A stretch of DNA of 64,000 bases from Rhodoblastus acidophilus (lineage in GTDB: Bacteria > Pseudomonadota > Alphaproteobacteria > Rhizobiales > Beijerinckiaceae), in assembly GCF_025961575.1 (NCBI RefSeq), contig NZ_JAOQNX010000008.1:1-64000 (forward strand). Reading direction: 5' to 3'. The position numbers and the translations under genes were made by a program. Positions 1 to 64,000 of this stretch are shown piece by piece. Numbering within the stretch: the stretch's first letter is position 1; every line of letters starts with the position of its first letter. A model generated the notes under the pieces. It saw nothing but the letters and a program-made list of their open reading frames with translations. It was not told the DNA's origin and made no database searches.

Positions 1-86
1 CGCGAAGGCTCCCGCAGCCGCACGCGGCCTTTCGCGGCGGGCTTGGTCGGATCGACATTGGCAAGGTCATCAAAAAGTTCGCTCAT
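1..86 (-). pseudogene. N-terminal fragment of a probable IS transposase (runs off the window)
   Basis: Only the first 28 codons lie in the window, so whether the gene is intact cannot be judged. The reading frame starts at ATG 86 and reads MSELFDDLANVDP followed by a basic stretch ending RVRLREPS. The RLREP segment resembles the N-terminus of IS1182/IS5-type transposases, but this rests on a very short match. The flanking DNA supports a mobile element: just outside it (from about 158) the genome-wide paired-hairpin repeat begins abruptly and lacks its usual left arm, as if an element had inserted into or deleted that arm. Family assignment is tentative. Confidence 0.35.
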
Positions 87-157
87 GACAACTGCCCCCG
101 GCCTCACAAGCCAATGAATCAGCTGTCATGAGCGTCAGCAATCGAAAAAGTCACAGA

Positions 158-215
158 CTCTCAGGGTGAGGGCTACTCATTGTTCTATATAACAAATCGC
201 TCTTGGTGAGGACGC
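158..215. repeat. Truncated copy of the dispersed paired-hairpin repeat
   Basis: The stretch carries CTCAGGGTGAGGGCTACT, an AT-rich centre and a degenerate TGGTGAGGA...GCTGCGCAGCAG arm. This is the inner part of the repeat seen in fuller form at 3194, 6612, 25284, 26137 and 36611. The outer left arm (CCTTCGAGACG) is missing and is replaced by sequence leading into the IS-like gene at the window edge. Confidence 0.6.
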
Positions 216-299
216 TGCGCAGCAGACTGCTCCCCCTTGGGAGGACGGAGCGGGCTCCCCGGATTTTGCTTTCCGACCGCCGCCGTCCCCCCACCGCAA

Positions 300-1796
300 T
301 CAGTGCATGGTCGGGATCACAAAACTCGCGCCCTCCTTGACGCCGGAGGGCCAGCGCGAGGTCACGGTCTTGGTCTTGGTGTAGAACCGCACGGCGTCCA
401 GGCCATGCTGGTTGAGATCGCCGAACGACGACCGCTTCCAGCCGCCAAAGGTGTAATAGGCGAGCGGCACGGGGATCGGCACGTTGACGCCGACCATGCC
501 GACATTGACGCGCGCAGCGAAGTCGCGGGCGGAATCGCCGTCGCGCGTGTAAATGGCGACGCCATTGCCATATTCATGGTCGTTGCACAGGCGCAGCGCG
601 GTCTCGAAATTGTCCGCGCGGGCGATCGAAAGCACCGGGCCGAAAATCTCTTCCTTGTAGATGCGCATGTCCGGCGTGACTCCGTCGAACAGGCAGCCGC
701 CCAGATAGAACCCGTTCTCGTAGCCCTGCAGCGAGAAGCCGCGTCCATCGACCAAGAGCTTTGCGCCTTCGCTGACGCCGAGATCGACGTAGGAGCGGAC
801 TTTGTCGAGATGCGCTTTGGTGACCAGCGGGCCGTAATCGGCGGAGGCGTCGGTGGACGGGCCGATTTTCAGGGCCTCGACGCGCGGGATGAGTTTTTCG
901 ACCAGGGCGTTGGCCGTGGCCTCGCCGACCGGCACGGCGACGGAAATCGCCATGCAGCGCTCGCCCGCCGAGCCATAGCCGGCGCCGATCAAGGCGTCGA
1001 CGGTCTGGTCGAGGTCGGCGTCGGGCATGATCACCATATGGTTCTTCGCGCCGCCAAAACATTGCACGCGCTTTCCATGGGCGCAGCCGCGGGTGTAAAT
1101 ATATTCGGCGATCGGGGTCGAGCCGACAAAGCCGACGGCGCGGATGTCGGGATCGTCCAGGATGGCGTCAACCGCCTCCTTGTCGCCGTTGACGACATTG
1201 AGGATGCCGGCGGGCAATCCGGCCTCGATCATCAGCTCCGCCAGTTTTAATGGCACGCCGGGGTCGCGCTCGGACGGCTTTAAGATAAATGCGTTGCCGC
1301 AGGCGATGGCCGGACAGAATTTCCACATCGGGATCATCGCCGGGAAATTGAACGGGGTGATGCCCGCCACCACGCCCAGCGGCTGGCGCAGCGAGTAAAG
1401 GTCGATGCCGGGGCCGGCATCCGAAGTATATTCGCCCTTGAGCAGATGCGGGATGCCGATGCTGAATTCGGCCACTTCCAGGCCGCGCTGAATGTCGCCG
1501 CGCGCGTCCGCGACGGTTTTTCCGTGCTCGCGCGCCAGGAGGTCGGCGAGCTGGTCCATGTCGCGATTCAGGAGATCGACGAATTTCATCAGCACGCGAG
1601 CGCGGCGCTGCGGATTGGTCGCGGCCCAGGCCGGCTGCGCGTCGCGGGCGTTTTCGATGGCCGCGCGCACTTCCGCCTTGGAGGCGAGCGGCACGCGCGA
1701 AATGACCTCGCCGGTCATCGGCTGGAACCCGTCGACGAAGCGGCCGGACGTCCCCTTGACGTGCCGGCCGCCGATGAAGTGCGTGACTTCGCGCAT
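300..1796 (-). CDS. mmsA: CoA-acylating methylmalonate-semialdehyde dehydrogenase
   Basis: This 498-residue enzyme of the aldehyde dehydrogenase superfamily oxidises (methyl)malonate semialdehyde to propionyl-CoA or acetyl-CoA with NAD and CoA, the last step of valine and inositol breakdown in the cytoplasm. Visible signs are the family N-terminus (HFIGGRHVKGTSGR), the NAD-fold stretch ITPFNFPAMIPMWKF, and the catalytic Cys in GYGSAGERCMAIS. The start is set at ATG 1796 because GGGAGG lies just upstream; an in-frame extension to 1883 has no family match. It faces away from the acyl-CoA dehydrogenase at 2037, with about 240 bp between them that could hold divergent promoters. Confidence 0.93.
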   Translation of the reverse strand: MREVTHFIGGRHVKGTSGRFVDGFQPMTGEVISRVPLASKAEVRAAIENARDAQPAWAATNPQRRARVLMKFVDLLNRDMDQLADLLAREHGKTVADARGDIQRGLEVAEFSIGIPHLLKGEYTSDAGPGIDLYSLRQPLGVVAGITPFNFPAMIPMWKFCPAIACGNAFILKPSERDPGVPLKLAELMIEAGLPAGILNVVNGDKEAVDAILDDPDIRAVGFVGSTPIAEYIYTRGCAHGKRVQCFGGAKNHMVIMPDADLDQTVDALIGAGYGSAGERCMAISVAVPVGEATANALVEKLIPRVEALKIGPSTDASADYGPLVTKAHLDKVRSYVDLGVSEGAKLLVDGRGFSLQGYENGFYLGGCLFDGVTPDMRIYKEEIFGPVLSIARADNFETALRLCNDHEYGNGVAIYTRDGDSARDFAARVNVGMVGVNVPIPVPLAYYTFGGWKRSSFGDLNQHGLDAVRFYTKTKTVTSRWPSGVKEGASFVIPTMH

Positions 1797-2036
1797 GTTT
1801 CGCCTCCCTTTTTGTTGCTTTCTCGGCGTTCGGGCGTCTTCAGGCAATGCGCGCCGCTGCGGAATCGATGTGCGTAAATCCACGGTCTGAAGCGATTAAG
1901 ACGAAAGTCTTGCCGAAAATACGCAGGCTCAACGTGTGCTGCTGGGCGTTTTCTGCTGAAGAAATCTTGGTAAGTTCCCCTCCCCTCTCCTCGTCTGCGG
2001 GGAGAAGGCGCCACATCGAGCCATTCCTATAGAATA

Positions 2037-3182
2037 ATGCCCCATCTCTTTGCCCTGAACGACGACCACCGCGCCATCACCGACATGGCGCAGACTTTTG
2101 CGCGCGAGAAAATCGCGCCCCATGCGCTGGACTGGGACGAGCGCAAGCATTTTCCCGTCGACGTCTTGCGCGAGGCGGCGGCGCTCGGCATGGGCGGCAT
2201 TTACACGCGGGAGGACATAGGCGGGTCCGGCCTGTCGCGGCTCGACGCGACGCTGATTTTTGAAGCTCTCGCGCGCGGCTGCCCAACCGTCGCCGCCTAT
2301 CTCTCCATCCACAATATGTGCGCCTGGATGATCGACCGGTTCGGCGACGCCGCGCAGCGGGAAAAATGGGGGCCGGCGCTGTGCAGCATGGACCGGCTCG
2401 CCTCCTATTGCCTCACCGAACCCGCGGCGGGCTCGGACGCCGCGGCGATCAAGATGAAGGCGCGGCGCGACGGGGATTTTTATGTGCTCGACGGCGTCAA
2501 ACAATTCATTTCCGGCGCCGGCGTCTCCGACCTCTATGTGATCATGGCGCGCACGTCGGATGAGGGCGCGCGCGGCCTGACCGCCTTTGTCGTCGAAAAA
2601 GACCGGCTCAGTTTTGGCGCCAATGAGAAAAAGATGGGCTGGAACGCCCAGCCGACCCGGCAGGTCATTTGTGAGGATTGCCGCATCCCCGTGGCGAACC
2701 GGCTCGGCGAGGAAGGCCAGGGTTTTAGGATCGCCATGGCCGGGCTCGACGGCGGCCGGCTCAACATCGCCGCCTGTTCGCTCGGCGGCGCGGCGGCGGC
2801 GCTCGACAAGGCCGTGGCCTATATGGGCGAGCGGCAAGCCTTCGGCAAAAAACTCGACACGTTCCAGGCGCTGCAATTCCGTCTCGCCGATATGGCGATC
2901 GATCTGGAGGCGTCGCGCACCTTTTTGTGGCGCGCGGCCAGCGCGCTCGACGCCAAGACGCCCGACGCCACCGCGCTCTGCGCCATGGCGAAAAAATTCG
3001 TCACCGACGCCTGTTTCTCCGTCGCCAATGACGCCCTGCAATTGCACGGCGGCTACGGCTATCTCGCCGATTACGGCATCGAAAAAATCGTGCGCGACCT
3101 GCGCGTGCACCAGATTCTCGAGGGCTCGAACGAAATCATGCGGCTGATCGTCGCCCGGCATTTGATCGAGAGCAGAAGTTAG
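2037..3182 (+). CDS. Acyl-CoA dehydrogenase, probably isobutyryl-CoA dehydrogenase
   Basis: A 381-residue flavoprotein of the acyl-CoA dehydrogenase family. The three domains are in order: helical N-domain, beta-domain with YCLTEPAAGSDAAAI (about residues 123-137), and C-terminal helices with QLHGGYGYLADYGIEK and VHQILEGSNEIMR. The Glu of the LEGSNE motif is the expected catalytic base of short/branched-chain members such as ACAD8. Next to 3-hydroxyisobutyrate dehydrogenase, an enoyl-CoA hydratase and the opposing mmsA, the best substrate guess is isobutyryl-CoA in valine degradation. Electrons would pass to ETF. Substrate is inferred from context. Confidence 0.88.
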   Translation: MPHLFALNDDHRAITDMAQTFAREKIAPHALDWDERKHFPVDVLREAAALGMGGIYTREDIGGSGLSRLDATLIFEALARGCPTVAAYLSIHNMCAWMIDRFGDAAQREKWGPALCSMDRLASYCLTEPAAGSDAAAIKMKARRDGDFYVLDGVKQFISGAGVSDLYVIMARTSDEGARGLTAFVVEKDRLSFGANEKKMGWNAQPTRQVICEDCRIPVANRLGEEGQGFRIAMAGLDGGRLNIAACSLGGAAAALDKAVAYMGERQAFGKKLDTFQALQFRLADMAIDLEASRTFLWRAASALDAKTPDATALCAMAKKFVTDACFSVANDALQLHGGYGYLADYGIEKIVRDLRVHQILEGSNEIMRLIVARHLIESRS

Positions 3183-3193
3183 GTTCGCTCTCA

Positions 3194-3313
3194 TGGCCAT
3201 GGTTCGAGACGCAAGGCTGCGCCTTGCTCCTCACCATGAGGGCGTTCGCTAAAAATAGACCTCATCCTGAGGAGCCGCCGCAGGCGGCGTCTCGAAGGAG
3301 AGGGCGGTCCACG
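3194..3313. repeat. Dispersed paired-hairpin repeat, copy 2
   Basis: The sequence runs GGCCATGGTTCGAGACGC, a small hairpin, CTCCTCACCATGAGGG, an AT-rich centre, CCTCATCCTGAGGAGC, a second hairpin, and GGCGTCTCGAAGG. It is the reverse orientation of the copy at 6612. The two arms are homologous to each other in inverted orientation, so the whole element can fold on itself. It sits between the acyl-CoA dehydrogenase and mmsB, inside a co-directional cluster. Confidence 0.75.
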
Positions 3314-3331
3314 GCAGTCAGGGGGGAAACA

Positions 3332-4222
3332 ATGACAATCGCCTTCATCGGCCTCGGCAATATGGGCGGGCCCATGGCCGCCAATCTGGTCAAAGCTGGC
3401 CATCGCGTGCTCGGCTTCGATTTTTCCAACGCCGCGCTGGACAAGGCGCGGCAGGCCGGCGTGGACATCGCGCCAAGCAGCGCCGAGGCCGCCGCGCAAG
3501 CCGATGTGATCATCACCATGCTGCCGACCGGCCGGCATCTGCTGGCGGCGCTTGAAGCCGAGGACGGCCTTTTGCGCGCGGCTAAAAAGGGCGCGCTGCT
3601 GATCGACTGCTCGACCGTGGACATGGAAAGCGCCCGCACCGCCCACACGCTCGCCGGGCAGCGCCATCTGAAATCGGTGGATGCGCCGGTGTCGGGCGGG
3701 GTGGGCGGCGCCGTGTCCGCGACCCTCACCTTCATGGTCGGCGGCGCCGATGACGCCGTGGCGCTCGCGCAGCCTATCCTCGAAGCCATGGGCAAAAAGA
3801 TCGTGCATTGCGGCGGCGCCGGCGCCGGTCAGGCCGCCAAAATCTGCAACAACATGATTCTTGGCATATCCATGATCGGGGTCTCCGAAGCCTTTATCCT
3901 CGGCGAAAAGCTCGGGCTTACGCATCAGGCCCTGTTCGACGTCGCCTCCACGGCCTCCGGTCAATGCTGGTCGCTGACCAGCTATTGCCCCGTGCCCGGC
4001 CCGGTGCCGACCAGCCCCGCCAACCGCGATTACGCTCCCGGCTTTGCCGCCCCGCTGATGCTGAAAGACCTCAACTTGTCGCAGTCGGCGGCGACGAATT
4101 CCGGCGCGCATACGCCGCTTGGCCGGCGCGCGGCGGAAATTTTCGACGCTTTCGTGAACCACGGAGGCGCGGAAAAGGATTTTTCCGGTATCATCGAATT
4201 TTTACGCGCTGCTGAGGGCTGA
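3332..4222 (+). CDS. mmsB: 3-hydroxyisobutyrate dehydrogenase
   Basis: A 296-residue NAD-dependent beta-hydroxyacid dehydrogenase that oxidises 3-hydroxyisobutyrate to methylmalonate semialdehyde, feeding mmsA. Motifs seen: Rossmann [15 protein letters not shown] at the N-terminus, substrate loop [12 protein letters not shown] (about residue 115), and the catalytic-Lys helix [13 protein letters not shown] (about residue 165). The start ATG 3332 follows a G-rich ribosome site (GGGGGGAAAC). A longer in-frame extension to 3224 merely translates the upstream repeat. It is followed one base later by the enoyl-CoA hydratase, so the two are probably translated together. Confidence 0.93.
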
Positions 4223-4223
4223 C

Positions 4224-5000
4224 ATGGCCGAATATGAAACAATTCTGGTGGAGCGCCGCGACCGCGTGGCGCTGATCGCGCTCAACCGGCCGAAGCAGCT
4301 CAATGCGCTGAACGTGCAGATGGCGCGCGATATCACCGACGCCGCGCGCGAGCTGGATGCGGACGAGAGCATCGGCTGCATCGTCGTGACCGGCGGCGCC
4401 AAAGCTTTTGCGGCGGGCGCCGACATCAAGGAAATGACTGACCTGTCCTACATGGACGCCCACAGGCTGGACTGGTTTCACCTCTGGGATTTGCTGGCGG
4501 GCGTGCGCAAACCGATGATCGCCGCGGTCTCCGGCTATGCGCTGGGCGGCGGCTGCGAACTGGCGATGATTTGCGATTTCATCATCGCCTCGGACAATGC
4601 GAAATTCGGCCAGCCCGAGATCAAGCTTGGCGTCATGCCCGGCATCGGCGGCTCGCAACGCCTGACCCGCGCCGTGGGCAAAGCCAAGGCGATGGACATG
4701 GTGTTGACCGGCCGCATGATGGATGCGGCGGAAGCCGAACGCTCCGGCCTCGTCTCCCGCGTCGTCCCGCCCGAGCGCCTGATGGACGAGACCTTTGAGG
4801 CCGCGACCCTGATCGCCTCGATGTCGCTGCCGTCGACGCGCATGAACAAGGAGGCGGTGAATGTCGCCTTTGAAACGGGTTTGGCGCAGGGCGTGCGCTT
4901 CGAGCGCCGCCTGTTCCAGGCGACTTTCGCCATGAACGACCAGAAGGAGGGCATGACGGCCTTCGTGCAAAAACGTCCGGCGAGCTTTTCTCATGACTGA
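4224..5000 (+). CDS. Enoyl-CoA hydratase/isomerase family protein
   Basis: A 258-residue crotonase-fold enzyme of normal length. It carries the oxyanion-hole stretches [11 protein letters not shown] (about residue 65) and [42 protein letters not shown] (start about residue 97, shown here by its ends). Both catalytic Glu positions of true hydratases, in GGCELA and in FGQPEIKLG, appear to be present, which favours a hydratase over a hydrolase. In this cluster it would hydrate methacrylyl-CoA. No separate 3-hydroxyisobutyryl-CoA hydrolase is seen in the window. Its 3' end overlaps the next gene by 8 bp. Confidence 0.88.
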
Positions 5001-6087
5001 CGTCGACGCCCTGGTGGTCGGCGCGGGCGTGATCGGCCTCGCGGTCGCCCGCGCCCTCGCGCTCACCGGGCGCAGCGTCGTCGTGCTGGAAACGGCGGAT
5101 CGCATCGGCTCGGAAACCTCGTCGCGCAACAGCGAGGTGATCCACGCCGGGCTCTATTATCCGACCGGCAGTTTTAAAGCGAAATTCTGCGTCGCCGGCC
5201 GTAAAAAACTCTACGCTTATTGCGAGAGCCGGGGCGTTGCGTTCAAGCGCTGCGGAAAACTGGTGGTGGCGGCGGACGACGGCGAAATGCCCGGTTTGCA
5301 GGCTTTGGCGGCCAAGGGCGCCGCCAATGGCGTCGACGATTTAGAACTGATTTCGGCGGAAGTGGCGAAAAAGCTGGAGCCGGCGCTGGCCTGCGTCGGC
5401 GCGATCCTCTCCCCCTCCACCGGTATTTTCGACAGCCACGCTTATTTTTTGGCGTTGCAAGGCGATGCGGAGGCGGCGGGGGCGAGTTTCGCCTTCAAGA
5501 CCCCGTTCCTGTCGGCGCGGGTCGAGGACGACGGCATTCTGGTCGAAGCCGGCGGGGCGGAGCCGATGCGGCTTAAAACGGCGCTGCTGGTCAATTGCGC
5601 CGGGCTCTACGCCTCTCGCGTCGCGCAAAAAATCGCAGGCCTCGATCCGACAAAAATTCCGGAGACGCGCTACGCGCGCGGCAATTATTTCACGCTGCCG
5701 GGACGCGCGCCGTTTTCGAGGCTGATCTATCCCATGCCGATGAAACACGGCGTCGGCCTGCACCTCACCTTTGATGTCGGCGGGCAGGCGCGCTTTGGCC
5801 CCGACGTCGAATGGATCGACGACATCAATTACAATGTCGATCCCCGGCGCGCCAAAATGTTCGGCGACGCCATCCGCCGCTACTGGCCGGAAGCTCCGGT
5901 GGAAAAACTCGCCGCCGCCTATTGCGGCATCCGGCCGAAAATCGTGGGACCGGACCAGGATTCGGCGGATTTCCGCATCGATGGTTTTGAGGCGCACGGC
6001 GTTCCCGGGCTGATAAACCTGTTTGGCATCGAAAGCCCCGGCCTCACGTCGTCACTGGCGATTGCGGAGCATGTCGTCAGCCTGTGA
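4993..6087 (+). CDS. FAD-dependent oxidoreductase, L-2-hydroxyglutarate oxidase (LhgO)-like
   Basis: A 364-residue DAO-family flavoprotein. The N-terminus has the dinucleotide-binding [24 protein letters not shown], given here by its key Gly residues and terminal Glu at about residues 11-34, then [15 protein letters not shown], a hallmark of the LhgO/YgaF group. A late [18 protein letters not shown] is the usual C-terminal FAD contact. It would oxidise a 2-hydroxy acid and pass electrons to quinone or oxygen. The 8-bp overlap with the hydratase gene points to coupled translation, but the link to valine breakdown is unclear. Its last 36 bp overlap the opposing PsiE-like gene. Confidence 0.78.
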
Positions 6088-6567
6088 CGGATGGCTCTCC
6101 GGAGGCTCCATGTTCTGCGCGTAGCGGACGACGAGATACATCAGGCCCAGCAGCACCGCCGCGGCGACCCAGAGCAAAAAGTCTTGAGGGCTCGGCAGGG
6201 TCGATTGCACCGGCATGGTGATCAATTTTCGCACCAGCACGACGATGGCGACTTCCACAAACGTGTCGACGCTCAACTTGTGGCCGCGCATATAGCGGAT
6301 TTCAGCGGTGATCAGCGCCGACACCGTCCACAGCAGCATCAGCGTGCCCAGGCCGTGGAGAAAACCCTGCGCCAGATTGTCGGCGCCGACCGCCGTCCAG
6401 ATGTCCAGGACGAACAGCCAGGTGAACAGCAACACGGCCGCCCCGAGCGCCAGTCCCAGCACGAGATGCGCGAGGCCGTTCAGCCAGGCCATCAGGTCCA
6501 GGACGAAATTGTTGAAGGGACGCAGTCCCTCAGGCAGCTTCAATTCACTGAATTCACGCGGCTCCAT
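6052..6567 (-). CDS. PsiE-like small integral membrane protein
   Basis: A 171-residue protein with four predicted membrane segments: about residues 28-55 (LAHLVLGLALGAAVLLFTWLF), 70-88, 98-118 (FVEVAIVVLVRKLI) and 128-147 (LLWVAAAVLLGLMYLVVRY). The layout, and the RYMRGHKLSVDTFVEVAIV stretch between segments 2 and 3, match the phosphate-starvation-inducible PsiE family, whose function is unknown. It is transcribed convergently to the FAD oxidoreductase and overlaps it by 36 bp. No Pho box was recognised upstream; instead the upstream DNA holds a dispersed repeat. Confidence 0.65.
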   Translation of the reverse strand: MEPREFSELKLPEGLRPFNNFVLDLMAWLNGLAHLVLGLALGAAVLLFTWLFVLDIWTAVGADNLAQGFLHGLGTLMLLWTVSALITAEIRYMRGHKLSVDTFVEVAIVVLVRKLITMPVQSTLPSPQDFLLWVAAAVLLGLMYLVVRYAQNMEPPESHPSQADDMLRNRQ

Positions 6568-6611
6568 CGGCGCCTCTGACGAAAAACGGCGCTCTCGGCG
6601 CCGGCGCGGTT

Positions 6612-6746
6612 CGTGGACCGCCCTCGCCCTTCGAGACGCCGCCTGCCGGCGGCTCCTCAGGGTGAGGGCTACTTGATTATAGAAATTATAGAAACGCCCT
6701 CAAGGTGAGGAGGCTTTAGCGGCCGTCTCGAACCCTGGCCATGCGA
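6612..6746. repeat. Dispersed paired-hairpin repeat, copy 3
   Basis: A full copy of about 135 bp. It contains CCTTCGAGACGCC, a GC hairpin, GGCTCCTCAGGGTGAGGG, an AT-rich centre with two TTATAGAAA-like units, CCCTCAAGGTGAGGAGG, a second hairpin, and CCGTCTCGAACC...GGCCATG. The terminal inverted repeat seen at 25284 (AGCAGGCTGCTGAAAAA) is not present here. Confidence 0.75.
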
Positions 6747-6750
6747 ACGA

Positions 6751-7785
<1,035 letters not shown>

Positions 7786-7844
7786 GATCCTCTCCAGATG
7801 TAAGCCGTTTGCCTACAGCATCGGGAGAGTGAGGGCAATGCGCC

Positions 7845-8927
7845 TTATAGGCCGGACTTCGGTTCTTCTTCCTTCGGCCGTCGCAAATCGTCCCGGAACA
7901 GCGACCAGGCGGAAAAGAACAGCGTGGCGATCAGCGGCCCGATGACGAGGCCGTTCACGCCGAACGAGGCGAGGCCGCCGATCGTCGCCACCAGCACGAT
8001 ATAATCGGGCAGCCTGATCCCCTTGCCCACCAGCAGCGGCCGCAAAAAATTGTCGACGGCGGTGTTGGCGACGCCGCAGACCACGGCGAGGATCACGCCG
8101 CTGGCGACCGAGCCGGTCGCCATCAGATAGATCGCCGCGGGGCCCCAGACCAGCGCCGCGCCGACCGCCGGCAGCAGCGACAGCAGGGTCATCACCGCCG
8201 ACCAGACCAGCACCGAGGGAATGCCGACCACCCAAAACATCAGGCCGCTGATCGCGCCCTGCACCATGGCGACGATGATGCTGCCGAGCACGGTCGATTT
8301 CGCCACCGCCGAGAATTTTTCGATGAAATGGTCGGTGTGCCGGCGCTCGAACGGGCTGGCGCTCTTGATGGTCTCGATGACCTCGGCGCCGTCGCGCACG
8401 AAGAAGAACAGCAGGTAGAGCATTAAGAGGATGTTGACGAGCAGCATGGCCGTCCCCTGCCCGACGTTCAACGCGCCCGTGGCGATGATCTGGCTGAGTT
8501 GGCCGACCAGCGCATTGATGCTCTGTTTCAGGTCGGAGACGTCGATGAAATTGTTGTTGGCGACGAAATCGCGCAGCGAGTCGGGGATCGCCGCCCAGAC
8601 CTGTTCCAGCGTTTTGGCGGGATCGAACTGGCGGTCGCGCGTGGCGACATAAAGGTTCGTCGCCTCGCGCGTCAGCGAGCCCAGGACGATCGAGGCCGGC
8701 AGCAGCAACATGCACACGCAGGTCAGCACCGACAGCGCGGCGGCCGGCGTCTTGCGCCCGTTGAGCATGCGCAAAAAGCCCTTGTTCGCGGAATTCACGA
8801 CAATGGCCAAAATGGCGGCCCAAAGGATCGCGCCGTAAAACGGCAGCAGCAGCCAGACGAAGACGGCGGTTGCGAAAACGACGACAAAGGAAAACGAAAG
8901 TTTCGCACTCAGCGGTGTGGTGGCCAT
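7845..8927 (-). CDS. AI-2E family transporter (PerM/TqsA-like)
   Basis: A 360-residue inner-membrane protein with about eight hydrophobic segments: a tight pair near the N-terminus (residues 9-45), one near 60-80, and a cluster from about 155 to 345. The central soluble part (about 85-150) and the GAEVIETIKSASPFERRHTDHFIEKF stretch (described here by its DHF core) are typical of the family. Members export autoinducer-2 or other small solutes, but substrates are rarely known, so a specific role cannot be read. It lies on its own between asd and the pseudouridine synthase. Confidence 0.85.
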   Translation of the reverse strand: MATTPLSAKLSFSFVVVFATAVFVWLLLPFYGAILWAAILAIVVNSANKGFLRMLNGRKTPAAALSVLTCVCMLLLPASIVLGSLTREATNLYVATRDRQFDPAKTLEQVWAAIPDSLRDFVANNNFIDVSDLKQSINALVGQLSQIIATGALNVGQGTAMLLVNILLMLYLLFFFVRDGAEVIETIKSASPFERRHTDHFIEKFSAVAKSTVLGSIIVAMVQGAISGLMFWVVGIPSVLVWSAVMTLLSLLPAVGAALVWGPAAIYLMATGSVASGVILAVVCGVANTAVDNFLRPLLVGKGIRLPDYIVLVATIGGLASFGVNGLVIGPLIATLFFSAWSLFRDDLRRPKEEEPKSGL

Positions 8928-9027
8928 AACCTGCCCATGTTCAGCCCCAAACGGGCGCCAGTTCTACAGTCATATATGCGGGCGAAACCCGGCGCGCGAG
9001 GCGCAGTTTCTCCGCGCGGAGATAATG

Positions 9028-9795
9028 TCACGCTTCGGGCGGATTCGAGGCGGATTCGTCAGCGCGGCGCAATTGCTCCGCCTCCCGCGCCCGGCGCGCC
9101 GCCAGCACAGCTTCGTCCAGCGCCGGCGTCCAGCCGGAGGCGGCGAGCAAAGCCTTCATGTGATCGGGAACGCAGGCCTCGACCTCGACCGCCGGCTTGT
9201 TGGCGGAAATCGGGATGGAAATGGCGCGGGCGTGCAGGTGCAGGGTTTGATCCGGCGCCGCGACGCCATAGATGGGATCGGCAAAGATCGGAAAATTTTG
9301 CGACGCGCAATGGACGCGCAACTGGTGCGTCCGCCCGGTCAACGGTTTCAGCTCCAGCCAGCAGAAATCGCCGCCGCGCCCCAGGACACGCCAGCGGGTC
9401 TGCGCCGGCTGTCCCGCCGGGTCGACCTTCATCCACCAGCCGCGCGTCGCGTCGAGCCGGCCGAGCGGCAGATCGATAAAGCCTTCGTCCTCGGCGGGGC
9501 CGCCCTGCACGACCGCCCAATAGGTTTTGGCAATGCGGCCCTGCTTGAACAATTTCATCAGTTTTTCGAGCGCCTTGCGGTGGCGTCCGAGCACCAGGCA
9601 CCCGGAAGTGTCCTTGTCGAGCCGATGCGCCAGCGCGGGATCGCGCGGCAGGCCGAAGCGCAGATGTTTGAAGGAATCCTCAAAGGATTCGCCGCCCTTG
9701 GGGCCGCGATGCACGGGCAAGCCGGCGGGCTTGTCCACCACCAGCATCAGCCCGTCGCGATAGAGCAGTCTGGCGGAAATCTCGTCGGCGGTCAT
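9028..9795 (-). CDS. RluA-family pseudouridine synthase
   Basis: A 255-residue enzyme that isomerises specific uridines of rRNA or tRNA to pseudouridine. The catalytic Asp is in AHRLDKDTSGCLVLGR (about residues 55-70). The LVVDKPAGLPVHRG stretch before it and LKPLTGRTHQLRVHCA after it are the other family motifs. There is no N-terminal S4 domain, so it resembles RluA/TruC-type single-domain enzymes. The target base is not predictable from sequence alone. The C-terminal 40 residues are Ala/Arg-rich and variable. Confidence 0.9.
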   Translation of the reverse strand: MTADEISARLLYRDGLMLVVDKPAGLPVHRGPKGGESFEDSFKHLRFGLPRDPALAHRLDKDTSGCLVLGRHRKALEKLMKLFKQGRIAKTYWAVVQGGPAEDEGFIDLPLGRLDATRGWWMKVDPAGQPAQTRWRVLGRGGDFCWLELKPLTGRTHQLRVHCASQNFPIFADPIYGVAAPDQTLHLHARAISIPISANKPAVEVEACVPDHMKALLAASGWTPALDEAVLAARRAREAEQLRRADESASNPPEA

Positions 9796-9898
9796 TTAGT
9801 CGAGGGTTCGGCGTTTAGGGATTGCGCGGCAGGCCATGCCCGCTTATCGCAGATAGCTCTTACGCTGAGAAGGGCTTCGCCTCGGGAGAATTTTACGC

Positions 9899-11158
<1,260 letters not shown>

Positions 11159-11163
11159 ACCGC

Positions 11164-11802
11164 ATGCCAGCCAACAAGAGAATCAATCCGCTGCTGAAAT
11201 TCGGGCTGGAGCTGGGACCTTTGGTCCTGTTCTTCCTCGCCAATTCCAAACCCGCGCTGTTTTCCTGGCTGGTCGCGCCCGCCCTGCCCGCCGGACTTCC
11301 CGCCGAAAAGGTCGCGATCCTGACCTCGACCGCCGTGCTGATGGCGTCGGTGGTGGTGGCGCTGGTCGCCTCCTGGGTGCTGACCAAGCACTGGCCGATC
11401 ATGCCTTTGGTGACGGCGGTCGCGGTGCTGTTCTTCGGCGGGCTGACCTTCGCCTTTCAGGACAAGACGTTTATTCAGTTGAAGCCGACCATCGTGAACC
11501 TGCTGTTCGGTTCCGCGCTGCTGATCGGACTGGCCCTCGACAAACTGCTGTTGCCCATCGCGCTCGACAGCGTGCTGCATCTCGACGAGGAGGGCTGGAA
11601 AAAGCTCACCCTGCGCTGGGGCGTGTTCTTTTTCGTGCTCGCCGGCCTGAACGAAGCGGTGCGCCTGACGCAGAGCTGGGACGTCTGGACCGGTTTCAAA
11701 AGTTTCGGGATCATGCCGCTCACCCTGGTCTTCGCCCTGGCCCAGACCCCGCTGATCATGAAGCACGAGGTCAAGGCCGAGGAGGAGAAGGAGCATTTTT
11801 GA
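11164..11802 (+). CDS. yciB: Inner-membrane-spanning protein YciB (septation protein A)
   Basis: A 212-residue protein with five to six membrane segments, starting INPLLKFGLELGPLVLFFLAN, which is the family signature. The internal TFAFQDKTFIQLKPTIVNLLF and the VFFFVLAGLNEAVRLTQSWD stretches are also typical of the IspZ/YciB family, linked to envelope integrity and septation. The 5-bp spacing after ftsY suggests cotranscription. The C-terminus is acidic (EEEKEHF). Confidence 0.9.
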   Translation: MPANKRINPLLKFGLELGPLVLFFLANSKPALFSWLVAPALPAGLPAEKVAILTSTAVLMASVVVALVASWVLTKHWPIMPLVTAVAVLFFGGLTFAFQDKTFIQLKPTIVNLLFGSALLIGLALDKLLLPIALDSVLHLDEEGWKKLTLRWGVFFFVLAGLNEAVRLTQSWDVWTGFKSFGIMPLTLVFALAQTPLIMKHEVKAEEEKEHF

Positions 11803-11808
11803 GCGCCG

Positions 11809-12054
11809 TCAGGCGACGGGGACCGCGCTTTTCAAAAATGCGAGGATCGCGGCGCGGGTGTCCTCGGGCACGCGGCAATAGCCGGATTCGATATATTCCA
11901 TTTCGAGCAGCGAGATATTCAGGCCATCGGCCATTTCCTGCTGGGTCAGGCCATGCGACCAGCGCAGTTTGCGGATGTCCATCGCGTCGCGTTCACTGGC
12001 GGGCTCGGTGAAAACGTCCATCACTGACTCGACGCGGGTCTGAAGGCTGCGCAT
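11809..12054 (-). CDS. Small XRE-type helix-turn-helix regulator
   Basis: An 81-residue protein. After a 27-residue leader comes MDIRKLRWSHGLTQQEMADGLNISLLEMEYIESG, a compact helix-turn-helix with the LTQQEMA recognition-helix entry (about residues 36-60). The start at ATG 12054 is preceded by GGAG six bases away; a longer in-frame extension to 12195 looks like non-coding GC-rich sequence. It is divergent from the DUF6502 gene, and the shared intergenic region holds three regular palindromes (12252-12312), so it is a candidate for binding them. That link is inference. Confidence 0.72.
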   Translation of the reverse strand: MRSLQTRVESVMDVFTEPASERDAMDIRKLRWSHGLTQQEMADGLNISLLEMEYIESGYCRVPEDTRAAILAFLKSAVPVA

Positions 12055-12251
12055 TCTGCTCTCCGGATGAGCGGCCCGGCCTGAGGGGAGCCGGGTCGCG
12101 ACAGCGCGCTGGAGCCACGGGGGATGAAGCTCCCGCGCGCAAAAACTTCGCCGCCGCGGCGGCGCCCTCGCACGCAACACAACCAACCGGACCAAAGACG
12201 CCCTGAACTCAACGCGTTCGCAGAGACATCAATTGGTTAACACAACCTTAA

Positions 12252-12312
12252 GTGTGCGATTCGCACACGTCAAGTGTGCTTTTGGCACACACCAGGTGTG
12301 GCATTTGCACAC
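12252..12312. promoter_or_regulatory. Operator array: three 17-bp palindromes at exact 22-bp steps
   Basis: Seen directly: GTGTGCGATTCGCACAC at 12252-12268 (perfect apart from the central base), GTGTGCTTTTGGCACAC at 12274-12290, and GTGTGGCATTTGCACAC at 12296-12312. The starts are 22 bp apart, about two helical turns, so all three would face the same side of the DNA. Consensus is GTGTGC-N5-GCACAC. The 328-bp gap 12055-12382 between the divergent XRE gene and the DUF6502 gene holds nothing else I recognise. Cooperative repressor or activator binding is the simplest reading; the binding protein is unknown. Confidence 0.75.
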
Positions 12313-12382
12313 CACCGGACGCTGCGATGCAATTGGGTCGAAATCGTGGCTTGTTCCCCTTCTCCCCCGCTCTTAAGAACAA

Positions 12383-13237
12383 ATGATGCCGGACGAAAAG
12401 CCGATTCCGCCCTCCGGCGCGAAACTTCACGCGCCCCTTGCCAAGTTGCTGCGCCCGCTGGTGCGGTTTCTGATCAAGGCCGGCGTGACATTTCCGGCGC
12501 TGTGCGAACTTCTGCGTGAACTCTACATCAACGTCGCCGAATATGACTTCGCCTTGCCCGGCAAGCCGCAGACGGACAGCCGCGTCTCCATCCTGACCGG
12601 CGTCAACCGCCGCGAAGTCGCCCGCCAGCGCGGCGCCGGCGCGCCGGTCAGCGCCACCCCGAGCGCCGTGTCGCGCACCAGCCGAATCTTGGCGCTGTGG
12701 CTGGGCTCCAAGGACTATTGCGACGCCAAGGGCGCGCCGCTCGCGCTCCATCGCAGCGCCGATCTGGGCAAGCCGTCGTTCGAGCAATTGGTCGCGACGG
12801 TGACGCGCGACGTGAAGGCGCGCGCCCTGCTCGACGATTTCCTCGCGCGCCGCATCGTCGCCATCGACGCCAAGGGCCGCATCAGACTTCTGGTCAACGC
12901 CCTGACGCCGCCGATCGGCGACGATCAGCAGCTCTATTACTTCAGCCGCAACCTCCACGACCACATCGCCGCCGCCGTCGCCAACATCACCAGCGCCAAT
13001 CCGCCCTGGTTCGAGCGCGCCGTTCATTATGACGGCCTGTCCGAAGAAACCGCGCAAACCCTGATCGCGTTGTCCAGGGAGAAAGCCAACGACGCCCTGC
13101 TCGCCGCCAACCGCGAGGCGCTGGCGCGCTGCGACGCCGATGGCGGCGGCTCCACGCGGTGGATTTTCGGCGTCTACGTCTATGCCGAGCCCGACGGCCG
13201 TCCCCCCAAAGCCCCCGACGAAAACGCGCCGGCATGA
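12383..13237 (+). CDS. DUF6502 family protein
   Basis: A 284-residue soluble protein. The N-terminal half (LRPLVRFLIKAGVTFPALCELLRELYI, described by its KAGVTFPALCELL core, about residues 25-37) followed by SRVSILTGVNRREVARQR (about 67-84) looks like a winged-helix-like module of the DUF6502 family, whose role is unknown. The middle part (HRSADLGKPSFEQLV) and the tail show no catalytic motif. Its stop overlaps the start of the DUF5666 gene (ATGA at 13234), so the two are translationally coupled. It lies just downstream of the palindrome array, which probably controls the pair. Confidence 0.75.
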   Translation: MMPDEKPIPPSGAKLHAPLAKLLRPLVRFLIKAGVTFPALCELLRELYINVAEYDFALPGKPQTDSRVSILTGVNRREVARQRGAGAPVSATPSAVSRTSRILALWLGSKDYCDAKGAPLALHRSADLGKPSFEQLVATVTRDVKARALLDDFLARRIVAIDAKGRIRLLVNALTPPIGDDQQLYYFSRNLHDHIAAAVANITSANPPWFERAVHYDGLSEETAQTLIALSREKANDALLAANREALARCDADGGGSTRWIFGVYVYAEPDGRPPKAPDENAPA

Positions 13238-14439
13238 CCACAAGCCTCTCCCGCCGAGCCCTGTTCAGCGCGGCGCTCACGCTTCTCGCCGGCGAAGCGC
13301 TCGGCGGCCGCCGGGACCGCGACCGCGGCATTGGCGGCACGGGCGCGCCCGGCGCTCGCCCCGATCCCGACGAGGATCGCGGCATCGGCGGGACCGGCGT
13401 CGTCGGAACGATCCGCAAATTCGGCTCGATCGTCGTCAACGACATGCGCATCGGCTATTCCTTGCTGACGCGGGTGGAAATCGACGGCCGCCCGGCGACC
13501 CCGGCGGAGCTTCGCATCGGCCAGGTCGTGCAGACGGTCGCCAACAGCGACGGCGCCGGTTTTGAAACCGACCGCATCATCGTCACCAGCGAAGTGGTCG
13601 GCCCCATCGAACACGCGGCGCCGGGCCGGCTGATTGTGCTGGGCCAGACCGTGGCCACGCATTTCGTCGAAGCCGCGCATTTGCGCAAAGGCCAGTGGAT
13701 CGCGGTCAGCGGGTTGCGCGACCTCGGCGGCGTCATTCACGCCAGCCATATCCAGAACCGCGACACTACCCTGGCGCAGGTCGCCGGGCCGGTCCGGGTC
13801 AAGAAGGGGGTGGCGCGGATCGGCGGACTGGCGCTCGTCAATCTGGACCCGAGCCTGGAGGGGTGCCGCGTTCTCGCCCGGGTCGGCCGGCTCGACGGCA
13901 AGCCGGCGGTCGTCTCCGTCACGCCCGACCCCGAAGGCGCGGCCCTGCCGAACGTCCGGCGCCTGTGCCTCGAGAGCTATGTCGCGCGCAGCGGCGATCA
14001 ATTGCGCATGGGCTCGGGCCTGGTCGCGGCGGCGCGGGGCGCGGCGGGGTCGGCGTCGGGGCGCGCGGTGATCATGGTCACAATCGGCCCGAACGGCGGC
14101 ATGACCGCCACCGCGCAACGCCCCATCGCCGAGCCCGACACGACGCCGCCGAGCGCGGGCGGACCGCAGCAACGCGGCGCCTCGCCGGCCCGGCCGGCGG
14201 ACGCGCGGACCGACAAGCGCGGCGAGCCCGCAATGCGCGGGGACGCGCCGGCGGCGGGCGGGCGCGGCGCGAGCGACGGCTGGCGCGGCGGCGGCGCGCC
14301 GGCGTCGAACAATGCCGACAGCGGGAGCACGCCCGCGCGGGGAAATTGGGGCGACGGTCGCAACGGGCCGGCGACGCCCCAGACCCATTCCGATCCGCCC
14401 CCCGGCTGGCCCGGCCACGGCGGCCATGGGCGCCGCTGA
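13234..14439 (+). CDS. Exported DUF5666 domain protein with disordered C-terminus
   Basis: A 401-residue protein that begins MTTSLSRRALFSAALTLLAG, a twin-arginine-like or Sec signal. It is followed by two repeats of RDRGIGGTGAPG/DRGIGGTGVVG and beta-rich DUF5666 domains (about residues 45-280, for example VVGTIRKFGSIVVNDMRI and VVGPIEHAAPGRLIVLGQ). The last 120 residues are Gly/Pro/Ala/Arg-rich and probably unstructured. DUF5666 has an OB-like fold of unknown function. The ATGA overlap with the DUF6502 gene fixes the start; the longer in-frame extension from 13159 runs inside that gene. Confidence 0.78.
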   Translation: MTTSLSRRALFSAALTLLAGEALGGRRDRDRGIGGTGAPGARPDPDEDRGIGGTGVVGTIRKFGSIVVNDMRIGYSLLTRVEIDGRPATPAELRIGQVVQTVANSDGAGFETDRIIVTSEVVGPIEHAAPGRLIVLGQTVATHFVEAAHLRKGQWIAVSGLRDLGGVIHASHIQNRDTTLAQVAGPVRVKKGVARIGGLALVNLDPSLEGCRVLARVGRLDGKPAVVSVTPDPEGAALPNVRRLCLESYVARSGDQLRMGSGLVAAARGAAGSASGRAVIMVTIGPNGGMTATAQRPIAEPDTTPPSAGGPQQRGASPARPADARTDKRGEPAMRGDAPAAGGRGASDGWRGGGAPASNNADSGSTPARGNWGDGRNGPATPQTHSDPPPGWPGHGGHGRR

Positions 14440-14560
14440 AGTCTCCGCCCGGCCGTCCGCACTCAAGCGGGCTGATTGACCCTGCGGCGCTCTGCGCGCT
14501 TCCCATCCCCAAGCTTAACCTTTAGGAAGAGCGAAAGCATTTCGATGAGGTGACAGGGGT

Positions 14561-15643
14561 TTGAGCCGTCGATCGCAAGCCTTGCACTCAGCCTCGCGCG
14601 CGCTGCTGACCGCCTGCGCGACGCAGACCTCCGTGGCGCCGGCGATGCGGGCGATTTCCGACGCCATGGGCGCTTCGCTCATCTATCTCTGCCGGTTCGC
14701 CAATCAGCGCCCCTATATTTTCGCGCCGCCGGACGAGCGCGCCAGCGCCTTCCTCGCCAACAAGGCGCCGCCGATGTCGCAGCTCCATGTGCTGCTCGAA
14801 CCCGGGAAATCCGGCTTTTCCCACACCCTGCACGCCGACTGGCTGCGCCAGGCCCGGCGCGATCCGTTCTACAATGAATTCATGCGGCCGAACGACATGA
14901 CCCAACGCTATGCGACGCCGGTCCTGAACATCAGCAATGCGCCGCTCGCCTTGAACATCATTCGCGACCCCCGCCTGCGTCCCTATGACGATGCCGAACT
15001 GGCCGAATTCGCCACGGTCATTCCGCACCTGCAGGCGGCCGTCCTTGTGGCGCAGGAATTCACGCGGCTGCGCGCGCAAGCGCAGGCGGCGCCTTATGAA
15101 CGGCGCGGCGAAGCGGTGTTCCGCCTCGACTATGACGGGCGGGTGATCGGCATGAACGCCGAAGCCGAACAGGCGCTGAGCGGGCCGGTGCGTCTGGTCA
15201 ACGGACGCCTGACCTCGGCGTCGCCGCTCGACCAGAAGCGCGTCGACCAGGCGATCAGCCGGGCCATTCGCCATCTCCGCCCGACCATGGAGCGGATCGA
15301 CGACGGCCAGGGCGCGGCGCGCTACCTGCTGGTGGCCATGCCGGTCGACGGCGACGCGCGCGACATTTTCTGTTCCGCCAGCGCCGTCGTGGCGCTGGTC
15401 GACACGGCGCGCCGCCTTGACCTGAGCGACGCCCTGCTGTGCGGGCTGCGCTCCGCTTTCGGCGCCACCCAGCGCGAGGCCGAAGTGGCCGCCCTGATCG
15501 CCACCGGACTCAATGTCGAGGGCGTCGCCGCGCGTCTGCAGATCGGCCTGGGAACCGTCCGAACCCATCTGAAAACGGCGATGCACAAGATGAACGTGCG
15601 CAGCCAGACCGAACTGGCGGCCCTGATCGCGCGATTGTCATAA
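14561..15643 (+). CDS. LuxR-type HTH transcriptional regulator A
   Basis: A 360-residue regulator. The C-terminal domain (about residues 293-358) reads LRSAFGATQREAEVAALIATG, then VEGVAARLQIGLGTVRTHLKTAMHKM, the typical LuxR/FixJ helix-turn-helix. The N-terminal 280 residues form a PAS/GAF-like sensory region without receiver Asp motifs. The start is taken as TTG 14561, with GAGG and AGGGG upstream; an ATG at 14648 is an alternative. It is arranged tail to tail with a regulator of the same architecture at 15661. No signal can be inferred. Confidence 0.82.
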   Translation: MSRRSQALHSASRALLTACATQTSVAPAMRAISDAMGASLIYLCRFANQRPYIFAPPDERASAFLANKAPPMSQLHVLLEPGKSGFSHTLHADWLRQARRDPFYNEFMRPNDMTQRYATPVLNISNAPLALNIIRDPRLRPYDDAELAEFATVIPHLQAAVLVAQEFTRLRAQAQAAPYERRGEAVFRLDYDGRVIGMNAEAEQALSGPVRLVNGRLTSASPLDQKRVDQAISRAIRHLRPTMERIDDGQGAARYLLVAMPVDGDARDIFCSASAVVALVDTARRLDLSDALLCGLRSAFGATQREAEVAALIATGLNVEGVAARLQIGLGTVRTHLKTAMHKMNVRSQTELAALIARLS

Positions 15644-15660
15644 GTTGGCGGCGGCGCGTT

Positions 15661-16749
15661 TCAGGCCTTGAGCACCGTCCCCCTCAGCAGCAGGGCCAGC
15701 TCCGCCTGCCGGGAGGTCCCGGTTTTCGCAAAAACCCCCTTCATGTGGGTGCGCACCGTATCGACGCCCACGCCTTGCTGGCGGGCGATGTCGGCCGGCT
15801 GGGCCCCGGCGGCGATCCCCTGCGCGACCCGCGCTTCCGCCGGCGTGAGGTCGAACAGCCCCTGGATCAGCGCCGCCTGCGGCGAGGCCCAGGCCGTGAG
15901 CTCGGTGACGACCAGCATGCAATGCGCGGCCGAAAACACATCCGCGGCCCGGCGCTTGATCGGAACGACATGGGCGACCATGGGCGAGCGTCCCTCCTGG
16001 GCGGCGATCGGCAGCGACTGCACCTGATCGGCGACCAGGCGCCCGCCCCGCAACCGCCCGAGAATATGCTCGAATTGGCCGTCGGCGCGCGCGTCGACGA
16101 AAGCGACGCGCGCCATGCGGTCCTGCACCACGCCAGGAATTAAGGGCGTGAACAGATCATTGGCGACCAAAATCCTGCCGCTATGCGCCAGCACCGCCGC
16201 GGGCAGGCCGATGGCGCGCATGGTTTCGGCGGCGACCCGCGCCTTCTCCAGGCCGAGCCGCCCGGCGATCAGCGCCGCCCGTTGCAGGTGCGGGGCGATC
16301 CGATTGAGCGCCTGGAGCGTTTCGGGCTCGTAGGGGCCGGTCTCGACGCTGCGCTCCCAGCTGAAGGCGATCACGTCGCCGCTCGGCACTGGCGCGGCCA
16401 GCGCCGCGCAAATTCCGCAGCCCACGCCGCGCAGATAATCGTAGCTCGGATCGGACTCGATCTCCTCCTGGGTGAAGAGATCGAGATCGGTGAAGAACCC
16501 GCGCAGCATCCGGTCGAGGCCGCGCTGGCGCCGCTGGTTGCGCTCGCTCCATCCGGTCGTGAGAAAATCCTGGAACAGCGGCGCGAAGTCCGGCGAGGCG
16601 GTCCAGCCTTGATAATGCATGTTGGCGGTGAACAGCACGCCGCCGACCGAACGCGCCGGAGCCGAAATGGCTTCCAGCACCTCAGGCCAGGCTTCGGGAA
16701 CGATGGCGGCTTCGTAGATGCGGTCGATAAAGGAATCGGGGTCGAACAT
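15661..16749 (-). CDS. LuxR-type HTH transcriptional regulator B
   Basis: A 362-residue regulator with the same layout as its neighbour at 14561: a sensory N-terminal part starting MFDPDSFIDRIYEAAI, and a C-terminal HTH (about residues 295-355) reading LTPAEARVAQGIAAG and then ADIARQQGVGVDTVRTHMKGVF. The two genes converge with only 17 bp between their stops. Shared architecture and adjacency suggest an old duplication. The region upstream (16750-16840) is short, and the next gene on this strand starts at 17134. Confidence 0.82.
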   Translation of the reverse strand: MFDPDSFIDRIYEAAIVPEAWPEVLEAISAPARSVGGVLFTANMHYQGWTASPDFAPLFQDFLTTGWSERNQRRQRGLDRMLRGFFTDLDLFTQEEIESDPSYDYLRGVGCGICAALAAPVPSGDVIAFSWERSVETGPYEPETLQALNRIAPHLQRAALIAGRLGLEKARVAAETMRAIGLPAAVLAHSGRILVANDLFTPLIPGVVQDRMARVAFVDARADGQFEHILGRLRGGRLVADQVQSLPIAAQEGRSPMVAHVVPIKRRAADVFSAAHCMLVVTELTAWASPQAALIQGLFDLTPAEARVAQGIAAGAQPADIARQQGVGVDTVRTHMKGVFAKTGTSRQAELALLLRGTVLKA

Positions 16750-16840
16750 TTCAGCTTCAAATGGCGACCCGCCCGTGACGAATCGCTCCGTTAGATGATC
16801 AAAATCTAACGGATGGCGCCAAAATGTCCAATCGGGCCCT

Positions 16841-17134
16841 TCACCTCATCTCGTGCAGGCCGAAAAACGCATCGAAAACGCCGGGCATCACGCCTTCTTC
16901 AAGACGCGGGATGTCGGGAACGTCGAAGTGGATGCCCGTCTCGACCTCATAAATCGAGACATCACACAGCGGCTCGACCCTGAGCAGGTCCCAGGCGCGG
17001 CGTTCGGCAGCGGCGAAAGACGGCAGGGCCGCCCGCGGATAGCCGCCGACGCAGACCATATATTTGCCTGCCTCCTTCTCGTCCCGCGCGCAAACCTCTG
17101 CGGAACTGGAGTCCAACTTCCGGAAATCGCGCAT
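16841..17134 (-). CDS. Hypothetical protein (97 aa)
   Basis: An unrecognised 97-residue soluble protein starting MRDFRKLDSSSAEVCARDEK. The central part KYMVCVGGYPRAALPSFAAA and the C-terminal VSIYEVETGIHFDVPDIP look like real folded sequence, with ordinary codon use. It ends before the LuxR regulator at 16749 and points the same way, so it could share its transcript. No function can be assigned. Confidence 0.55.
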   Translation of the reverse strand: MRDFRKLDSSSAEVCARDEKEAGKYMVCVGGYPRAALPSFAAAERRAWDLLRVEPLCDVSIYEVETGIHFDVPDIPRLEEGVMPGVFDAFFGLHEMR

Positions 17135-17291
17135 GCCAGCCCCCCCATCGCGATCAGAAACATTCGCCTTTTCTAATCATATCAGAAAGCCCGACGCCTC
17201 ACCCAAATGGGTGAAGGCGGCGGCATTGAGAAAAGCTGTTGCATATTCCGGCGCGATTGTCGTTTTTGGGTCACACCAAGCGGGACCGCGT

Positions 17292-17398
17292 GGAAGGCTG
17301 CTGAAAAACCCGTGGTCCGCCCCCGCCCTTCGAGACGCCCGCCAAGGCGGGCTCCTCAGGGTGAGGGCTACTATATTGTTCTATATAAACAAATTGCA
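17292..17398. repeat. Dispersed repeat with left terminal inverted repeat, right part lost
   Basis: It starts with AGGCTGCTGAAAAACCCG, the left terminal repeat also found at 25284 and 26137. Then come CCTTCGAGACGCCCGCC, GGCTCCTCAGGGTGAGGG and an AT-rich centre (TATTGTTCTATATAAAC). The right hairpin arm (GGTGAGGAGG...CGTCTCGAA) is absent. The element stops next to the 3' end of the DUF2794 gene. The rest of 17135-17406 shows no gene. Confidence 0.7.
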
Positions 17399-17406
17399 GC
17401 AACCGG

Positions 17407-17760
17407 CTAGACGACGGCGAGCGGCTTCTCCAGGACAGCGAGAACCCTGTGCAGATCCGGTCCGCGCTTCAGGATCAGCCCGGTCTGCGCCACCACCGAA
17501 TAGGCGCCCTGCCTGCGCGCGAGCTTGGGCTCCTTGACGATGCGGTAATAGGCGGCCTCGCCGGTGCGGCGGAAAATCGAGAAAATCGCCCGCTGCGGGG
17601 AAAAATCCATGGCGTAGTCGCGCCATATCCCCTGCGCCACCATGCGGCCGTAGAGATTGAGGATCGCCTGCAATTCGCGCCGATCGAAGCCGACCGTCGC
17701 GGCCTCGGGCGGCGACAGCCGGAAAAGCTGACAAATGGGCTCGGTCTGCTCCTGATCCAC
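17407..17760 (-). CDS. DUF2794 family protein
   Basis: A 117-residue protein matching the DUF2794 family of alphaproteobacteria: VGFDRRELQAILNLYGRMVAQ, WRDYAMDFSPQRAIFSIFRR and YRIVKEPKLARRQGAYSVV are its conserved blocks. The start appears to be GTG 17760. Function is unknown. It is divergent from htpG, with the htpG heat-shock promoter lying between them. Confidence 0.8.
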   Translation of the reverse strand: MDQEQTEPICQLFRLSPPEAATVGFDRRELQAILNLYGRMVAQGIWRDYAMDFSPQRAIFSIFRRTGEAAYYRIVKEPKLARRQGAYSVVAQTGLILKRGPDLHRVLAVLEKPLAVV

Positions 17761-17819
17761 TCGGCCGCCTGAACTTTGGACGAGAAAAGGATGAACCGCT
17801 TTCGCCTGTCATGCAAGGG

Positions 17820-17846
17820 TTGAAATCCGCCTGCAAAGCCCGATAT
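17820..17846 (+). promoter_or_regulatory. Sigma-32 (RpoH) type promoter of htpG
   Basis: TTGAAA at 17820-17825 (GGTTGAAA in context) and CCCGATAT at 17839-17846 are separated by 13 bp. This closely matches the heat-shock promoter pattern CTTGAAA-N13-15-CCCCATNT. Transcription would start near 17853, leaving about 34 bases before the htpG start at 17887. This also argues against the longer htpG reading frame that begins inside the -10 box. Confidence 0.75.
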
Positions 17847-17886
17847 GAGCGGCCGGAGAACTCCAGTCCAAGCATACGAGGAGAAG

Positions 17887-19779
17887 ATGACGGACGAGAC
17901 CGCAGCCCCCGCCGAAAAGCATGCCTTCCAGGCCGATGTCGCCCGCCTGCTGCACCTGATGGTGCATTCGATCTATTCCGAACGCGACATTTTTCTGCGC
18001 GAATTGATTTCCAACGCCGCCGACGCCTGCGAAAAGCTGCGTTACGAAGCCAACACCGACGCCGCGCTCGCCGAGGATGGCGCCGCCTTCTCGATCCAGG
18101 TCGCGCTCGACCCCGAAGCCGCCACGCTCAGCGTCATCGACAATGGCGTGGGCATGAACCACGAGGAACTCAATTCCGCGCTCGGGACCATCGCCAATTC
18201 CGGCACCCGCGCCTTCCTGGAAAAGATGAAGGCCGCTGAAAATTCCCCCGGCGCCGCCGAGCTGATCGGCCAGTTCGGCATCGGCTTCTACTCCGCCTTC
18301 ATGGTCGCGGATCGCGTCGTCGTCGACACCCGCCGCGCCGGCGAATACCAGGCCTGGCGCTGGACCTCCGACGGCAAGGGGGATTACGAGATTTCGCCCC
18401 TGGCGCTTGAGGACGCCCCCGCGCGCGGCTCGCGCGTCGTCCTGCACCTCAACACCGAGGCGAAGGAAGAGTTTTTAAAACCGTACAAGATCGAGCGGCT
18501 GATCTCCGAACATTCCAGCGCGGTCGCCACCCCGATCGACCTGATCGAGAAACCCGGCGAGGAGCCGCGCCGCATCGGCGAGGGCGCCGCGCTCTGGGCC
18601 AAGAACAAGGCGGAGATCACGCCGGAACAGTACAAGGATTTTTATCAGAACATTTCTGGGCAGTTCGACGATCCCGCGCTGACCATCCATTGGCGGGCGG
18701 AAGGCCGCGCCGAATATACGGTGCTCGCCTTCGTGCCGGGCTCGCGGCCCTTCGACCTGTTCGACCCCAACCGGAAAGGCAAGGCCAAGCTCTATTCGCG
18801 GCGCGTGCTGATTTCGAAAGACGCCGACCTGCTGCCGGGCTATCTGCGCTTCATCCGCCTGGTCGTGGATTCGCCCGACCTGCCGCTGAACGTCTCGCGC
18901 GAACTGGTGCAGCAGAACCAGGTCTATGCGGCGATCAAGAAAGGCGTGGCCAACCGCCTGCTGCAGGAGCTGACCAAACTGGCCGAGAACGAGCCGGAAA
19001 AATTCGCCGAGGTGTGGAAGCATTTTGGACCCGTCCTCAAGGAGGGCCTGTACGAAGACCCCGAGCGCCGCGATCCCCTGTTGAAAATGGCGCGGTTCGC
19101 CACCACCGCCAAGCCGGAAGGCGGCCGGTCGCTGGCCGAATACGTCGCCGACCTCAAGACCAACCAGACCGCGATCTATTACATCGCCGGCGATGGCGCG
19201 GAGCGTGTCGCCGCCAGCCCGCAACTCGAAGGGTTTCGCGCCCGCGGCGTCGAAGTCTTGCTGCTCAGCGATCCCGTCGATGCGTTCTGGGTGCAGAACG
19301 CGGTCGGTTTCGACGGCAAGCCGTTCAAGTCGATCACGCAAGGGGCGGCCGACATCAAGAACATCGACCTCGTCGACGACTCGCAGAAAAAGGACGAGAA
19401 CCCGGCGGCCACGGCCAAATTCGTCGCCGCCGCCAAGGGGGTGTTGGAGAGCGTGGTCGAAGACGTGCGCGTCTCGGATCGCCTGTCCGAAAGCCCCGCC
19501 TGCCTAATCGCGCCGGAATTCGGCCTCGACCTGCGCCTGCAGCAGATCCTGGCCTCGGCCGGGCAGGCGCCGGAAAAGGCCAAACCCGTGCTCGAAATCA
19601 ATCCGACCCACCCGCTGGTGGTGGCGCTGGAGGACAAGACCGGCGATACCGCCCTGTTCGAGGATGCGGTCTGGCTGCTGTTCGACGAGGCGCGGCTGAT
19701 GGACGGCGAACAGCCGCACGATTCCAGCGCTTTCGCGGCCCGCCTGATCCGCGTGCTCGGCAAGGCCGCGGGGGCGTGA
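17887..19779 (+). CDS. htpG: Molecular chaperone HtpG (Hsp90)
   Basis: A 630-residue cytoplasmic ATP-dependent chaperone. The N-terminal GHKL ATPase domain shows ERDIFLRELISNAADACEKL, LSVIDNGVGMNHEEL, GTIANSGTRAF and QFGIGFYSAFMVAD (about residues 30-145). The middle domain has YSRRVLISKDADLLPGYLRF, LPLNVSRELVQQN and the catalytic Arg region. The C-terminal dimerisation domain ends in a short Ala/Gly tail. The start at 17887 is preceded by GAGGAGAAG. Regulation by RpoH is expected from the promoter at 17820. Confidence 0.95.
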   Translation: MTDETAAPAEKHAFQADVARLLHLMVHSIYSERDIFLRELISNAADACEKLRYEANTDAALAEDGAAFSIQVALDPEAATLSVIDNGVGMNHEELNSALGTIANSGTRAFLEKMKAAENSPGAAELIGQFGIGFYSAFMVADRVVVDTRRAGEYQAWRWTSDGKGDYEISPLALEDAPARGSRVVLHLNTEAKEEFLKPYKIERLISEHSSAVATPIDLIEKPGEEPRRIGEGAALWAKNKAEITPEQYKDFYQNISGQFDDPALTIHWRAEGRAEYTVLAFVPGSRPFDLFDPNRKGKAKLYSRRVLISKDADLLPGYLRFIRLVVDSPDLPLNVSRELVQQNQVYAAIKKGVANRLLQELTKLAENEPEKFAEVWKHFGPVLKEGLYEDPERRDPLLKMARFATTAKPEGGRSLAEYVADLKTNQTAIYYIAGDGAERVAASPQLEGFRARGVEVLLLSDPVDAFWVQNAVGFDGKPFKSITQGAADIKNIDLVDDSQKKDENPAATAKFVAAAKGVLESVVEDVRVSDRLSESPACLIAPEFGLDLRLQQILASAGQAPEKAKPVLEINPTHPLVVALEDKTGDTALFEDAVWLLFDEARLMDGEQPHDSSAFAARLIRVLGKAAGA

Positions 19780-19887
19780 CGCGCCGATCCTGTGTGCAGA
19801 CGAACATCGTGTCCGGGCTTGTCCCGGGCATGACGCCGACCCGCGTGGCGGCGCCGCGTGGATGGGAGCAAGCCCGGCCATGACGGC

Positions 19888-20763
19888 ATGAAGATGGACC
19901 TCGCCGGCTTCGCATCCGACGACACCCTGTCGACCGCCCGCTTTCGCCTTGCGCGCGCCCTCGCCGCCGCGGGGAAGGAGCCGGCCGATCTGGAGGCGCG
20001 CATCCTTCTGGAGGCGGCGACCGGCCTGGGTCGCCTCGCTTTGCTCACGCGGGGCGACGAAGCGTTGGGCGCCGCCGCCGCGACGCTGCAAAATTTTGCC
20101 GCGCGCCGTATCGCGGGTGAGCCGGTCAACCGAATCACCGGGCAGACCAATTTCTTCGGCCTCGATCTCTTGGTCGCGCCCAACGTGCTCGACCCGCGCG
20201 CCGACACCGAAGTTTTGGTGGAGACCGCGCTGGAGCTGATGGCGCGCAAGGGACTGAATAATCCGCGCATTCTCGACCTCGGCGTCGGCTCCGGCGCCAT
20301 TTTGTGCGCCCTGCTGGACGCGCGGCCCGACGCTTTTGGAATTGGCGTCGACCTCTCGCCCGACGCCTGCGCGGCGACGCAGAAAAATCTGGCGCGGTGC
20401 GGCCTAACGTCGCGCGCAACTGTGATTCGAGGCGACTGGACCGCCGCGCTGAAAGGTCCCTTCGACCTGATCGTGTCCAATCCGCCGTATATCAGCCATG
20501 CAGAGCTTGCAGAGCTCGACGGCGAGGTGCGCGACCACGATCCGCTGCTGGCGCTCGACGGCGGGCCGGACGGCCTTGCGCCCTATCGCCTGCTGGCGCT
20601 GGAGTTCAAGCGCCTCCTGCGGCCTGGCGGCGTCGCCTGCCTGGAAATCGGCTGGCGCCAGGGCGCCGACGTCTCCGCGCTGTTTCGCGCCCAAGATTTT
20701 GCGCAGCTTTCCTGCCGGCGCGATCTTGGCGGACGCGACCGCGTCATCGCCATCGAAAGTTGA
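19888..20763 (+). CDS. prmC: Peptide chain release factor N5-glutamine methyltransferase
   Basis: A 291-residue SAM-dependent enzyme that methylates the Gln of the GGQ motif of release factors RF1 and RF2. The N-terminal helical substrate domain covers about residues 1-90. The catalytic domain has ILDLGVGSGAILCALL (about 125), GVDLSPDACAAT and the diagnostic NPPYISHAEL (about 200). prfA is not next to it here. The start is uncertain: ATG 19888 or 19894. The 90 bases before contain a dispersed alphaproteobacterial repeat (TGTCCGGGCTTGTCCCGGGC), part of which forms an in-frame extension to 19858 that I discount. Confidence 0.9.
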   Translation: MKMDLAGFASDDTLSTARFRLARALAAAGKEPADLEARILLEAATGLGRLALLTRGDEALGAAAATLQNFAARRIAGEPVNRITGQTNFFGLDLLVAPNVLDPRADTEVLVETALELMARKGLNNPRILDLGVGSGAILCALLDARPDAFGIGVDLSPDACAATQKNLARCGLTSRATVIRGDWTAALKGPFDLIVSNPPYISHAELAELDGEVRDHDPLLALDGGPDGLAPYRLLALEFKRLLRPGGVACLEIGWRQGADVSALFRAQDFAQLSCRRDLGGRDRVIAIES

Positions 20764-21226
20764 GGCGTGAACCTGTCCGCCGGAACCATCGCGCGGCCTG
20801 CGCATTTATCGCATCGTCAATTCAAATTGCACTTTGCGCTTGGCTTGACGAGAGAAAACGTCTAGTCTGCTTGCAAGCAAATACCAGGTTGCGTTGACGT
20901 ATCGCGACGACCTCGACTCCGGTAAGGCGTTGGTTCCCAACCATCCGGATGTCGCTCAGCGTTAAAAGCGCGATTCGAGCAGCATGGTGTTTTCTGCTGG
21001 CTCCCTCAAAGGACATACTTGTAGGAAAGCGGCTTGCGGCATCGTCCGCAACCATTGCCGATCAGGCGGAAGCTGAATTGCACTCTCGACCCTCCGCCTG
21101 GAGCAGCGCGCGAGCAGAAGCCGCTGTGAGATCATGGAGTCCCGAATCGCCGAGCGATTCGTCGGGCTCCAGCCCATTCGCAACGGCGCGGCCGCCGCGC
21201 GTCGCGGATTTACTCAGGGACTGTAG
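20764..21226. other. Intergenic region without recognised gene
   Basis: About 460 bp between prmC and the DUF4167 gene. GC content falls near 20820-20900, where promoter-like TTGAC and AT-rich tracts occur, but I could not place a -35/-10 pair with normal spacing. Short reading frames on both strands (for example 20949-21230) lack ribosome sites and look like chance. A long 5' leader of the DUF4167 mRNA is possible. Confidence 0.4.
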
Positions 21227-22423
21227 ATGAGACCTGGTCAGAACAAGCGTATGCGTGGACGCAACAACCGCAAGGGTCCGAATCCGCTGACGCGGACTTA
21301 CGAGTCGAACGGACCGGACGTCAAAATCCGCGGCACCGCCCAGCATATCACCGAAAAATATTTGCAACTCGCCCGCGACGCGCAATCGTCCGGCGACACC
21401 GTGGTGGCGGAGAATTATCTCCAGCACGCGGAGCATTATTACCGGATCATCGCGACCGCCCAGGCGGCGCAGGCGCAGAGCCAGATGGGCTTCGGTCGCG
21501 CCGACGAGATCGACGAGTCCGACGACGATGACGATTTCATCGCCATGCACGACCGCTTCGCCTCGCCGTTCGAGCGCAGCCAGCCGACTGTCGCGCCGGG
21601 GCAGAACGGCAATGGCCCGCAAATGGGCATGGGCCAGCAACCCTATCTCGAGCGTCCCGCCTTCAGCGGCGAGTTCATGGACCGGCCGCAAAACGCCGAG
21701 CGTCAAGATCGCGGTGAGCGTCAAGATCGCGGCGAGCGGCAGGATCGTGGAGACCGGCAGGATCGCGGGGAGCGCCAGGATCGTGGAGAGCCGCGCGGCG
21801 ACAGGCCGGACCGCGGCGAGCGTCAGGACCGCCCGCATCGCAACGACCGCCGCTTCGGCGCCCAGGGCGATCGCCCGAACGATCGCGGTGACCGCAACAA
21901 CCAGCCGCGCGGCCGTTTCCGCGATCAGCCCCGGTTCGAGCCGGCGCCGGAAAATCGCGACCAGCCCGATGTCGATTTCAGCGCCATGAGCGCGCTGCCG
22001 GCCTTCATCACCGCGCCCATGCGGCCCGCGGCCCCCGCGCCGGTGGTGAGCGAGGAGCAGCCGAGAACCGAGCCGGCCTTCCCGCCGCGCATCGAACCCG
22101 CGCCGAAGCCCGCGGCGCCGCAGCCTGTGGTCGCCGAGGCTCCGCAGGCCGCCGCCGAGGCCCCAAGAGCCGCCGCCGAGGCCCCTGAAGCAGCCGCCGA
22201 GGCGCCGCGAGCCGCGGCCCCGCGTTCTCGTCAGAGCGCCGCCGCCGAGGCCCCGCAGCCCGCAGCCGAAGCGCCGCAAGCCGCGGCCGAAGCCCCGCAG
22301 GACGAGGAAGCGCGGTTCCATCTGCGTCCGCGCCGCCGCCGCCGCACCCGCGCCGACGAGGCCGCCGAGGCCGCCGAGGCCGCGCCCCCCACCGAGACGC
22401 CTGAGCCCAGCTCGGCCGAATGA
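21227..22423 (+). CDS. DUF4167 domain protein with repetitive charged and Ala/Pro-rich tail
   Basis: A 398-residue protein. The conserved DUF4167 domain is at residues 1-85 (MRPGQNKRMRGRNN, then PNPLTRTYESNGPDVKIRGT and AENYLQHAEHYYRIIA), typical of Hyphomicrobiales and usually found near prfA/prmC and clpB as here. Residues about 159-230 consist of RQDRGE hexapeptide repeats and related Arg/Asp/Gly-rich sequence. The last 140 residues are Ala/Pro/Glu-rich with AAAEAPQ/AAAEAPR repeats. The basic, disordered nature suggests RNA or nucleic acid contact, which is inference. A strong terminator follows at 22428. Confidence 0.88.
   Translation: MRPGQNKRMRGRNNRKGPNPLTRTYESNGPDVKIRGTAQHITEKYLQLARDAQSSGDTVVAENYLQHAEHYYRIIATAQAAQAQSQMGFGRADEIDESDDDDDFIAMHDRFASPFERSQPTVAPGQNGNGPQMGMGQQPYLERPAFSGEFMDRPQNAERQDRGERQDRGERQDRGDRQDRGERQDRGEPRGDRPDRGERQDRPHRNDRRFGAQGDRPNDRGDRNNQPRGRFRDQPRFEPAPENRDQPDVDFSAMSALPAFITAPMRPAAPAPVVSEEQPRTEPAFPPRIEPAPKPAAPQPVVAEAPQAAAEAPRAAAEAPEAAAEAPRAAAPRSRQSAAAEAPQPAAEAPQAAAEAPQDEEARFHLRPRRRRRTRADEAAEAAEAAPPTETPEPSSAE
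21701..21790 (+). repeat. Five tandem 18-bp repeats inside the DUF4167 gene
   Basis: Five near-identical 18-bp units encode RQDRGE or RQDRGD in a row, followed by degenerate units (PRGDRPDRGE, RQDR). The units differ mostly at synonymous positions, so copy number may vary by slippage or recombination between strains while the frame is kept. Confidence 0.8.
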
Positions 22424-22427
22424 TCCG

Positions 22428-22457
22428 ACGGCGCCCTGCGGGGCGCCGTTGTTTTTT
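22428..22457 (+). terminator. Rho-independent terminator after the DUF4167 gene
   Basis: A perfect stem CGGCGCCC-TGCG-GGGCGCCG (22429-22448, extendable by one A-T pair) is followed by TTGTTTTTT. It lies 4 bp after the DUF4167 stop, so clpB must have its own promoter. A weak heat-shock-like -10, CCCATAT near 22500, is a possible candidate, with a poor -35. Confidence 0.88.
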
Positions 22458-22590
22458 GCCCAGTTCGCGGCGGCGCCCCTTCCCGGCGCCGCTTCGGCCT
22501 CCCATATCAGGTCCGAGGATGCCCAATGGGGTCCGAATCTGACGCCGCCTTTCCGCCAGAAGGGGTTTTGCGGCGATCAAGGAGGTTGTT

Positions 22591-25218
<2,628 letters not shown>

Positions 25219-25283
25219 GACGAAGCATTTTCGAGCGAAGTGGATGCCGGTTCGCGTGAAGAAAATGCGTCAAACAAAGAACG

Positions 25284-25462
25284 AGCAGGCTGCTGAAAAA
25301 CCCGTGGACCGCCCCGCCCTTCGAGACGCCCGCCAAGGCGGGCTCCTCAGGGTGAGGGCTACTCGATTATTCTAAGTAGAGAAAATCCCTCATGGTGAGG
25401 AGGCTGCGAAGCAGCCGTCTCGAACCATGGCCATCGGAACGGGACTTTTTCAGCATCCTGCT
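25284..25462. mobile_element. MITE-like element with terminal inverted repeats (copy A)
   Basis: A 179-bp element starting AGCAGGCTGCTGAAAAA and ending with TTTTTCAGCATCCTGCT, which are 17-bp inverted repeats with one mismatch. Between them is the paired-hairpin repeat: CCTTCGAGACGCCCGCC, CTCCTCAGGGTGAGGG, AT-rich centre, CCCTCATGGTGAGGAGG, CCGTCTCGAACCATGGCC. It has no coding capacity. It follows another common repeat fragment (25226-25280, GCATTTTCGAGCGAAGTGG). The ends suggest past mobilisation by a transposase in trans. It sits in the 338-bp gap after clpB. Confidence 0.78.
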
Positions 25463-25500
25463 AGAGCGCGTTCGGTGAACAGGAGTTCCGAACCTCTAAC

Positions 25501-25536
25501 AAAAACCCCGCCGACGGCGACGTCGGCGGGGTTTTT
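25501..25536. terminator. Bidirectional intrinsic terminator between clpB and the TIGR02300 gene
   Basis: A perfect 16-bp stem, AAAAACCCCGCCGACG paired with CGTCGGCGGGGTTTTT, has a four-base loop GCGA. A-tracts on one side and T-tracts on the other let it work for both strands. It lies 21 bp beyond the stop of the minus-strand TIGR02300 gene. Confidence 0.9.
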
Positions 25537-25556
25537 CCATTCAGCAAAGGCGCGGA

Positions 25557-25925
25557 TCAGCCTTCGTCGTCGGTCTCGATGTCGCCGTCGATGAGGTCGC
25601 TGACGTCGTCGCTGTCTTCTTCCTCTTCTTCCAGGAAGGTGTCGTCGGTGTCGTCGTCGCCAAGATCGACATCATCATCCGCCACAACCGCGGCCTTCTC
25701 ATCGGTGGCGTCGGCATCCTCCAACGGCACGAGCTCGGCGCCGGTCTCCGGCGTCTCCTGCTCCTCGTCTTCGGCGGCGGCCGGACGCGGCGCGGCGCGG
25801 GCCAGAACCGGCGGAACGAAAGTGGCCCCGCATTTCGGGCAAAGAATCGGGTCCCGATTCAAGTCAAAAAATTTCGTGCCGCAATTCTGGCATTGGCGCT
25901 TGCCGCCGAGTTCAGGTTTGGCCAC
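25557..25925 (-). CDS. TIGR02300 family protein (small zinc-ribbon, acidic tail)
   Basis: A 122-residue protein. It begins MAKPELGGKRQCQNCGTKFF and continues LNRDPILCPKCGATF, giving two CxxC pairs (about residues 12-15 and 30-33) that should bind zinc. The rest is extremely acidic (long D/E runs to the C-terminus). This matches the TIGR02300 family of alphaproteobacteria, of unknown role. The start is GTG 25925 with AAGGA six bases upstream. The high negative charge suggests a nucleic-acid mimic or protein partner, which is speculation. Confidence 0.85.
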   Translation of the reverse strand: MAKPELGGKRQCQNCGTKFFDLNRDPILCPKCGATFVPPVLARAAPRPAAAEDEEQETPETGAELVPLEDADATDEKAAVVADDDVDLGDDDTDDTFLEEEEEDSDDVSDLIDGDIETDDEG

Positions 25926-26136
25926 GTGACATCCTTTGTCTGCCGGCGGACGCCGGAAATCTCCATCGGACGGTCGGGTTATTCGCGCCGCGCGTCGCTG
26001 TCAACTCCGGTCTCGCGCGGATTGACGCGGCGGAGACGAAAAGCTTCGGACAAGCCGCAAAGCCCCGCCCCAGGCGGAGCGGCGCAGGTCGTCCCGCGCC
26101 GCGCGCGCTCGAGCCCGTTCGCTCGAAAATGCTCTT

Positions 26137-26304
26137 AGCAGGCTGCTGAAAAACCCGGGCCCGCCCCCGCCCTTCGAGACGCCCGCCAAGGCGGGCTCCT
26201 CAGGGTGAGGGCTACTGTATTGTTATACAATAAGAAACCCTCATGGTGAGGAGGCTGCGCAGCAGCCTGCTGAGCATAGCCATGAGAACGTTTTTTCAGC
26301 AGCC
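26137..26304. mobile_element. MITE-like element with terminal inverted repeats (copy B)
   Basis: This copy begins AGCAGGCTGCTGAAAAACCCG. It carries the same two hairpin arms around a TTGTTATACAATAA centre, itself a short palindrome, and ends TTTTTTCAGCAGCCGG, the inverted form of the left end. Its right end lies about 7 bp from the stop codon of the radical SAM gene, so it may act as that gene's 3' structure. A truncated copy of the GCATTTTCGAGC repeat flanks it on the left (26118-26133), as at copy A. The rest of the 385-bp gap 25926-26310 has no gene. Confidence 0.75.
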
Positions 26305-26310
26305 GGTTGC

Positions 26311-27696
26311 TCAGCCGACGCCGATGCTGCAGGAGGTTTGCGCGCCCTCGTCCCAACCGTCCCAGAGAAAATCCTCGTGACGGCCATCGGCGATCAGCCG
26401 CAAGGCGTAGCGCGTCTGCTCCTTGTAGAACTCGCAGAACGCGCCCTTCTTCTCCATGCCGCCATTCATCTCCTGGGCTTCCGCCGGACAGGGCGAGCCG
26501 CAGAAATGGCGGATGGCGCAGGTGGCGCAGTCCTCGATGTCCTCGACGTTGCGGCCGGTCACCAGCCGGAACGGCTCGCTTTCCAGCACATCGGCGATTT
26601 CGTCCCGATACAGATTGCCGCCGGCGAAATGCGGCAGGCCGATGAATTCGCTGCAGGGGAACAGATCGCCGCCCGGCGCGAGGGCGAAAAAGCTGCGACC
26701 GCCGCCGCAGGGCGAAATATCGCACATCAGCCGCCGCGCTGTCGGCGCCAGAATGGCGATCAGGATATTGGCGAAATTGGCGACCACCAGTTTCCGCCCG
26801 GTCTCCTTATAGAGCTGGTGGGTGCGCTCCAGGGCGGCGACGAAAGCCTTGGCGACCTGGGTTTCGTCGCCATTGACCTCGCGGGCGCCCGGCATGGTGC
26901 AGCGGGTGACGTTGAGCATGCAGGCGGGCACGCGGTTTTCGTGGAAGAATTCCACCATCTGCGTGAGATAGGGCAGGTTTTCCTGGGTCATCGTGCAAAT
27001 GACGTTGTAGCCGGGATAGCCATCCAGCAGTTTCATGGCGCGCAGGACATGGTCGGACACGCCCTCGCCGCTCCAGCGTTTGCGCGTGCGGTTGGCGACC
27101 TCTTCGACCGGCGCGTCGAGCGACAGGCCGATGCCGACGCCGCGCTCGGTGAGGAATTTGACCGCCGCTTCATCGAGCAAGGTCGAGTTGGTCTGCACGC
27201 CGAAGCGGAATTTTTCGCGGAACGCATCGATGCCGGCGAAAATGGCCTCGCGCGCCAGCAGCGGTTCGGCGCCATGAAAAATCACCTGCGGCAGGCGGTC
27301 TTCCGGCATGTGGCCGCGGAAATAGCCGTGCAGCCGCTCCAGCGCGTCCAAAACCTCGGCTGTGTCCATCTGCTTGCCGCGCTTGCGCATCTCGCCGGGG
27401 ATGTAGCAATAGGCGCAATTGAGGTTGCAGCGCTCGGTGGCGTTGAAATAGACCGCCGACGGTTTCAGGTGAAACCGCAACATGTCCATTTCGCGGGCGA
27501 AATCGTCGCCCTTTTCGCCAAAAGCGTCGCGCAGCGCGCCGCCGGCCAGCGCATCCGAAACGTCTTCCTTGCGCACCAGGCCCCAGAAGGCGGTGTCGGG
27601 CTCGACCAAGGCGACATGGGTGGGGTGATCGATGTCGAAGACGGCGAGAGGGCTCCTTTCGGAGCCCTCCGCGAAATTGCGCGGATGCGCGCTCAA
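26311..27696 (-). CDS. cbpB: Radical SAM/SPASM peptide-modifying enzyme, CbpB-like
   Basis: A 461-residue radical SAM enzyme. The SAM [4Fe-4S] motif CNLNCAYC is at Cys90, Cys94 and Cys97. The C-terminal SPASM region has Cys325, 330, 348 (GDLFPCSEF), 390, 393, 399, 403 and 421, enough for two auxiliary clusters, and the protein ends SCSIGVG. Residues 1-75 form an extra N-terminal domain. It starts at TTG 27696, overlapping the stop of the 44-codon peptide gene by TTGA, so they are translationally coupled. Layout and peptide match my memory of the CbpA/CbpB pair behind cobalamin riboswitches. The modification it makes is unknown. Antisense long frames here are shadows. Confidence 0.82.
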   Translation of the reverse strand: MSAHPRNFAEGSERSPLAVFDIDHPTHVALVEPDTAFWGLVRKEDVSDALAGGALRDAFGEKGDDFAREMDMLRFHLKPSAVYFNATERCNLNCAYCYIPGEMRKRGKQMDTAEVLDALERLHGYFRGHMPEDRLPQVIFHGAEPLLAREAIFAGIDAFREKFRFGVQTNSTLLDEAAVKFLTERGVGIGLSLDAPVEEVANRTRKRWSGEGVSDHVLRAMKLLDGYPGYNVICTMTQENLPYLTQMVEFFHENRVPACMLNVTRCTMPGAREVNGDETQVAKAFVAALERTHQLYKETGRKLVVANFANILIAILAPTARRLMCDISPCGGGRSFFALAPGGDLFPCSEFIGLPHFAGGNLYRDEIADVLESEPFRLVTGRNVEDIEDCATCAIRHFCGSPCPAEAQEMNGGMEKKGAFCEFYKEQTRYALRLIADGRHEDFLWDGWDEGAQTSCSIGVG

Positions 27697-27827
27697 CGCT
27701 TCACCTGCTTGTCCATGAGGACATAGTGCGACAGGCCCGTGCCCTCGGCGTCGCAGGTTTTGCGGAGGGCGATCACCGCCGGGCGGGCGGCGGGCTTGGT
27801 CTCAGTGCAATCAGGGGTCTTGTTCAC
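27693..27827 (-). CDS. cbpA: CbpA-like RiPP precursor peptide (44 aa)
   Basis: A small peptide gene directly before the radical SAM gene. From GTG 27827 it reads MNKTPDCTETKPAARPAVIA and continues LRKTCDAEGTGLSHYVLMDK, ending QVKR. The GTG has GGAG seven bases upstream, which decides this start. An in-frame ATG at 27893 would add 22 residues (MERISASACAW...) that look like translated leader RNA. The C-terminal half, with Cys25, Gly-Thr-Gly, Tyr35 and a basic end, is the likely conserved and modified part. It is read through to the enzyme by a TTGA overlap. Expression should be set by the cobalamin riboswitch just upstream. Confidence 0.78.
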   Translation of the reverse strand: MNKTPDCTETKPAARPAVIALRKTCDAEGTGLSHYVLMDKQVKR

Positions 27828-27915
27828 GGCATTGCTCCGATGCGCAAAGAAGGACGTCGGCCAAGCGCATGCGCTCGCCGAAATCCTTTCCATCGGATTT
27901 CGCCCTTCGATTCAC

Positions 27916-28075
27916 CCATCCAGCAGGTCTTCTGGCTCTCGGATCGTCCGAAGCGCGACGTCTTCCCAGCGGGGTGAACCCCGCCAGTGACTGGTTTTTC
28001 ACCGAGTCCGCTCCGTCCCCGATTACAGCGGCGGGACCGCCGCGGATTTGCACCGCGTTCCGGGATACTGGATGG
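27916..28075 (-). ncRNA. Cobalamin (B12) riboswitch upstream of cbpA-cbpB
   Basis: Read on the minus strand. The closing stem pairs CCATCCAG (28075-28068) with CTGGATGG (27923-27916). Inside are GGTGCAAATCC, the GGCGGTCCCGCCGCTGTAA core, ACCAGTCACTGG followed by a CGGGG/CCCCG hairpin and GGGAAG, and the B12 box AGCCAGAAGACCTGC at 27937-27923. These are the conserved blocks of the cobalamin riboswitch in order. No terminator with a U-tract follows. A hairpin CGAAATCC/GGATTTCG (27902-27879) lies between aptamer and peptide start, so control of translation or Rho access is more likely. Confidence 0.92.
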
Positions 28076-28117
28076 CGGCCGGTTTAATCCGATCCGCAAT
28101 CCTGTCAAGCCAGACGA

Positions 28118-29278
28118 TCAGCTCACCCAGCGATGCCGGCGGCCCCATTCGGTGATCGGTTCTTCCAAAAGCCTGGTCATGATCCAGGACAGCAGCACCG
28201 TCACCGGAAAGGCCGCCGTGGTGACCGCGATCTGCGCGGGGGTCGAAATGTCGGGCGGGCCGCCCAGGATCAGGCCGTGCATCAGGCCGAGCACGGCGAG
28301 ATGGGTGAGATAGACGCTGTAGGAGATCTGGCCGAAGAAGCGGAGCACGCGGCCCTCGAAGCGCGGCGCCTCGGGCGCGCCCTTGACCAGGGTGAGGATG
28401 AAGGCGGCCGCGCCGATCGACATCAGGAAGGGGCCGAAAATCTCGAAACGCGGGCCGACCACGCCGCCATCGAACCTTTGCACGACAAAGGTGGCGAGCA
28501 TGCACAGGATGGGCGTCAGCCGCACATGCAGCGCATATTTGTTCCAGTCGATCACGTCGTCCTTGACCAGCACGGCGAGGATCATGCCGGCGAGCAGCAC
28601 GTCGGCGGCGGTCGGCAGCAGCGCGATCGGCGCCAGCGACAGATCGCCGCGCAGCACGCCCCAGCAGCGCAGGCCGAGGCTCGCCAGGCTCAGGCCGATC
28701 ATCAGCGGCAGCCAGGCGCGGCGCGGCGTCAGCATCAACAGGAAGGGGGCGACCAGATAGAATTGCTCTTCCAGCGCCAGCGTCCAGGTCGGCGACAGCC
28801 AATGCGCGCCCGGGCTCTCCAGATGCACGAGAAAATAATTCTGCACGAAGACCAGATAGGACCAGACCGGGAATTTGGGGTCGCTGTCCAGCCAGCGCGC
28901 GTCGCCGATCAGCCAGAGCAGGCCGAGAATGGCCAAAGTCGCGGAGAAATAGGTTGGGAAGGTGCGGCACACCCGACGCAGATAGAAGACGCTGAGGAAA
29001 TTGCGCGCCTCCATCTTTTCGATGATCAGGCGGCCGACGAGATAGCCGCTGAGCACGAAAAAGACCAAAACCGCCGTCCAGCCGACGCAGGCATAGCCAA
29101 AGCCGTGGGGCACCTCGCCATAGAAATGCGAGAGGATGACGAACAAGGTCATCAGCCCGCGCAAGCCGTCGAGCGCGGGGATGCGGATGTCCGACTTGGC
29201 GGACGTTTTGGGACGGGCGAGGCCCGCATCGGCAACAAAATCTTCGGCGCTCGCGCCAATGGATGTCTGCAAGGTCAT
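28118..29278 (-). CDS. Acyltransferase 3 family membrane protein (OafA/YrhL-like)
   Basis: A 386-residue integral membrane acyltransferase. The family signature IPALDGLRGLMTLFVILSHF is at about residues 33-52, followed by VFFVLSGYLVGRLI and FLSVFYLRRVCRTFPTYF, where the Arg residues are characteristic. About ten membrane helices span the protein. Such enzymes add acetyl or other acyl groups to sugars, lipids or peptidoglycan, but the substrate cannot be read from the sequence. It precedes the riboswitch on the same strand, with its stop at 28118 only about 40 bp from the aptamer, so readthrough into the cbp leader is possible. Confidence 0.87.
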   Translation of the reverse strand: MTLQTSIGASAEDFVADAGLARPKTSAKSDIRIPALDGLRGLMTLFVILSHFYGEVPHGFGYACVGWTAVLVFFVLSGYLVGRLIIEKMEARNFLSVFYLRRVCRTFPTYFSATLAILGLLWLIGDARWLDSDPKFPVWSYLVFVQNYFLVHLESPGAHWLSPTWTLALEEQFYLVAPFLLMLTPRRAWLPLMIGLSLASLGLRCWGVLRGDLSLAPIALLPTAADVLLAGMILAVLVKDDVIDWNKYALHVRLTPILCMLATFVVQRFDGGVVGPRFEIFGPFLMSIGAAAFILTLVKGAPEAPRFEGRVLRFFGQISYSVYLTHLAVLGLMHGLILGGPPDISTPAQIAVTTAAFPVTVLLSWIMTRLLEEPITEWGRRHRWVS

Positions 29279-29349
29279 GGACGAAACCCTGGTTCACCCA
29301 CAACCTACCGTCATCGCGTGAACTCAGCGTAAATACGCAGGGGACGGGA

Positions 29350-30057
29350 TCAGCTGCGAAAGCGCCACACGCCGGAGCGTTTGATCTCGCAATCCTCCAG
29401 CGCGCGGGTGACGGGCACGCGATATTCCGCCACCTGTTCGAGCCGGTCGCGGGCCAGATAGGTCCGGCCGGGATCGCCGATCAGGACGCGGGCGCCGCGC
29501 CGGTGCAGGGTTTCCAGCCAGTCGGTGACGGTTTGCGCCATGTCCTGTTCATAGGAGACGTCGCCGGCCAGCGCCACATCCCAGCCCTCGTCGGCGCCGA
29601 CGGCGAGATCGCTGCGCGGCATGATCCGCACGCCATTGGCTTCGGCGTTGAGCCGCATCGACTCGATGGCGAAAGCGTCGATGTCGCAGGCGTCGACGCT
29701 GATCGCCCCGGCCATGGCGGCGGCGATCGCCACGAGACCCGAGCCCGAGGCGAAATCCAGCACTTTCTTGCCGGCGACCTCCTCGGGATGATCGAGGATG
29801 TAGCGCGCCAAGGCCTGGCCGCCCGCCCAGGCGAAAGCCCAGAACGGCGGCGGCAGGCCGATCTCGCCCAGCTCCTCCTCGGTTTTCTGCCAGAGGGCGG
29901 TGGCCTCGTCAGCGAGATGCAGACGAATTTCCGGCGCATGCGGCGTCGGCAGCAGCCGTGTTTCCGCGCGAATGAAGGCGGCGCGATCCCCCGGCGACAG
30001 CCGCAGGCCATCGCCGCTCCGCAAGGGCGGCGGGCCCTCGTCCGACTGTGTGGTCAA
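29350..30057 (-). CDS. SAM-dependent methyltransferase, ETFB-lysine methyltransferase/METTL20-like
   Basis: A 235-residue class I methyltransferase. Motif I is KKVLDFASGSGLVAIAAAMAG, given by its DFASGSG core at about residue 112. The pre-motif PPFWAFAWAGGQALARYIL and DVALAGDVSYEQ are typical of nicotinamide-N-methylase-like or METTL20-type protein lysine methyltransferases. Bacterial members methylate ETF-beta. I set the start at TTG 30057: it overlaps the fadD stop (TTGA) and has AAGGA upstream. The longer frame to 30168 lies inside fadD. Coupling to fadD fits a fatty-acid/ETF theme, by inference. Confidence 0.78.
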   Translation of the reverse strand: MTTQSDEGPPPLRSGDGLRLSPGDRAAFIRAETRLLPTPHAPEIRLHLADEATALWQKTEEELGEIGLPPPFWAFAWAGGQALARYILDHPEEVAGKKVLDFASGSGLVAIAAAMAGAISVDACDIDAFAIESMRLNAEANGVRIMPRSDLAVGADEGWDVALAGDVSYEQDMAQTVTDWLETLHRRGARVLIGDPGRTYLARDRLEQVAEYRVPVTRALEDCEIKRSGVWRFRS

Positions 30058-31736
30058 AGCATTTCCTTCAAGCTGCGCCGCAAAACTTTGCCGACATTGG
30101 TTTTCGGCAGGTCGTCGCGGAAAATGATGCTGCGCGGCATTTTGTAGCCGGTCAGGCGCTCCCGGCAAAAGGCGCGCAAGGCTTCCTCCGTCACCCCCTC
30201 CCCGCGCGCCACGACAAAGGCGACGACCTCCTCGCCGCTTCCCGCCGCCGGCCGCCCAACCACCGCGGCTTCGCGCACATTGGGATGTTCGACCAGCACG
30301 TCCTCGACCTCATTGGGATAGACGTTGAAGCCGGAGACGATGATCAGGTCCTTGAGACGGTCGACGATCTTGATCTGGCCGTCGGGGAGGATGACGCCGC
30401 CGTCGCCGGTGCGGAAGAAGCCGTCCGGGGTCAGGGCGTCCGCCGTCGCCATCGGACGGTCCCAATATCCGGCCATCACCTGCGGCCCTCGCGCGCAGAT
30501 TTCGCCGGTTTCGCCTTGCGGGACCTCCTCGCCATGGGCGTTGCGGATGGAGATTTCGGTTGACGGCACGGGATAGCCGATCGTGCCGGTGAATTCCTCG
30601 ATGTCGGGCCGGTTGACGCACAGGACCGGAGAGGTTTCGGACAGGCCGTAGCCCTCCAGGATCGGCTTGCCGGTGAGCGCGCGCCACTTGCGCGCCACCG
30701 CCGCCTGCACGGCCATGCCCCCGGCGATGCACAGAGCCACGCCGCTGAAATCGACCTTTTTGATGTCGGGGTGGTCGGCGAGCGCGTTGTAGAGCGTGTT
30801 CACGCCGGCGAAAATGTGGAAGCGGCTCTTTTCCAGCGTCTTGATGAAGCCGGCGATGTCCCTGGGATTGACGATCAGCAGGCTGGAGCCGCCCTTGAGC
30901 ACCTGGAACCAGAAACAGGCGGTGAAGGCGAAAATATGATAGAGCGGCAGCGCCGCCACCATCACCAGCGGGCCCTCGGGCAGATCGGGCCCGGCCCAGT
31001 CGTCGACCTGCTGGATGTTGGCGAGGATGTTGCGATGCAGCAGCATCGCGCCCTTGGCTTTTCCGGTTGTGCCCCCGGTGTATTGCAGCACCGCGAGATC
31101 GTCCTTCGACACAGGAACGGGCGTGGGCTGAAGGTTGCGGGCTTCCGCGAGGACTTGCGAAAACGCAATGGCGCCGGCCATGGGCGCCTCGGGAACGTTC
31201 TTCTTCACATGGCGCGAGATGAAATTGACCAGACGGCCCTTCAGGCCGATCAGGTCGCCCGGCGCCAGCAGGACGATGGTCTCGACCGGCAATTTTTCGC
31301 GCACGGCGGCGACGGTTTCGCCGAAATTTTCCAGGACGAACAGGAAGCGCGGCGTGGAATCGGTGAGCTGGCTCTCCAGCTCCCGCGAGGTATAGAGCGG
31401 GTTGACGTTCACTATGACGCCGCCCGCCAGCAGAATGCCGAGCATGACCGCGGGATAGGCCATGACATTGGGCGCCATGATCGCGGCGCGCTCGCCTTTT
31501 CGAAACCCTTGCGCCTGAAGCCAGGCGGCGACCTTGTCGGCGGCCTGCCCGAGCTTTTCATAGCTCACCTTGACGCCAAAACTCTCGGCGATGATGCGGT
31601 CGCCGTGCTTCTCGCGGACGCCGCGCCAGAGATCGACCAGGGTGTCGTAGGGCGGCTCCGACATTTCCGCCGGACGGCCCGGCGGATAATGGGCGAGCCA
31701 TGGGCGCGCGACGACATTTCCTGCGGATGCATTCAT
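30054..31736 (-). CDS. fadD: Long-chain fatty acid-CoA ligase
   Basis: A 560-residue AMP-forming acyl-CoA synthetase. The ATP/AMP motif LAVLQYTGGTTGKAKGAMLLH starts at about residue 207 (core YTGGTTGKAKG), followed by EGYGLSETSPVLCVN (about 345) and the hinge region FFRTGDGGVILPDGQIKIVDRLKDLI, here described by its TGDGG and DRLKDLI ends. The C-terminal Lys is in the YKMPRSIIF stretch region. It activates fatty acids at the inner membrane. The methyltransferase gene overlaps its stop codon. Confidence 0.92.
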   Translation of the reverse strand: MNASAGNVVARPWLAHYPPGRPAEMSEPPYDTLVDLWRGVREKHGDRIIAESFGVKVSYEKLGQAADKVAAWLQAQGFRKGERAAIMAPNVMAYPAVMLGILLAGGVIVNVNPLYTSRELESQLTDSTPRFLFVLENFGETVAAVREKLPVETIVLLAPGDLIGLKGRLVNFISRHVKKNVPEAPMAGAIAFSQVLAEARNLQPTPVPVSKDDLAVLQYTGGTTGKAKGAMLLHRNILANIQQVDDWAGPDLPEGPLVMVAALPLYHIFAFTACFWFQVLKGGSSLLIVNPRDIAGFIKTLEKSRFHIFAGVNTLYNALADHPDIKKVDFSGVALCIAGGMAVQAAVARKWRALTGKPILEGYGLSETSPVLCVNRPDIEEFTGTIGYPVPSTEISIRNAHGEEVPQGETGEICARGPQVMAGYWDRPMATADALTPDGFFRTGDGGVILPDGQIKIVDRLKDLIIVSGFNVYPNEVEDVLVEHPNVREAAVVGRPAAGSGEEVVAFVVARGEGVTEEALRAFCRERLTGYKMPRSIIFRDDLPKTNVGKVLRRSLKEML

Positions 31737-31884
31737 GGTTTCCTCCCGGATTATTTATTAGTTTATGTATGAACGTTTTGGCGACGTCTGACAAGCCTCG
31801 TCGCACTTGACGCTTCGGACGCGGAAGACCAAGCTCCCGCGCGGCAAGGGATTATGTAGGATTGCCGTTTCGCGAGGTCGAGCC

Positions 31885-32280
31885 ATGTTCTATCTGACCG
31901 CTCTCACCAGTTTGGCGACCGTGCTGTTCTACACCTGGCTCGGCTATCGCGTGGCGCGCGCGCGGATGACCTATGGCGTGCCGGCGCCGGCGACCACGGG
32001 CGACCCGACCTTCGAGCGGCATTACCGCATCCAGATGAACACGCTGGAATGGCTGCCGATCCAGATCGTCGGTCTGTGGATGTTCGCAATCTATGTGAGC
32101 GATCTCGGCGCGGCCGTGTTGGGCGTCATCTGGATCATCGGCCGCGCGATCTACGCGCGCGCCTATCTCGCCGAGCCGAAATCGCGCACCGCCGGCTTCG
32201 TCATCCAGCTCTCGGCGAGCCTGCTGCTGTGCCTCGGCGCCGTCGGCGACATTTTTATGCGGCTGGTTTTGGGGGATTAA
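31885..32280 (+). CDS. MAPEG family membrane protein
   Basis: A 131-residue four-helix membrane protein. It starts MFYLTALTSLATVLFYTWLG, then RARMTYGVPAPATTGDPTFERHYRIQMNT and LEWLPIQIVGLWMFAIYV; the ERHYRIQMNTLE stretch is the MAPEG family hallmark (membrane-associated eicosanoid/glutathione metabolism). Bacterial members may be membrane glutathione transferases. The start at 31885 follows GAGGTCGAGCC; the upstream in-frame extension to 31807 is not supported. It is divergent from fadD. Confidence 0.82.
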   Translation: MFYLTALTSLATVLFYTWLGYRVARARMTYGVPAPATTGDPTFERHYRIQMNTLEWLPIQIVGLWMFAIYVSDLGAAVLGVIWIIGRAIYARAYLAEPKSRTAGFVIQLSASLLLCLGAVGDIFMRLVLGD

Positions 32281-32380
32281 GACGCCGGGCGGCGCAAGCG
32301 CGTGGCAGGCCTTCTGAGCGCCTGAAGCCGCGGCCGGCCGGCGAGCAGGCGGTCGCCGACGAACAACACGCGTCCGTTTC

Positions 32381-32755
32381 TCAGCCGCCATCGTAACGAA
32401 GGCGCGCCTCCTGGATCGCGTCGCGATTGTCGTCCGCCCAAGCCACCAAGGCCATGACCGGCGCCAGCAGGGTGCGGCCGACTTCGGTCAGATCATAGTC
32501 GACGCGAACCGGAACGCTTGGAAACATCGTTCGCGTCACCAGGCCGTCGCGCTCCAAGCCGCGCAGGGTCAGCGTCAGCATGCGCTGCGAAATCCCGTCG
32601 ATCTGACGCCGCAATTCATTGAAGCGGACAGGTCCGTTCTTGAGCGTCACGATGACGTACAGGCTCCACTTATCGCCGATGCGATCGAGGATTTCTCGCA
32701 CCATTCGGCAATCGCCGTCGCGGGGGCTGGGAACATCGGTGTTACGCAGTGACAT
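32381..32755 (-). CDS. HxlR-family transcriptional regulator
   Basis: A 124-residue winged-helix regulator. The conserved Cys17 of the [20 protein letters not shown] motif is present, followed by [20 protein letters not shown] and [19 protein letters not shown]. It is divergent from the azoreductase gene with 88 bp between them. HxlR proteins often sense electrophiles or oxidants through such a Cys and control an adjacent quinone or azo reductase, which fits this arrangement. Confidence 0.9.
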
Positions 32756-32783
32756 GAATGTGCCTTCTTGCGGCGTGGCGCCA

Positions 32784-32808
32784 GGTCACATTAATAGTGC
32801 TGGTCACA
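32784..32808. promoter_or_regulatory. Candidate HxlR operator: direct repeat GGTCACA
   Basis: GGTCACA occurs at 32784-32790 and again at 32802-32808, exactly 18 bp apart, in the short divergent region between the HxlR gene and azoR. Two regularly spaced half-sites near both start codons are the layout expected for autoregulation and control of the reductase. Binding is inferred. Confidence 0.5.
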
Positions 32809-32843
32809 AAATGATACTGCCGTTTTCCTTTCCGGAGCAAACG

Positions 32844-33461
32844 ATGACCAACGTTCTTCTCGTCACGTCGAGCCCCCGCGGCGCCGAAGGCCTGTCCACC
32901 CGCTTCGCGACAGAGCTGGCGAAAAAGCTTGCGGCGCAGTCGGGCGGCGCGGTCACCCCTCGCGATCTCTCGGCGAAGCCGCTGCCGCATATCGCGTCCG
33001 CCTATATCAGCGGCCGCACGGCGCCGCCGGAGTCACGCACGCCGGAACAGGCCGAAGCCGTCGGCCGCGCTGAAACCTTGATCCACGAACTCCAGACCGC
33101 CGACGCGATCGTCATCGGCTCGGGCATGATCAATTTCAGCCTGTCGACGCAGCTGAAGGCCTGGTTCGACCACATCATCTGGCCTGGCGTCACCTTCGCA
33201 TTCGACGCCTCCGGCCCGCGCGGATTGGTGACCGGCAAGAAGGTCTATCTCGTCACCGCGAGCGGCGGCGTCTTTTCCGAAGGCGCCTATGCGCCGTTCG
33301 ACTTCCAGACCGCCTACCTCGCTCACCTGCTCGGCTTCATCGGCCTCACCGATGTCGACGTGATCCGCATCGAAGGGACCGCCTACGGTCCGGACGCGGT
33401 CAACGCGGCCATCGCCGCCGCGGAAGCGCAGATCGGCGCCGCGCTCGCCCGCGCGGCCTGA
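32844..33461 (+). CDS. azoR: FMN-dependent NADH-azoreductase
   Basis: A 205-residue flavodoxin-fold quinone/azo reductase. The N-terminus [20 protein letters not shown] binds the FMN phosphate, and [20 protein letters not shown] and [12 protein letters not shown] are the other FMN contacts of the AzoR family. Start ATG 32844 lies after CGGAGCAAACG; the in-frame extension to 32619 runs across the divergent HxlR gene and is discounted. Role: two-electron reduction of quinones and azo compounds in stress defence. Confidence 0.9.
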
Positions 33462-33544
33462 TCAGGCGCGTTGCGGACGAGGCGCAAGCCTTGGGGCGCG
33501 GCCTTCTAAAGCCGGCGCCAACACGATCAAAAAGGCAACGATCA

Positions 33545-34189
33545 ATGAAAATATCGCTCTTTGGCGCAACCGGACCAACCGGAAAATACCTCATCGAGGA
33601 AGCGCTGAGACAAGGATACAGCCTGTCCGTCTATACGCGCGACGCCGGCAAGCTCGCCGCATATGCGGATAAAATCGACATCGTCGTCGGCGATCTCGAG
33701 ACTCAGGACGCGATCAAAAAATGCGTGACCGGCTCTGCCGCGGTGATCAGCGCGCTCGGCCCTAACAGCCTCGCCGTCAAGGGAACGCTGCCCGTCATGC
33801 ATGGGCTCGGCAATATCATGACAGCTATGAAGGACGCTAACGTCAATCGCCTGATCCAGGTGTCGACCGCGGCCTATCGGGATCCCAAGGACCGCTTCGA
33901 CTTCAAGTCTCAGGCGATGCTCGCGGTCCTCAAGCTCATCGCCAGAAAGGGCGTTGAAGACGTTCAGGCCACCGCCAAGCTGATTAGCGACTCGGATTTG
34001 AATTGGACGTTGGTTCGCATACCGAATCTGAAAGACGGACCAAGCGACGGCGACATCGACGTTGGCTGGTACGGACAACGGAAGCTTGGAACGAAGCTTT
34101 CACGGGGCAATTTGGCGAAATTTCTCGTCGATCAGATCGCGAGCCGGGAATTCACGCGGGCCGCTCCGGGCATAGCCAATCGTGCGTAA
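33545..34189 (+). CDS. NAD(P)-binding NmrA/SDR-like oxidoreductase
   Basis: A 214-residue atypical short-chain dehydrogenase. It begins MKISLFGATGPTGKYLIEEA, with the GATGPTG dinucleotide motif, then IVVGDLETQDAIKKCVTGSA, AVISALGP and LIQVSTAAYRDPKDRFDFK. It lacks the Tyr-x3-Lys pair of classical SDRs, as expected for NmrA-like flavin reductase or NAD(P)H-sensing types. It follows azoR with about 83 bp between them. Substrate unknown. Confidence 0.82.
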   Translation: MKISLFGATGPTGKYLIEEALRQGYSLSVYTRDAGKLAAYADKIDIVVGDLETQDAIKKCVTGSAAVISALGPNSLAVKGTLPVMHGLGNIMTAMKDANVNRLIQVSTAAYRDPKDRFDFKSQAMLAVLKLIARKGVEDVQATAKLISDSDLNWTLVRIPNLKDGPSDGDIDVGWYGQRKLGTKLSRGNLAKFLVDQIASREFTRAAPGIANRA

Positions 34190-34249
34190 AAAATGGCGAC
34201 GGCGCTGGGCCTGGCCCGCCGCCAGCTTCGCCCAAACATGGAGTAGGTG

Positions 34250-34891
34250 ATGTTGCACATCGACCTTTATACCGAGATCAGCTGTCCCTGGTGTTTCGTT
34301 GGCGAGCATCGGCTCGACAAGGTGCTGGCGGAGCGTTTCCATGACCTCGCGGTGAATATTCGCCGCCATCCCGTGCTGCTCCTGCCCGACGCGCCGGTTT
34401 CGGGGGTTTTCATTCCCGACCTGCTTCGTCAGCGCTATGGCGTGACAGATCCGAAGGCGGCTTTCGCGCGGCCAGAAGCCGAAGCGCGCGCGTCGGGATT
34501 CAGCCTCGATCTCAGCCGCCAGCAATGGGCCTATCCGACCCAATCGGCGCATGCGCTTATCCTTGCGGCGCACGACAGCGGCGAACAGCATCGACTCGCC
34601 ACTGCGATCAGCGAAGCCTATTTCCTCGACGCCAAGAATATCGCCGACCCCGACGTCCTCGCCGACATCGCGGCGACCCACGGGTTCGACCGCGCCAGAG
34701 CCCGCGCCATCGCCATCGATCCGGCGCGACGAAAGCATGTGGAAGCCGAGGCCGCCAAATCGGCGTTGGCGGGGGTGCGGTCCGTGCCCCATTTCGTCTT
34801 TGGCGGTCGCGTTGCGATCAACGGCGCTCGCAGCGAGGATGAAATCGCGCGGGCGATCACGGAGGCCGCAGGCGCATCGGCGATCGGCTGA
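34250..34891 (+). CDS. DsbA-family oxidoreductase, FrnE-like
   Basis: A 213-residue thioredoxin-fold protein. It starts MLHIDLYTEISCPWCFVGEH, with CPWC active-site Cys at about residues 12-15, and ends with GVRSVPHFVFGGRVAINGAR, the cis-Pro loop VP. This is the FrnE/polyketide-isomerase branch of the DsbA family; no signal peptide is visible, so it acts in the cytoplasm. ATG 34250 is chosen over GTG 34247; GGAG lies just upstream. Confidence 0.87.
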   Translation: MLHIDLYTEISCPWCFVGEHRLDKVLAERFHDLAVNIRRHPVLLLPDAPVSGVFIPDLLRQRYGVTDPKAAFARPEAEARASGFSLDLSRQQWAYPTQSAHALILAAHDSGEQHRLATAISEAYFLDAKNIADPDVLADIAATHGFDRARARAIAIDPARRKHVEAEAAKSALAGVRSVPHFVFGGRVAINGARSEDEIARAITEAAGASAIG

Positions 34892-35442
34892 CAGACGGGG
34901 CGCCGGATTGCGTTCGCCTGAGCGCATCCGAGAGATGGCGACATAACCCGTTCAGCGAGGCGCGCCCCGGCAGCTTCCCGACCGGCGCTTCCGTTGCCGA
35001 CCACGCCTGCTACGGTCTTTTTTGGCGCCGTCTCCCTGGCCTCCGGGGCAAGGTTTTTGACGAAATTCAATCCAGGATTGTATATCCTCCGCGCAGATTC
35101 AGTGAAAAACCTGCGAATTCTTGCGAAAAACGCGCAAATTTCGATCGGAATCACGCGATTTTCAGCGTTGCAACCTTGCGGTTGCTTGCGCCGGGCAGCG
35201 TGGGCCTTGGCGCGGCGGGGGCGCCCAAGTCCTGCGCTCCATGTCGCATTTATTATTGCAAAACAGTCGGTTATAACTGTCTTCGTGCGGGGCGGCGGCT
35301 CGTTTCACGTTAAACAAAACATGAACATAATTCGGACAAATTCGCGGAAACCGCGGATTTTGCGCTTTTCACTTTTGTAAAATTTGCTGTTTTGGGCGGT
35401 CGACGCGGCGCGGGTCTTCCAAAACCGGCGCCTCGCATGGCC
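34892..35442. other. AT-richer convergent intergenic region, no gene recognised
   Basis: About 550 bp between two convergent genes. From about 35040 to 35390 the base composition is clearly more AT-rich than the surroundings (GTGAAAAACCTGCGAATTC, TTTATTATTGCAAAACAG). A 128-codon frame (34994-35380) lacks a ribosome site, has odd composition and no recognisable domain, so I do not call it. A small RNA or remnant of foreign DNA is possible but unsupported. Confidence 0.4.
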
Positions 35443-36573
35443 TCATTTCACGCCGAGCAGCGCCAGCATGATGGCGCCCGAAATGGCGGTGCCGAACACG
35501 CCCGCGAGATTCGGCCCCATGGCGTGATAGATCAGATAATTCTCCTTGTCGTATTCCAGCGCGACATTGTGGCTGACGCGCGCGGCGATCGGCACCGAGG
35601 CGATGCCCGCCGATCCCAGCAGCGGATTGATCTTCTCCTTCAGGAACAGGTTCATGATCTTGGCGCCGATCACGCCCGAGCCCGTGCCAAAGACGAAGGC
35701 GAGGAGGCCCAGTCCGACGATCTCGATGGTCTGCAAGGTCAAAAACTGTTCGGCCGCCATGGTCGAGCCGATGGCCAGGGTCAGGATGATGATGATGACG
35801 TTCATCAGGTCGTTGGCGGCGGTTTTGGCGAGGCGGCTGACGACCAAGACCTCGCGGAACAGATTGCCGAGCATCAGCATGGTGATCAGCGGCGCGACCG
35901 GCGGGAAGAACAGATTGACGATAATGCCGATCACGATGGGAAAGGCGATCTTTTCCAGACGCGTGACATGCCGCGACTGCTTCATGCGGATCAGGCGCTC
36001 CTCGCGGGTGGTGAGCAGCTTCATCACCGGCGGCTGGATCAGCGGCATCAGCGCCATATAGGAATAAGCGGCGACCGAGATTTGCGGCAGCAGATGCGGC
36101 GCCAGTTTGATGGTCATGAAGATCGCCATGGGGCCGTCGGCGCCGCCGATAATGCCGATGGCGCCGGCCTCGTTGAGCGAAAAGCCCAGCAGCTTGGCGC
36201 CGATCAGGGCGACGAAAATCCCCAGATGCGCGGCGGCGCCGAGAATGACCAGCTTTGGATTGGCGATCATCGGGGCGAAATCGGTCATGGCGCCGACGCC
36301 GAAAAAGATCAGCGGCGGCACCACCAGCAATTGCACGCCCTGATAGGCGTAGTGGAAGAGGCCGCCGGGCTGGGTGAGGTCGGAGCCCGGCACATTGGCG
36401 ATCACGCAGGAAAAACCGATGCCGACCAGCAGCAGCGGCTCATAGCCCTTGGCGACCGCAAGATAGATCATCGTGCAGCCCACGGCGATCATCACCGCAT
36501 TGCCCCACCAGAAATGGGCGAGGCCGGTCTGGTCGAGCAGGGCGCCGAGAAAGGACAAAAATTGTTCGAACAC
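35443..36573 (-). CDS. Sodium-pumping decarboxylase, beta subunit (MmdB/OadB/GcdB family)
   Basis: A 376-residue membrane protein with about ten helices that decarboxylates carboxybiotin and couples this to sodium export. Family stretches: LLLVGIGFSCVIANVPG, FFGVGAMTDFAPMIANPK, AGAIGIIGGADGPMAIF (key Asp in GGADGP) and GSAGIASVPIAARVSHNVAL. The start is GTG 36573 after GGAGG six bases away; the in-frame ATG at 36615 would run into the upstream repeat. The other subunits lie upstream on the same strand. Expected substrate is methylmalonyl-CoA or a related acid. Confidence 0.88.
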   Translation of the reverse strand: MFEQFLSFLGALLDQTGLAHFWWGNAVMIAVGCTMIYLAVAKGYEPLLLVGIGFSCVIANVPGSDLTQPGGLFHYAYQGVQLLVVPPLIFFGVGAMTDFAPMIANPKLVILGAAAHLGIFVALIGAKLLGFSLNEAGAIGIIGGADGPMAIFMTIKLAPHLLPQISVAAYSYMALMPLIQPPVMKLLTTREERLIRMKQSRHVTRLEKIAFPIVIGIIVNLFFPPVAPLITMLMLGNLFREVLVVSRLAKTAANDLMNVIIIILTLAIGSTMAAEQFLTLQTIEIVGLGLLAFVFGTGSGVIGAKIMNLFLKEKINPLLGSAGIASVPIAARVSHNVALEYDKENYLIYHAMGPNLAGVFGTAISGAIMLALLGVK

Positions 36574-36610
36574 GCGGCGCCTCCGGCCCGAAGTCAGTTT
36601 CGTTTTAATG

Positions 36611-36730
36611 GCCATGGTTCGAGACGCCTGCTGCGCAGGCTCCTCACCATGAGGGAGTTCCCTATATGAAAGTCGCCCTCATGCTGAGGACGCCGCGTCG
36701 CGGCTGTCGCGGAGCACGAGGGCGGTCCAC
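36611..36730. repeat. Dispersed paired-hairpin repeat inside the decarboxylase operon
   Basis: It reads GGCCATGGTTCGAGACGCC, a CTGCGCAG hairpin, CTCCTCACCATGAGGG, an AT-rich centre, CCCTCATGCTGAGGACG, a degenerate second arm and GGGCGGTCC. It lies between the small membrane subunit gene and the beta subunit gene. The 180-bp interruption is much larger than the other gaps of the operon (12-23 bp). Confidence 0.75.
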
Positions 36731-36753
36731 TTATGTGTCGGCGGCCTGGGTCC

Positions 36754-36918
36754 TCAATGCTGACTCTTGCGCAGCGCGTCTTCGTCCACCTTGCCGATCC
36801 GGTTGAGCAGCGGGAACAGGGCCAGGACCACGCCGATGCCGGTGATCATCACCATGGAGGCGAAGAAATCGATCAGGCTGAGCATCACGGCGCCGTAGAG
36901 CGAGTCGGGCATGGTCAT
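36754..36918 (-). CDS. Small membrane subunit of the sodium-pumping decarboxylase (54 aa)
   Basis: A short gene. It reads MTMPDSLYGAVMLSLIDFFA and then a hydrophobic segment through SMVMITGIGVVLALFPLLNR, ending IGKVDEDALRKSQH: one membrane helix (about residues 10-37) and a charged cytoplasmic tail. It is 12 bp from the biotin-carrier gene, with GAGG upstream. Veillonella methylmalonyl-CoA decarboxylase has a similarly sized epsilon subunit (MmdE, about 55 residues), and OadG-like gamma subunits have the same plan, so a structural role in holding the complex together is inferred. Confidence 0.72.
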   Translation of the reverse strand: MTMPDSLYGAVMLSLIDFFASMVMITGIGVVLALFPLLNRIGKVDEDALRKSQH

Positions 36919-36930
36919 GGCGATCAAACC

Positions 36931-37326
36931 TCAGGCGAGGGTGAGCAGGACGGCGCCGGTGTCGACGGATTCGCCGACAGCGACCGCGATGGAGACCACC
37001 TTGCCGGCGCCCTTGGCGTGGACCTCGGTCTTCATCTTCATCGCCTCGAGCACGGCGATTTTGTCGCCCGCCTGCACCGCCTGTCCGACCGTGACCTCGA
37101 TCGACTGCACCGTGCCGGCGAGCGGCGCGACCTCGTCGCCGGCGCTTGCGGCGGCGCGCGGCGGCGTGTGGGCCGGCGCGGCCGCCACCGCCGCCGAAGC
37201 CGCCGCAACGGAGGCCGGCCAGGACGCAGCGCCTGCTGCGGCCGCGCCGCCGCCGTCGCCGACGATTTCCTCGACCACGACCTCATAGGGCTGGCCGTCC
37301 ACGGTGATCCTGAATTTGCGATGCAT
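36931..37326 (-). CDS. Biotin carrier subunit of the decarboxylase (MmdC/GcdC-like)
   Basis: A 131-residue biotinyl protein. It starts MHRKFRITVDGQPYEVVVEE, has an Ala/Pro-rich flexible linker (about residues 35-65), and ends with the biotinyl domain VAPLAGTVQSIEVTVGQAV, where the biotinylated Lys is in EAMKMKTEV (about residue 98). It carries the carboxyl group from the carboxyltransferase to the membrane subunit. ATG 37326 is preceded by GGAG; an earlier in-frame start at 37353 would overlap the previous gene. Confidence 0.9.
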   Translation of the reverse strand: MHRKFRITVDGQPYEVVVEEIVGDGGGAAAAGAASWPASVAAASAAVAAAPAHTPPRAAASAGDEVAPLAGTVQSIEVTVGQAVQAGDKIAVLEAMKMKTEVHAKGAGKVVSIAVAVGESVDTGAVLLTLA

Positions 37327-37349
37327 GGCGAACTCCAGCCCGAGGGGCG

Positions 37350-37709
37350 TCAATGCGGATTATGAGACGTCTGCTGCAACCAGCGGCCTTCCGCCGCCCA
37401 GGCGCCGCCCGTGTGCGGGTCGGCGATATGGGCGACCCGATAGCCGCAGGCGGCGACGGCGGCGGCGATGGCGGCGACATGATGGGGCGGGATTCCCTGG
37501 GGCGCGATGGAGGGCGACGCGACAGTCGGCGCCGCGGCGGCGCGCGCCGCCCGCTTGCGCTCGGCGGCTTCCTTCGCTTCCGCCGCCTGGCGGGCGATTT
37601 CGGAGGTTTCCACCCAGCCCAGGAAGCGCGCCGCTTGCTTGACGACGAACCACAGGACGAGGACGGCGGCGATCCCGCCCAGCGCCAGTTTGAGAGTTTC
37701 CGCGTCCAT
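37350..37709 (-). CDS. OadG-like membrane subunit of the decarboxylase (MmdD-like)
   Basis: A 119-residue protein with one N-terminal membrane helix (LALGGIAAVLVLWFVVKQA, about residues 7-25), an Ala/Lys/Glu-rich linker (38-65), and a C-terminal module with HVAAIAAAVAACGYRVAHI and GGAWAAEGRWLQQTS. The last part is typical of decarboxylase delta/gamma subunits, which tether the carboxyltransferase and biotin carrier to the membrane. It lies 14 bp after the alpha subunit gene. Confidence 0.78.
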   Translation of the reverse strand: MDAETLKLALGGIAAVLVLWFVVKQAARFLGWVETSEIARQAAEAKEAAERKRAARAAAAPTVASPSIAPQGIPPHHVAAIAAAVAACGYRVAHIADPHTGGAWAAEGRWLQQTSHNPH

Positions 37710-37723
37710 CCGCTCCTCCTGCG

Positions 37724-39277
37724 CTAAAGCGGGATGTTGCCGTGTTTCTTTGGCGGCCTGATGTCGCGTTTCGACAGCGCCTTGCGCAAAGCCAGCGCGA
37801 TGGTCGAGCGGGTCAGAGCGGGGTCGATGACATCGGTGATGTAGCCATGCGCCGCCGCCTGATAGGGCGAGGCGAATTCGGCGCGATAGGCGGCGGCATA
37901 GTCCTTCGCCTTGGCCTTGGGGTCTTCGGCCGCCTTCAATTCCTTGGCGTAGAGCACGGTCACCGCGCCCTCCGCGCCCATCACCGCGATTTCAGCGGTC
38001 GGCCAGGCGTAGACGAAATCCGCGCCCATTTCGCGCGCGCACATCGCCAGATAGGAGCCGCCATAGGCTTTGCGCAGGATCACCGTCACCTTCGGCGTGG
38101 TGCAGGAGGCATAGGCGAACAGCATTTTGGCGCCATGCCGGATGATGCCGCCACGCTCCTGGTCGACGCCGGGCAGGAAGCCAGGCACGTCGACCAGCGT
38201 GACCAACGGAATGTTGAAACAATTGCAGAAACGGATGAAGCGCGCCGCCTTGTCGGAAGCATCCATGTCCAGCGCGCCCGCCCGGACGGTCGGCTCATTG
38301 GCGACAATGCCCACGACAATGCCTTCGACCCGGCCGAAGCCGACGATGATGTTTTCGGCGAAGGAGCGGTGGACCTCGAGGAATTCGCCGGGGTCGACGA
38401 TGCGCTCGATGACCCGGCGCACATCCATGGGGAGCTGCGGGTCGTCCGGGATCAGCGCGCGCACGCCCTCGTCCTCGGTCAGCGCAATGTCGGCGCTCGG
38501 CCGATGCGGCGGGTCCTCGGAATTGTTCTGCGGCAGGAAGGACAGGAGTTTTTTGACGATGCGGATGGCGTCGGAATCGTCCTCGGCGAGGAAATGCACA
38601 TTGCCCGAAATGGCGGCGTGCATGTCGGCGCCGCCGACCTCCTCCATGGTGACAGCGCGTCCCGTCACCGCCTTGATCACTTCCGGACCCGTGATGAACA
38701 TATAGGCGTTCTTCCGGGTCATGATGACGAAATCCATGAGCGCCGGCGAATAAGACGCGCCGCCCGCGCAGGGGCCGCAGACCACGGCGATCTGCGGCAC
38801 GACGCCGGAGAGCAGCACGTTCTGGTAGAACACGCAGCCATAGCCCGACAGCGCGTCCACCCCCTCCTGGATGCGGGCGCCCGCGGAATCCTTGAAGGCG
38901 ACGACGGGCGAGCCGAACTTTGCCGCCTCCTCCATCAAGGTCACGATTTTCTTGGCGTGCATTTTGCCGAGCGAGCCGCCCAGCACGGTAAAATCCTGGG
39001 CGAAGGCCGAGACCATGCGCCCGTTGACATAGCCGGTGCCGACCACCACGCCGTCGGCGGGCAGGTTTTTCGACTCCATGCCGAAATGGCGGGCGGAATG
39101 GCGCGCATGCGCGCCCATTTCCTGAAAGGTGGCCTCGTCGAACAGGGTGTCCAGCCGGTCGCGGGCCGTGAACAGCCCCTTGGCGCGGCGCTGGGCGAGT
39201 TTTTCCGCGCCGCCGCCGTTGGAAATTTCTTCCTGCCGGCGGCGCATATCCTCAAGGAGATCGGAGAACTGGGTCAT
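37724..39277 (-). CDS. Acyl-CoA carboxyltransferase, decarboxylase alpha subunit (MmdA/PccB-like)
   Basis: A 517-residue carboxyltransferase with duplicated crotonase-like halves. The oxyanion stretches SAGARIQEGVDALSGYG and GPCAGGASYSPALMDF are in the N-half; VDVPGFLPGVDQERGGIIRHGAKMLFAYA (cores GFLPG and RHGAK) and RKAYGGSYLAMCAREMGADF are in the C-half. It transfers the carboxyl from methylmalonyl-CoA or a similar acyl-CoA to biotin. The start ATG 39277 follows GAGGTGACCGA. It heads the operon: alpha, OadG-like, biotin carrier, 54-aa subunit, beta. No biotin carboxylase is present, which favours a decarboxylase over a carboxylase. Confidence 0.88.
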   Translation of the reverse strand: MTQFSDLLEDMRRRQEEISNGGGAEKLAQRRAKGLFTARDRLDTLFDEATFQEMGAHARHSARHFGMESKNLPADGVVVGTGYVNGRMVSAFAQDFTVLGGSLGKMHAKKIVTLMEEAAKFGSPVVAFKDSAGARIQEGVDALSGYGCVFYQNVLLSGVVPQIAVVCGPCAGGASYSPALMDFVIMTRKNAYMFITGPEVIKAVTGRAVTMEEVGGADMHAAISGNVHFLAEDDSDAIRIVKKLLSFLPQNNSEDPPHRPSADIALTEDEGVRALIPDDPQLPMDVRRVIERIVDPGEFLEVHRSFAENIIVGFGRVEGIVVGIVANEPTVRAGALDMDASDKAARFIRFCNCFNIPLVTLVDVPGFLPGVDQERGGIIRHGAKMLFAYASCTTPKVTVILRKAYGGSYLAMCAREMGADFVYAWPTAEIAVMGAEGAVTVLYAKELKAAEDPKAKAKDYAAAYRAEFASPYQAAAHGYITDVIDPALTRSTIALALRKALSKRDIRPPKKHGNIPL

Positions 39278-39624
39278 TCGGTCACCTCGCATGCGCCGCG
39301 CGCACCGGCGGTCGAGCCGAATGGCGGCTTGCTGTCAGTTGCGTCTGGCCGGTGGGCGATCTCTAAGCGGTCGATCCGTCGCTTCCAATTAATTTTAAAA
39401 GCGATTTGCCAACGGAAGGGGTCGGATATGGCGAAGATAGCGTCCTTTCCGGGTCTTGTGCAAGACGGAATCGACGCTGTCATCTACGGCTCAGGCGCCG
39501 TCTCTCCGGTGGGGCCGCGGTTTGCTCTGGGCCGTTCAGGCCGGAGCGAGCGCAAGACAAAGGGCTCCGGCGCCGTTTTGCCGCCCGAGCCCCACTTCCC
39601 ATAGGTCGCATGAAACGCGTCAGA
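39278..39624. other. Intergenic region upstream of the decarboxylase operon
   Basis: About 350 bp between the alpha subunit gene and the MerR gene, both on the minus strand. It must hold the operon promoter. AT-rich tracts near 39385-39410 (CAATTAATTTTAAAAGCG) are the best candidates. I see no convincing coding frame and no clear operator. The opposite-strand frames here are shadows. Confidence 0.4.
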
Positions 39625-39975
39625 TCAAGCCGCGAGGATCGATTCGAACTCTTGGATCGCGTCGTCGATTTCCTCGCGACGGACACGCAAGCGATCGATC
39701 ATTCCCTCGATATCGGCCCTGTTCAGCGCCGCTTCCCTCAACAAACCGAGTTCGCCTTCGAAGATCGTCCTGATCTGCTCCAAAGACATGCCGGCCTGCT
39801 GATACTTCAGAATATCGCCGATTTTCTTGATTTGGCCTTCCGAATAATACCGAACTCCACTCTTGCGGATCGGCGCCACCAGGCCAATCTGGTCATAGAA
39901 TCGCAGAGTCCTGCTCGAGACCTTGAAATGGTCAGCGACCTTTCCGATCGATCTCAGAGAATCCTCGTCTTTCAT
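39625..39975 (-). CDS. MerR-family transcriptional regulator
   Basis: A 116-residue regulator. The winged helix is at the N-terminus (LRSIGKVADHFKVSSRTLRF, then YDQIGLVAPIRKSGVRYYSE), followed by the dimerisation coiled coil (about residues 75-114, GMIDRLRVRREEIDDAIQEF). There are no Cys residues in the C-terminal part, so it is not a classical metal or redox sensor of the MerR/SoxR type. It lies downstream of the small FNR-box gene at 40041 on the same strand and upstream of the decarboxylase operon. Confidence 0.88.
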   Translation of the reverse strand: MKDEDSLRSIGKVADHFKVSSRTLRFYDQIGLVAPIRKSGVRYYSEGQIKKIGDILKYQQAGMSLEQIRTIFEGELGLLREAALNRADIEGMIDRLRVRREEIDDAIQEFESILAA

Positions 39976-40040
39976 CGCGATCTCCGACTTTACGTTGTTT
40001 TTTTGCCTTCATGAGCATTCCCAACAGAAAAACATAGTGC

Positions 40041-40259
40041 TCACAAATTTATTTTCGTCGTCGTATCGCTGTTATGACTTTCCACACCCTCAAGTTCAGA
40101 CATTTTCTTGAGGATCTGCTTCAGACACGCCTCTGCATCTTTCGAGTGACGCACCGCCCGACTCAAAGACGCGCGATCGCCGAGCATATTGATATCGAGC
40201 ACGGCGTACTGCAAATGCACGAGCGCAATTTCTCTCAATGTCTCAACCGACTGGTCCAC
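40041..40259 (-). CDS. Small hypothetical protein behind an FNR/FixK-type box (72 aa)
   Basis: A 72-residue, mostly helical soluble protein: MDQSVETLREIALVHLQYAV, then LDINMLGDRASLSRAVRHSK and DAEACLKQILKKMSELEG. It starts at GTG 40259 with GAGG seven bases upstream. A perfect FNR/FixK-type palindrome is centred 65 bp before the start, at the right distance for a class II promoter with a short leader. There is one Cys and no known motif. Base composition here is more AT-rich than the genome average. Being a real gene is supported mainly by the promoter and ribosome site. Confidence 0.55.
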   Translation of the reverse strand: MDQSVETLREIALVHLQYAVLDINMLGDRASLSRAVRHSKDAEACLKQILKKMSELEGVESHNSDTTTKINL

Positions 40260-41082
40260 GGACGCCCTCTAAGATTGTCACATTGGCAAACCTAGCGTCA
40301 CAGTTGCAGTTACGCAATTGATTTATATCAAACACATTGATCTTGTTTAAAAATAATTCGAATAACTCAGGAAAAAGACCTCTCTCGGATCGAACCTCGC
40401 GCCAGACGATACAGGCAAAAAGCGACACCGCGACCGTCACAACTTGCAAGTTGCAGAGCAACACATGATGACAACATCATCGAACGACACGGTAGAGCCT
40501 GACGTTTCTGCGACCGCCGCAGCGGCATAGCGGCACGTCAAAGACGCAACACCCGGAAGCAAACTCTGCAATATAGCTGCAAGATACCGGATTTAATACG
40601 CACATACGCATGAAATCATACTGCCTATGCGATATTTTTATTAATTTTTGCATCTGCACACCGCAGATTTAAACAGAAAACACTTGTCATGAAAATCGCG
40701 CATGCGACGCGCGCCGAGCTTACGACCCGCCCGCCGAGCGAGTCGCCGAGGATAGTAACACCAACGATACCCATCGTATTGATGAGTAAAACCGCGCTCC
40801 ACGAAAACCGGCGAATCGCGGCGGCGCGAGCGGGCCGAGCGCCGCAAGCCGAGACGGGCGCCGCGACATCGCCGATGCGCTCGACACGGAGGACATCGAA
40901 GCCCGCACGCGAAATTGACTTATCTCCCCGGCAAGGCTATTGAAGCCGACCTCGCAAGAGACGACATTTTTCGCACACCGACCCGCGCGCGACGCGGGAG
41001 GTCACCGCCCGGCAGCGCGATGCGCCCCCGGGCGCGATGTGCGTTGAACGCGCGTCTGGCGCGAGCCCAAAGGGAACAGACA
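40260..41082. other. AT-rich intergenic region before ffh
   Basis: Apart from the FNR-type box, I find no supported gene in these 820 bp. The stretch 40290-40690 is markedly AT-rich for this genome (ATCAAACACATTGATCTTG, AAAAATAATTCGAATAAC). Short frames on either strand (40243-40464, 40477-40659, 40689-40943) lack ribosome sites or domain matches. It is probably foreign or decayed DNA plus the ffh promoter, which lies somewhere before 41083. Confidence 0.4.
40318..40331 (-). promoter_or_regulatory. FNR/FixK-type box
   Basis: TTGATTTATATCAA is a perfect match to the FNR/FixK consensus TTGAT-N4-ATCAA. Its centre is at 40324.5. If it works as a class II activator site, transcription on the minus strand would start near 40283. 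A TAGGTT -10-like hexamer (40294-40289) lies at the expected place, and the GTG of the small gene follows 24 bases later. Low-oxygen induction is the expected effect. Confidence 0.68.
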
Positions 41083-42657
41083 ATGTTTGAAGGCCTGTCG
41101 GAAAAGCTCTCGGGCATATTCGATCAACTGACGCGGCGCGGCGCCCTCTCCGAGGAGGACGTCAATCTCGCCATGCGCGAAGTCCGCCGCGCGCTGCTCG
41201 AAGCCGACGTGGCGCTGGACGTCGCCCGCACCTTTATCGACAAGGCCAAGGAGCGCGCCGTCGGCGCCGAGGTGCTGAAAAGCATCAAGCCCGGCCAGAT
41301 GGTCGTCAAGATCGTCAATGACGTCCTGATCGAGACCTTGGGGTCGGACGCCGAACCCATCGACCTCAACGCCGCCCCGCCCGTGGCGATCATGATGGTC
41401 GGTCTGCAAGGCGCGGGTAAAACCACCACCACCGCCAAGATCGCCAAGCGCCTCTCCGAACGCTTCAAGAAGCGGGTGCTGATGGCCTCGCTGGACGTCA
41501 AACGTCCGGCCGCGCAGGAACAGCTCGCCGTGCTCGGCCGTCAGGTCAATGTCGACACGCTGCCGATCGTCGCCGGCCAGACTCCGGTGCAGATCGCCCG
41601 TCGCGCCGAAGAGGCCGCCCGCCTGCAAGGCTACGATGTCGTGATGTTCGACACCGCCGGCCGCACGCATATCGACGAGCCCTTGATGGTGGAAATGGCC
41701 GAGATCAAGGCCGCCGCCAAGCCCCACGAAATCCTGCTCGTCGCCGACGCCCTAACCGGCCAGGACGCGGTCAATCTCGCCAAGAATTTCGATGAACGCG
41801 TGGGCATCTCCGGCATCGTCCTGACCCGCGTCGACGGCGACGGACGCGGCGGCGCGGCGCTGTCGATGCGCGCCGTCACGGGAAAACCGATCAAGCTGAT
41901 CGGCATCGGCGAAAAGATGGACGCGCTGGATGATTTCCATCCGCAGCGCATCGCCAACCGCATTTTGGGCATGGGCGACATTGTCGCGCTGGTCGAAAAG
42001 GCGGCGGAAAACATCGACGCCGAAAAGGCGATGAAAGTCGCCGAAAAGCTGCGCAAAGGCAAATTCGACCTGCAGGATATGGCCGACCAGCTCGCCATGG
42101 CGGAGAAGATGGGGGGCCTCGGCGGCATCATGGGGATGCTGCCCGGCGTCGCCAAACTCAAGGACGCCATGGCCAACGCCAAGGTCGACGACAACATGAT
42201 CAAGCGCCAGCGCGCCATCATTCTGTCGATGACGCCGGCGGAGCGCCGCAACCCCGAAATTCTTAAGGCGTCGCGCAAAAAGCGCATCGCGGCGGGCGCC
42301 GGAACGACGGTCGAACTCGTCAACCGGCTGCTGAAGCAGCACCGCGCCACCGCGGACATGATGAAGGCGATGGGCGGCGGTCCCAAGCGCGGGCCGATGG
42401 CGCAAATGGCGCAGATGTTCGGCATGGGCAAGGGCATGGACATGCCGTCGCCTGAGCAAATGGCGGAAATGCAGAAGAAATATGGCGTCGCCCCGGGCCT
42501 GGGCGGCGGCCTGCCCAAGGAGCCGCCGGCGGAATTGATGGCGCCGCCGCCCGCCGCCGCCAAGCCGGGCCTTCCGGGATTGGGCGCCAGCGGCGGCAAG
42601 TCGCTGCTGCCGGGCCTCGGCGGCTTGAGCAGCTTGAATCCGTTCAAGAAGAAGTGA
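41083..42657 (+). CDS. ffh: Signal recognition particle protein Ffh
   Basis: A 524-residue SRP GTPase. N-domain: MFEGLSEKLSGIFDQLTRRG. G-domain: GLQGAGKTTTTAKIAKRL (about residue 108), DVKRPAAQEQL, DTAGRTHIDEPLM and TRVDGDGRGGAAL. The M-domain (about 300-440) is Met-rich with KMGGLGGIMGMLPGVAKLKD, and a Gly/Pro/Met-rich tail ends in LNPFKKK. It binds signal sequences and 4.5S RNA and docks with FtsY (9899). The start is set by the conserved N-terminus; an upstream in-frame extension to 40915 has no homology. It heads ffh-rpsP-rimM-trmD. Confidence 0.96.
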   Translation: MFEGLSEKLSGIFDQLTRRGALSEEDVNLAMREVRRALLEADVALDVARTFIDKAKERAVGAEVLKSIKPGQMVVKIVNDVLIETLGSDAEPIDLNAAPPVAIMMVGLQGAGKTTTTAKIAKRLSERFKKRVLMASLDVKRPAAQEQLAVLGRQVNVDTLPIVAGQTPVQIARRAEEAARLQGYDVVMFDTAGRTHIDEPLMVEMAEIKAAAKPHEILLVADALTGQDAVNLAKNFDERVGISGIVLTRVDGDGRGGAALSMRAVTGKPIKLIGIGEKMDALDDFHPQRIANRILGMGDIVALVEKAAENIDAEKAMKVAEKLRKGKFDLQDMADQLAMAEKMGGLGGIMGMLPGVAKLKDAMANAKVDDNMIKRQRAIILSMTPAERRNPEILKASRKKRIAAGAGTTVELVNRLLKQHRATADMMKAMGGGPKRGPMAQMAQMFGMGKGMDMPSPEQMAEMQKKYGVAPGLGGGLPKEPPAELMAPPPAAAKPGLPGLGASGGKSLLPGLGGLSSLNPFKKK

Positions 42658-42762
42658 GTTTTCCGCGCGTCGTTCGCGCGGACCGGAACTGCCGGGAGAG
42701 GGGCCGGCGGTTTGCACAAAATGGAAATCGCCAGCCCCTCGGCGAAACCAAAGGAAAAACAC

Positions 42763-43119
42763 ATGTCGTTGAAGATTCGTCTGTCTCGCGGCGGCGCCAA
42801 GAAGCGCCCGTTCTATCGCGTGGTGGTCGCGGACGCCCGTTCGCCGCGCGACGGCCGCTTCATTGAGAAGCTCGGCACGTTCGACCCGCTGGCGCCCAAG
42901 GATTCCGCCAACCGCCTCGTGCTGGACGTGGAAAAGGCCAAGGAATGGCTGGCCAAGGGCGCGCAGGCGACCGACCGCGTCGCCCGCCTGCTGGACGGCG
43001 TCGGCGCGCTGAAGCGCGAACCGCGCAACAACCCGCAGAAGGCCCAGCCGAAGAAGAAGGCGCAGGAGCGCGCGGCGGCCGCCGCCGCTGCGGCCGAGAA
43101 GGCTGCGGCCGCGGAGTAA
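42763..43119 (+). CDS. rpsP: 30S ribosomal protein S16
   Basis: A 118-residue protein. The conserved core [20 protein letters not shown] through [14 protein letters not shown] and [20 protein letters not shown] is followed by an Ala/Lys-rich tail (about residues 90-118), longer than in E. coli but common in alphaproteobacteria. The start is ATG 42763 with AAAGG upstream; the frame open to 42712 is not conserved. A large hairpin-forming repeat separates it from rimM. Confidence 0.95.
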
Positions 43120-43133
43120 TCTGACGGGCGCCT

Positions 43134-43258
43134 CCCTTCTCCCCTTGCGGGAGAAGGTGGCGCGCCAGCGCCGGATGAGGGGTTCGTCGCCTGCGATTGA
43201 CCCCTCATCCGTCCCGCGGCTGTCGCCGCGATCCACCTTCTCCGCAAGGGGAGAAGGG
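43134..43258. repeat. 125-bp palindromic repeat between rpsP and rimM
   Basis: The outer arms are a perfect 17-bp inverted repeat: CCCTTCTCCCCTTGCGG (43134-43150) and CCGCAAGGGGAGAAGGG (43242-43258). Inner arms GGATGAGGGG (43171 region) and CCCCTCATCC (43201-43210) extend the pairing. This is a different family from the TTCGAGACG repeat. A fragment resembling one arm is near 1975-2010 (CCTCTCCTCGTCTGCGGGGAG). It lies within the ribosomal operon, where the RNA would fold into a long hairpin. Confidence 0.85.
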
Positions 43259-43278
43259 AATCCTCGGAGAGACAGAGC

Positions 43279-43779
43279 TTGAGCGACGAAGTCCTGGTCG
43301 GCGTTTTCGGCGCGCCACACGGCGTGCGCGGCGAATTGCGCGTGAAATCCTACACCCAGGACCCGCTGAGCCTCGCCGATTACGACGGCCTGCATGACGG
43401 CGCCGGCCGCCCGGTCGAGATAACCGCCGCGCGCCTGCTCAAGGACGACCTGCTCGTCGTGCGCGTGAAAGGCGTGAGCGACCGTGACGCAGCGCAAGCC
43501 CTCACCCACACCAAGCTGTTCATCCCCCGCGAAAAACTCCCTCCCACCGAGGAAGACGAGTTTTACACGCGAGACCTGATCGGCCTGCGCGCGGAAACGC
43601 CCGAGGGCGAACTGATCGGGACAATCGTCGCGGTCCCCAACTACGGTGCCGGCGACATCCTTGAAATCGCCCCGCCCGCCGGCGACACCCTGCTTTATCC
43701 TTTTACCCACGCAGTCGTCCCCACCGTGGACATCAAGGGCGGCCGCGTCATCGTCGTCCCGCCCGCCGAGACGGAGTAA
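43279..43779 (+). CDS. rimM: Ribosome maturation factor RimM
   Basis: A 166-residue 16S rRNA processing factor that binds S19. The N-terminal barrel has [20 protein letters not shown] and the C-terminal PRC-barrel has [31 protein letters not shown] and [20 protein letters not shown]. The start is TTG 43279, preceded by GGAGAGACAGAGC. The stop shares one base with the trmD start (TAATG), so translation is coupled. Confidence 0.92.
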
Positions 43780-44465
43780 TGTGGAGCGCCAGCGTCTTCA
43801 CGCTCTATCCCGACATGTTCCCGGGCCCGCTGGGACAGTCGATGTCGGGAACGGCGCTGTCCAAAAATCTCTGGTCCCTTGAGACAATCGACATCCGCGA
43901 CCACGGGCTGGGCCGCCATCGCGCCGTCGACGACACGCCGGCGGGCGGCGGCCCCGGGATGGTCTTGCGCGCAGACGTGCTGGCGAACAGCCTCGATTCG
44001 CGCCTGACGCCAAACGACCCGCGCCCCCGCCTGCTGCTGTCGCCGCGCGGAACGCCGCTGACCCAGGCGCTGGCGCGACAATGGGCGGATGGCCCCGGCC
44101 TGATCCTGGTGTGCGGAAGGTTCGAGGGCGTGGACGAGCGCGTGATCGAGGGCCGCGCGCTCCAGGAAGTTTCGATTGGCGACTACATCCTGTCCGGCGG
44201 CGAGATCGCGGCGCTGACCCTGCTCGACGCCTGCGTGCGGCTGCTGCCGGGCGTGATGGGCAAGCTCGAATCGGGCGAGGATGAGAGTTTCGAGGGCGGA
44301 TTGCTGGAATATCCGCACTACACGCGCCCGCGCGACTGGGAAGGCCGCGCCATCCCCGAAATCCTGTTGTCCGGCGACCATGCGAAGATCGCGGCCTGGC
44401 GTCGGGCCCAGGCCGAAGCGCTGACGCGAGCGCGTCGCCCGGATCTTTTGCGCGAACGGGAGTGA
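43779..44465 (+). CDS. trmD: tRNA (guanine-N1-)-methyltransferase TrmD
   Basis: A 228-residue SPOUT methyltransferase that makes m1G37 in tRNAs. Family stretches: [39 protein letters not shown] (about residues 50-67), [17 protein letters not shown] and [20 protein letters not shown], which form the trefoil knot and SAM site, and [12 protein letters not shown]. It overlaps rimM by one base. rplS, the usual next gene, is not found in the window; a tRNA-Thr and an integrase remnant follow instead. Confidence 0.95.
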
Positions 44466-44534
44466 AATTCAGGGCGCGCCCCGCCTTGCCAAGCGCCGCC
44501 AATCTGGCTAAGAGGACCGTGCTGCTTCGCGGAG

Positions 44535-44610
44535 GCCGCAATAGCTCAGCTGGTAGAGCACCTCATTCGTAATGAGGGGGTCGGGGGTTCGAATCCCTCT
44601 TGCGGCACCA
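44535..44610 (+). tRNA. tRNA-Thr (anticodon CGT)
   Basis: The acceptor stem GCCGCAA pairs with TTGCGGC. The D-arm has AGCTCAGCTGGTAGAGC. The anticodon stem CCTCA/TGAGG encloses TTCGTAA with anticodon CGT (44568-44570), and the T-arm holds GGTTCGAATCC. CCA is encoded (44608-44610). The truncated integrase gene starts 186 bp downstream, so the 3' end of this tRNA is the likely attachment site. Confidence 0.95.
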
Positions 44611-44795
44611 AGCCTTCTTCCGCCCACCTTCGCCAAACCTCACTAATCGCCGCGAACTCCTGAAGTCATAGAGATTTCAGTTCGCTGGCCTTCGCCAAGC
44701 CCCGCTTAGGATTGCCTGCATCCGCGTGTCTTGTTGGCCTTCCTGTTGGCTCCGCCTATCTTGACCCCGAGGCGAGGCCAACAGCGGGAAGGAAA

Positions 44796-45356
44796 ATGGC
44801 TTTATCAGACACGGCAATTCGGAACGCCAAGCCGAAAGAGGGGCTGAAAGTCACACGACTTTCCGATGGTGGCGGCCTGTACGTTCAGGTGGAACGGTCA
44901 GGCGCGAAACTATGGCGTCTCGCCTATCGCTTCGACGGCAAGCAAAAGAAACTGTCGCTAGGTGCATATCCCGCCGTCTCGTTGGCTCAAGCCCGCGCAA
45001 AACGCGACGAAGCGAAGACGTTGTTGGCCAATGGCGTTGACCCGTTCCAACAAAAAAAGGTTGCCAAGGCGGCGCAGCAGGCGGTTGCGCACACGTTCTC
45101 CGTCATGGCTGGCCAGTTCATTGACAAACTGCGGAAAGAGAAACGCTCAGCCAGCACGTTGGGAAAGATTGAGTGGATGCTGACGCTGGCCTCAGGTCTG
45201 AATGACAAGCCGATTGCGAAGATAACGGCTGCGGACATCCTCGACGTCTTGAAGAAGGTTGAGGCGGCTGGCAAACATGAAACAGCGAGCCGATTGCGAG
45301 AAACCATCGGTAGGGTCTTTCGGTTCGCGGTCGCGTCTTGCTTGAAAGCTGCCTGA
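44796..45356 (+). pseudogene. Truncated tyrosine integrase (P4-type N-terminus)
   Basis: A 186-residue remnant starting MALSDTAIRNAKPKEGLKVT and RLSDGGGLYVQVERSGAKLW, the arm-binding domain (DUF4102) of tRNA-targeting integrases. It is followed by a core-binding SAM-like segment (FSVMAGQFIDKLRKEKRSAS ... ITAADILDVLKKVEAAGKHE). Full enzymes are about 400 residues; here the catalytic domain with its R-H-R-Y residues is gone after VFRFAVASCLKAA. It points away from tRNA-Thr, as expected for an integrase at the left end of an element inserted there. Not functional. Confidence 0.85.
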
Positions 45357-45393
45357 TACCATCCTCCGTCAGCGTCCATTGCCCGTCTGCGCA

Positions 45394-45516
45394 TCAGGCT
45401 TGAGCTGGTGCGGGCGCCATCGGCTCAAAGGCGACCTTCTCGAAGGAGCCTGGAATCATCAAAGCAAAACGAAAAGCGACATTCGCCTCGGGAGCTGACT
45501 TGGCGATAGCGGCCAT
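45394..45516 (-). CDS. Possible 40-aa peptide gene after the NosR-like gene
   Basis: Beginning 3 bp after the stop codon of the NosR-like gene, an ATG at 45516 opens a 40-codon frame: MAAIAKSAPEANVAFRFALM then IPGSFEKVAFEPMAPAPAQA. It has a plausible mixed composition and is placed for translational reinitiation. I know no family for it. It lies at the junction with the degraded integrase side, so it could be a chance frame or the remnant of a mobile element gene. Confidence 0.25.
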   Translation of the reverse strand: MAAIAKSAPEANVAFRFALMIPGSFEKVAFEPMAPAPAQA

Positions 45517-45519
45517 TCA

Positions 45520-47658
45520 TCAATGAAGCCGGGTGGACATAGCTTGCAGGCAGCCGGGTGCGCAGTCCGTCCGCCGCGTTCTTTTCGCCTGCAGCATCAA
45601 GGCCGCGCATCGCCTGGGATCGTCATGGATCGCGACGCAATCCAGGCATTGGAAACATTCGGAATAGATCACCGACCCGTCGCGCGCGATCGCGCCATAG
45701 CGGCATTTCACCCGGCACAATTGGCAGGGACTGCCGCATTCCGCGCGGCGCGCGATCCAGGCCCAGCGGCGCAAAAAACTCAGCGCGGAAAAGGCCGCGC
45801 CGAGCGGACACAGATAGCGGCAAAAGAATTTGTAATGGAACAGGCCGATCAGCAGCAGCGCGACGGCATAGAGCACGAAGGGCGCGGCGCGCAGGAACGT
45901 CAGGGTGATCGCGGTCTTGAACGGCTCGATCTCCGCGATCCGCTCCGCCTGCGACGAGGCCAACAGCGCAGCGCCCACAACGACCGCCAGCACGATGAAC
46001 TTGGGCAGGCGCGCCAGACGTTCATAGCGTTGCGGCAAGGCGAACTGTCGGATCCGCGTCGCGCGCGCAAAGGCGCCGACGAATTCCTGCAGAGCCCCGA
46101 ACGGACACAGCCAGCCGCAAAAGGTTCCCCGCCCCCAGATGAACAGCGCGACGAGACCGAAAGCCGCCACCATCAGCGTCGGCGGGTCCCAGAGCAGGAA
46201 CTGGAAATTCCCCTCGCCCTTCAGCGCCTTGATCGCGCCGATCAGCCAGACGATCGACACTTGCGCCTGGGCGATCCAGCCGATGAAAATCAGCGTGAAA
46301 GCGAGAAAGGCCAGCCGGAAGATTTGCAGCCGACGCGGCGACCGCGACAGCATTTTTTGCCGCGACAGCGCGACGGCGAGCATGGCCAGACCGACGCCGA
46401 GGATGGCGATGTCGCGCGCCCGGCTCGCCCAGATCGAGGCGAGGCCCAGTCCCTTGTCCTCGGGCGGCAGATCGAACAGAGCGGACGGCAGGCTGTAGCC
46501 GAGCTTGAAATCGGCGGTGAATTTCTCCGGATAAACCAGGCCTTTTTGACGAAGCACGCGCAAAAAAATTTCGGAGGCGCCGGCCGGATCGAAGGCGGCT
46601 TCCGGCGGGATGCGCAAGATGGCGACATCGGCGGTCGCGAGTTCGGGCTTGGGCGGGTCGCGGGTTTCGCTCCAGACGAAATCGCGCCAGATCACCGGCG
46701 CGCCGGCTTGCGCCAGCGCGATGTAATCCGGCGTCCCCCCGGGCGTAAAATTGTCCGGCATGAAGGTCCAGCGCCCGCGCGCGGCGACGAACATGGCGGA
46801 GCCGCCGTCGAGCAGCGCCATCAACTTGCGCCAGGCGGCCTCGCCAAGCAGGTTGCGGCCAATGATCGGCACATCGATCTGGGCCACATAGACTTCGGTG
46901 AACGTGTCCCGGGGCGCCTGCAAGGACTCGGCGTCGAGACCCGCCGCCTCCGAGCCGGCAAAGGCCTGCTCGACCTCGGCATTGCTCAGCGTCAACTTGC
47001 GAACGTAGCCGCGCGCCAGCAATTGCTCGAAACTCAGCGGCTCAAAAACATTTTTGCGCACGCGCGCGACGCGGTTCGGGTCGCGGCCGGCGGAAAAGCC
47101 TAGTTTTTCGCGCGCGACCTGCAGCGCCGAGGCGATCAGCGTCTCGTTGACGATCCGCACCGAAGCCGTGGCCTTGGAAATCCCGTCGATCTCCACTGCG
47201 AGGCCGTCCGGCGCCGCCGCCGTCCGCGCGCCGGGACGCACGATCTTGATCGACTGATGCAGCGACAAATCCGCATATTGCCGGACGAATTCATGCAGGG
47301 GCTCCGGCCCCAATCCGTCGACGAAGACGGGTTCGTGCTGCGACAGCACGCGCACGTCGAGGAAGGAGCCGTCCGGCCGCAGCGCCACCAATAAATTGAC
47401 CGGCGTGCCGGAAAAGCCTGGAATGGGTTGAAAATCGACGGATTCGAACACATAGGCGACCAGCTCGTCCCGCGTCGCCATCCGGCGGGAGATCGGCCAG
47501 ACCGGCAGGGCGGGATCGCGTTCGCCGACCTGGAACGGCGGCGGAAACAATTTTGCGACGCCGGCGCGGTCGAGCGTGGCGGCGCGCCCGGGAGCGACGA
47601 GGCCCATAGCCAGGACCACAAGCATCGCCGCGCAAAAAAGACTCGAGGTTTTCGCCAT
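45520..47658 (-). CDS. NosR/NirI-like membrane flavin and iron-sulfur protein
   Basis: A 712-residue protein. After a signal peptide (cut near PGRAA) comes a periplasmic FMN-binding-type domain; DGISKATASV (about residue 157) resembles the covalent-FMN Thr site. Then come about six membrane helices (about 415-640) and two CxxxCP sites, GTFCGWLCPFGALQE and FFCRYLCPLGAAF, typical of NosR/NirI/NapH. The C-terminal cytoplasmic part has Cys-rich blocks CGSPCQLCRVKC and CFQCLDCVAIHDDPRRC for 4Fe-4S clusters. It should move electrons across the membrane. Three bases separate it from the DUF1194 gene. No denitrification genes are near, so a link to the PQQ dehydrogenase module is inferred. Confidence 0.85.
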   Translation of the reverse strand: MAKTSSLFCAAMLVVLAMGLVAPGRAATLDRAGVAKLFPPPFQVGERDPALPVWPISRRMATRDELVAYVFESVDFQPIPGFSGTPVNLLVALRPDGSFLDVRVLSQHEPVFVDGLGPEPLHEFVRQYADLSLHQSIKIVRPGARTAAAPDGLAVEIDGISKATASVRIVNETLIASALQVAREKLGFSAGRDPNRVARVRKNVFEPLSFEQLLARGYVRKLTLSNAEVEQAFAGSEAAGLDAESLQAPRDTFTEVYVAQIDVPIIGRNLLGEAAWRKLMALLDGGSAMFVAARGRWTFMPDNFTPGGTPDYIALAQAGAPVIWRDFVWSETRDPPKPELATADVAILRIPPEAAFDPAGASEIFLRVLRQKGLVYPEKFTADFKLGYSLPSALFDLPPEDKGLGLASIWASRARDIAILGVGLAMLAVALSRQKMLSRSPRRLQIFRLAFLAFTLIFIGWIAQAQVSIVWLIGAIKALKGEGNFQFLLWDPPTLMVAAFGLVALFIWGRGTFCGWLCPFGALQEFVGAFARATRIRQFALPQRYERLARLPKFIVLAVVVGAALLASSQAERIAEIEPFKTAITLTFLRAAPFVLYAVALLLIGLFHYKFFCRYLCPLGAAFSALSFLRRWAWIARRAECGSPCQLCRVKCRYGAIARDGSVIYSECFQCLDCVAIHDDPRRCAALMLQAKRTRRTDCAPGCLQAMSTRLH

Positions 47659-47661
47659 GGC

Positions 47662-48456
47662 TCAATCGCGCCGCGCGCTTGCGGCCTTCAGCGAAAGCCG
47701 GCGCGCGCCGTCGCGCCCAAAAGCGATCTCCCGCAAAAATTTGCGCCGGAAGGCGCGCTCGAAATCGGCGTAGCCATTGGCGACGACATGGAAGGCGCCG
47801 GGGCCGCCGATCACATGCCGCCTGTACCAATCCTCGATGGTGGTTCCCGCCATATGCGGCTCGTTGCGCAATTCCTCCATGCCGAAACCGGGCGCGCGAT
47901 AGGCGCCGGTCCCGATGAATTCGTTCTCGGTGCGAATGGGCAGACCATTGATGGTCACGCCGCCGGCAATGGTTTTGTCGCGCTCCTCTTCGGTCGCGTG
48001 GGCGCCGGCGCAATTGTCGGGACCGTCGCCGGACACGTCGATGACCAGCGCCGACGCTTCGCCGGGAACGCTGCGGACCAGCCCCTCGCGCGCCTCGCGC
48101 AGCATGGTGGCGAGACAGGTGAATTCGCCGGAGACGCGGGGCATGGCGCGGATCACGCCAGCGATGCGGCGCGCGTCCCGCATGTCGGCGATGACCTGCC
48201 ATGACATCACCTCATGGGAAGTGTCGGACCAGGCCAACATGGAGACCGCCGCGCGATGATGCGGGCCGCCGAGCAGCGCCTGCACCACCGACGGGTCCTC
48301 CAGCGCGCGCGCCACGCCCTCGAACTGCACGCGATAGCGGGCGTCGTCCATCGAACCCGAGACATCGACGGCGAGGATCAGCGCCGTGTCGAATTTTTCG
48401 GCCCGCGCCGTGGCGGCGCAAACCAAAGCCGCGGCCAGCGCCAGTCCGCCGATCAT
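47662..48456 (-). CDS. DUF1194 (von Willebrand A-like) secreted protein
   Basis: A 264-residue exported protein. ATG 48456 overlaps the stop of the previous gene (ATGA) and gives a clean signal peptide (MIGGLALAAALVCAATARA). The mature part starts as a vWA-like fold with FDTALILAVDVSGSMDDARY (MIDAS DVSGS at about residue 28) and SALVIDVSGDGPDNC. DUF1194 proteins often accompany redox clusters in alphaproteobacteria, but their role is unknown. A longer in-frame start at 48480 would overlap the previous gene by 28 bp. Confidence 0.85.
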   Translation of the reverse strand: MIGGLALAAALVCAATARAEKFDTALILAVDVSGSMDDARYRVQFEGVARALEDPSVVQALLGGPHHRAAVSMLAWSDTSHEVMSWQVIADMRDARRIAGVIRAMPRVSGEFTCLATMLREAREGLVRSVPGEASALVIDVSGDGPDNCAGAHATEEERDKTIAGGVTINGLPIRTENEFIGTGAYRAPGFGMEELRNEPHMAGTTIEDWYRRHVIGGPGAFHVVANGYADFERAFRRKFLREIAFGRDGARRLSLKAASARRD

Positions 48457-48857
48457 TCGGGATCGAGCCAGATGCGCCATCCCTCCGCTCCATTGATTCT
48501 GAGTTGATAGACGCCGGGCTTGTCGATCAAAAATTCGTCTTCGCCGGCCCCGCCGATATGCAGGTTCTGAACGACCTCGCCGCGGTCGTTCATCAGATAG
48601 AGCACGAAGATCACGCCATCGGAGCGAAAGCGCAGACGGTGCGGATGGTCGAGGGTGAAGAACTCGGTCACCGCATTGTGGCTGCCCTGAAAACGCGGCG
48701 GCGCCTGTTTGCGCGCGAGCGCGTCATAGCAGGCCAGCCGCTCGACGCCCGCCCCGATGGCGCGGCAGCCGAGCAGCGTATCCGTCACCGTCTGCGCCAG
48801 GCCCGGGCCGGCGGCGCAGCACAAGGCCAGCGCCAGGCCCGACCGCGCCGGCCTCAC
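48453..48857 (-). CDS. Small secreted protein of the PQQ dehydrogenase cluster (134 aa)
   Basis: A 134-residue exported protein starting at GTG 48857, which overlaps the stop of the pentapeptide gene (GTGA) and has GGAGG ten bases upstream. Signal peptide MRPARSGLALALCCAAGPGLAQ. The mature part has a Cys pair (LLGCRAIGAGVERLACYDAL) and a beta-rich C-terminal domain (FFTLDHPHRLRFRSDGVIFV, VYQLRINGAEGWRIWLDPE) resembling small jelly-roll or pre-peptidase-like domains. Function unknown. Overlaps on both sides place it firmly in this operon. A much longer open frame upstream (to 49346) is a shadow of the pentapeptide gene. Confidence 0.7.
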   Translation of the reverse strand: MRPARSGLALALCCAAGPGLAQTVTDTLLGCRAIGAGVERLACYDALARKQAPPRFQGSHNAVTEFFTLDHPHRLRFRSDGVIFVLYLMNDRGEVVQNLHIGGAGEDEFLIDKPGVYQLRINGAEGWRIWLDPE

Positions 48858-49531
48858 TTGTTGCCGACCTCCCAGGCGCGCGGACCGCGCTGCCAATCCT
48901 GCGGGCAGCCGGTGCAGCCGTCCATCACCACATCCTGGAAGATGGCGTAGCGTTTCAGCGCGCCGGTCATGTCGGCTTCCGCGAGATTGGCGTCGTAGAG
49001 CTGCGCCTCCTGCAAGTCGGCGTTGACGAGCCGGGCCTGGAAGAAATTGGCGGCATTGGCGCGGGCGTGTTCGAGCGAGGCCGCGGTCAGATCGGCGCCG
49101 GTGAAATCGGCGCGCGCGACCCGCGTGAACGACAGGTCGGCGCCGCGCAGATTGGCGCCCTTCACATGCGCCGCCTGCATGAAGGCGGTCCAGAGTTTTG
49201 CGCCCTCGAGATTGGCGCCGTCGAGATTGGCGCCGGTGAGATTGGCGTGGCGCAGGTCGGCGCGCGCCAGATTGGCGCCCGACAGATTGGCGCCGGACAG
49301 GTTGGCGTCCTTCAGATCGACATGGCGCAGATCGACGCCGGGGCACTGGGTTTTGGGCTTGATCTCACAACCGTTCTCCACCCAGGGATCGGGTCGGGGA
49401 TCCTTGTTGACGATGACGTCATAGGCGCGCGCCGGCGCGCAGACCGAGGCGACGAGCGCCGCGGCGATCAGGGGAAGAAAAAAGGGCCAGCGAGAACCGG
49501 TCGCTCTGCAGGTTTGACCGCCATGTGACAT
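48854..49531 (-). CDS. Exported pentapeptide-repeat protein
   Basis: A 225-residue protein with a signal peptide (MSHGGQTCRATGSRWPFFLP to about APARA), then a Cys-containing segment (NGCEIKPKTQCPGVDLR) and about 20 A(D/N)LxG-type pentapeptides (ANLSGANLSGANLARADLRH onward, about residues 75-195). The end carries GCTGCPQDWQRGPRAWEV. Such repeats fold into a right-handed quadrilateral helix used as a scaffold. The start 49531 is preceded by AAGGA. It follows the PQQ dehydrogenase by 144 bp and overlaps the next gene by 4 bp. Confidence 0.82.
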   Translation of the reverse strand: MSHGGQTCRATGSRWPFFLPLIAAALVASVCAPARAYDVIVNKDPRPDPWVENGCEIKPKTQCPGVDLRHVDLKDANLSGANLSGANLARADLRHANLTGANLDGANLEGAKLWTAFMQAAHVKGANLRGADLSFTRVARADFTGADLTAASLEHARANAANFFQARLVNADLQEAQLYDANLAEADMTGALKRYAIFQDVVMDGCTGCPQDWQRGPRAWEVGNK

Positions 49532-49675
49532 GAACGGGATCCTTCTTGGGAATAGGATTGCGCGCCCAGGGCGCATGGACGTTCCGCTGGCCCATCCCGC
49601 CGCCGCCCGGAATGGGATGGGGCGGCGGCGGGAGCTTGAGACCGGCTCGCAGGCGAGCCGGCGCATCGCAATGAC

Positions 49676-51580
49676 TTATTTGGCGGCCAGTTCGGGCGGC
49701 AGCTCGAACACCCAGAACGAACCGCCCTGGCTGACCTGCTTGGTCAAATCGGCCATATCGCCGCCCCACAGCGGCACGGCGCCGCCATAGCCGGAGGCGA
49801 TGCCGAGATATTGCTTGCCATCCTCCTCCCAGGTGACCGGGATCGACACCACGCCCGAGCCGGTCTGGAACTTCCACAGCTCCTTGCCGTTGCGCGCGTC
49901 GAACGCCTTGACGAAACCGTCGGAGGTGCCGGTGAACACCAGATTGCCCTTGGTGGTCAGCGTGCCCGCCCAGAGCGGGAACTGCTCCAGCGCCTCCCAG
50001 GCGATCTTGCCGGTGGCGGGATCGATGGCGCGCAGCGCGCCGACGTGATCCTCGAACTTGCGCTTGATCCTGAACCCCTGGCCGAGATAGGCGGCGCCCT
50101 TCTTGTAGGTCAGGTTTTCGGTCCAGTAATCCTCGGTCCAGTCGTTCGACGGAATGTAGAACAGCTTGGTGTTGGGATTGTAGGACATCGGCATCCAGTT
50201 GGTGCCGCCGAGGAAATTGGGCGTCACCTGAACGGGCTTGCCCTGCTTCTCCCCTTCCGCCGGCGCCGGCGGGCGCCCGCTGAGTTCGTTCGGCCGCCCG
50301 GTCTTCACGTCCCAGCCCGAGGCCCAGGAAATGTCGCGCACGAAAGGATAGATGCCGATGGCGCCGCCCGCCTGTTTGGAGATGCGGCCGTCGCGCGCCG
50401 TCATCTTGTCGAGGTCGGTGACGAAGAAGAAGCCATTGCGATCGGCATGCGCGGCGGCGCGGGTTTTCTTGCCGTCCTTTTCCAGATCGAACAGCAGCAC
50501 CGAATTGTTGCCCGAAAAATCCCAGGCGTCGTTGGGCGTATGCTGGAAGAAGCCAACGGGTTCGCCGGTCGAGGGCTCGATATAGATCTGACCCGAGGTG
50601 AACAGGCTGTCATACGGCTTCCAGTCGCCGTTCGGCCCGGAGCGGTAATGATAGTTCCAGGGCGCGGGATTGCCGGTGCCGATGACGATCGTGTTGGTCT
50701 TGAGGTCGAAGGTCGCGGTCTGCCAGGGCGCGCCGCCGCCGTGATTCCAGCTGTCCTTCTTGGTTCCATCGGGATTGTTGGGCCAGGAGGGCGCCTTGGG
50801 ATCGCCCGTCGGCGTCGAGTCCTGGCCGTTCAGCCGGCCCATATGGCCCTCGACCAGCGGACGCATCCAGATTTCCTCGCCGGTGTCGGGATCGCGGGCG
50901 TAGAGACGGCCGACCACGCCGAATTCGTCGCCGGAGGAGCCGTGGATCAGCATGACCCGGCCGGTCTTCTGGTCCTTGATGATGGCGGGGGCGCCGGTCA
51001 TGGTGTAGCCGGCGGTGTGGTCCTCGAACTTCTTCTGCCAGGCGACCTTGCCGGTCTTGCGGTTGAGCGCGACAATGCCGGCGTCGAGCGTGCCCATGTA
51101 GATCTTGTCGCCATAGATGGCGGCGCCGCGGTTGACCACGTCGCAACAGGGCCGGATGTCCTCGGCGAGGCGATGCGAATAGGCCCACAGCCGCTTGCCG
51201 GTCTTCGTATCCAGCGCGAACATGCGCGAATAGGAGCCGGTGATGTAGATCACGCCGTCATGGACCAGCGCCTGGCCCTCCTGGCCGCGCTGGCGCTCGT
51301 CGCCGAACGAGAACGCCCATTTCGCCTTCATCTTCCCGACATTGTCGACATTGATCTTGTCGAGCGTGGAATAGCGGTTGGCGTGAAGGCCGAGGCCGTA
51401 GCTCAGCACGTCGGAGGTGGACTTGTCGTCATTGGCGATGTCCTCCCAGGTCACCGGCTTTTCGCCGCGCTCCGCCCGCGCGGCGGGGCCGGAGAAGGCG
51501 AAGCCCATTCCGAGCGCGAGCATCGAGGCCGTCGCCAGCAGGCGCGCGCGACGACGCGGCGCGTGGAGCCGTGAATTCAT
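49676..51580 (-). CDS. PQQ-dependent alcohol dehydrogenase (methanol/ethanol family)
   Basis: A 634-residue periplasmic quinoprotein with a signal peptide (cut near GPAARA) and an eight-bladed propeller. The adjacent Cys145-Cys146 pair (DIRPCCDVVNRG) and the tryptophan-docking repeats (NGKELWKFQTGSGVVSIPVT) are typical. Likely metal ligands: Glu219 (SSGDEFGV), Asn304 (GTGNPAPWN) and Asp354. In the lanthanide-type XoxF/ExaF enzymes an Asp lies two residues after Asp354; here the motif is WDFSGN, so Ser356 is in that place, which argues for calcium. No cytochrome c or pqq genes are adjacent. It follows the two-component genes on the same strand. Confidence 0.88.
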   Translation of the reverse strand: MNSRLHAPRRRARLLATASMLALGMGFAFSGPAARAERGEKPVTWEDIANDDKSTSDVLSYGLGLHANRYSTLDKINVDNVGKMKAKWAFSFGDERQRGQEGQALVHDGVIYITGSYSRMFALDTKTGKRLWAYSHRLAEDIRPCCDVVNRGAAIYGDKIYMGTLDAGIVALNRKTGKVAWQKKFEDHTAGYTMTGAPAIIKDQKTGRVMLIHGSSGDEFGVVGRLYARDPDTGEEIWMRPLVEGHMGRLNGQDSTPTGDPKAPSWPNNPDGTKKDSWNHGGGAPWQTATFDLKTNTIVIGTGNPAPWNYHYRSGPNGDWKPYDSLFTSGQIYIEPSTGEPVGFFQHTPNDAWDFSGNNSVLLFDLEKDGKKTRAAAHADRNGFFFVTDLDKMTARDGRISKQAGGAIGIYPFVRDISWASGWDVKTGRPNELSGRPPAPAEGEKQGKPVQVTPNFLGGTNWMPMSYNPNTKLFYIPSNDWTEDYWTENLTYKKGAAYLGQGFRIKRKFEDHVGALRAIDPATGKIAWEALEQFPLWAGTLTTKGNLVFTGTSDGFVKAFDARNGKELWKFQTGSGVVSIPVTWEEDGKQYLGIASGYGGAVPLWGGDMADLTKQVSQGGSFWVFELPPELAAK

Positions 51581-51712
51581 GAAATTTCCTCCCTTGCGAT
51601 TGCAACGCCGGTTTCGTTGGACCGTGTTGCAATCAGGCTAGGGCGGTTCGGATGAGAATGTCCTGAGAGGAGGATGAGAGCGCTCTCAGAAAAGCCTGTA
51701 CTTTGGCGCCGC

Positions 51713-52393
51713 TCAGGCGTCCCGCGCGAGGCGATAGCCGACGCCGCGCAAAGTGGCGATCTTCGGCGCGCCCGGCTTTTCCGCCAGTTTCTTGCGGAGG
51801 TAGCCGATATAGACGTCGACGGCGTTGGGCGTGACATCGCTGGAATCGCCCCAGGTCTGGGCGATGATCGCCTCGCGCGACAGGGCGCGGTTGGCGTTGC
51901 GCGCCAGACAGTCGAGCAGGTCGAACTCGCGGCGGGTCAAGGCCAGCGCGCGTCCGTCAATGCAGGCTTCGCGCGCCCGCTCGTCCAGGGTCAGCGCGCC
52001 GAAGGCGAGCACGGGCGCCGGCCCTCGCGCCGGAATATTACGGCGAAGAAGAACACGGATGCGGGCGAGCAATTCCTCGACGTGGAACGGTTTTGTCAGG
52101 AAATCGTCGGCGCCGGAGCGAAAGCCTTCGAGCTTGTCGTCGAGGCTGGCGCGCGCGGTGAGCATCAAGACGGGAAGGTCGTGGCCGGCGATGCGGATCT
52201 GCCGCGCCACCGCCACGCCGTCCATGTCGGGCAGCATGAGGTCGAGGATGGTCAGGGCGTAGCCGCCCTCGCGCAGGGCGTCCGCGGCATTGCGGCCCAC
52301 CCGGCGCCAATCGACGCAAAACCCTTCGCTTTCCAGCGATTTCACCAGCAGGCGTCCGACGCCCGCGTCATCCTCGATCAGCAAAACCTTCAT
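51713..52393 (-). CDS. OmpR-family response regulator
   Basis: A 226-residue regulator. The receiver domain has MKVLLIEDDAGVGRLLVKSL, phospho-acceptor Asp in LTILDLMLPDMDG (about residue 51), and LMLTARASLDDKLEGF with the conserved Thr and downstream Lys in DFLTKPF. The winged-helix output domain (about 125-222) has LTRREFDLLDCLARNANRAL and VDVYIGYLRKKLAEKPGAPK. ATG 52393 overlaps the kinase stop (ATGA). It precedes the PQQ dehydrogenase by 132 bp on the same strand and is a candidate regulator of it. Confidence 0.93.
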   Translation of the reverse strand: MKVLLIEDDAGVGRLLVKSLESEGFCVDWRRVGRNAADALREGGYALTILDLMLPDMDGVAVARQIRIAGHDLPVLMLTARASLDDKLEGFRSGADDFLTKPFHVEELLARIRVLLRRNIPARGPAPVLAFGALTLDERAREACIDGRALALTRREFDLLDCLARNANRALSREAIIAQTWGDSSDVTPNAVDVYIGYLRKKLAEKPGAPKIATLRGVGYRLARDA

Positions 52394-54000
52394 GCCGAGG
52401 CCGGCAGAATCAGCGTCACCTTCAACCCGCCCTCCGGACGATTTTCCGCCGCTATGGCGCCGCCATGCTGTTCGGCGATCCAGCGCGCCACCGCGAGGCC
52501 GAGCCCGGATCCGCCTCGGCGCGCGCCCTCCTCGCTTTGATAATAGGGATCGAACAGGCGCTCAAGCGCGGCGCCGGGCGCGCCCGGCCCCTGGTCGCTC
52601 ACGCTCAGCAGCGCGCGCCCCCCTTCCCGCGCCAGCGCCACCGTCACTTCGCCGCGATCGGGGGAAAATTTCACCGCATTGTCGATCAGCGCGAGAACCC
52701 CTTGCCGCAGCCAGCTCTCATCGCCGGAGACGCGAAGGTCGTCATCGAGCCCCGCGCCGATCAACGCCACGCCGGAGGCGCGCGCAAAGGCGCCGGCGAG
52801 GTCGAGCGCCTCGCGCAAAGCGCAGGCGAGATCAAAGGGCGCCAAATGCAGCGTCAGGCGTCCCTCGTCGGATTGGGCGAGCAGCAGCATGTCATCGAGG
52901 CGGCGCTGCATGACCTCGCCATGGGCGCGAATCTGGCGCAAGGCCTCGCGCAGAGTTTCGACATCGGGCGGACGCTGGCGCAGCGCCAGACCGGCCTCGC
53001 CGAGCAGCACGGTGGCGGGCGTGCGCAATTCATGGCTGACCTTGGCGAAAAACAATTTTCGCGAGCGGTCGACCTGCGCGAGTTGCTCGGTCTTGGCCTC
53101 GAGCTCGCGGGTGCGCCGGGCGACCGTTTCCTCGAGCCGCCGGTTGGCGTCCTCGAGCTCGCCCTGCTGGGACAGGATGCGCGCCGCCATTTCGTTGAAC
53201 TGGCGAGCCAATTGCCGCAATTCGCGAAGGCCGCGCGGCGCGACCTGCACCGCGCGGTCGCCGTCGGCGAGCGTCTCGGCGCCGCGGGCGAGCGCGCGCA
53301 AGGGGGCGGAAAACCCTTTTCGCGCCGCGCGGAACGCGGCGAGCACGCCGGCGAGCAGCAGCAAAGCGGCGGTTCCGGCATGGCGCAGGAACGCGCCGCG
53401 CAACGCGGCCATTTCGGCATTGGTCGCGGCCACCTCGTTGCGCTCGGCTTCGACGATCGCGGCGGCGCGGCTGCGCAGGGCGACGACATCGGCGGCGACG
53501 CGCCGGGCGGCCAGATTCCTGCCGTCGCGCGCGAGACCGGCATCCGCCGGCTGGTTGGCGAGGAAGGCCAGATTGGCCCGGACGGACTGGAAGAGATCGC
53601 GCAATTCGAGCGCGCGCGCGACCTCCTCCCCCTGGCGCCCCTGGTCGTCGAGCAGTTCGGCCTCCTGGCCGACGCTGGCGAGATAGAGACTGAGCGACCT
53701 CTCGACCTTGTCGGCGCTGGCCTGCGAGAGCGTCGTCCATTCCGGGAGGTTTTCGCGCGCCGCTTCGTTCAAAAGCAGGGCGTTCACATCGGCCTCGATC
53801 CGGGTGACGACCGACAATTGTTCGTAAGATCGCTCCGCCCGCGCCAGGAAATTTTTTGCTTTCCAGAGGTCCTGCAAGGTTGAAGAGGCGAGCGCGGCGG
53901 CAAGAAAGGCGCCGATCAACGCCGCGAGGACCAAGGCGGCGTTGACGGAGATACCGCCGGTCTCAAGCTTGTCGCCGGAAGAAGAAAAAGCCGCCGCCAT
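52390..54000 (-). CDS. Sensor histidine kinase with HAMP domain
   Basis: A 536-residue membrane kinase. TM1 is at about residues 20-38 (AALVLAALIGAFLAAALASS), followed by a helical periplasmic sensor (about 40-175), TM2 at about 190-205, HAMP and a short coiled coil (AARILSQQGELEDANRRLEE). The H-box is RKLFFAKVSHELRTPATVLL and the ATPase domain has ALIDNAVKFSPDRGEVT, VSDQGPGAPGAALE and GGSGLGLAVARWIAEQHGG. The start ATG 54000 has GGAA upstream; TTG 54030 is an alternative. The signal is unknown. The 250 bp before it have no recognisable gene. Confidence 0.9.
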   Translation of the reverse strand: MAAAFSSSGDKLETGGISVNAALVLAALIGAFLAAALASSTLQDLWKAKNFLARAERSYEQLSVVTRIEADVNALLLNEAARENLPEWTTLSQASADKVERSLSLYLASVGQEAELLDDQGRQGEEVARALELRDLFQSVRANLAFLANQPADAGLARDGRNLAARRVAADVVALRSRAAAIVEAERNEVAATNAEMAALRGAFLRHAGTAALLLLAGVLAAFRAARKGFSAPLRALARGAETLADGDRAVQVAPRGLRELRQLARQFNEMAARILSQQGELEDANRRLEETVARRTRELEAKTEQLAQVDRSRKLFFAKVSHELRTPATVLLGEAGLALRQRPPDVETLREALRQIRAHGEVMQRRLDDMLLLAQSDEGRLTLHLAPFDLACALREALDLAGAFARASGVALIGAGLDDDLRVSGDESWLRQGVLALIDNAVKFSPDRGEVTVALAREGGRALLSVSDQGPGAPGAALERLFDPYYQSEEGARRGGSGLGLAVARWIAEQHGGAIAAENRPEGGLKVTLILPASA

Positions 54001-54250
54001 GAGTATTCCGCGTTTGAAGGCCTGGCTCAACCAACCCGGACCGAGCTTCGTCTGTCAAGACGACAACCCGCCAGGCTTGCGGGAGGCTCATCTCCTCGAA
54101 GGCGGAGGTGAGGCGACGCTGCTGATCAGGTGTGACGGCAGCAGCCGCTCGACTGGACGAAGAGAGCCGGCGTGGGAAATTCGGACAGTAGCTTGAGTGG
54201 ATTTTCTGCCTGACGGCGGCCAAGATCAGGGCCGCAGATCAGGACTGAAA

Positions 54251-54565
54251 ATGACGAAGAGAAGCCGCCGGACGCATTCGCCGGCGTTCAAAGCGAAAGT
54301 GGCCTTGGCCGCCATCGAGGGCGAGAGAACACTTGCCGAGTTGGCGCAGCAGTTCGACGTGCATCCCAACCAGATCACGACGTGGAGGAGCCAGTGCTGG
54401 AGGGCGCCGCCGGCGTGTTCGGTCAGGACAGGGCGGGACCGTCCGAACCGACGGTCGATCTGAAGGCGCTGCACGCCAAGATCGGTGAACTGGCTCTGGA
54501 GAATGATTTTTTGTGCGGCGCGCTCAGCAAGGCGGGCCTGCTGAGCGCAAAAAAATTCCGCGGGG
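54251..54565 (+). pseudogene. Frameshifted, truncated IS3-family orfA
   Basis: The first part reads MTKRSRRTHSPAFKAKVALA and AIEGERTLAELAQQFDVHPN, the helix-turn-helix start of IS3-type (IS407/IS2-like) OrfA. Near 54385-54400 the frame shifts by one, and the rest, LEGAAGVFGQDRAG then KALHAKIGELALENDFLCGA and LSKAGLLSAKK, continues in another frame. Immediately after, the IS sequence stops at the truncated integrase gene of the other strand. OrfB is absent. This is a dead fragment whose arrival may have removed the integrase catalytic domain. Confidence 0.85.
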
Positions 54566-54571
54566 CGCTGT

Positions 54572-55315
54572 CTAAACAAACGGCGCCAGAACCGTCGCTG
54601 TCTTGCTGCTGCTCGCCAGGAACGCATCACGAACCTTAATGGCGTCCGGTCGTGTCAGCGCCTCCAACGGAAGATCGCCGAGTTCATCAGTCACCAGCTT
54701 GATGGCCCGCGCGGCATCCTTGGCGGGCTTGGAACTCGCAGCAATGCCCTTGAGACGCAGATATTCGTTCAGCGCGTCGCTGAGGAGGATTCTCGACGTC
54801 CGACCGTAGAAGAGCCTCTCAGCCTCGACCTGCACGGGGTTCAGCATCTCGCCCATCTCGAAAGCTTTCTGGTCAGCCCCCTTGGTGGGATTGTGCCGAA
54901 TCTGCAGGTACTCCGGCCCGACCCGAAGACCCATGCGCTCATCGAAAAGCTCCCGCGAGTCGTCGCGCGTATGGTCACAGCCTATGTGGGCTTCACCGGG
55001 TTTAAAACCCATCGCATCCAGGAGGGCCGCACCAGCTGCGCGTGTCTCCGGGCTCGTCAGGTCATGACGATTCGCCTCCGGTGACCGCAGCGACCTCCAG
55101 AGCGCGTCATGCTCCGATGCCAGGCGAGCGGCCTTCTTCGCGGCCACCGTCGCGTCTCTTGTTCCAAGGCTTTTGCGGATGTGAGCCTTGCCGTTGTGGT
55201 GCTTCCGCATGTCCTCGGGCACACGCCGGCAATAATAGAGGACGCCGTCCTTCCACGGCATGACGTACTTGGTGGTCAGCTTCAACGCCCCGGACTGGAA
55301 GACGACAAAGGCCAA
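54572..55315 (-). pseudogene. Truncated site-specific integrase next to tRNA-Leu
   Basis: It has a DUF6538-like N-terminus (MPWKDGVLYYCRRVPEDMRK, GKAHIRKSLGTRDATVAAKK) and a core-binding SAM-like domain (ILLSDALNEYLRLKGIAASS, LEALTRPDAIKVRDAFLASS). The catalytic domain is missing: the frame ends shortly after entering the IS3 fragment. The start is uncertain (TTG 55315 or ATG 55261). It points away from the 3' end of tRNA-Leu (55395), the normal arrangement for an element integrated in that tRNA. Not functional. Confidence 0.82.
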
Positions 55316-55394
55316 TGTATCACCAATTGTATCACCAACGGGCGGTCACACCGACGATAAGCGCCTGTAAAACCAGGGGTTTATGGAAATTTCA

Positions 55395-55479
55395 TGGTGC
55401 CCCTGGCCGGGATCGAACCAGCACTCCTTGCGGAACTCGATTTTGAGTCGAGCGCGTCTACCAATTCCGCCACAGGGGC
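55395..55479 (-). tRNA. tRNA-Leu (anticodon CAA)
   Basis: Read on the minus strand, GCCCCTG pairs with CAGGGGC. The D-arm has TGGCGGAATTGGTAGACGC, the anticodon stem CTCGA/TCGAG encloses CTCAAAA with anticodon CAA, and a long variable arm and GGTTCGATCCC T-arm follow. CCA is encoded at the 3' end (55397-55395). An integrase remnant lies 80 bp from its 3' end. Confidence 0.95.
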
Positions 55480-55626
55480 TCTCGGGCGAACATCACCCGA
55501 AGCGGGCCGGACTATAGCGCGCAAACACCGCCCGTCAATCACCTCTGTCGCAAAGTTCACGCCCGCGGTGGTCAGCGTCGGTCGCCGATGCTAAGAGGGC
55601 CGCGTCCCACACGCGGCGGAAAAAAG

Positions 55627-56208
55627 ATGTTCGAAAAACTTTATAAGTGGACCATTTCCCTGGCCGAAAGCCGCCACGCCACTTGGGCGCTCGCCGGCAT
55701 CGCCTTCGCCGAAAGCTCCATCTTTCCCCTGCCGCCCGACCTCATCCTGCTGCCCATGGGGGTCGCCCAGCCGAAAAAAGCCTGGTTCTACGCCGCCGTC
55801 TGCACCGTCGCCTCTGTCCTCGGCGGCGCCGTGGGCTACGCCATCGGCGCGCTGCTTTACGACACTCTGGGCCAGTGGATCATCAATCTCTACGGCTACG
55901 GCGCCAAAATGGACGCGCTCAAGGCGTTCTATGCGCAATGGGGATGGGCCTTCATCCTCGTCAAGGGCCTCACCCCCATCCCCTACAAGCTCGTCACCAT
56001 CGTCAGCGGCCTGCTCGATTACAATTTCGCGCTGTTCATGGCGCTGTCGCTGCTCACGCGCGGCGCCCGCTTCTTTATCCTGGCGGCGGCGATGAACCGG
56101 TTCGGCGACCTGTTCCGCCACTGGATGGAAAAGCATTTTGGGACTTTTGTGATCGGCCTGCTCGTCATTGTCGTGCTGGGCTTCTATCTCGCCACGAAAA
56201 TCGCATGA
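55627..56208 (+). CDS. YqaA/DedA-like membrane protein
   Basis: A 193-residue SNARE-associated (DedA superfamily, YqaA type) membrane protein with five or six hydrophobic segments. Signatures are FAESSIFPLPPDLILLPMGV (about residues 27-46), the GYAIGALLYD helix, FILVKGLTPIPYKLVTIVSG (about 112-131) and LLTRGARFFILAA. Family members act in lipid carrier or phospholipid flipping. It starts MFEKLYKWTISLAESRHATW; an in-frame extension to 55588 lacks support. Its stop overlaps the dsbB start (ATGA). Confidence 0.88.
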   Translation: MFEKLYKWTISLAESRHATWALAGIAFAESSIFPLPPDLILLPMGVAQPKKAWFYAAVCTVASVLGGAVGYAIGALLYDTLGQWIINLYGYGAKMDALKAFYAQWGWAFILVKGLTPIPYKLVTIVSGLLDYNFALFMALSLLTRGARFFILAAAMNRFGDLFRHWMEKHFGTFVIGLLVIVVLGFYLATKIA

Positions 56209-56690
56209 CCGTCAAACCCGTCCATGCCGCCGGGCTGATCCTGGCCGCCGCCGCGCTCGGCCTCATCGGCGCCTGGACGTTTCAGGCGCTCGGCTATGAA
56301 CCCTGCGAATTGTGCCTGAAGGAGCGCTACGCTTTTTACGCCGCGCTGCCGTTGGCGACGGCGGCCATTTTCCTCGCCCGCAACGCCCCGCCGGCCGCCG
56401 CCAGGGTCGTGCTGGCGTTGCTCGCGCTGGTTTTCGCCGCCAATGCGGCGCTGGCGTTTTATCACGTGGGCGTCGAGTGGAAGCTTTGGGCGGGCCCCTC
56501 GGAGTGCTCCGGCGCCTTTGTCAAACCCGCGACCATGGAGGAGTTCCGCCGGCAGTTGCAGCACGCTCAGGTGGCCCGCTGCGACGAACCCGCCCTTAAA
56601 ATTCTCGGGCTGTCGCTCACCTTCTGGAATTTTTTGCTCTCCTCCGCGCTCAGCGCGGTGGCGGGTCTTGGCGCTTCGGCCAAGCGCTAA
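56205..56690 (+). CDS. dsbB: Disulfide bond formation protein DsbB-like
   Basis: A 161-residue inner-membrane protein with four helices. The first periplasmic loop has GYEPCELCLKERYAFYA with the CxxC pair (about residues 35-38); the second has SECSGAFVK...QVARCDEPA with the second Cys pair (about 99 and 126). DsbB reoxidises DsbA and passes electrons to quinone. ATG 56205 overlaps the YqaA stop codon. Its last 4 bases overlap the opposing methyltransferase gene. Confidence 0.88.
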   Translation: MTVKPVHAAGLILAAAALGLIGAWTFQALGYEPCELCLKERYAFYAALPLATAAIFLARNAPPAAARVVLALLALVFAANAALAFYHVGVEWKLWAGPSECSGAFVKPATMEEFRRQLQHAQVARCDEPALKILGLSLTFWNFLLSSALSAVAGLGASAKR

Positions 56691-57547
56691 ATCTTGCTTT
56701 TGTCGCCGAGCGCGCTGGACAGCGGAATCTGCGCCGACCCCGGCCGCAACGGCTTTTGCTGGCTTTCATGCGGCGCCCAGCCGGACAGCCACAAAATCTC
56801 GACGCTGGCGCGAATGCGCCCGTCGGGGTCCGAAAAATTCTGCTGGTAGAGTTCGGCTGCGCGCAGCAGCACGCGGCGGCTCAGCGGCCGTCGCGCGCCC
56901 GCCGCCAAAATATTGGTGGCGCCCATCCCCCTGAGGTCGCGCAGCAGTGCGAACAGATTGTCGTAGCGCACGACAACAGCGTCGCAATCGGCCACCGGCA
57001 GGGCGAAGCCGGCGCGCTGCAGGAGGCCGCCGAGGTCGCGCAGATCGACGAAGGGGAAGACGCGCGGGCTGGCGCCGCCTTCAAACTCCTCCTGGGCTTG
57101 CGTCAGGCAGTGGCGCAATTCCACAAAACTCTGGCCGCCGACCATGGCCGCGAGCAACAGGCCGTCCGGCGCCAGGCTGCGGCGCAATTGGGCGAAGACG
57201 CCGGGCAGATCGTTGACCCATTGCAGCGACAGCGCGCTGAACACGAGGTCGAATTTTTCCGGCGCGAAAGGGGAAAATTCCTCGTCGATGACGAGGTCCG
57301 CGCTTTCCGCGTGAAGGCTTGGCGCGGCGCGGAGGATTTTGCGTCCCGGCGCGGCCAAGGCCTGCGCCGCGGCGGGATGCGGCGAGCCATAGTCCAGCGC
57401 GTTCGCAAACGGACGGGAGATCCCGGACAGCCGATAGACGAAATCCTCGGCGACGCGGTGCGCCAGAAAATCGCAAGGGGCGCGCGCGGCGCGGGCGAGG
57501 CGGCGCCGCAGCAGGGCGCGATCGAAGATTTGGGGCGGATGGGTCAC
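56687..57547 (-). CDS. SAM-dependent methyltransferase-fold protein, NDUFAF5/BioC-like
   Basis: About 286 residues. The stretch QIFDRALLRRRLARAARAPC at the N-terminus, LDYGSPHPAAA as motif I region, and FDLVFSALSLQWVNDLPGVF, then LRRSLAPDGLLLAAMVGGQS and FVELRHCLTQAQ match the alphaproteobacterial relatives of NDUFAF5, a complex I assembly factor, and of BioC. Motif I is weak (DYGSPHP instead of a Gly-rich loop), which suggests altered SAM binding. The start is probably GTG 57547; the frame stays open to 57598. Convergent with dsbB, overlapping by 4 bp. Confidence 0.8.
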   Translation of the reverse strand: MTHPPQIFDRALLRRRLARAARAPCDFLAHRVAEDFVYRLSGISRPFANALDYGSPHPAAAQALAAPGRKILRAAPSLHAESADLVIDEEFSPFAPEKFDLVFSALSLQWVNDLPGVFAQLRRSLAPDGLLLAAMVGGQSFVELRHCLTQAQEEFEGGASPRVFPFVDLRDLGGLLQRAGFALPVADCDAVVVRYDNLFALLRDLRGMGATNILAAGARRPLSRRVLLRAAELYQQNFSDPDGRIRASVEILWLSGWAPHESQQKPLRPGSAQIPLSSALGDKSKI

Positions 57548-57630
57548 GGCCCCTATATGCGCGCGCGGGCGGCGCGTGAAAAGCGTCGCGCGCAACAATT
57601 GTCCTGGGCGAAAAGGGTTATGCTCGCGCC

Positions 57631-58404
57631 ATGTCCCTGCTCGCTTCCGGCCTCGGCGCGATCCGGCGCGTCGGCGTGCTGGCGCTCGATCTGCTCTATC
57701 CCCCGGCCTGCTTGGCCTGCCGGCGCGCCATCGCCGCGCAGGGCGGCCTGTGTCCGGACTGCTGGCGCGCCATGCGCTTCATCGAAAAACCGTTTTGCGC
57801 GCGATTGGGAACGCCGTTCGGAAGCGAAATCTTCGCCGGCGCCGTGTCGCCCGAGGCGCAGGCCGATCCGCCCGTCTTCAACCGGTTGCGCGCCGTCGCC
57901 TGTTTCGAGGAGGGGCCGACCCGGACGCTGGTCCACAGACTGAAATATGGCGATCGCCACGAACTCGCGGCGCCGATCGGGCGGTGGATGGCGCGGGCGG
58001 GCGAAGAGCTCCTCGATGACGCCGACCTGCTCATTCCCGTGCCGCTGCACCGCCAGCGGCTGGCCCACCGCCGTTTCAACCAGTCCGTCGCCCTGGCGCG
58101 CGAAATCGCCAAAAGTTCGGGCGTCCCGCTCGACACCGGCCTGCTCGCCCGCGTCAAAGCGACGCCGCCGCAAGTGGGGCTCAACCGCAAGCTGCGCGCC
58201 GCCAACATGCAGGGGGCGTTCGCCGTGGCGCCGCGCCGGAAGGCCGCTTTGGCGGGCAAACGGCTGGTGTTGGTGGACGATGTCGCCACGTCCGGCGCCA
58301 CCCTGAACGCCGCGGCGCGCGTGTTGCTGCGCGCCGGCGCCGATCGGGTGGACGCGCTGGTGTTCGCAAGGGTTGTGACAGAAACGCGAAACCAGTCTAT
58401 ATAA
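57631..58404 (+). CDS. ComF-family phosphoribosyltransferase-like protein
   Basis: A 257-residue protein of the ComF/GntX family. The N-terminal double zinc-ribbon has YPPACLACRRAIAAQGGLCPDCW (CxxC pairs at about residues 30-33 and 44-47). The PRTase domain has LLIPVPLHRQRLAHRRFNQS (about 132-151) and the PRPP loop RLVLVDDVATSGATLNAAAR (about 210-229). In competent bacteria ComF helps DNA uptake; elsewhere the role is unclear. It is followed about 50 bp later by grxC. Confidence 0.88.
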   Translation: MSLLASGLGAIRRVGVLALDLLYPPACLACRRAIAAQGGLCPDCWRAMRFIEKPFCARLGTPFGSEIFAGAVSPEAQADPPVFNRLRAVACFEEGPTRTLVHRLKYGDRHELAAPIGRWMARAGEELLDDADLLIPVPLHRQRLAHRRFNQSVALAREIAKSSGVPLDTGLLARVKATPPQVGLNRKLRAANMQGAFAVAPRRKAALAGKRLVLVDDVATSGATLNAAARVLLRAGADRVDALVFARVVTETRNQSI

Positions 58405-58457
58405 CCGCTCCGTCAGGCGCCCGCCAAAAACCGGGGCGCGGGAGAATCTTGCCGTCG

Positions 58458-58715
58458 ATGCCTAAAGTCGAAATCTACACCACCGCGACCTGTCCCTATT
58501 GCATGCGCGCGAAAATGCTTCTCGAGGAGAAGAATGTGGCCTTCACCGAGATTTCGGTGGACGGCGACCCGGCGCTGCGCGGAAAAATGACGCAACGCGC
58601 GCAGGGCCGGACCACGGTGCCGCAGATTTTCATCGACGGCCGGCATGTGGGCGGCTGTGACGATCTTTACGCGCTGGACGCGCAAGGCGCCCTCGACCCT
58701 CTTCTCGCCGGCTGA
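58458..58715 (+). CDS. grxC: Glutaredoxin 3
   Basis: An 85-residue class I glutaredoxin. It starts MPKVEIYTTATCPYCMRAKM, with active site CPYC (residues 12-15), and continues ISVDGDPALRGKM, GRTTVPQIFIDGRHVGGCDD with the TVP cis-Pro loop and GG-CDD GSH-binding motif. It reduces disulfides using glutathione in the cytoplasm. ATG 58458 is chosen over TTG 58449. The downstream DUF1178 gene follows within 6 bp, so the two are likely cotranscribed. Confidence 0.95.
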   Translation: MPKVEIYTTATCPYCMRAKMLLEEKNVAFTEISVDGDPALRGKMTQRAQGRTTVPQIFIDGRHVGGCDDLYALDAQGALDPLLAG

Positions 58716-58720
58716 CCCCC

Positions 58721-59173
58721 ATGATCCTCTTCTCCCTCGTCTGCGAAAATGCGCATGAGTTCGAGAGCTGGTTCGCCAGCAACGAGTCCTACGAGTTCCA
58801 GATCGCGCATGATCTGGTGTCCTGCCCGCATTGCAACAGCCTCAAGATCAGCAAGGCGGTGATGGCGCCGGCGGTCGCGCGCAAGGATCGCGGCGCGCGC
58901 GCGCAAAAACCCGAAGACGTCAAGCAGAGCGTGGCGCTGGTCAACGACGCCAGCGGCGAATTGCGCCGGCTCGCCCGCGAATTGCACGAGAAGATCGTCG
59001 CCGCCACCGTGGATGTCGGCGAAAAATTTCCCGACGAAGCCCGCCGCATTCACGACGGCGAGGCGCCGGAGCGGGCGATTCGCGGCCAGGCCTCCCTGGA
59101 GGAGGCGCGCGCGCTGCTCGAGGACGGTGTGGCGATCATGCCCATGCCGACGCTTCCGGACAAGCGGGGGTGA
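58721..59173 (+). CDS. DUF1178 family protein
   Basis: A 150-residue protein starting MILFSLVCENAHEFESWFAS, with a second Cys pair in LVSCPHCNSLKISKAVMAPAVAR; together these look like a zinc-ribbon (Cys8, Cys34 and Cys37 visible). The C-terminal NFPDEARRIHDGEAPERAIRG-like block (here KFPDEARRIHDGEAPERAIR) is the family signature. Function unknown; conserved next to grxC in alphaproteobacteria. Confidence 0.88.
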   Translation: MILFSLVCENAHEFESWFASNESYEFQIAHDLVSCPHCNSLKISKAVMAPAVARKDRGARAQKPEDVKQSVALVNDASGELRRLARELHEKIVAATVDVGEKFPDEARRIHDGEAPERAIRGQASLEEARALLEDGVAIMPMPTLPDKRG

Positions 59174-59250
59174 GATTTTCACCTTTCGCTTGATTTTGAC
59201 GAAAGAACAAAGTACGAACATTGCAGTGAAGGCGCAACGAGGAGGCGGCA

Positions 59251-59508
59251 ATGGCCCGCAGCGCTCTGACCCTGCATTCCGGCGGCGGGCGGCCGCTGCC
59301 GACCGATTGGCGCGACTGGCTGGACAAGCTGCCGGACGATTTGCGCGCCGCCTATGAGGAGCGCGCGGCCCTGATCGAGTTTGACGGCGGCGAAAAACGC
59401 CGCACCGCCGAGCGCCGCGCCTTCGAATGCGTCGTCTGGCGCGACGAGGCGGCGCGCGCCTTTCTCGAGGCTTGCTGTGTGCAAGTCCGCGCCGGGGCTG
59501 GCGCCTGA
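59251..59508 (+). CDS. Hypothetical protein (85 aa)
   Basis: An 85-residue protein: MARSALTLHSGGGRPLPTDW, then RDWLDKLPDDLRAAYEERAA and a C-terminal part with CVVWRDEAARAFLEACCVQV. GAGGAGG lies eight bases before the ATG. Normal composition and a good ribosome site support it as real. No domain recognised. It sits between the DUF1178 gene and the cytosine methyltransferase, all on the plus strand. Confidence 0.6.
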   Translation: MARSALTLHSGGGRPLPTDWRDWLDKLPDDLRAAYEERAALIEFDGGEKRRTAERRAFECVVWRDEAARAFLEACCVQVRAGAGA

Positions 59509-59557
59509 CCCGCGCCTGTGACCTGATTGGCGGGATGATTCGCTCTTTCCCCGCGGC

Positions 59558-60718
59558 ATGACCAGAACGTTCTACGAATTCTTCGCCGGCGGCGGCATGG
59601 CGCGGCTCGGGCTCGGTCCGGGCTGGACCTGCCTGTTCGCCAATGATTTCGACCCGGAAAAGGCCGAGAGCTATCGCGCCAATTGGGGCGGCGAGGATTT
59701 TGTCTGTGGCGATCTGGCCAAGGTCGGCGTCGAGCAATTGCCGGGCGCGGCCGATCTAGCTTGGGCCTCGTTTCCCTGCCAGGACCTCTCGCTGGCCGGG
59801 AACGGCAAGGGCATGGGCGGCGCGCAGGATGAGGTGAAGACGCGCTCGGGCGCCTTCTGGCTGTTCCACGACAAGATGCGCGCGCTGCGGGCGCAGGGGC
59901 GCGCGCCAAGACTGATTGTGCTGGAAAACGTGTCCGGCGTCCTCACCTCGCATGGCGGCCGCGATTTTTGCGCCGTGGTCGCCGCCTTGAGCGATCTCGG
60001 CTATCGCGTCGGCGCTTTCGTTGTCGACGCCCGGCTGTTCACGCCGCAATCGCGGCCGCGCGTGTTCTTCGTCGCCGCCCGCGACGATCTTTTCGCCCGC
60101 GCCAGCGTGGGGCCGGCGCCGGAAAAAATCTGGACGCCGCCGGCCCTTCTCGCCGCGCACAGCCGTCTGCCGCAGCCCTATGCGGCGCGCTGGCTGTGGT
60201 GGCGCCTGCCGGCGCCGGCCCGCCGCAACGCCGAGTTGATCGACCTCCTGGAGGACGAGCCGGAGCAGGCGTGCTGGCGCTCGCCCGCCGCGACGCAAAG
60301 ACTGCTCGATCTGATGGCGCCGGCGCATCTGGAAAAAATCCGCGAGGCGCAGGCCTCGGGCCGGCGCGCCGTGGGCGCGGTCTATCGGCGCACCCGCGCC
60401 GACGAGCAGGGACGCAAGGCGCAACGCGCGGAAATTCGCTTCGACGGCATGGCCGGCTGCCTGCGCACGCCCGGCGGAGGCTCGTCGCGGCAGATCCTGC
60501 TGGAGGTCGAAGGCGCGTCCATCCGCTCGCGGCTGGTGTCGCCGCGCGAGGCGGCGCGGCTGATGGGTCTGCCGGACAGCTACATCCTGCCGGGCAACGC
60601 CACCCAGGCCCTCAAGCTTTGTGGCGACGGCCTGTGCGTCCCGGTGATCCGCCACCTCGCGCAACATTTGCTGGAGCCGCTGCTCGACGGCGAGGCCGAT
60701 CTGGCGGCTGCTGAATAG
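59558..60718 (+). CDS. Solitary DNA (cytosine-5-)-methyltransferase
   Basis: A 386-residue C5 DNA methyltransferase. Motif I is FYEFFAGGGMARLGLG at the N-terminus, motif IV AWASFPCQDLSLAGNGKGMG with catalytic Cys (about residue 73), motif VI RLIVLENVSGVL, motif VIII QSRPRVFFVAAR, then a variable target-recognition region (about 200-290) and motifs IX-X (SPREAARLMGLPDSYILPGN, CGDGLCVPVIRHLAQHLLEP). No restriction endonuclease or Vsr gene is adjacent, so it looks like an orphan methylase. Target sequence unknown. Confidence 0.9.
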   Translation: MTRTFYEFFAGGGMARLGLGPGWTCLFANDFDPEKAESYRANWGGEDFVCGDLAKVGVEQLPGAADLAWASFPCQDLSLAGNGKGMGGAQDEVKTRSGAFWLFHDKMRALRAQGRAPRLIVLENVSGVLTSHGGRDFCAVVAALSDLGYRVGAFVVDARLFTPQSRPRVFFVAARDDLFARASVGPAPEKIWTPPALLAAHSRLPQPYAARWLWWRLPAPARRNAELIDLLEDEPEQACWRSPAATQRLLDLMAPAHLEKIREAQASGRRAVGAVYRRTRADEQGRKAQRAEIRFDGMAGCLRTPGGGSSRQILLEVEGASIRSRLVSPREAARLMGLPDSYILPGNATQALKLCGDGLCVPVIRHLAQHLLEPLLDGEADLAAAE

Positions 60719-60721
60719 CCG

Positions 60722-61441
60722 TCAGGACGACGGCTGGCCCCGCTGGGCGAGACTCGCCAGCAAGACGGCCAGCAAACCCGTGACAAAAATGCCGTCAAAA
60801 GTTCCGGCGCCGCCGATCGAGGCGACGGGCGCGCCGAGCGCGGGGAACAGGCCGAGATTGAGGATGTCGGCGCCGAGCAGCACGCCGAGGCTGCCGCCGA
60901 CATAGGCCAGCGGCGCAAGCTCCTCCCAGGAGACGATGGCTGCGACCAGCGCGGCGGCGATCGGCGGCACGAAGATCGGCAGGGCGATGCCGACCCCGCG
61001 CACCGGCTCCGCCAGCATATGGCAGATGACGGTGATGACGGCGGTGGCGATCAGCGCGCGTCCCAAAAAATTGCGCCGGACGATCAGATAGAGCGACAGC
61101 AGGGTGGGGATCAGCCCGCCGCCGACATTGATGGCCAAAATCATCCCGGGTTCGCTCACCATCTCGGGGACGACGTAGCGCATGCCGAAATAGGTGATCT
61201 CTCCGGGCTCGACGAATGCGTCGCCGCCGAGCTCCGCGATGGGGATGTTGACATAGGAGCCGAGCAGCGAGGCGGCGAGCAGCGCCAGGGCCCAGCCGGA
61301 GGAAATGCCGAGCCGCATATAGGCGAAGCGCAGGATTTTGACCTGAATGAAAATCAGCAGCAGCGCCAGCGCGAGCGCGAAAATCGCGAGAAACGGCCAC
61401 GCCAGGGGGAGGTACTGCGCATGGCCCCAATGGACGTCCAT
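60722..61441 (-). CDS. DUF1614 family membrane protein
   Basis: A 239-residue membrane protein with seven to eight hydrophobic segments. Family features include GSYVNIPIAEL (about residue 60), INVGGGLIPTLLSLYLIVRR (about 105-124) and GAPVASIGGAGTFDGIFVTG near the end. DUF1614 has no known function; it lies close to the C5 methyltransferase stop and points the opposite way. The following small gene on this strand starts upstream at 61689. Confidence 0.85.
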   Translation of the reverse strand: MDVHWGHAQYLPLAWPFLAIFALALALLLIFIQVKILRFAYMRLGISSGWALALLAASLLGSYVNIPIAELGGDAFVEPGEITYFGMRYVVPEMVSEPGMILAINVGGGLIPTLLSLYLIVRRNFLGRALIATAVITVICHMLAEPVRGVGIALPIFVPPIAAALVAAIVSWEELAPLAYVGGSLGVLLGADILNLGLFPALGAPVASIGGAGTFDGIFVTGLLAVLLASLAQRGQPSS

Positions 61442-61470
61442 GGGGCCTCCTTAAGTCGTGAGAACTCAGA

Positions 61471-61689
61471 TCAGGACGACGCCTTTTCGCTCGCCGCGGG
61501 TTCGAAGGCCTCGGCGGGCGCGCCCCATACGAATAGTTCGGGACCGAATTGCACGTCAAGCCTTTGCGCGCCCCGGCCGCGCAACAGCCGGTAGCGGCAC
61601 AGCACGGCCCCCTCGGCGCCATTGGGGAGATTGAGGCGTCTGGCGAAGGGCGAGGCGGTTTTCAGGCGGACTTTTTCACCGGTGATCAT
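61471..61689 (-). CDS. Hypothetical protein (72 aa) before the DUF1614 gene
   Basis: A 72-residue protein starting MITGEKVRLKTASPFARRLN, then LPNGAEGAVLCRYRLLRGRG and QRLDVQFGPELFVWGAPAEA. The pattern of short beta strands (EKVRLK, GAVLCRYRLL, RLDVQFG) looks like a small SH3- or OB-like barrel. It ends 29 bp before the DUF1614 start on the same strand, so the two probably form an operon. The frame is open to 61737 but the upstream part is unsupported. Confidence 0.6.
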   Translation of the reverse strand: MITGEKVRLKTASPFARRLNLPNGAEGAVLCRYRLLRGRGAQRLDVQFGPELFVWGAPAEAFEPAASEKASS

Positions 61690-61795
61690 GACGGCCGCTC
61701 TAAAACGCGTTGTACTGGGCGCGACGTTAAGCCGCATAGGTCATGATATTGCCGCAATGCAGCATGTCCAGCCCAAAGATGGAGCAAATTGGAGA

Positions 61796-62413
61796 TTAAA
61801 TCAGCTTTTTTACGGCTTTTCGTAGCGGAAACAGAATGTCCGCCTCGAACCAGGGATGGCGTCGCAGCCATCCGGTGTTGCGCCAGGAGGGGTGGGGCAA
61901 GGCGATCAGCCTCGGTTCCTGTTGCGGCGCCGCAAACAGGCGCACCCATTCCTCCAAGGGCGCCTTGGGGTCGCAGGCGCGGCCCAGACGCGCCGCATGG
62001 TAGCCGATCGCGGCGCGCCCCACCGCCACCACCAGCTCCGCCTGCGGCATGAGCGCGAACAAGCGATCGTGCCAGAGGGCGCGGCATTCGCGGCGCGGCG
62101 GCAGGTCGGCGCCGCGCGCGTCGTAACCCGGAAAGCAGAAGCCCATGGCGGCGATGGCGATGCGGGACGTGTCGTAGAATGTTTCGCGGTCGATCCCCAG
62201 CCAGAGGCGCAAGCGGTCGCCGGAGGCGTCGTCGAAGGGCAAGCCGCTGGCGTGCACCCGTGCGCCGGGCGCCTGGCCGGCGATCAGCACGCGGGCCGTA
62301 GAGGACACGCGCACCACCGGACGCGGCGCATGAGGCAAGGGCGCGCCGACGGGGTTTTCAACACACGCCCGGCAAGCGCCGATTTCCGCGACCAGTCCGG
62401 CCAGATCGTCCAT
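61796..62413 (-). CDS. Uracil-DNA glycosylase family protein
   Basis: A 205-residue protein of the UDG superfamily. Motif A is RVLIAGQAPGARVHASGLPF with FDDASGDRLRLWLGI (about residues 42-75), and motif B is ALPHPSWRNTGWLRRHPWF (about 170-188), where the HPS His is expected to contact the flipped base. Two Cys near the N-terminus (GACRACVENP) recall the Fe-S ligands of family 4/5 enzymes, but further Cys ligands are unclear. Role: removal of uracil or related damaged bases. Confidence 0.85.
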   Translation of the reverse strand: MDDLAGLVAEIGACRACVENPVGAPLPHAPRPVVRVSSTARVLIAGQAPGARVHASGLPFDDASGDRLRLWLGIDRETFYDTSRIAIAAMGFCFPGYDARGADLPPRRECRALWHDRLFALMPQAELVVAVGRAAIGYHAARLGRACDPKAPLEEWVRLFAAPQQEPRLIALPHPSWRNTGWLRRHPWFEADILFPLRKAVKKLI

Positions 62414-62418
62414 GCGCC

Positions 62419-63030
62419 TCAGGTCGAAGCGCTCGGCCGCGCCGAAACCTCGGCGCGCCAGCGCGCGAAATTTTTAAGATCGTCAGGGAAGGCGATGCGC
62501 GCCGATTTGGCAAAATCCGCCGCCACCAGCGCGGTGATGTCGGCAATGGAAAAAGCCTCGCCCGCGACGAAGCGGCGTTTCGCCAGTTCGCCGTCCAGAA
62601 ACCGTGCGAAAGCGAGGGCGCGCGGCTTGTTGACCTCCGCCCATGCGGCGATCTGCGGCTGTTCCAGTTCGGCCATATGGGGGTGGCTGTGGCGGAAGGC
62701 GTGGGTGACGGGCGCGAAAAATTCGAGCTCCACCCGCCGGTTCCACATCTCCACGCGCGCCCGCTCCAGCGGGTCAATGCCGAACAAGGGCGGCTCCGGC
62801 CAAAGCGCCTCGACATAGCGGCAGATCGCCACGGATTCCGTCAGGATTTCGCCGGAGTCGAGCTCCAGCGCCGGCGTGCGCTGCAACGGATTTACGGCGG
62901 AAAATTCAGCGCTCCGATGCTCCAGTTTTCCCAGGTCGATGCTGACCCTGGGAAGGCAAAGCCCCTTTTCCGCCAGGAAGATGCGCACCCGACGAGGATT
63001 GGGCGCGAAGGGGGAATCGAACAGTTTCAA
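62419..63030 (-). CDS. Glutathione S-transferase family protein
   Basis: A 203-residue GST. The thioredoxin-like N-domain has FDSPFAPNPRRVRIFLAEKG and NPLQRTPALELDSGEILTES (cis-Pro and the glutathione gamma-glutamyl ES motif, about residue 65), and the helical C-domain has FVAGEAFSIADITALVAADF with the N-cap SxxD. The start is taken as TTG 63030 with GGAG six bases upstream, giving a family-typical N-terminus; a frame open to 63099 is not. It lies 5 bp from the glycosylase gene, likely one transcript. Confidence 0.88.
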   Translation of the reverse strand: MKLFDSPFAPNPRRVRIFLAEKGLCLPRVSIDLGKLEHRSAEFSAVNPLQRTPALELDSGEILTESVAICRYVEALWPEPPLFGIDPLERARVEMWNRRVELEFFAPVTHAFRHSHPHMAELEQPQIAAWAEVNKPRALAFARFLDGELAKRRFVAGEAFSIADITALVAADFAKSARIAFPDDLKNFARWRAEVSARPSAST

Positions 63031-63146
63031 GGGCGTCTCCCAGATGGCGCGGTCGATTGCGATTGTTTTTAAATAAACCGTCAGCCGATCCTTAAGCATT
63101 TTACGCCAGGGTGGGCGATCACTTTGTTCGTCTGGTTTGCGTCAGC

Positions 63147-64000
63147 ATGGAGCATGTCACCGCCGAAATGATAGCGCGTGGGCGGTCCGACGGCCGCTCG
63201 ACCGAGCGTCGGCGCATGGCCAATCGCTTGCGCGAGGCCCGCGAGCGGCTGAGTTCGGCCGGCGCCGGAAACGTCAATTTCGACATCGAGCTGCTGCGCC
63301 TCTACGCTGAGGGCCGCCTCGCCGCCATCGTGCCGCAGATCATGCTCTGCCTGGCCATCGGGGCGATGACCACGCTGTGGGTCCCGACGCTGGCGGTGTT
63401 CGTCTGGCTGTGCTTCACCCTGTGCGCCCTGGCGCTCGCCTGCCTGCTCGCCCGCCGCTTCCTCAAGCTCGACCGCGGCGAGCGCGACGCCCGCGCCTGG
63501 TACGCGCGCTTCACCGTCGCGGAAGGCGTGAACGGCGTGGCCTGGGCCAGCCTCGCCCTGCTCATGGCCGGGGTCAACGATCATTGGGCGACCACCTATG
63601 TGATGGTGGTGTTCATGCTGGCGGCCGGCATCCACACCGTGGTCGCCGCTTTCGCGCCGGCCGCCGTCTTCGCCGTGCTCGCGCCGCTTGCGGCCGGCGT
63701 GGTGTTCTACATGGCGCCGACGACGCTGCAGGGCCCTGTGGCGCCGCTGACCCTGCTCGCCTGTTCGACCCTGCTCTATTTCGCCATTCTGGCGCGGCGC
63801 ATTTACGCCAGCCATGTCGACTCGCTGGCGCTGCAATCGGAAAAGGACATGCTGATCGCCGAGCTGGAGCAGGCCAAGGCGATTTCCGACGAGGCGCGCC
63901 GCCGCGCCGAGGAGGCCAGTCTCGCCAAATCCCGCTTCCTCGCCACCATGTCGCATGAATTGCGCACGCCGCTGAACGCCATTCTCGGCTTTTCCGAAGT
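63147..64000 (+). CDS. Sensor histidine kinase, PdhS/DivJ/PleC-like (5' part; runs off the window)
   Basis: The first 284 codons are present. After a basic, probably cytoplasmic leader (MEHVTAEMIARGRSDGRSTE) come about six membrane segments (about residues 70-215, for example TLWVPTLAVFVWLCFTLCAL) in the style of DivJ/PdhS kinases. A coiled coil (SEKDMLIAELEQAKAISDEA) leads to the H-box FLATMSHELRTPLNAILGFS with its phosphorylated His. The ATPase domain lies beyond the window. Kinases of this type control the cell cycle through DivK/CtrA in alphaproteobacteria; that role here is inferred. Confidence 0.85.
   Translation, partial: MEHVTAEMIARGRSDGRSTERRRMANRLREARERLSSAGAGNVNFDIELLRLYAEGRLAAIVPQIMLCLAIGAMTTLWVPTLAVFVWLCFTLCALALACLLARRFLKLDRGERDARAWYARFTVAEGVNGVAWASLALLMAGVNDHWATTYVMVVFMLAAGIHTVVAAFAPAAVFAVLAPLAAGVVFYMAPTTLQGPVAPLTLLACSTLLYFAILARRIYASHVDSLALQSEKDMLIAELEQAKAISDEARRRAEEASLAKSRFLATMSHELRTPLNAILGFSE

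Follow-up and report, generated by a model that had tools for sequence, protein, structure and literature searches.

A cobalamin riboswitch, a 44-residue precursor peptide (CbpA), and a radical SAM/SPASM enzyme (CbpB) are encoded together on the minus strand of a 64,000-nucleotide stretch of Rhodoblastus acidophilus DNA (the window), and the product of this cbpAB unit probably works inside the producing cell, in its cobamide economy, when B12 is scarce (we put the probability of this reading at roughly 0.6). The RiPP class would fit, with a putative ribosomal precursor that has a conserved core encoded beside a predicted modifying enzyme. Read along the minus strand, the order is riboswitch, cbpA, cbpB, together spanning 28087-26311, with the following features:

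27905 to 28087, minus strand: cobalamin riboswitch aptamer (RF00174, 90.1 bits, gathering score 31.5, model positions 1-189 of 189)
27879 to 27902, minus strand: leader hairpin CGAAATCC/GGATTTCG with loop GATGGAAA, directly 3' of the aptamer (read from the sequence)
27891 to 27896, minus strand: CCGATG, complement of a ribosome-site segment and its possible sequestering partner (18 leaders compared)
27837 to 27842, minus strand: CATCGG, overlapping the ribosome-binding site GGAG at 27838-27835 (read from the sequence and from the leader comparison)
27693 to 27827, minus strand: cbpA, 44-aa precursor peptide, GTG start (TIGR04164, "modified peptide precursor CbpA", 57.5 bits, cut-off 35, residues 18-42, profile 1-25 of 25)
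26311 to 27696, minus strand: cbpB, radical SAM/SPASM peptide-modifying enzyme, 461 aa, TTG start (TIGR04163, "peptide-modifying radical SAM enzyme CbpB", 713.3 bits, cut-off 375, profile 1-428 of 428)

The original prediction had called the riboswitch complete, and the match to RF00174 is indeed full length and above the gathering score; the closing stem is formed by CCATCCAG (28075-28068) with CTGGATGG (27923-27916), and the predicted B12 box is also readable. The 44-codon, GTG-start peptide was likewise found as described, with GGAG just 5' of the GTG (ORF 27827-27693), as was the TTG start of cbpB (ORF 27696-26311), which overlaps the cbpA stop. An in-frame ATG at 27893, which would give a 66-aa ORF, was considered as the cbpA start; since it falls within the loop of the conserved hairpin in the leader, and relatives do not conserve the added residues, the GTG start was retained. 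The window's neighbors of the pair are an acyltransferase upstream and ClpB downstream, neither showing a link to cbpAB, and two small ORFs without a match; no B12-specific gene was found adjoining the window's cbpAB, and the earlier observation that no transporter, protease, or immunity gene adjoins the pair holds for these four neighbors.

When compared with three Rhodoblastus loci, the window aligns solely over a block from 26309/26314 to 28074/28112, with 84-89% identity. What is conserved at these loci is the riboswitch with cbpA and cbpB, and nothing beyond; the surroundings differ. (An unrelated 144-base match in one locus, L031, is the exception to this block-only alignment.) The unit appears to be self-contained and portable. 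Within Rhodoblastus, CbpB exceeds the family cut-off in 4 of 11 genomes, and a partial CbpB is present in a fifth.

Among 84,980 species genomes scanned, 419 stretches were found to encode a CbpB relative, of which the best 80 were retained (best-segment identity 57-90%; individual loci are given here by L numbers). The record titles of these 80 of 419, many of which are metagenome bins, include Alpha-, Beta-, and Gammaproteobacteria, Desulfovibrionaceae, Syntrophales, Planctomycetes, Verrucomicrobia, Lentisphaerae, Nitrospirae, Nitrospinales, Omnitrophica, Melainabacteria, Dehalococcoidia, and Firmicutes. In all 79 of these loci with upstream DNA, cbpA lies directly upstream of cbpB (L054 has no upstream DNA). 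Because both proteins exceed curated cut-offs and the three-part order repeats in relatives from many phyla, a chance origin of the unit can be excluded.

The scores, far over both curated cut-offs, also bear out the identification of the pair as CbpA/CbpB, which the original prediction had made; the window pair is the same in kind as the TIGR04164/TIGR04163 family and has the same gene order. Thus, the pair is already a named NCBIfam family, and what is measured here are the riboswitch counts, the output stages, and the linkage to B12 genes. A public plasmid record uses the same CbpA/CbpB names, and the authors of the family, to judge from its name "cobo_pep", seem to have noticed the connection to cobalamin. 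In a literature search (subscription papers and preprints lay outside it), none of the matches listed was a paper about the radical SAM pair CbpA/CbpB. The word matches to "CbpA" and "CbpB" that were examined are journal codes inside DOIs.

The N-terminal part of CbpA varies in length and sequence among relatives. The opposite is true of the C-terminal part, whose conservation had been named as a point on which the prediction could fall: it is conserved in all 79 relatives with upstream DNA (among the best 80 of 419). The motif R[KRTQ]xC.{2,4}GxGLSH[YF][IV][LFM] is found in each of the 79 sequences, residues G13, G15, L16, S17, and H18 of the core are identical in every row, and position 19 has Tyr in 74 rows and Phe in the other 5. 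The fixed core, RKTCDAEGTGLSHYVL, is present twice in the L085 and L090 precursors, and thus looks like the working unit of the peptide. Among solved structures, the sole match to CbpA (E 0.077) was judged to be chance.

The claim that CbpB is a radical SAM enzyme with C90, C94, C97, and at least eight SPASM cysteines is upheld by an alignment of 62 sequences (the window plus 61 of the 80 loci), which also served for the CbpB tree. Invariant throughout are C90, C94, and C97 (CxxxCxxC), Cys 325, 330, 348, 390, 393, 399, 403, and 421 of the SPASM region, and C266. These invariant residues presumably represent the pattern for two auxiliary iron-sulfur clusters, with a ligand scheme that we take from anSME. 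CbpB is also over the cut-offs for PF04055 and PF13186.

The AlphaFold model of CbpB has a mean pLDDT of 89. Its best fold match is CteB, the SCIFF sactipeptide maturase (PDB 5WHY/5WGG; Z 33.7, rmsd 3.4), with an alignment of 379 residues that starts at model residue 16 and has 22% identity; anSME (PDB 4K36-4K39; Z 33, rmsd 2.5, 343 residues) is about tied with it. CbpB scores below the cut-offs of both corresponding families, with 89.6 against 425 for SCIFF (TIGR03974) and 101.5 against 349.45 for anSME (TIGR03942). The SCIFF peptide is a six-Cys peptide, unlike CbpA. The SPASM cysteines of anSME and CbpB, which we take to serve two auxiliary clusters, belong to the same class; CbpB differs in that its predicted substrate is a dedicated small peptide. 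In the model, residues 14-79 build a three-stranded domain with two helices at pLDDT 92, which may be a RiPP recognition element (RRE). For this N-terminal domain, the top four Foldseek matches include TbiB1 and CteB, but these matches are weak (E 0.8 to 1.3), and VIA-align gives Z 2.7 against CteB, with a release factor as the top match overall (Z 3.3).

The next NCBIfam match of CbpB is the PapA/PapB ranthipeptide system (NF047865), at 121.4 bits far under the cut-off of 340. According to the excerpt available of PMC9413430, PapA has a CX3D motif, and the CbpA Cys and an invariant Gly have the same spacing (one residue longer in L038). Unlike the Asp of CX3D, however, the CbpA residue at +4 is a Gly without a beta carbon, and PapB tolerates spacings of 0 to 6 (same excerpt of PMC9413430); for both reasons, the similar spacing proves nothing. 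As a guess, a thioether cross-link from the core Cys of CbpA would be the likeliest single modification.

The riboswitch accompanies the gene pair across phyla. Of the best 80 of 419 loci, 75 extend far enough upstream to be scored, and in 71 of these an RF00174 match on the coding strand precedes cbpA. The count omits L054, L082, L084, L087, and L100, where the upstream contig edge is too near, and supersedes an initial regex screen, in which a riboswitch was seen in 60 of 79 loci. Of the four misses (L077, L079, L094, and L095), L079 has its riboswitch at the head of the operon (4791-4997) rather than directly before cbpA; for the other three, no riboswitch was found upstream within the available contig sequence.

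Cobalamin riboswitches usually switch genes off with B12; by analogy, the cbpAB unit is probably induced when B12 is scarce. The way in which the signal is read out appears to come in two types. Between the aptamer and cbpA, a terminator-like hairpin with a T run is present in 42 of 44 units outside the alpha clade (among the best 80 of 419) and in 0 of 27 alpha-clade units, compared to 5 of 200 control segments. Therefore, B12 control has apparently been kept while the output stage has changed: a terminator type would prevail outside the alpha clade and a ribosome-site type would operate in the window's clade. Complementarity to the ribosome site was scored in 18 of the 28 extracted alpha leaders, since ten with differing leaders were excluded before aligning. 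In these 18, the pairing of CCGATG with CATCGG shows one double change (CCTATG with CATAGG, in L033), a G-U at the last pair, through a change on one side, in 5 leaders, and a broken pair in 3 (L037, L038, and L047). The six inner pairs of the leader hairpin are standard in 18 of 18 aligned alpha leaders; changes in this hairpin are mostly one-sided, with a single double change, from A-U to G-C. A possible kissing interaction of the aptamer with the leader hairpin showed no clear covariation.

The regulon of the host also points toward B12. The host genome contains four RF00174 matches above the gathering score and a fifth below it. Of the four, one belongs to cbpAB; another lies 5' of a TonB receptor, whose best match is the B12 receptor family (248.7 bits, below cut-off), and a CbiZ-like gene, and two others precede cobW-cobN and bluB, respectively. 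The available excerpt of PMC3766115 names four classes of cobalamin-riboswitch targets (synthesis, B12 transport, cobalt transport, and isozymes). RF00174 control is shared by cbpAB and such regulons, and the host's other units fit these classes, while a RiPP unit belongs to none of the four named in that excerpt.

In a minority of loci the unit is itself found among B12 genes. Using nine B12-specific seeds, six of them from cbp loci (out of 14 seeds, nine from cbp loci, in the whole neighbor scan), matches were found near 14 of the 80 best units (908 kb of flank) versus 3 of 76 control windows (889 kb) from the same genomes, four of 80 controls having been dropped as shorter than 2,000 bases; the two-sided Fisher p is 0.009. 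Three members of the 14 are weak: L055 (54 bits), L080 (65), and L093 (81). The count stays at 14 when each locus is scored without its own seeds, becomes 11/80 vs 3/76 (p 0.048) for matches of at least 100 bits, and becomes 9/75 vs 3/76 (p 0.078) when five seed-giving loci are dropped. Thus, the excess is moderate and weakens under stricter counts, and 66 of the 80 units have no B12-specific gene found nearby in the seed scan. On the CbpB tree, the label "B12 gene near" requires 9 changes for 11 labeled rows, which include L080 (a short CobT-like ORF without an NCBIfam match), L044 (a BtuB-like neighbor), and L077 (an AcsV-like corrinoid activase) and exclude the weak matches L055 and L093; strict labels, which drop L080, L044, and L077, require 7 changes for 8 rows. 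These numbers of changes indicate that the B12-gene neighborhoods are largely independent.

As evidence of B12 linkage, single-strand operons outweigh these neighbor statistics. In L079, one riboswitch heads cbiK-cbiL-cbiD-cbiEF-cbiG-cbiH-cbiJ-cobD-cbiB-cbpA-cbpB on one strand (cbiK being called from a weak match below its cut-off). Other arrangements are cbpAB-cbiB-cobD in L085, cbpAB-cobT in L086, and cobB-cbpAB-bluB in L103; in L034, cobQ adjoins cbpAB with cobW-cobN near. Planctomycete units face away from a riboswitch and cobT-cobS cluster encoded on the opposite strand.

Genomes that carry cbpB seem to differ in whether they can build the corrin ring. Among 50 such genomes, CbiC is present in 38 and CobS in 45, and 11 of the 12 without CbiC also lack CbiJ, including the 5.1-Mb isolate genome of L090; these ring markers are imperfect, in that many CbiC-less genomes are bins, possibly incomplete, and CbiJ was missed in one of four CbiC-bearing genomes tested. 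In 11 of the 50, therefore, corrin-ring synthesis is apparently absent, and these organisms seem to be corrinoid salvagers. A role tied only to corrin-ring synthesis was rejected on these counts. De novo synthesis was also rejected as a marker of cbpB presence, given that CbiC occurs in 5 of 5 cbpB-bearing genomes (one of which, G007, has a partial CbpB) versus 38 of 55 relatives without CbpB, no telling difference. B12-binding domains are encoded in 16 of 16 genomes tested, and also in 12 of 14 control genomes. Taken together, the CbiC, CbiJ, CobS, and B12-binding-domain counts indicate that the unit tracks B12 use and assembly or salvage, not strictly ring synthesis.

These results bear on what the product might do. 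Within a cobamide role, our tentative first choice is a peptide whose invariant Cys and His bind a corrinoid or cobalt, though we consider any such specific assignment more likely wrong than right. The same Cys and His in the CbpA core could argue for a supply of cobalt, in which the modified peptide would be a cobalt chaperone or a metallophore that feeds corrin-ring synthesis. This proposal draws further on cobW-cobN, which forms another riboswitch unit of the host besides lying near cbpAB in L034, and on cobalt transporters as a known class of cobalamin-riboswitch target (in the excerpt available of PMC3766115). However, the apparent salvagers would probably build no corrin ring, and no transporter common to most units was found in the sequence around the best 80 of 419, so we regard cobalt supply as unlikely. 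The originally suggested tie to cobalamin or cobalt handling gains support in its broader form from the B12-gene neighbors in a minority of loci and the other riboswitch units of the host; its narrow form, cobalt supply, is weakened by the apparent salvagers that keep cbpAB.

Another possibility, also improbable in our judgment, is that of sparing B12: a cofactor-like or effector peptide would allow a B12-independent route to replace a B12-dependent one, in the manner of riboswitch-controlled isozymes. Isozymes of B12-dependent enzymes are one of the four target classes in the excerpt of PMC3766115, the genomes tested encode B12-binding domains, and the extreme conservation of the CbpA core would suit a cofactor. 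However, only some of the recurring neighbor clusters were annotated (20 proteins, then more), and the B12-related ones among these are synthesis and assembly genes, not isozymes. In addition, a PQQ-like, Tyr-derived quinone (or a phenol product) is unlikely, as Tyr19 is replaced by Phe in the five relatives noted above.

An exported peptide, a signal or an antimicrobial released at low B12, is very unlikely. An HlyD-type adaptor is encoded downstream on the same strand in L073, L074, L084, and L097, followed in L074 by ABC transporter genes, and the two precursors with two cores match a known RiPP habit, multiple cores per precursor. Nevertheless, no exporter, protease, or immunity gene is common to most loci in the sequence around the best 80 of 419, nor was any operon partner common to most units found among their neighbors, and the core is nearly constant across phyla, unlike most antimicrobials. 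Finally, CbpA as a mere regulatory leader ORF for cbpB, itself unmodified, is hardly credible: cbpA is short and lies directly 3' of the riboswitch, and in many loci its frame overlaps cbpB or ends right beside it, but the core amino acids are conserved in 79 of 79 relatives, the core is repeated in tandem in L085 and L090, and radical SAM/SPASM maturases are usually paired with a precursor.

For the favored reading, an intracellular product for the cobamide economy, the following sequence of events can be proposed. The cobalamin riboswitch would control one short mRNA that encodes CbpA and CbpB. At low cobalamin, this mRNA would be completed (terminator type) or translated (ribosome-site type). 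CbpB would then modify the core RKTCDAEGTGLSHYVL, using a 5'-deoxyadenosyl radical and two auxiliary iron-sulfur clusters, perhaps to form a cross-link from the invariant core Cys. The mature product may serve in the acquisition, tailoring, or loading of corrinoids in the producing cell, presumably in the cytoplasm.

More specifically, CbpAB may be the first RiPP dedicated to B12 metabolism, a widespread, nearly invariant modified peptide made only at low B12 for intracellular corrinoid handling (binding, loading, tailoring, or reducing), a proposal to which we give somewhat less than even odds. If it is correct, CbpAB would add a fifth class to the targets of cobalamin riboswitches. The presence in this regulon of a conserved peptide and its maturase, in many phyla and in what appear to be both salvagers and synthesizers, suggests that a component of the B12 economy has been missing. 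The unit is directly testable, since it consists of two genes and a switch in about 1.8 kb and is carried by named Rhodoblastus, Magnetospirillum, and Aromatoleum strains. PQQ and mycofactocin are ribosomally encoded small molecules of primary metabolism, and should the CbpAB product bind or remodel corrinoids, it would be a further member of this group.

In several relatives, cobalamin-related genes or gene pieces lie near cbpAB, the genes for the precursor peptide and its radical SAM/SPASM enzyme. The features concerned are as follows (positions within each relative's locus, L0xx).

L085 (Neptunomonas bin) 2919-4559: cbiB-cobD directly 3' of cbpAB, with cobD truncated by the contig end
L086 (Lentisphaerae bin) 8981-10108: cobT directly 3' of cbpAB
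L069 (Syntrophales bin) 2110-2598: short CobT-like ORF after cbpB, 163 aa
L080 (Syntrophales bin) 9269-9574: short CobT-like ORF after cbpB, 102 aa
L077 3287-5524: corrinoid activase-like gene (AcsV)

The NCBIfam match of the L069 ORF spans the first 139 positions, and the L080 ORF has no match in NCBIfam; both short ORFs are perhaps remnants. The AcsV-like gene, which lies upstream of the cbpAB unit, scores 380 bits, below the family cut-off of 800, and no riboswitch was found ahead of this unit.

Other neighbours are seen elsewhere. In one clade (L073, L074, L084, and L097), an HlyD adaptor gene lies 3' of cbpB on the same strand, followed in L074 by genes for an RbbA-type ABC transporter (region 9492-12797). 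On the Methylovirgula sp. HY1 plasmid (L120, 11861-16810), cbpA-cbpB is located about 2 kb ahead of pqqA-pqqD-pqqE.

Within the window, two further features were noted.

26134-26304: short repeat; its terminal inverted repeats are GGCTGCTGAAAAA/TTTTTCAGCAGCC, with arms at 26141-26153 and 26292-26304
40991-41042: match to ffh sRNA (RF01793, 54.9 bits)

The repeat, which looks like a MITE, ends 7 bases from the cbpB stop, at the place where the window ceases to be homologous to other Rhodoblastus units. Its own genome gives 43 match rows for 26130-26310 (the self-match included); similar copies within the window start at 25284, 17293, and 6594, the last with only 60% identity.

The leader 3' of the aptamer carries a loop motif, ATGG(N)A (window 27879-27902, minus strand, and the equivalent site in relatives). 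A search for a partner of this loop in the aptamer found none. Since the motif is present in nearly all units regardless of output stage, whether a terminator-like hairpin or the ribosome-site type, the loop may contact the aptamer.
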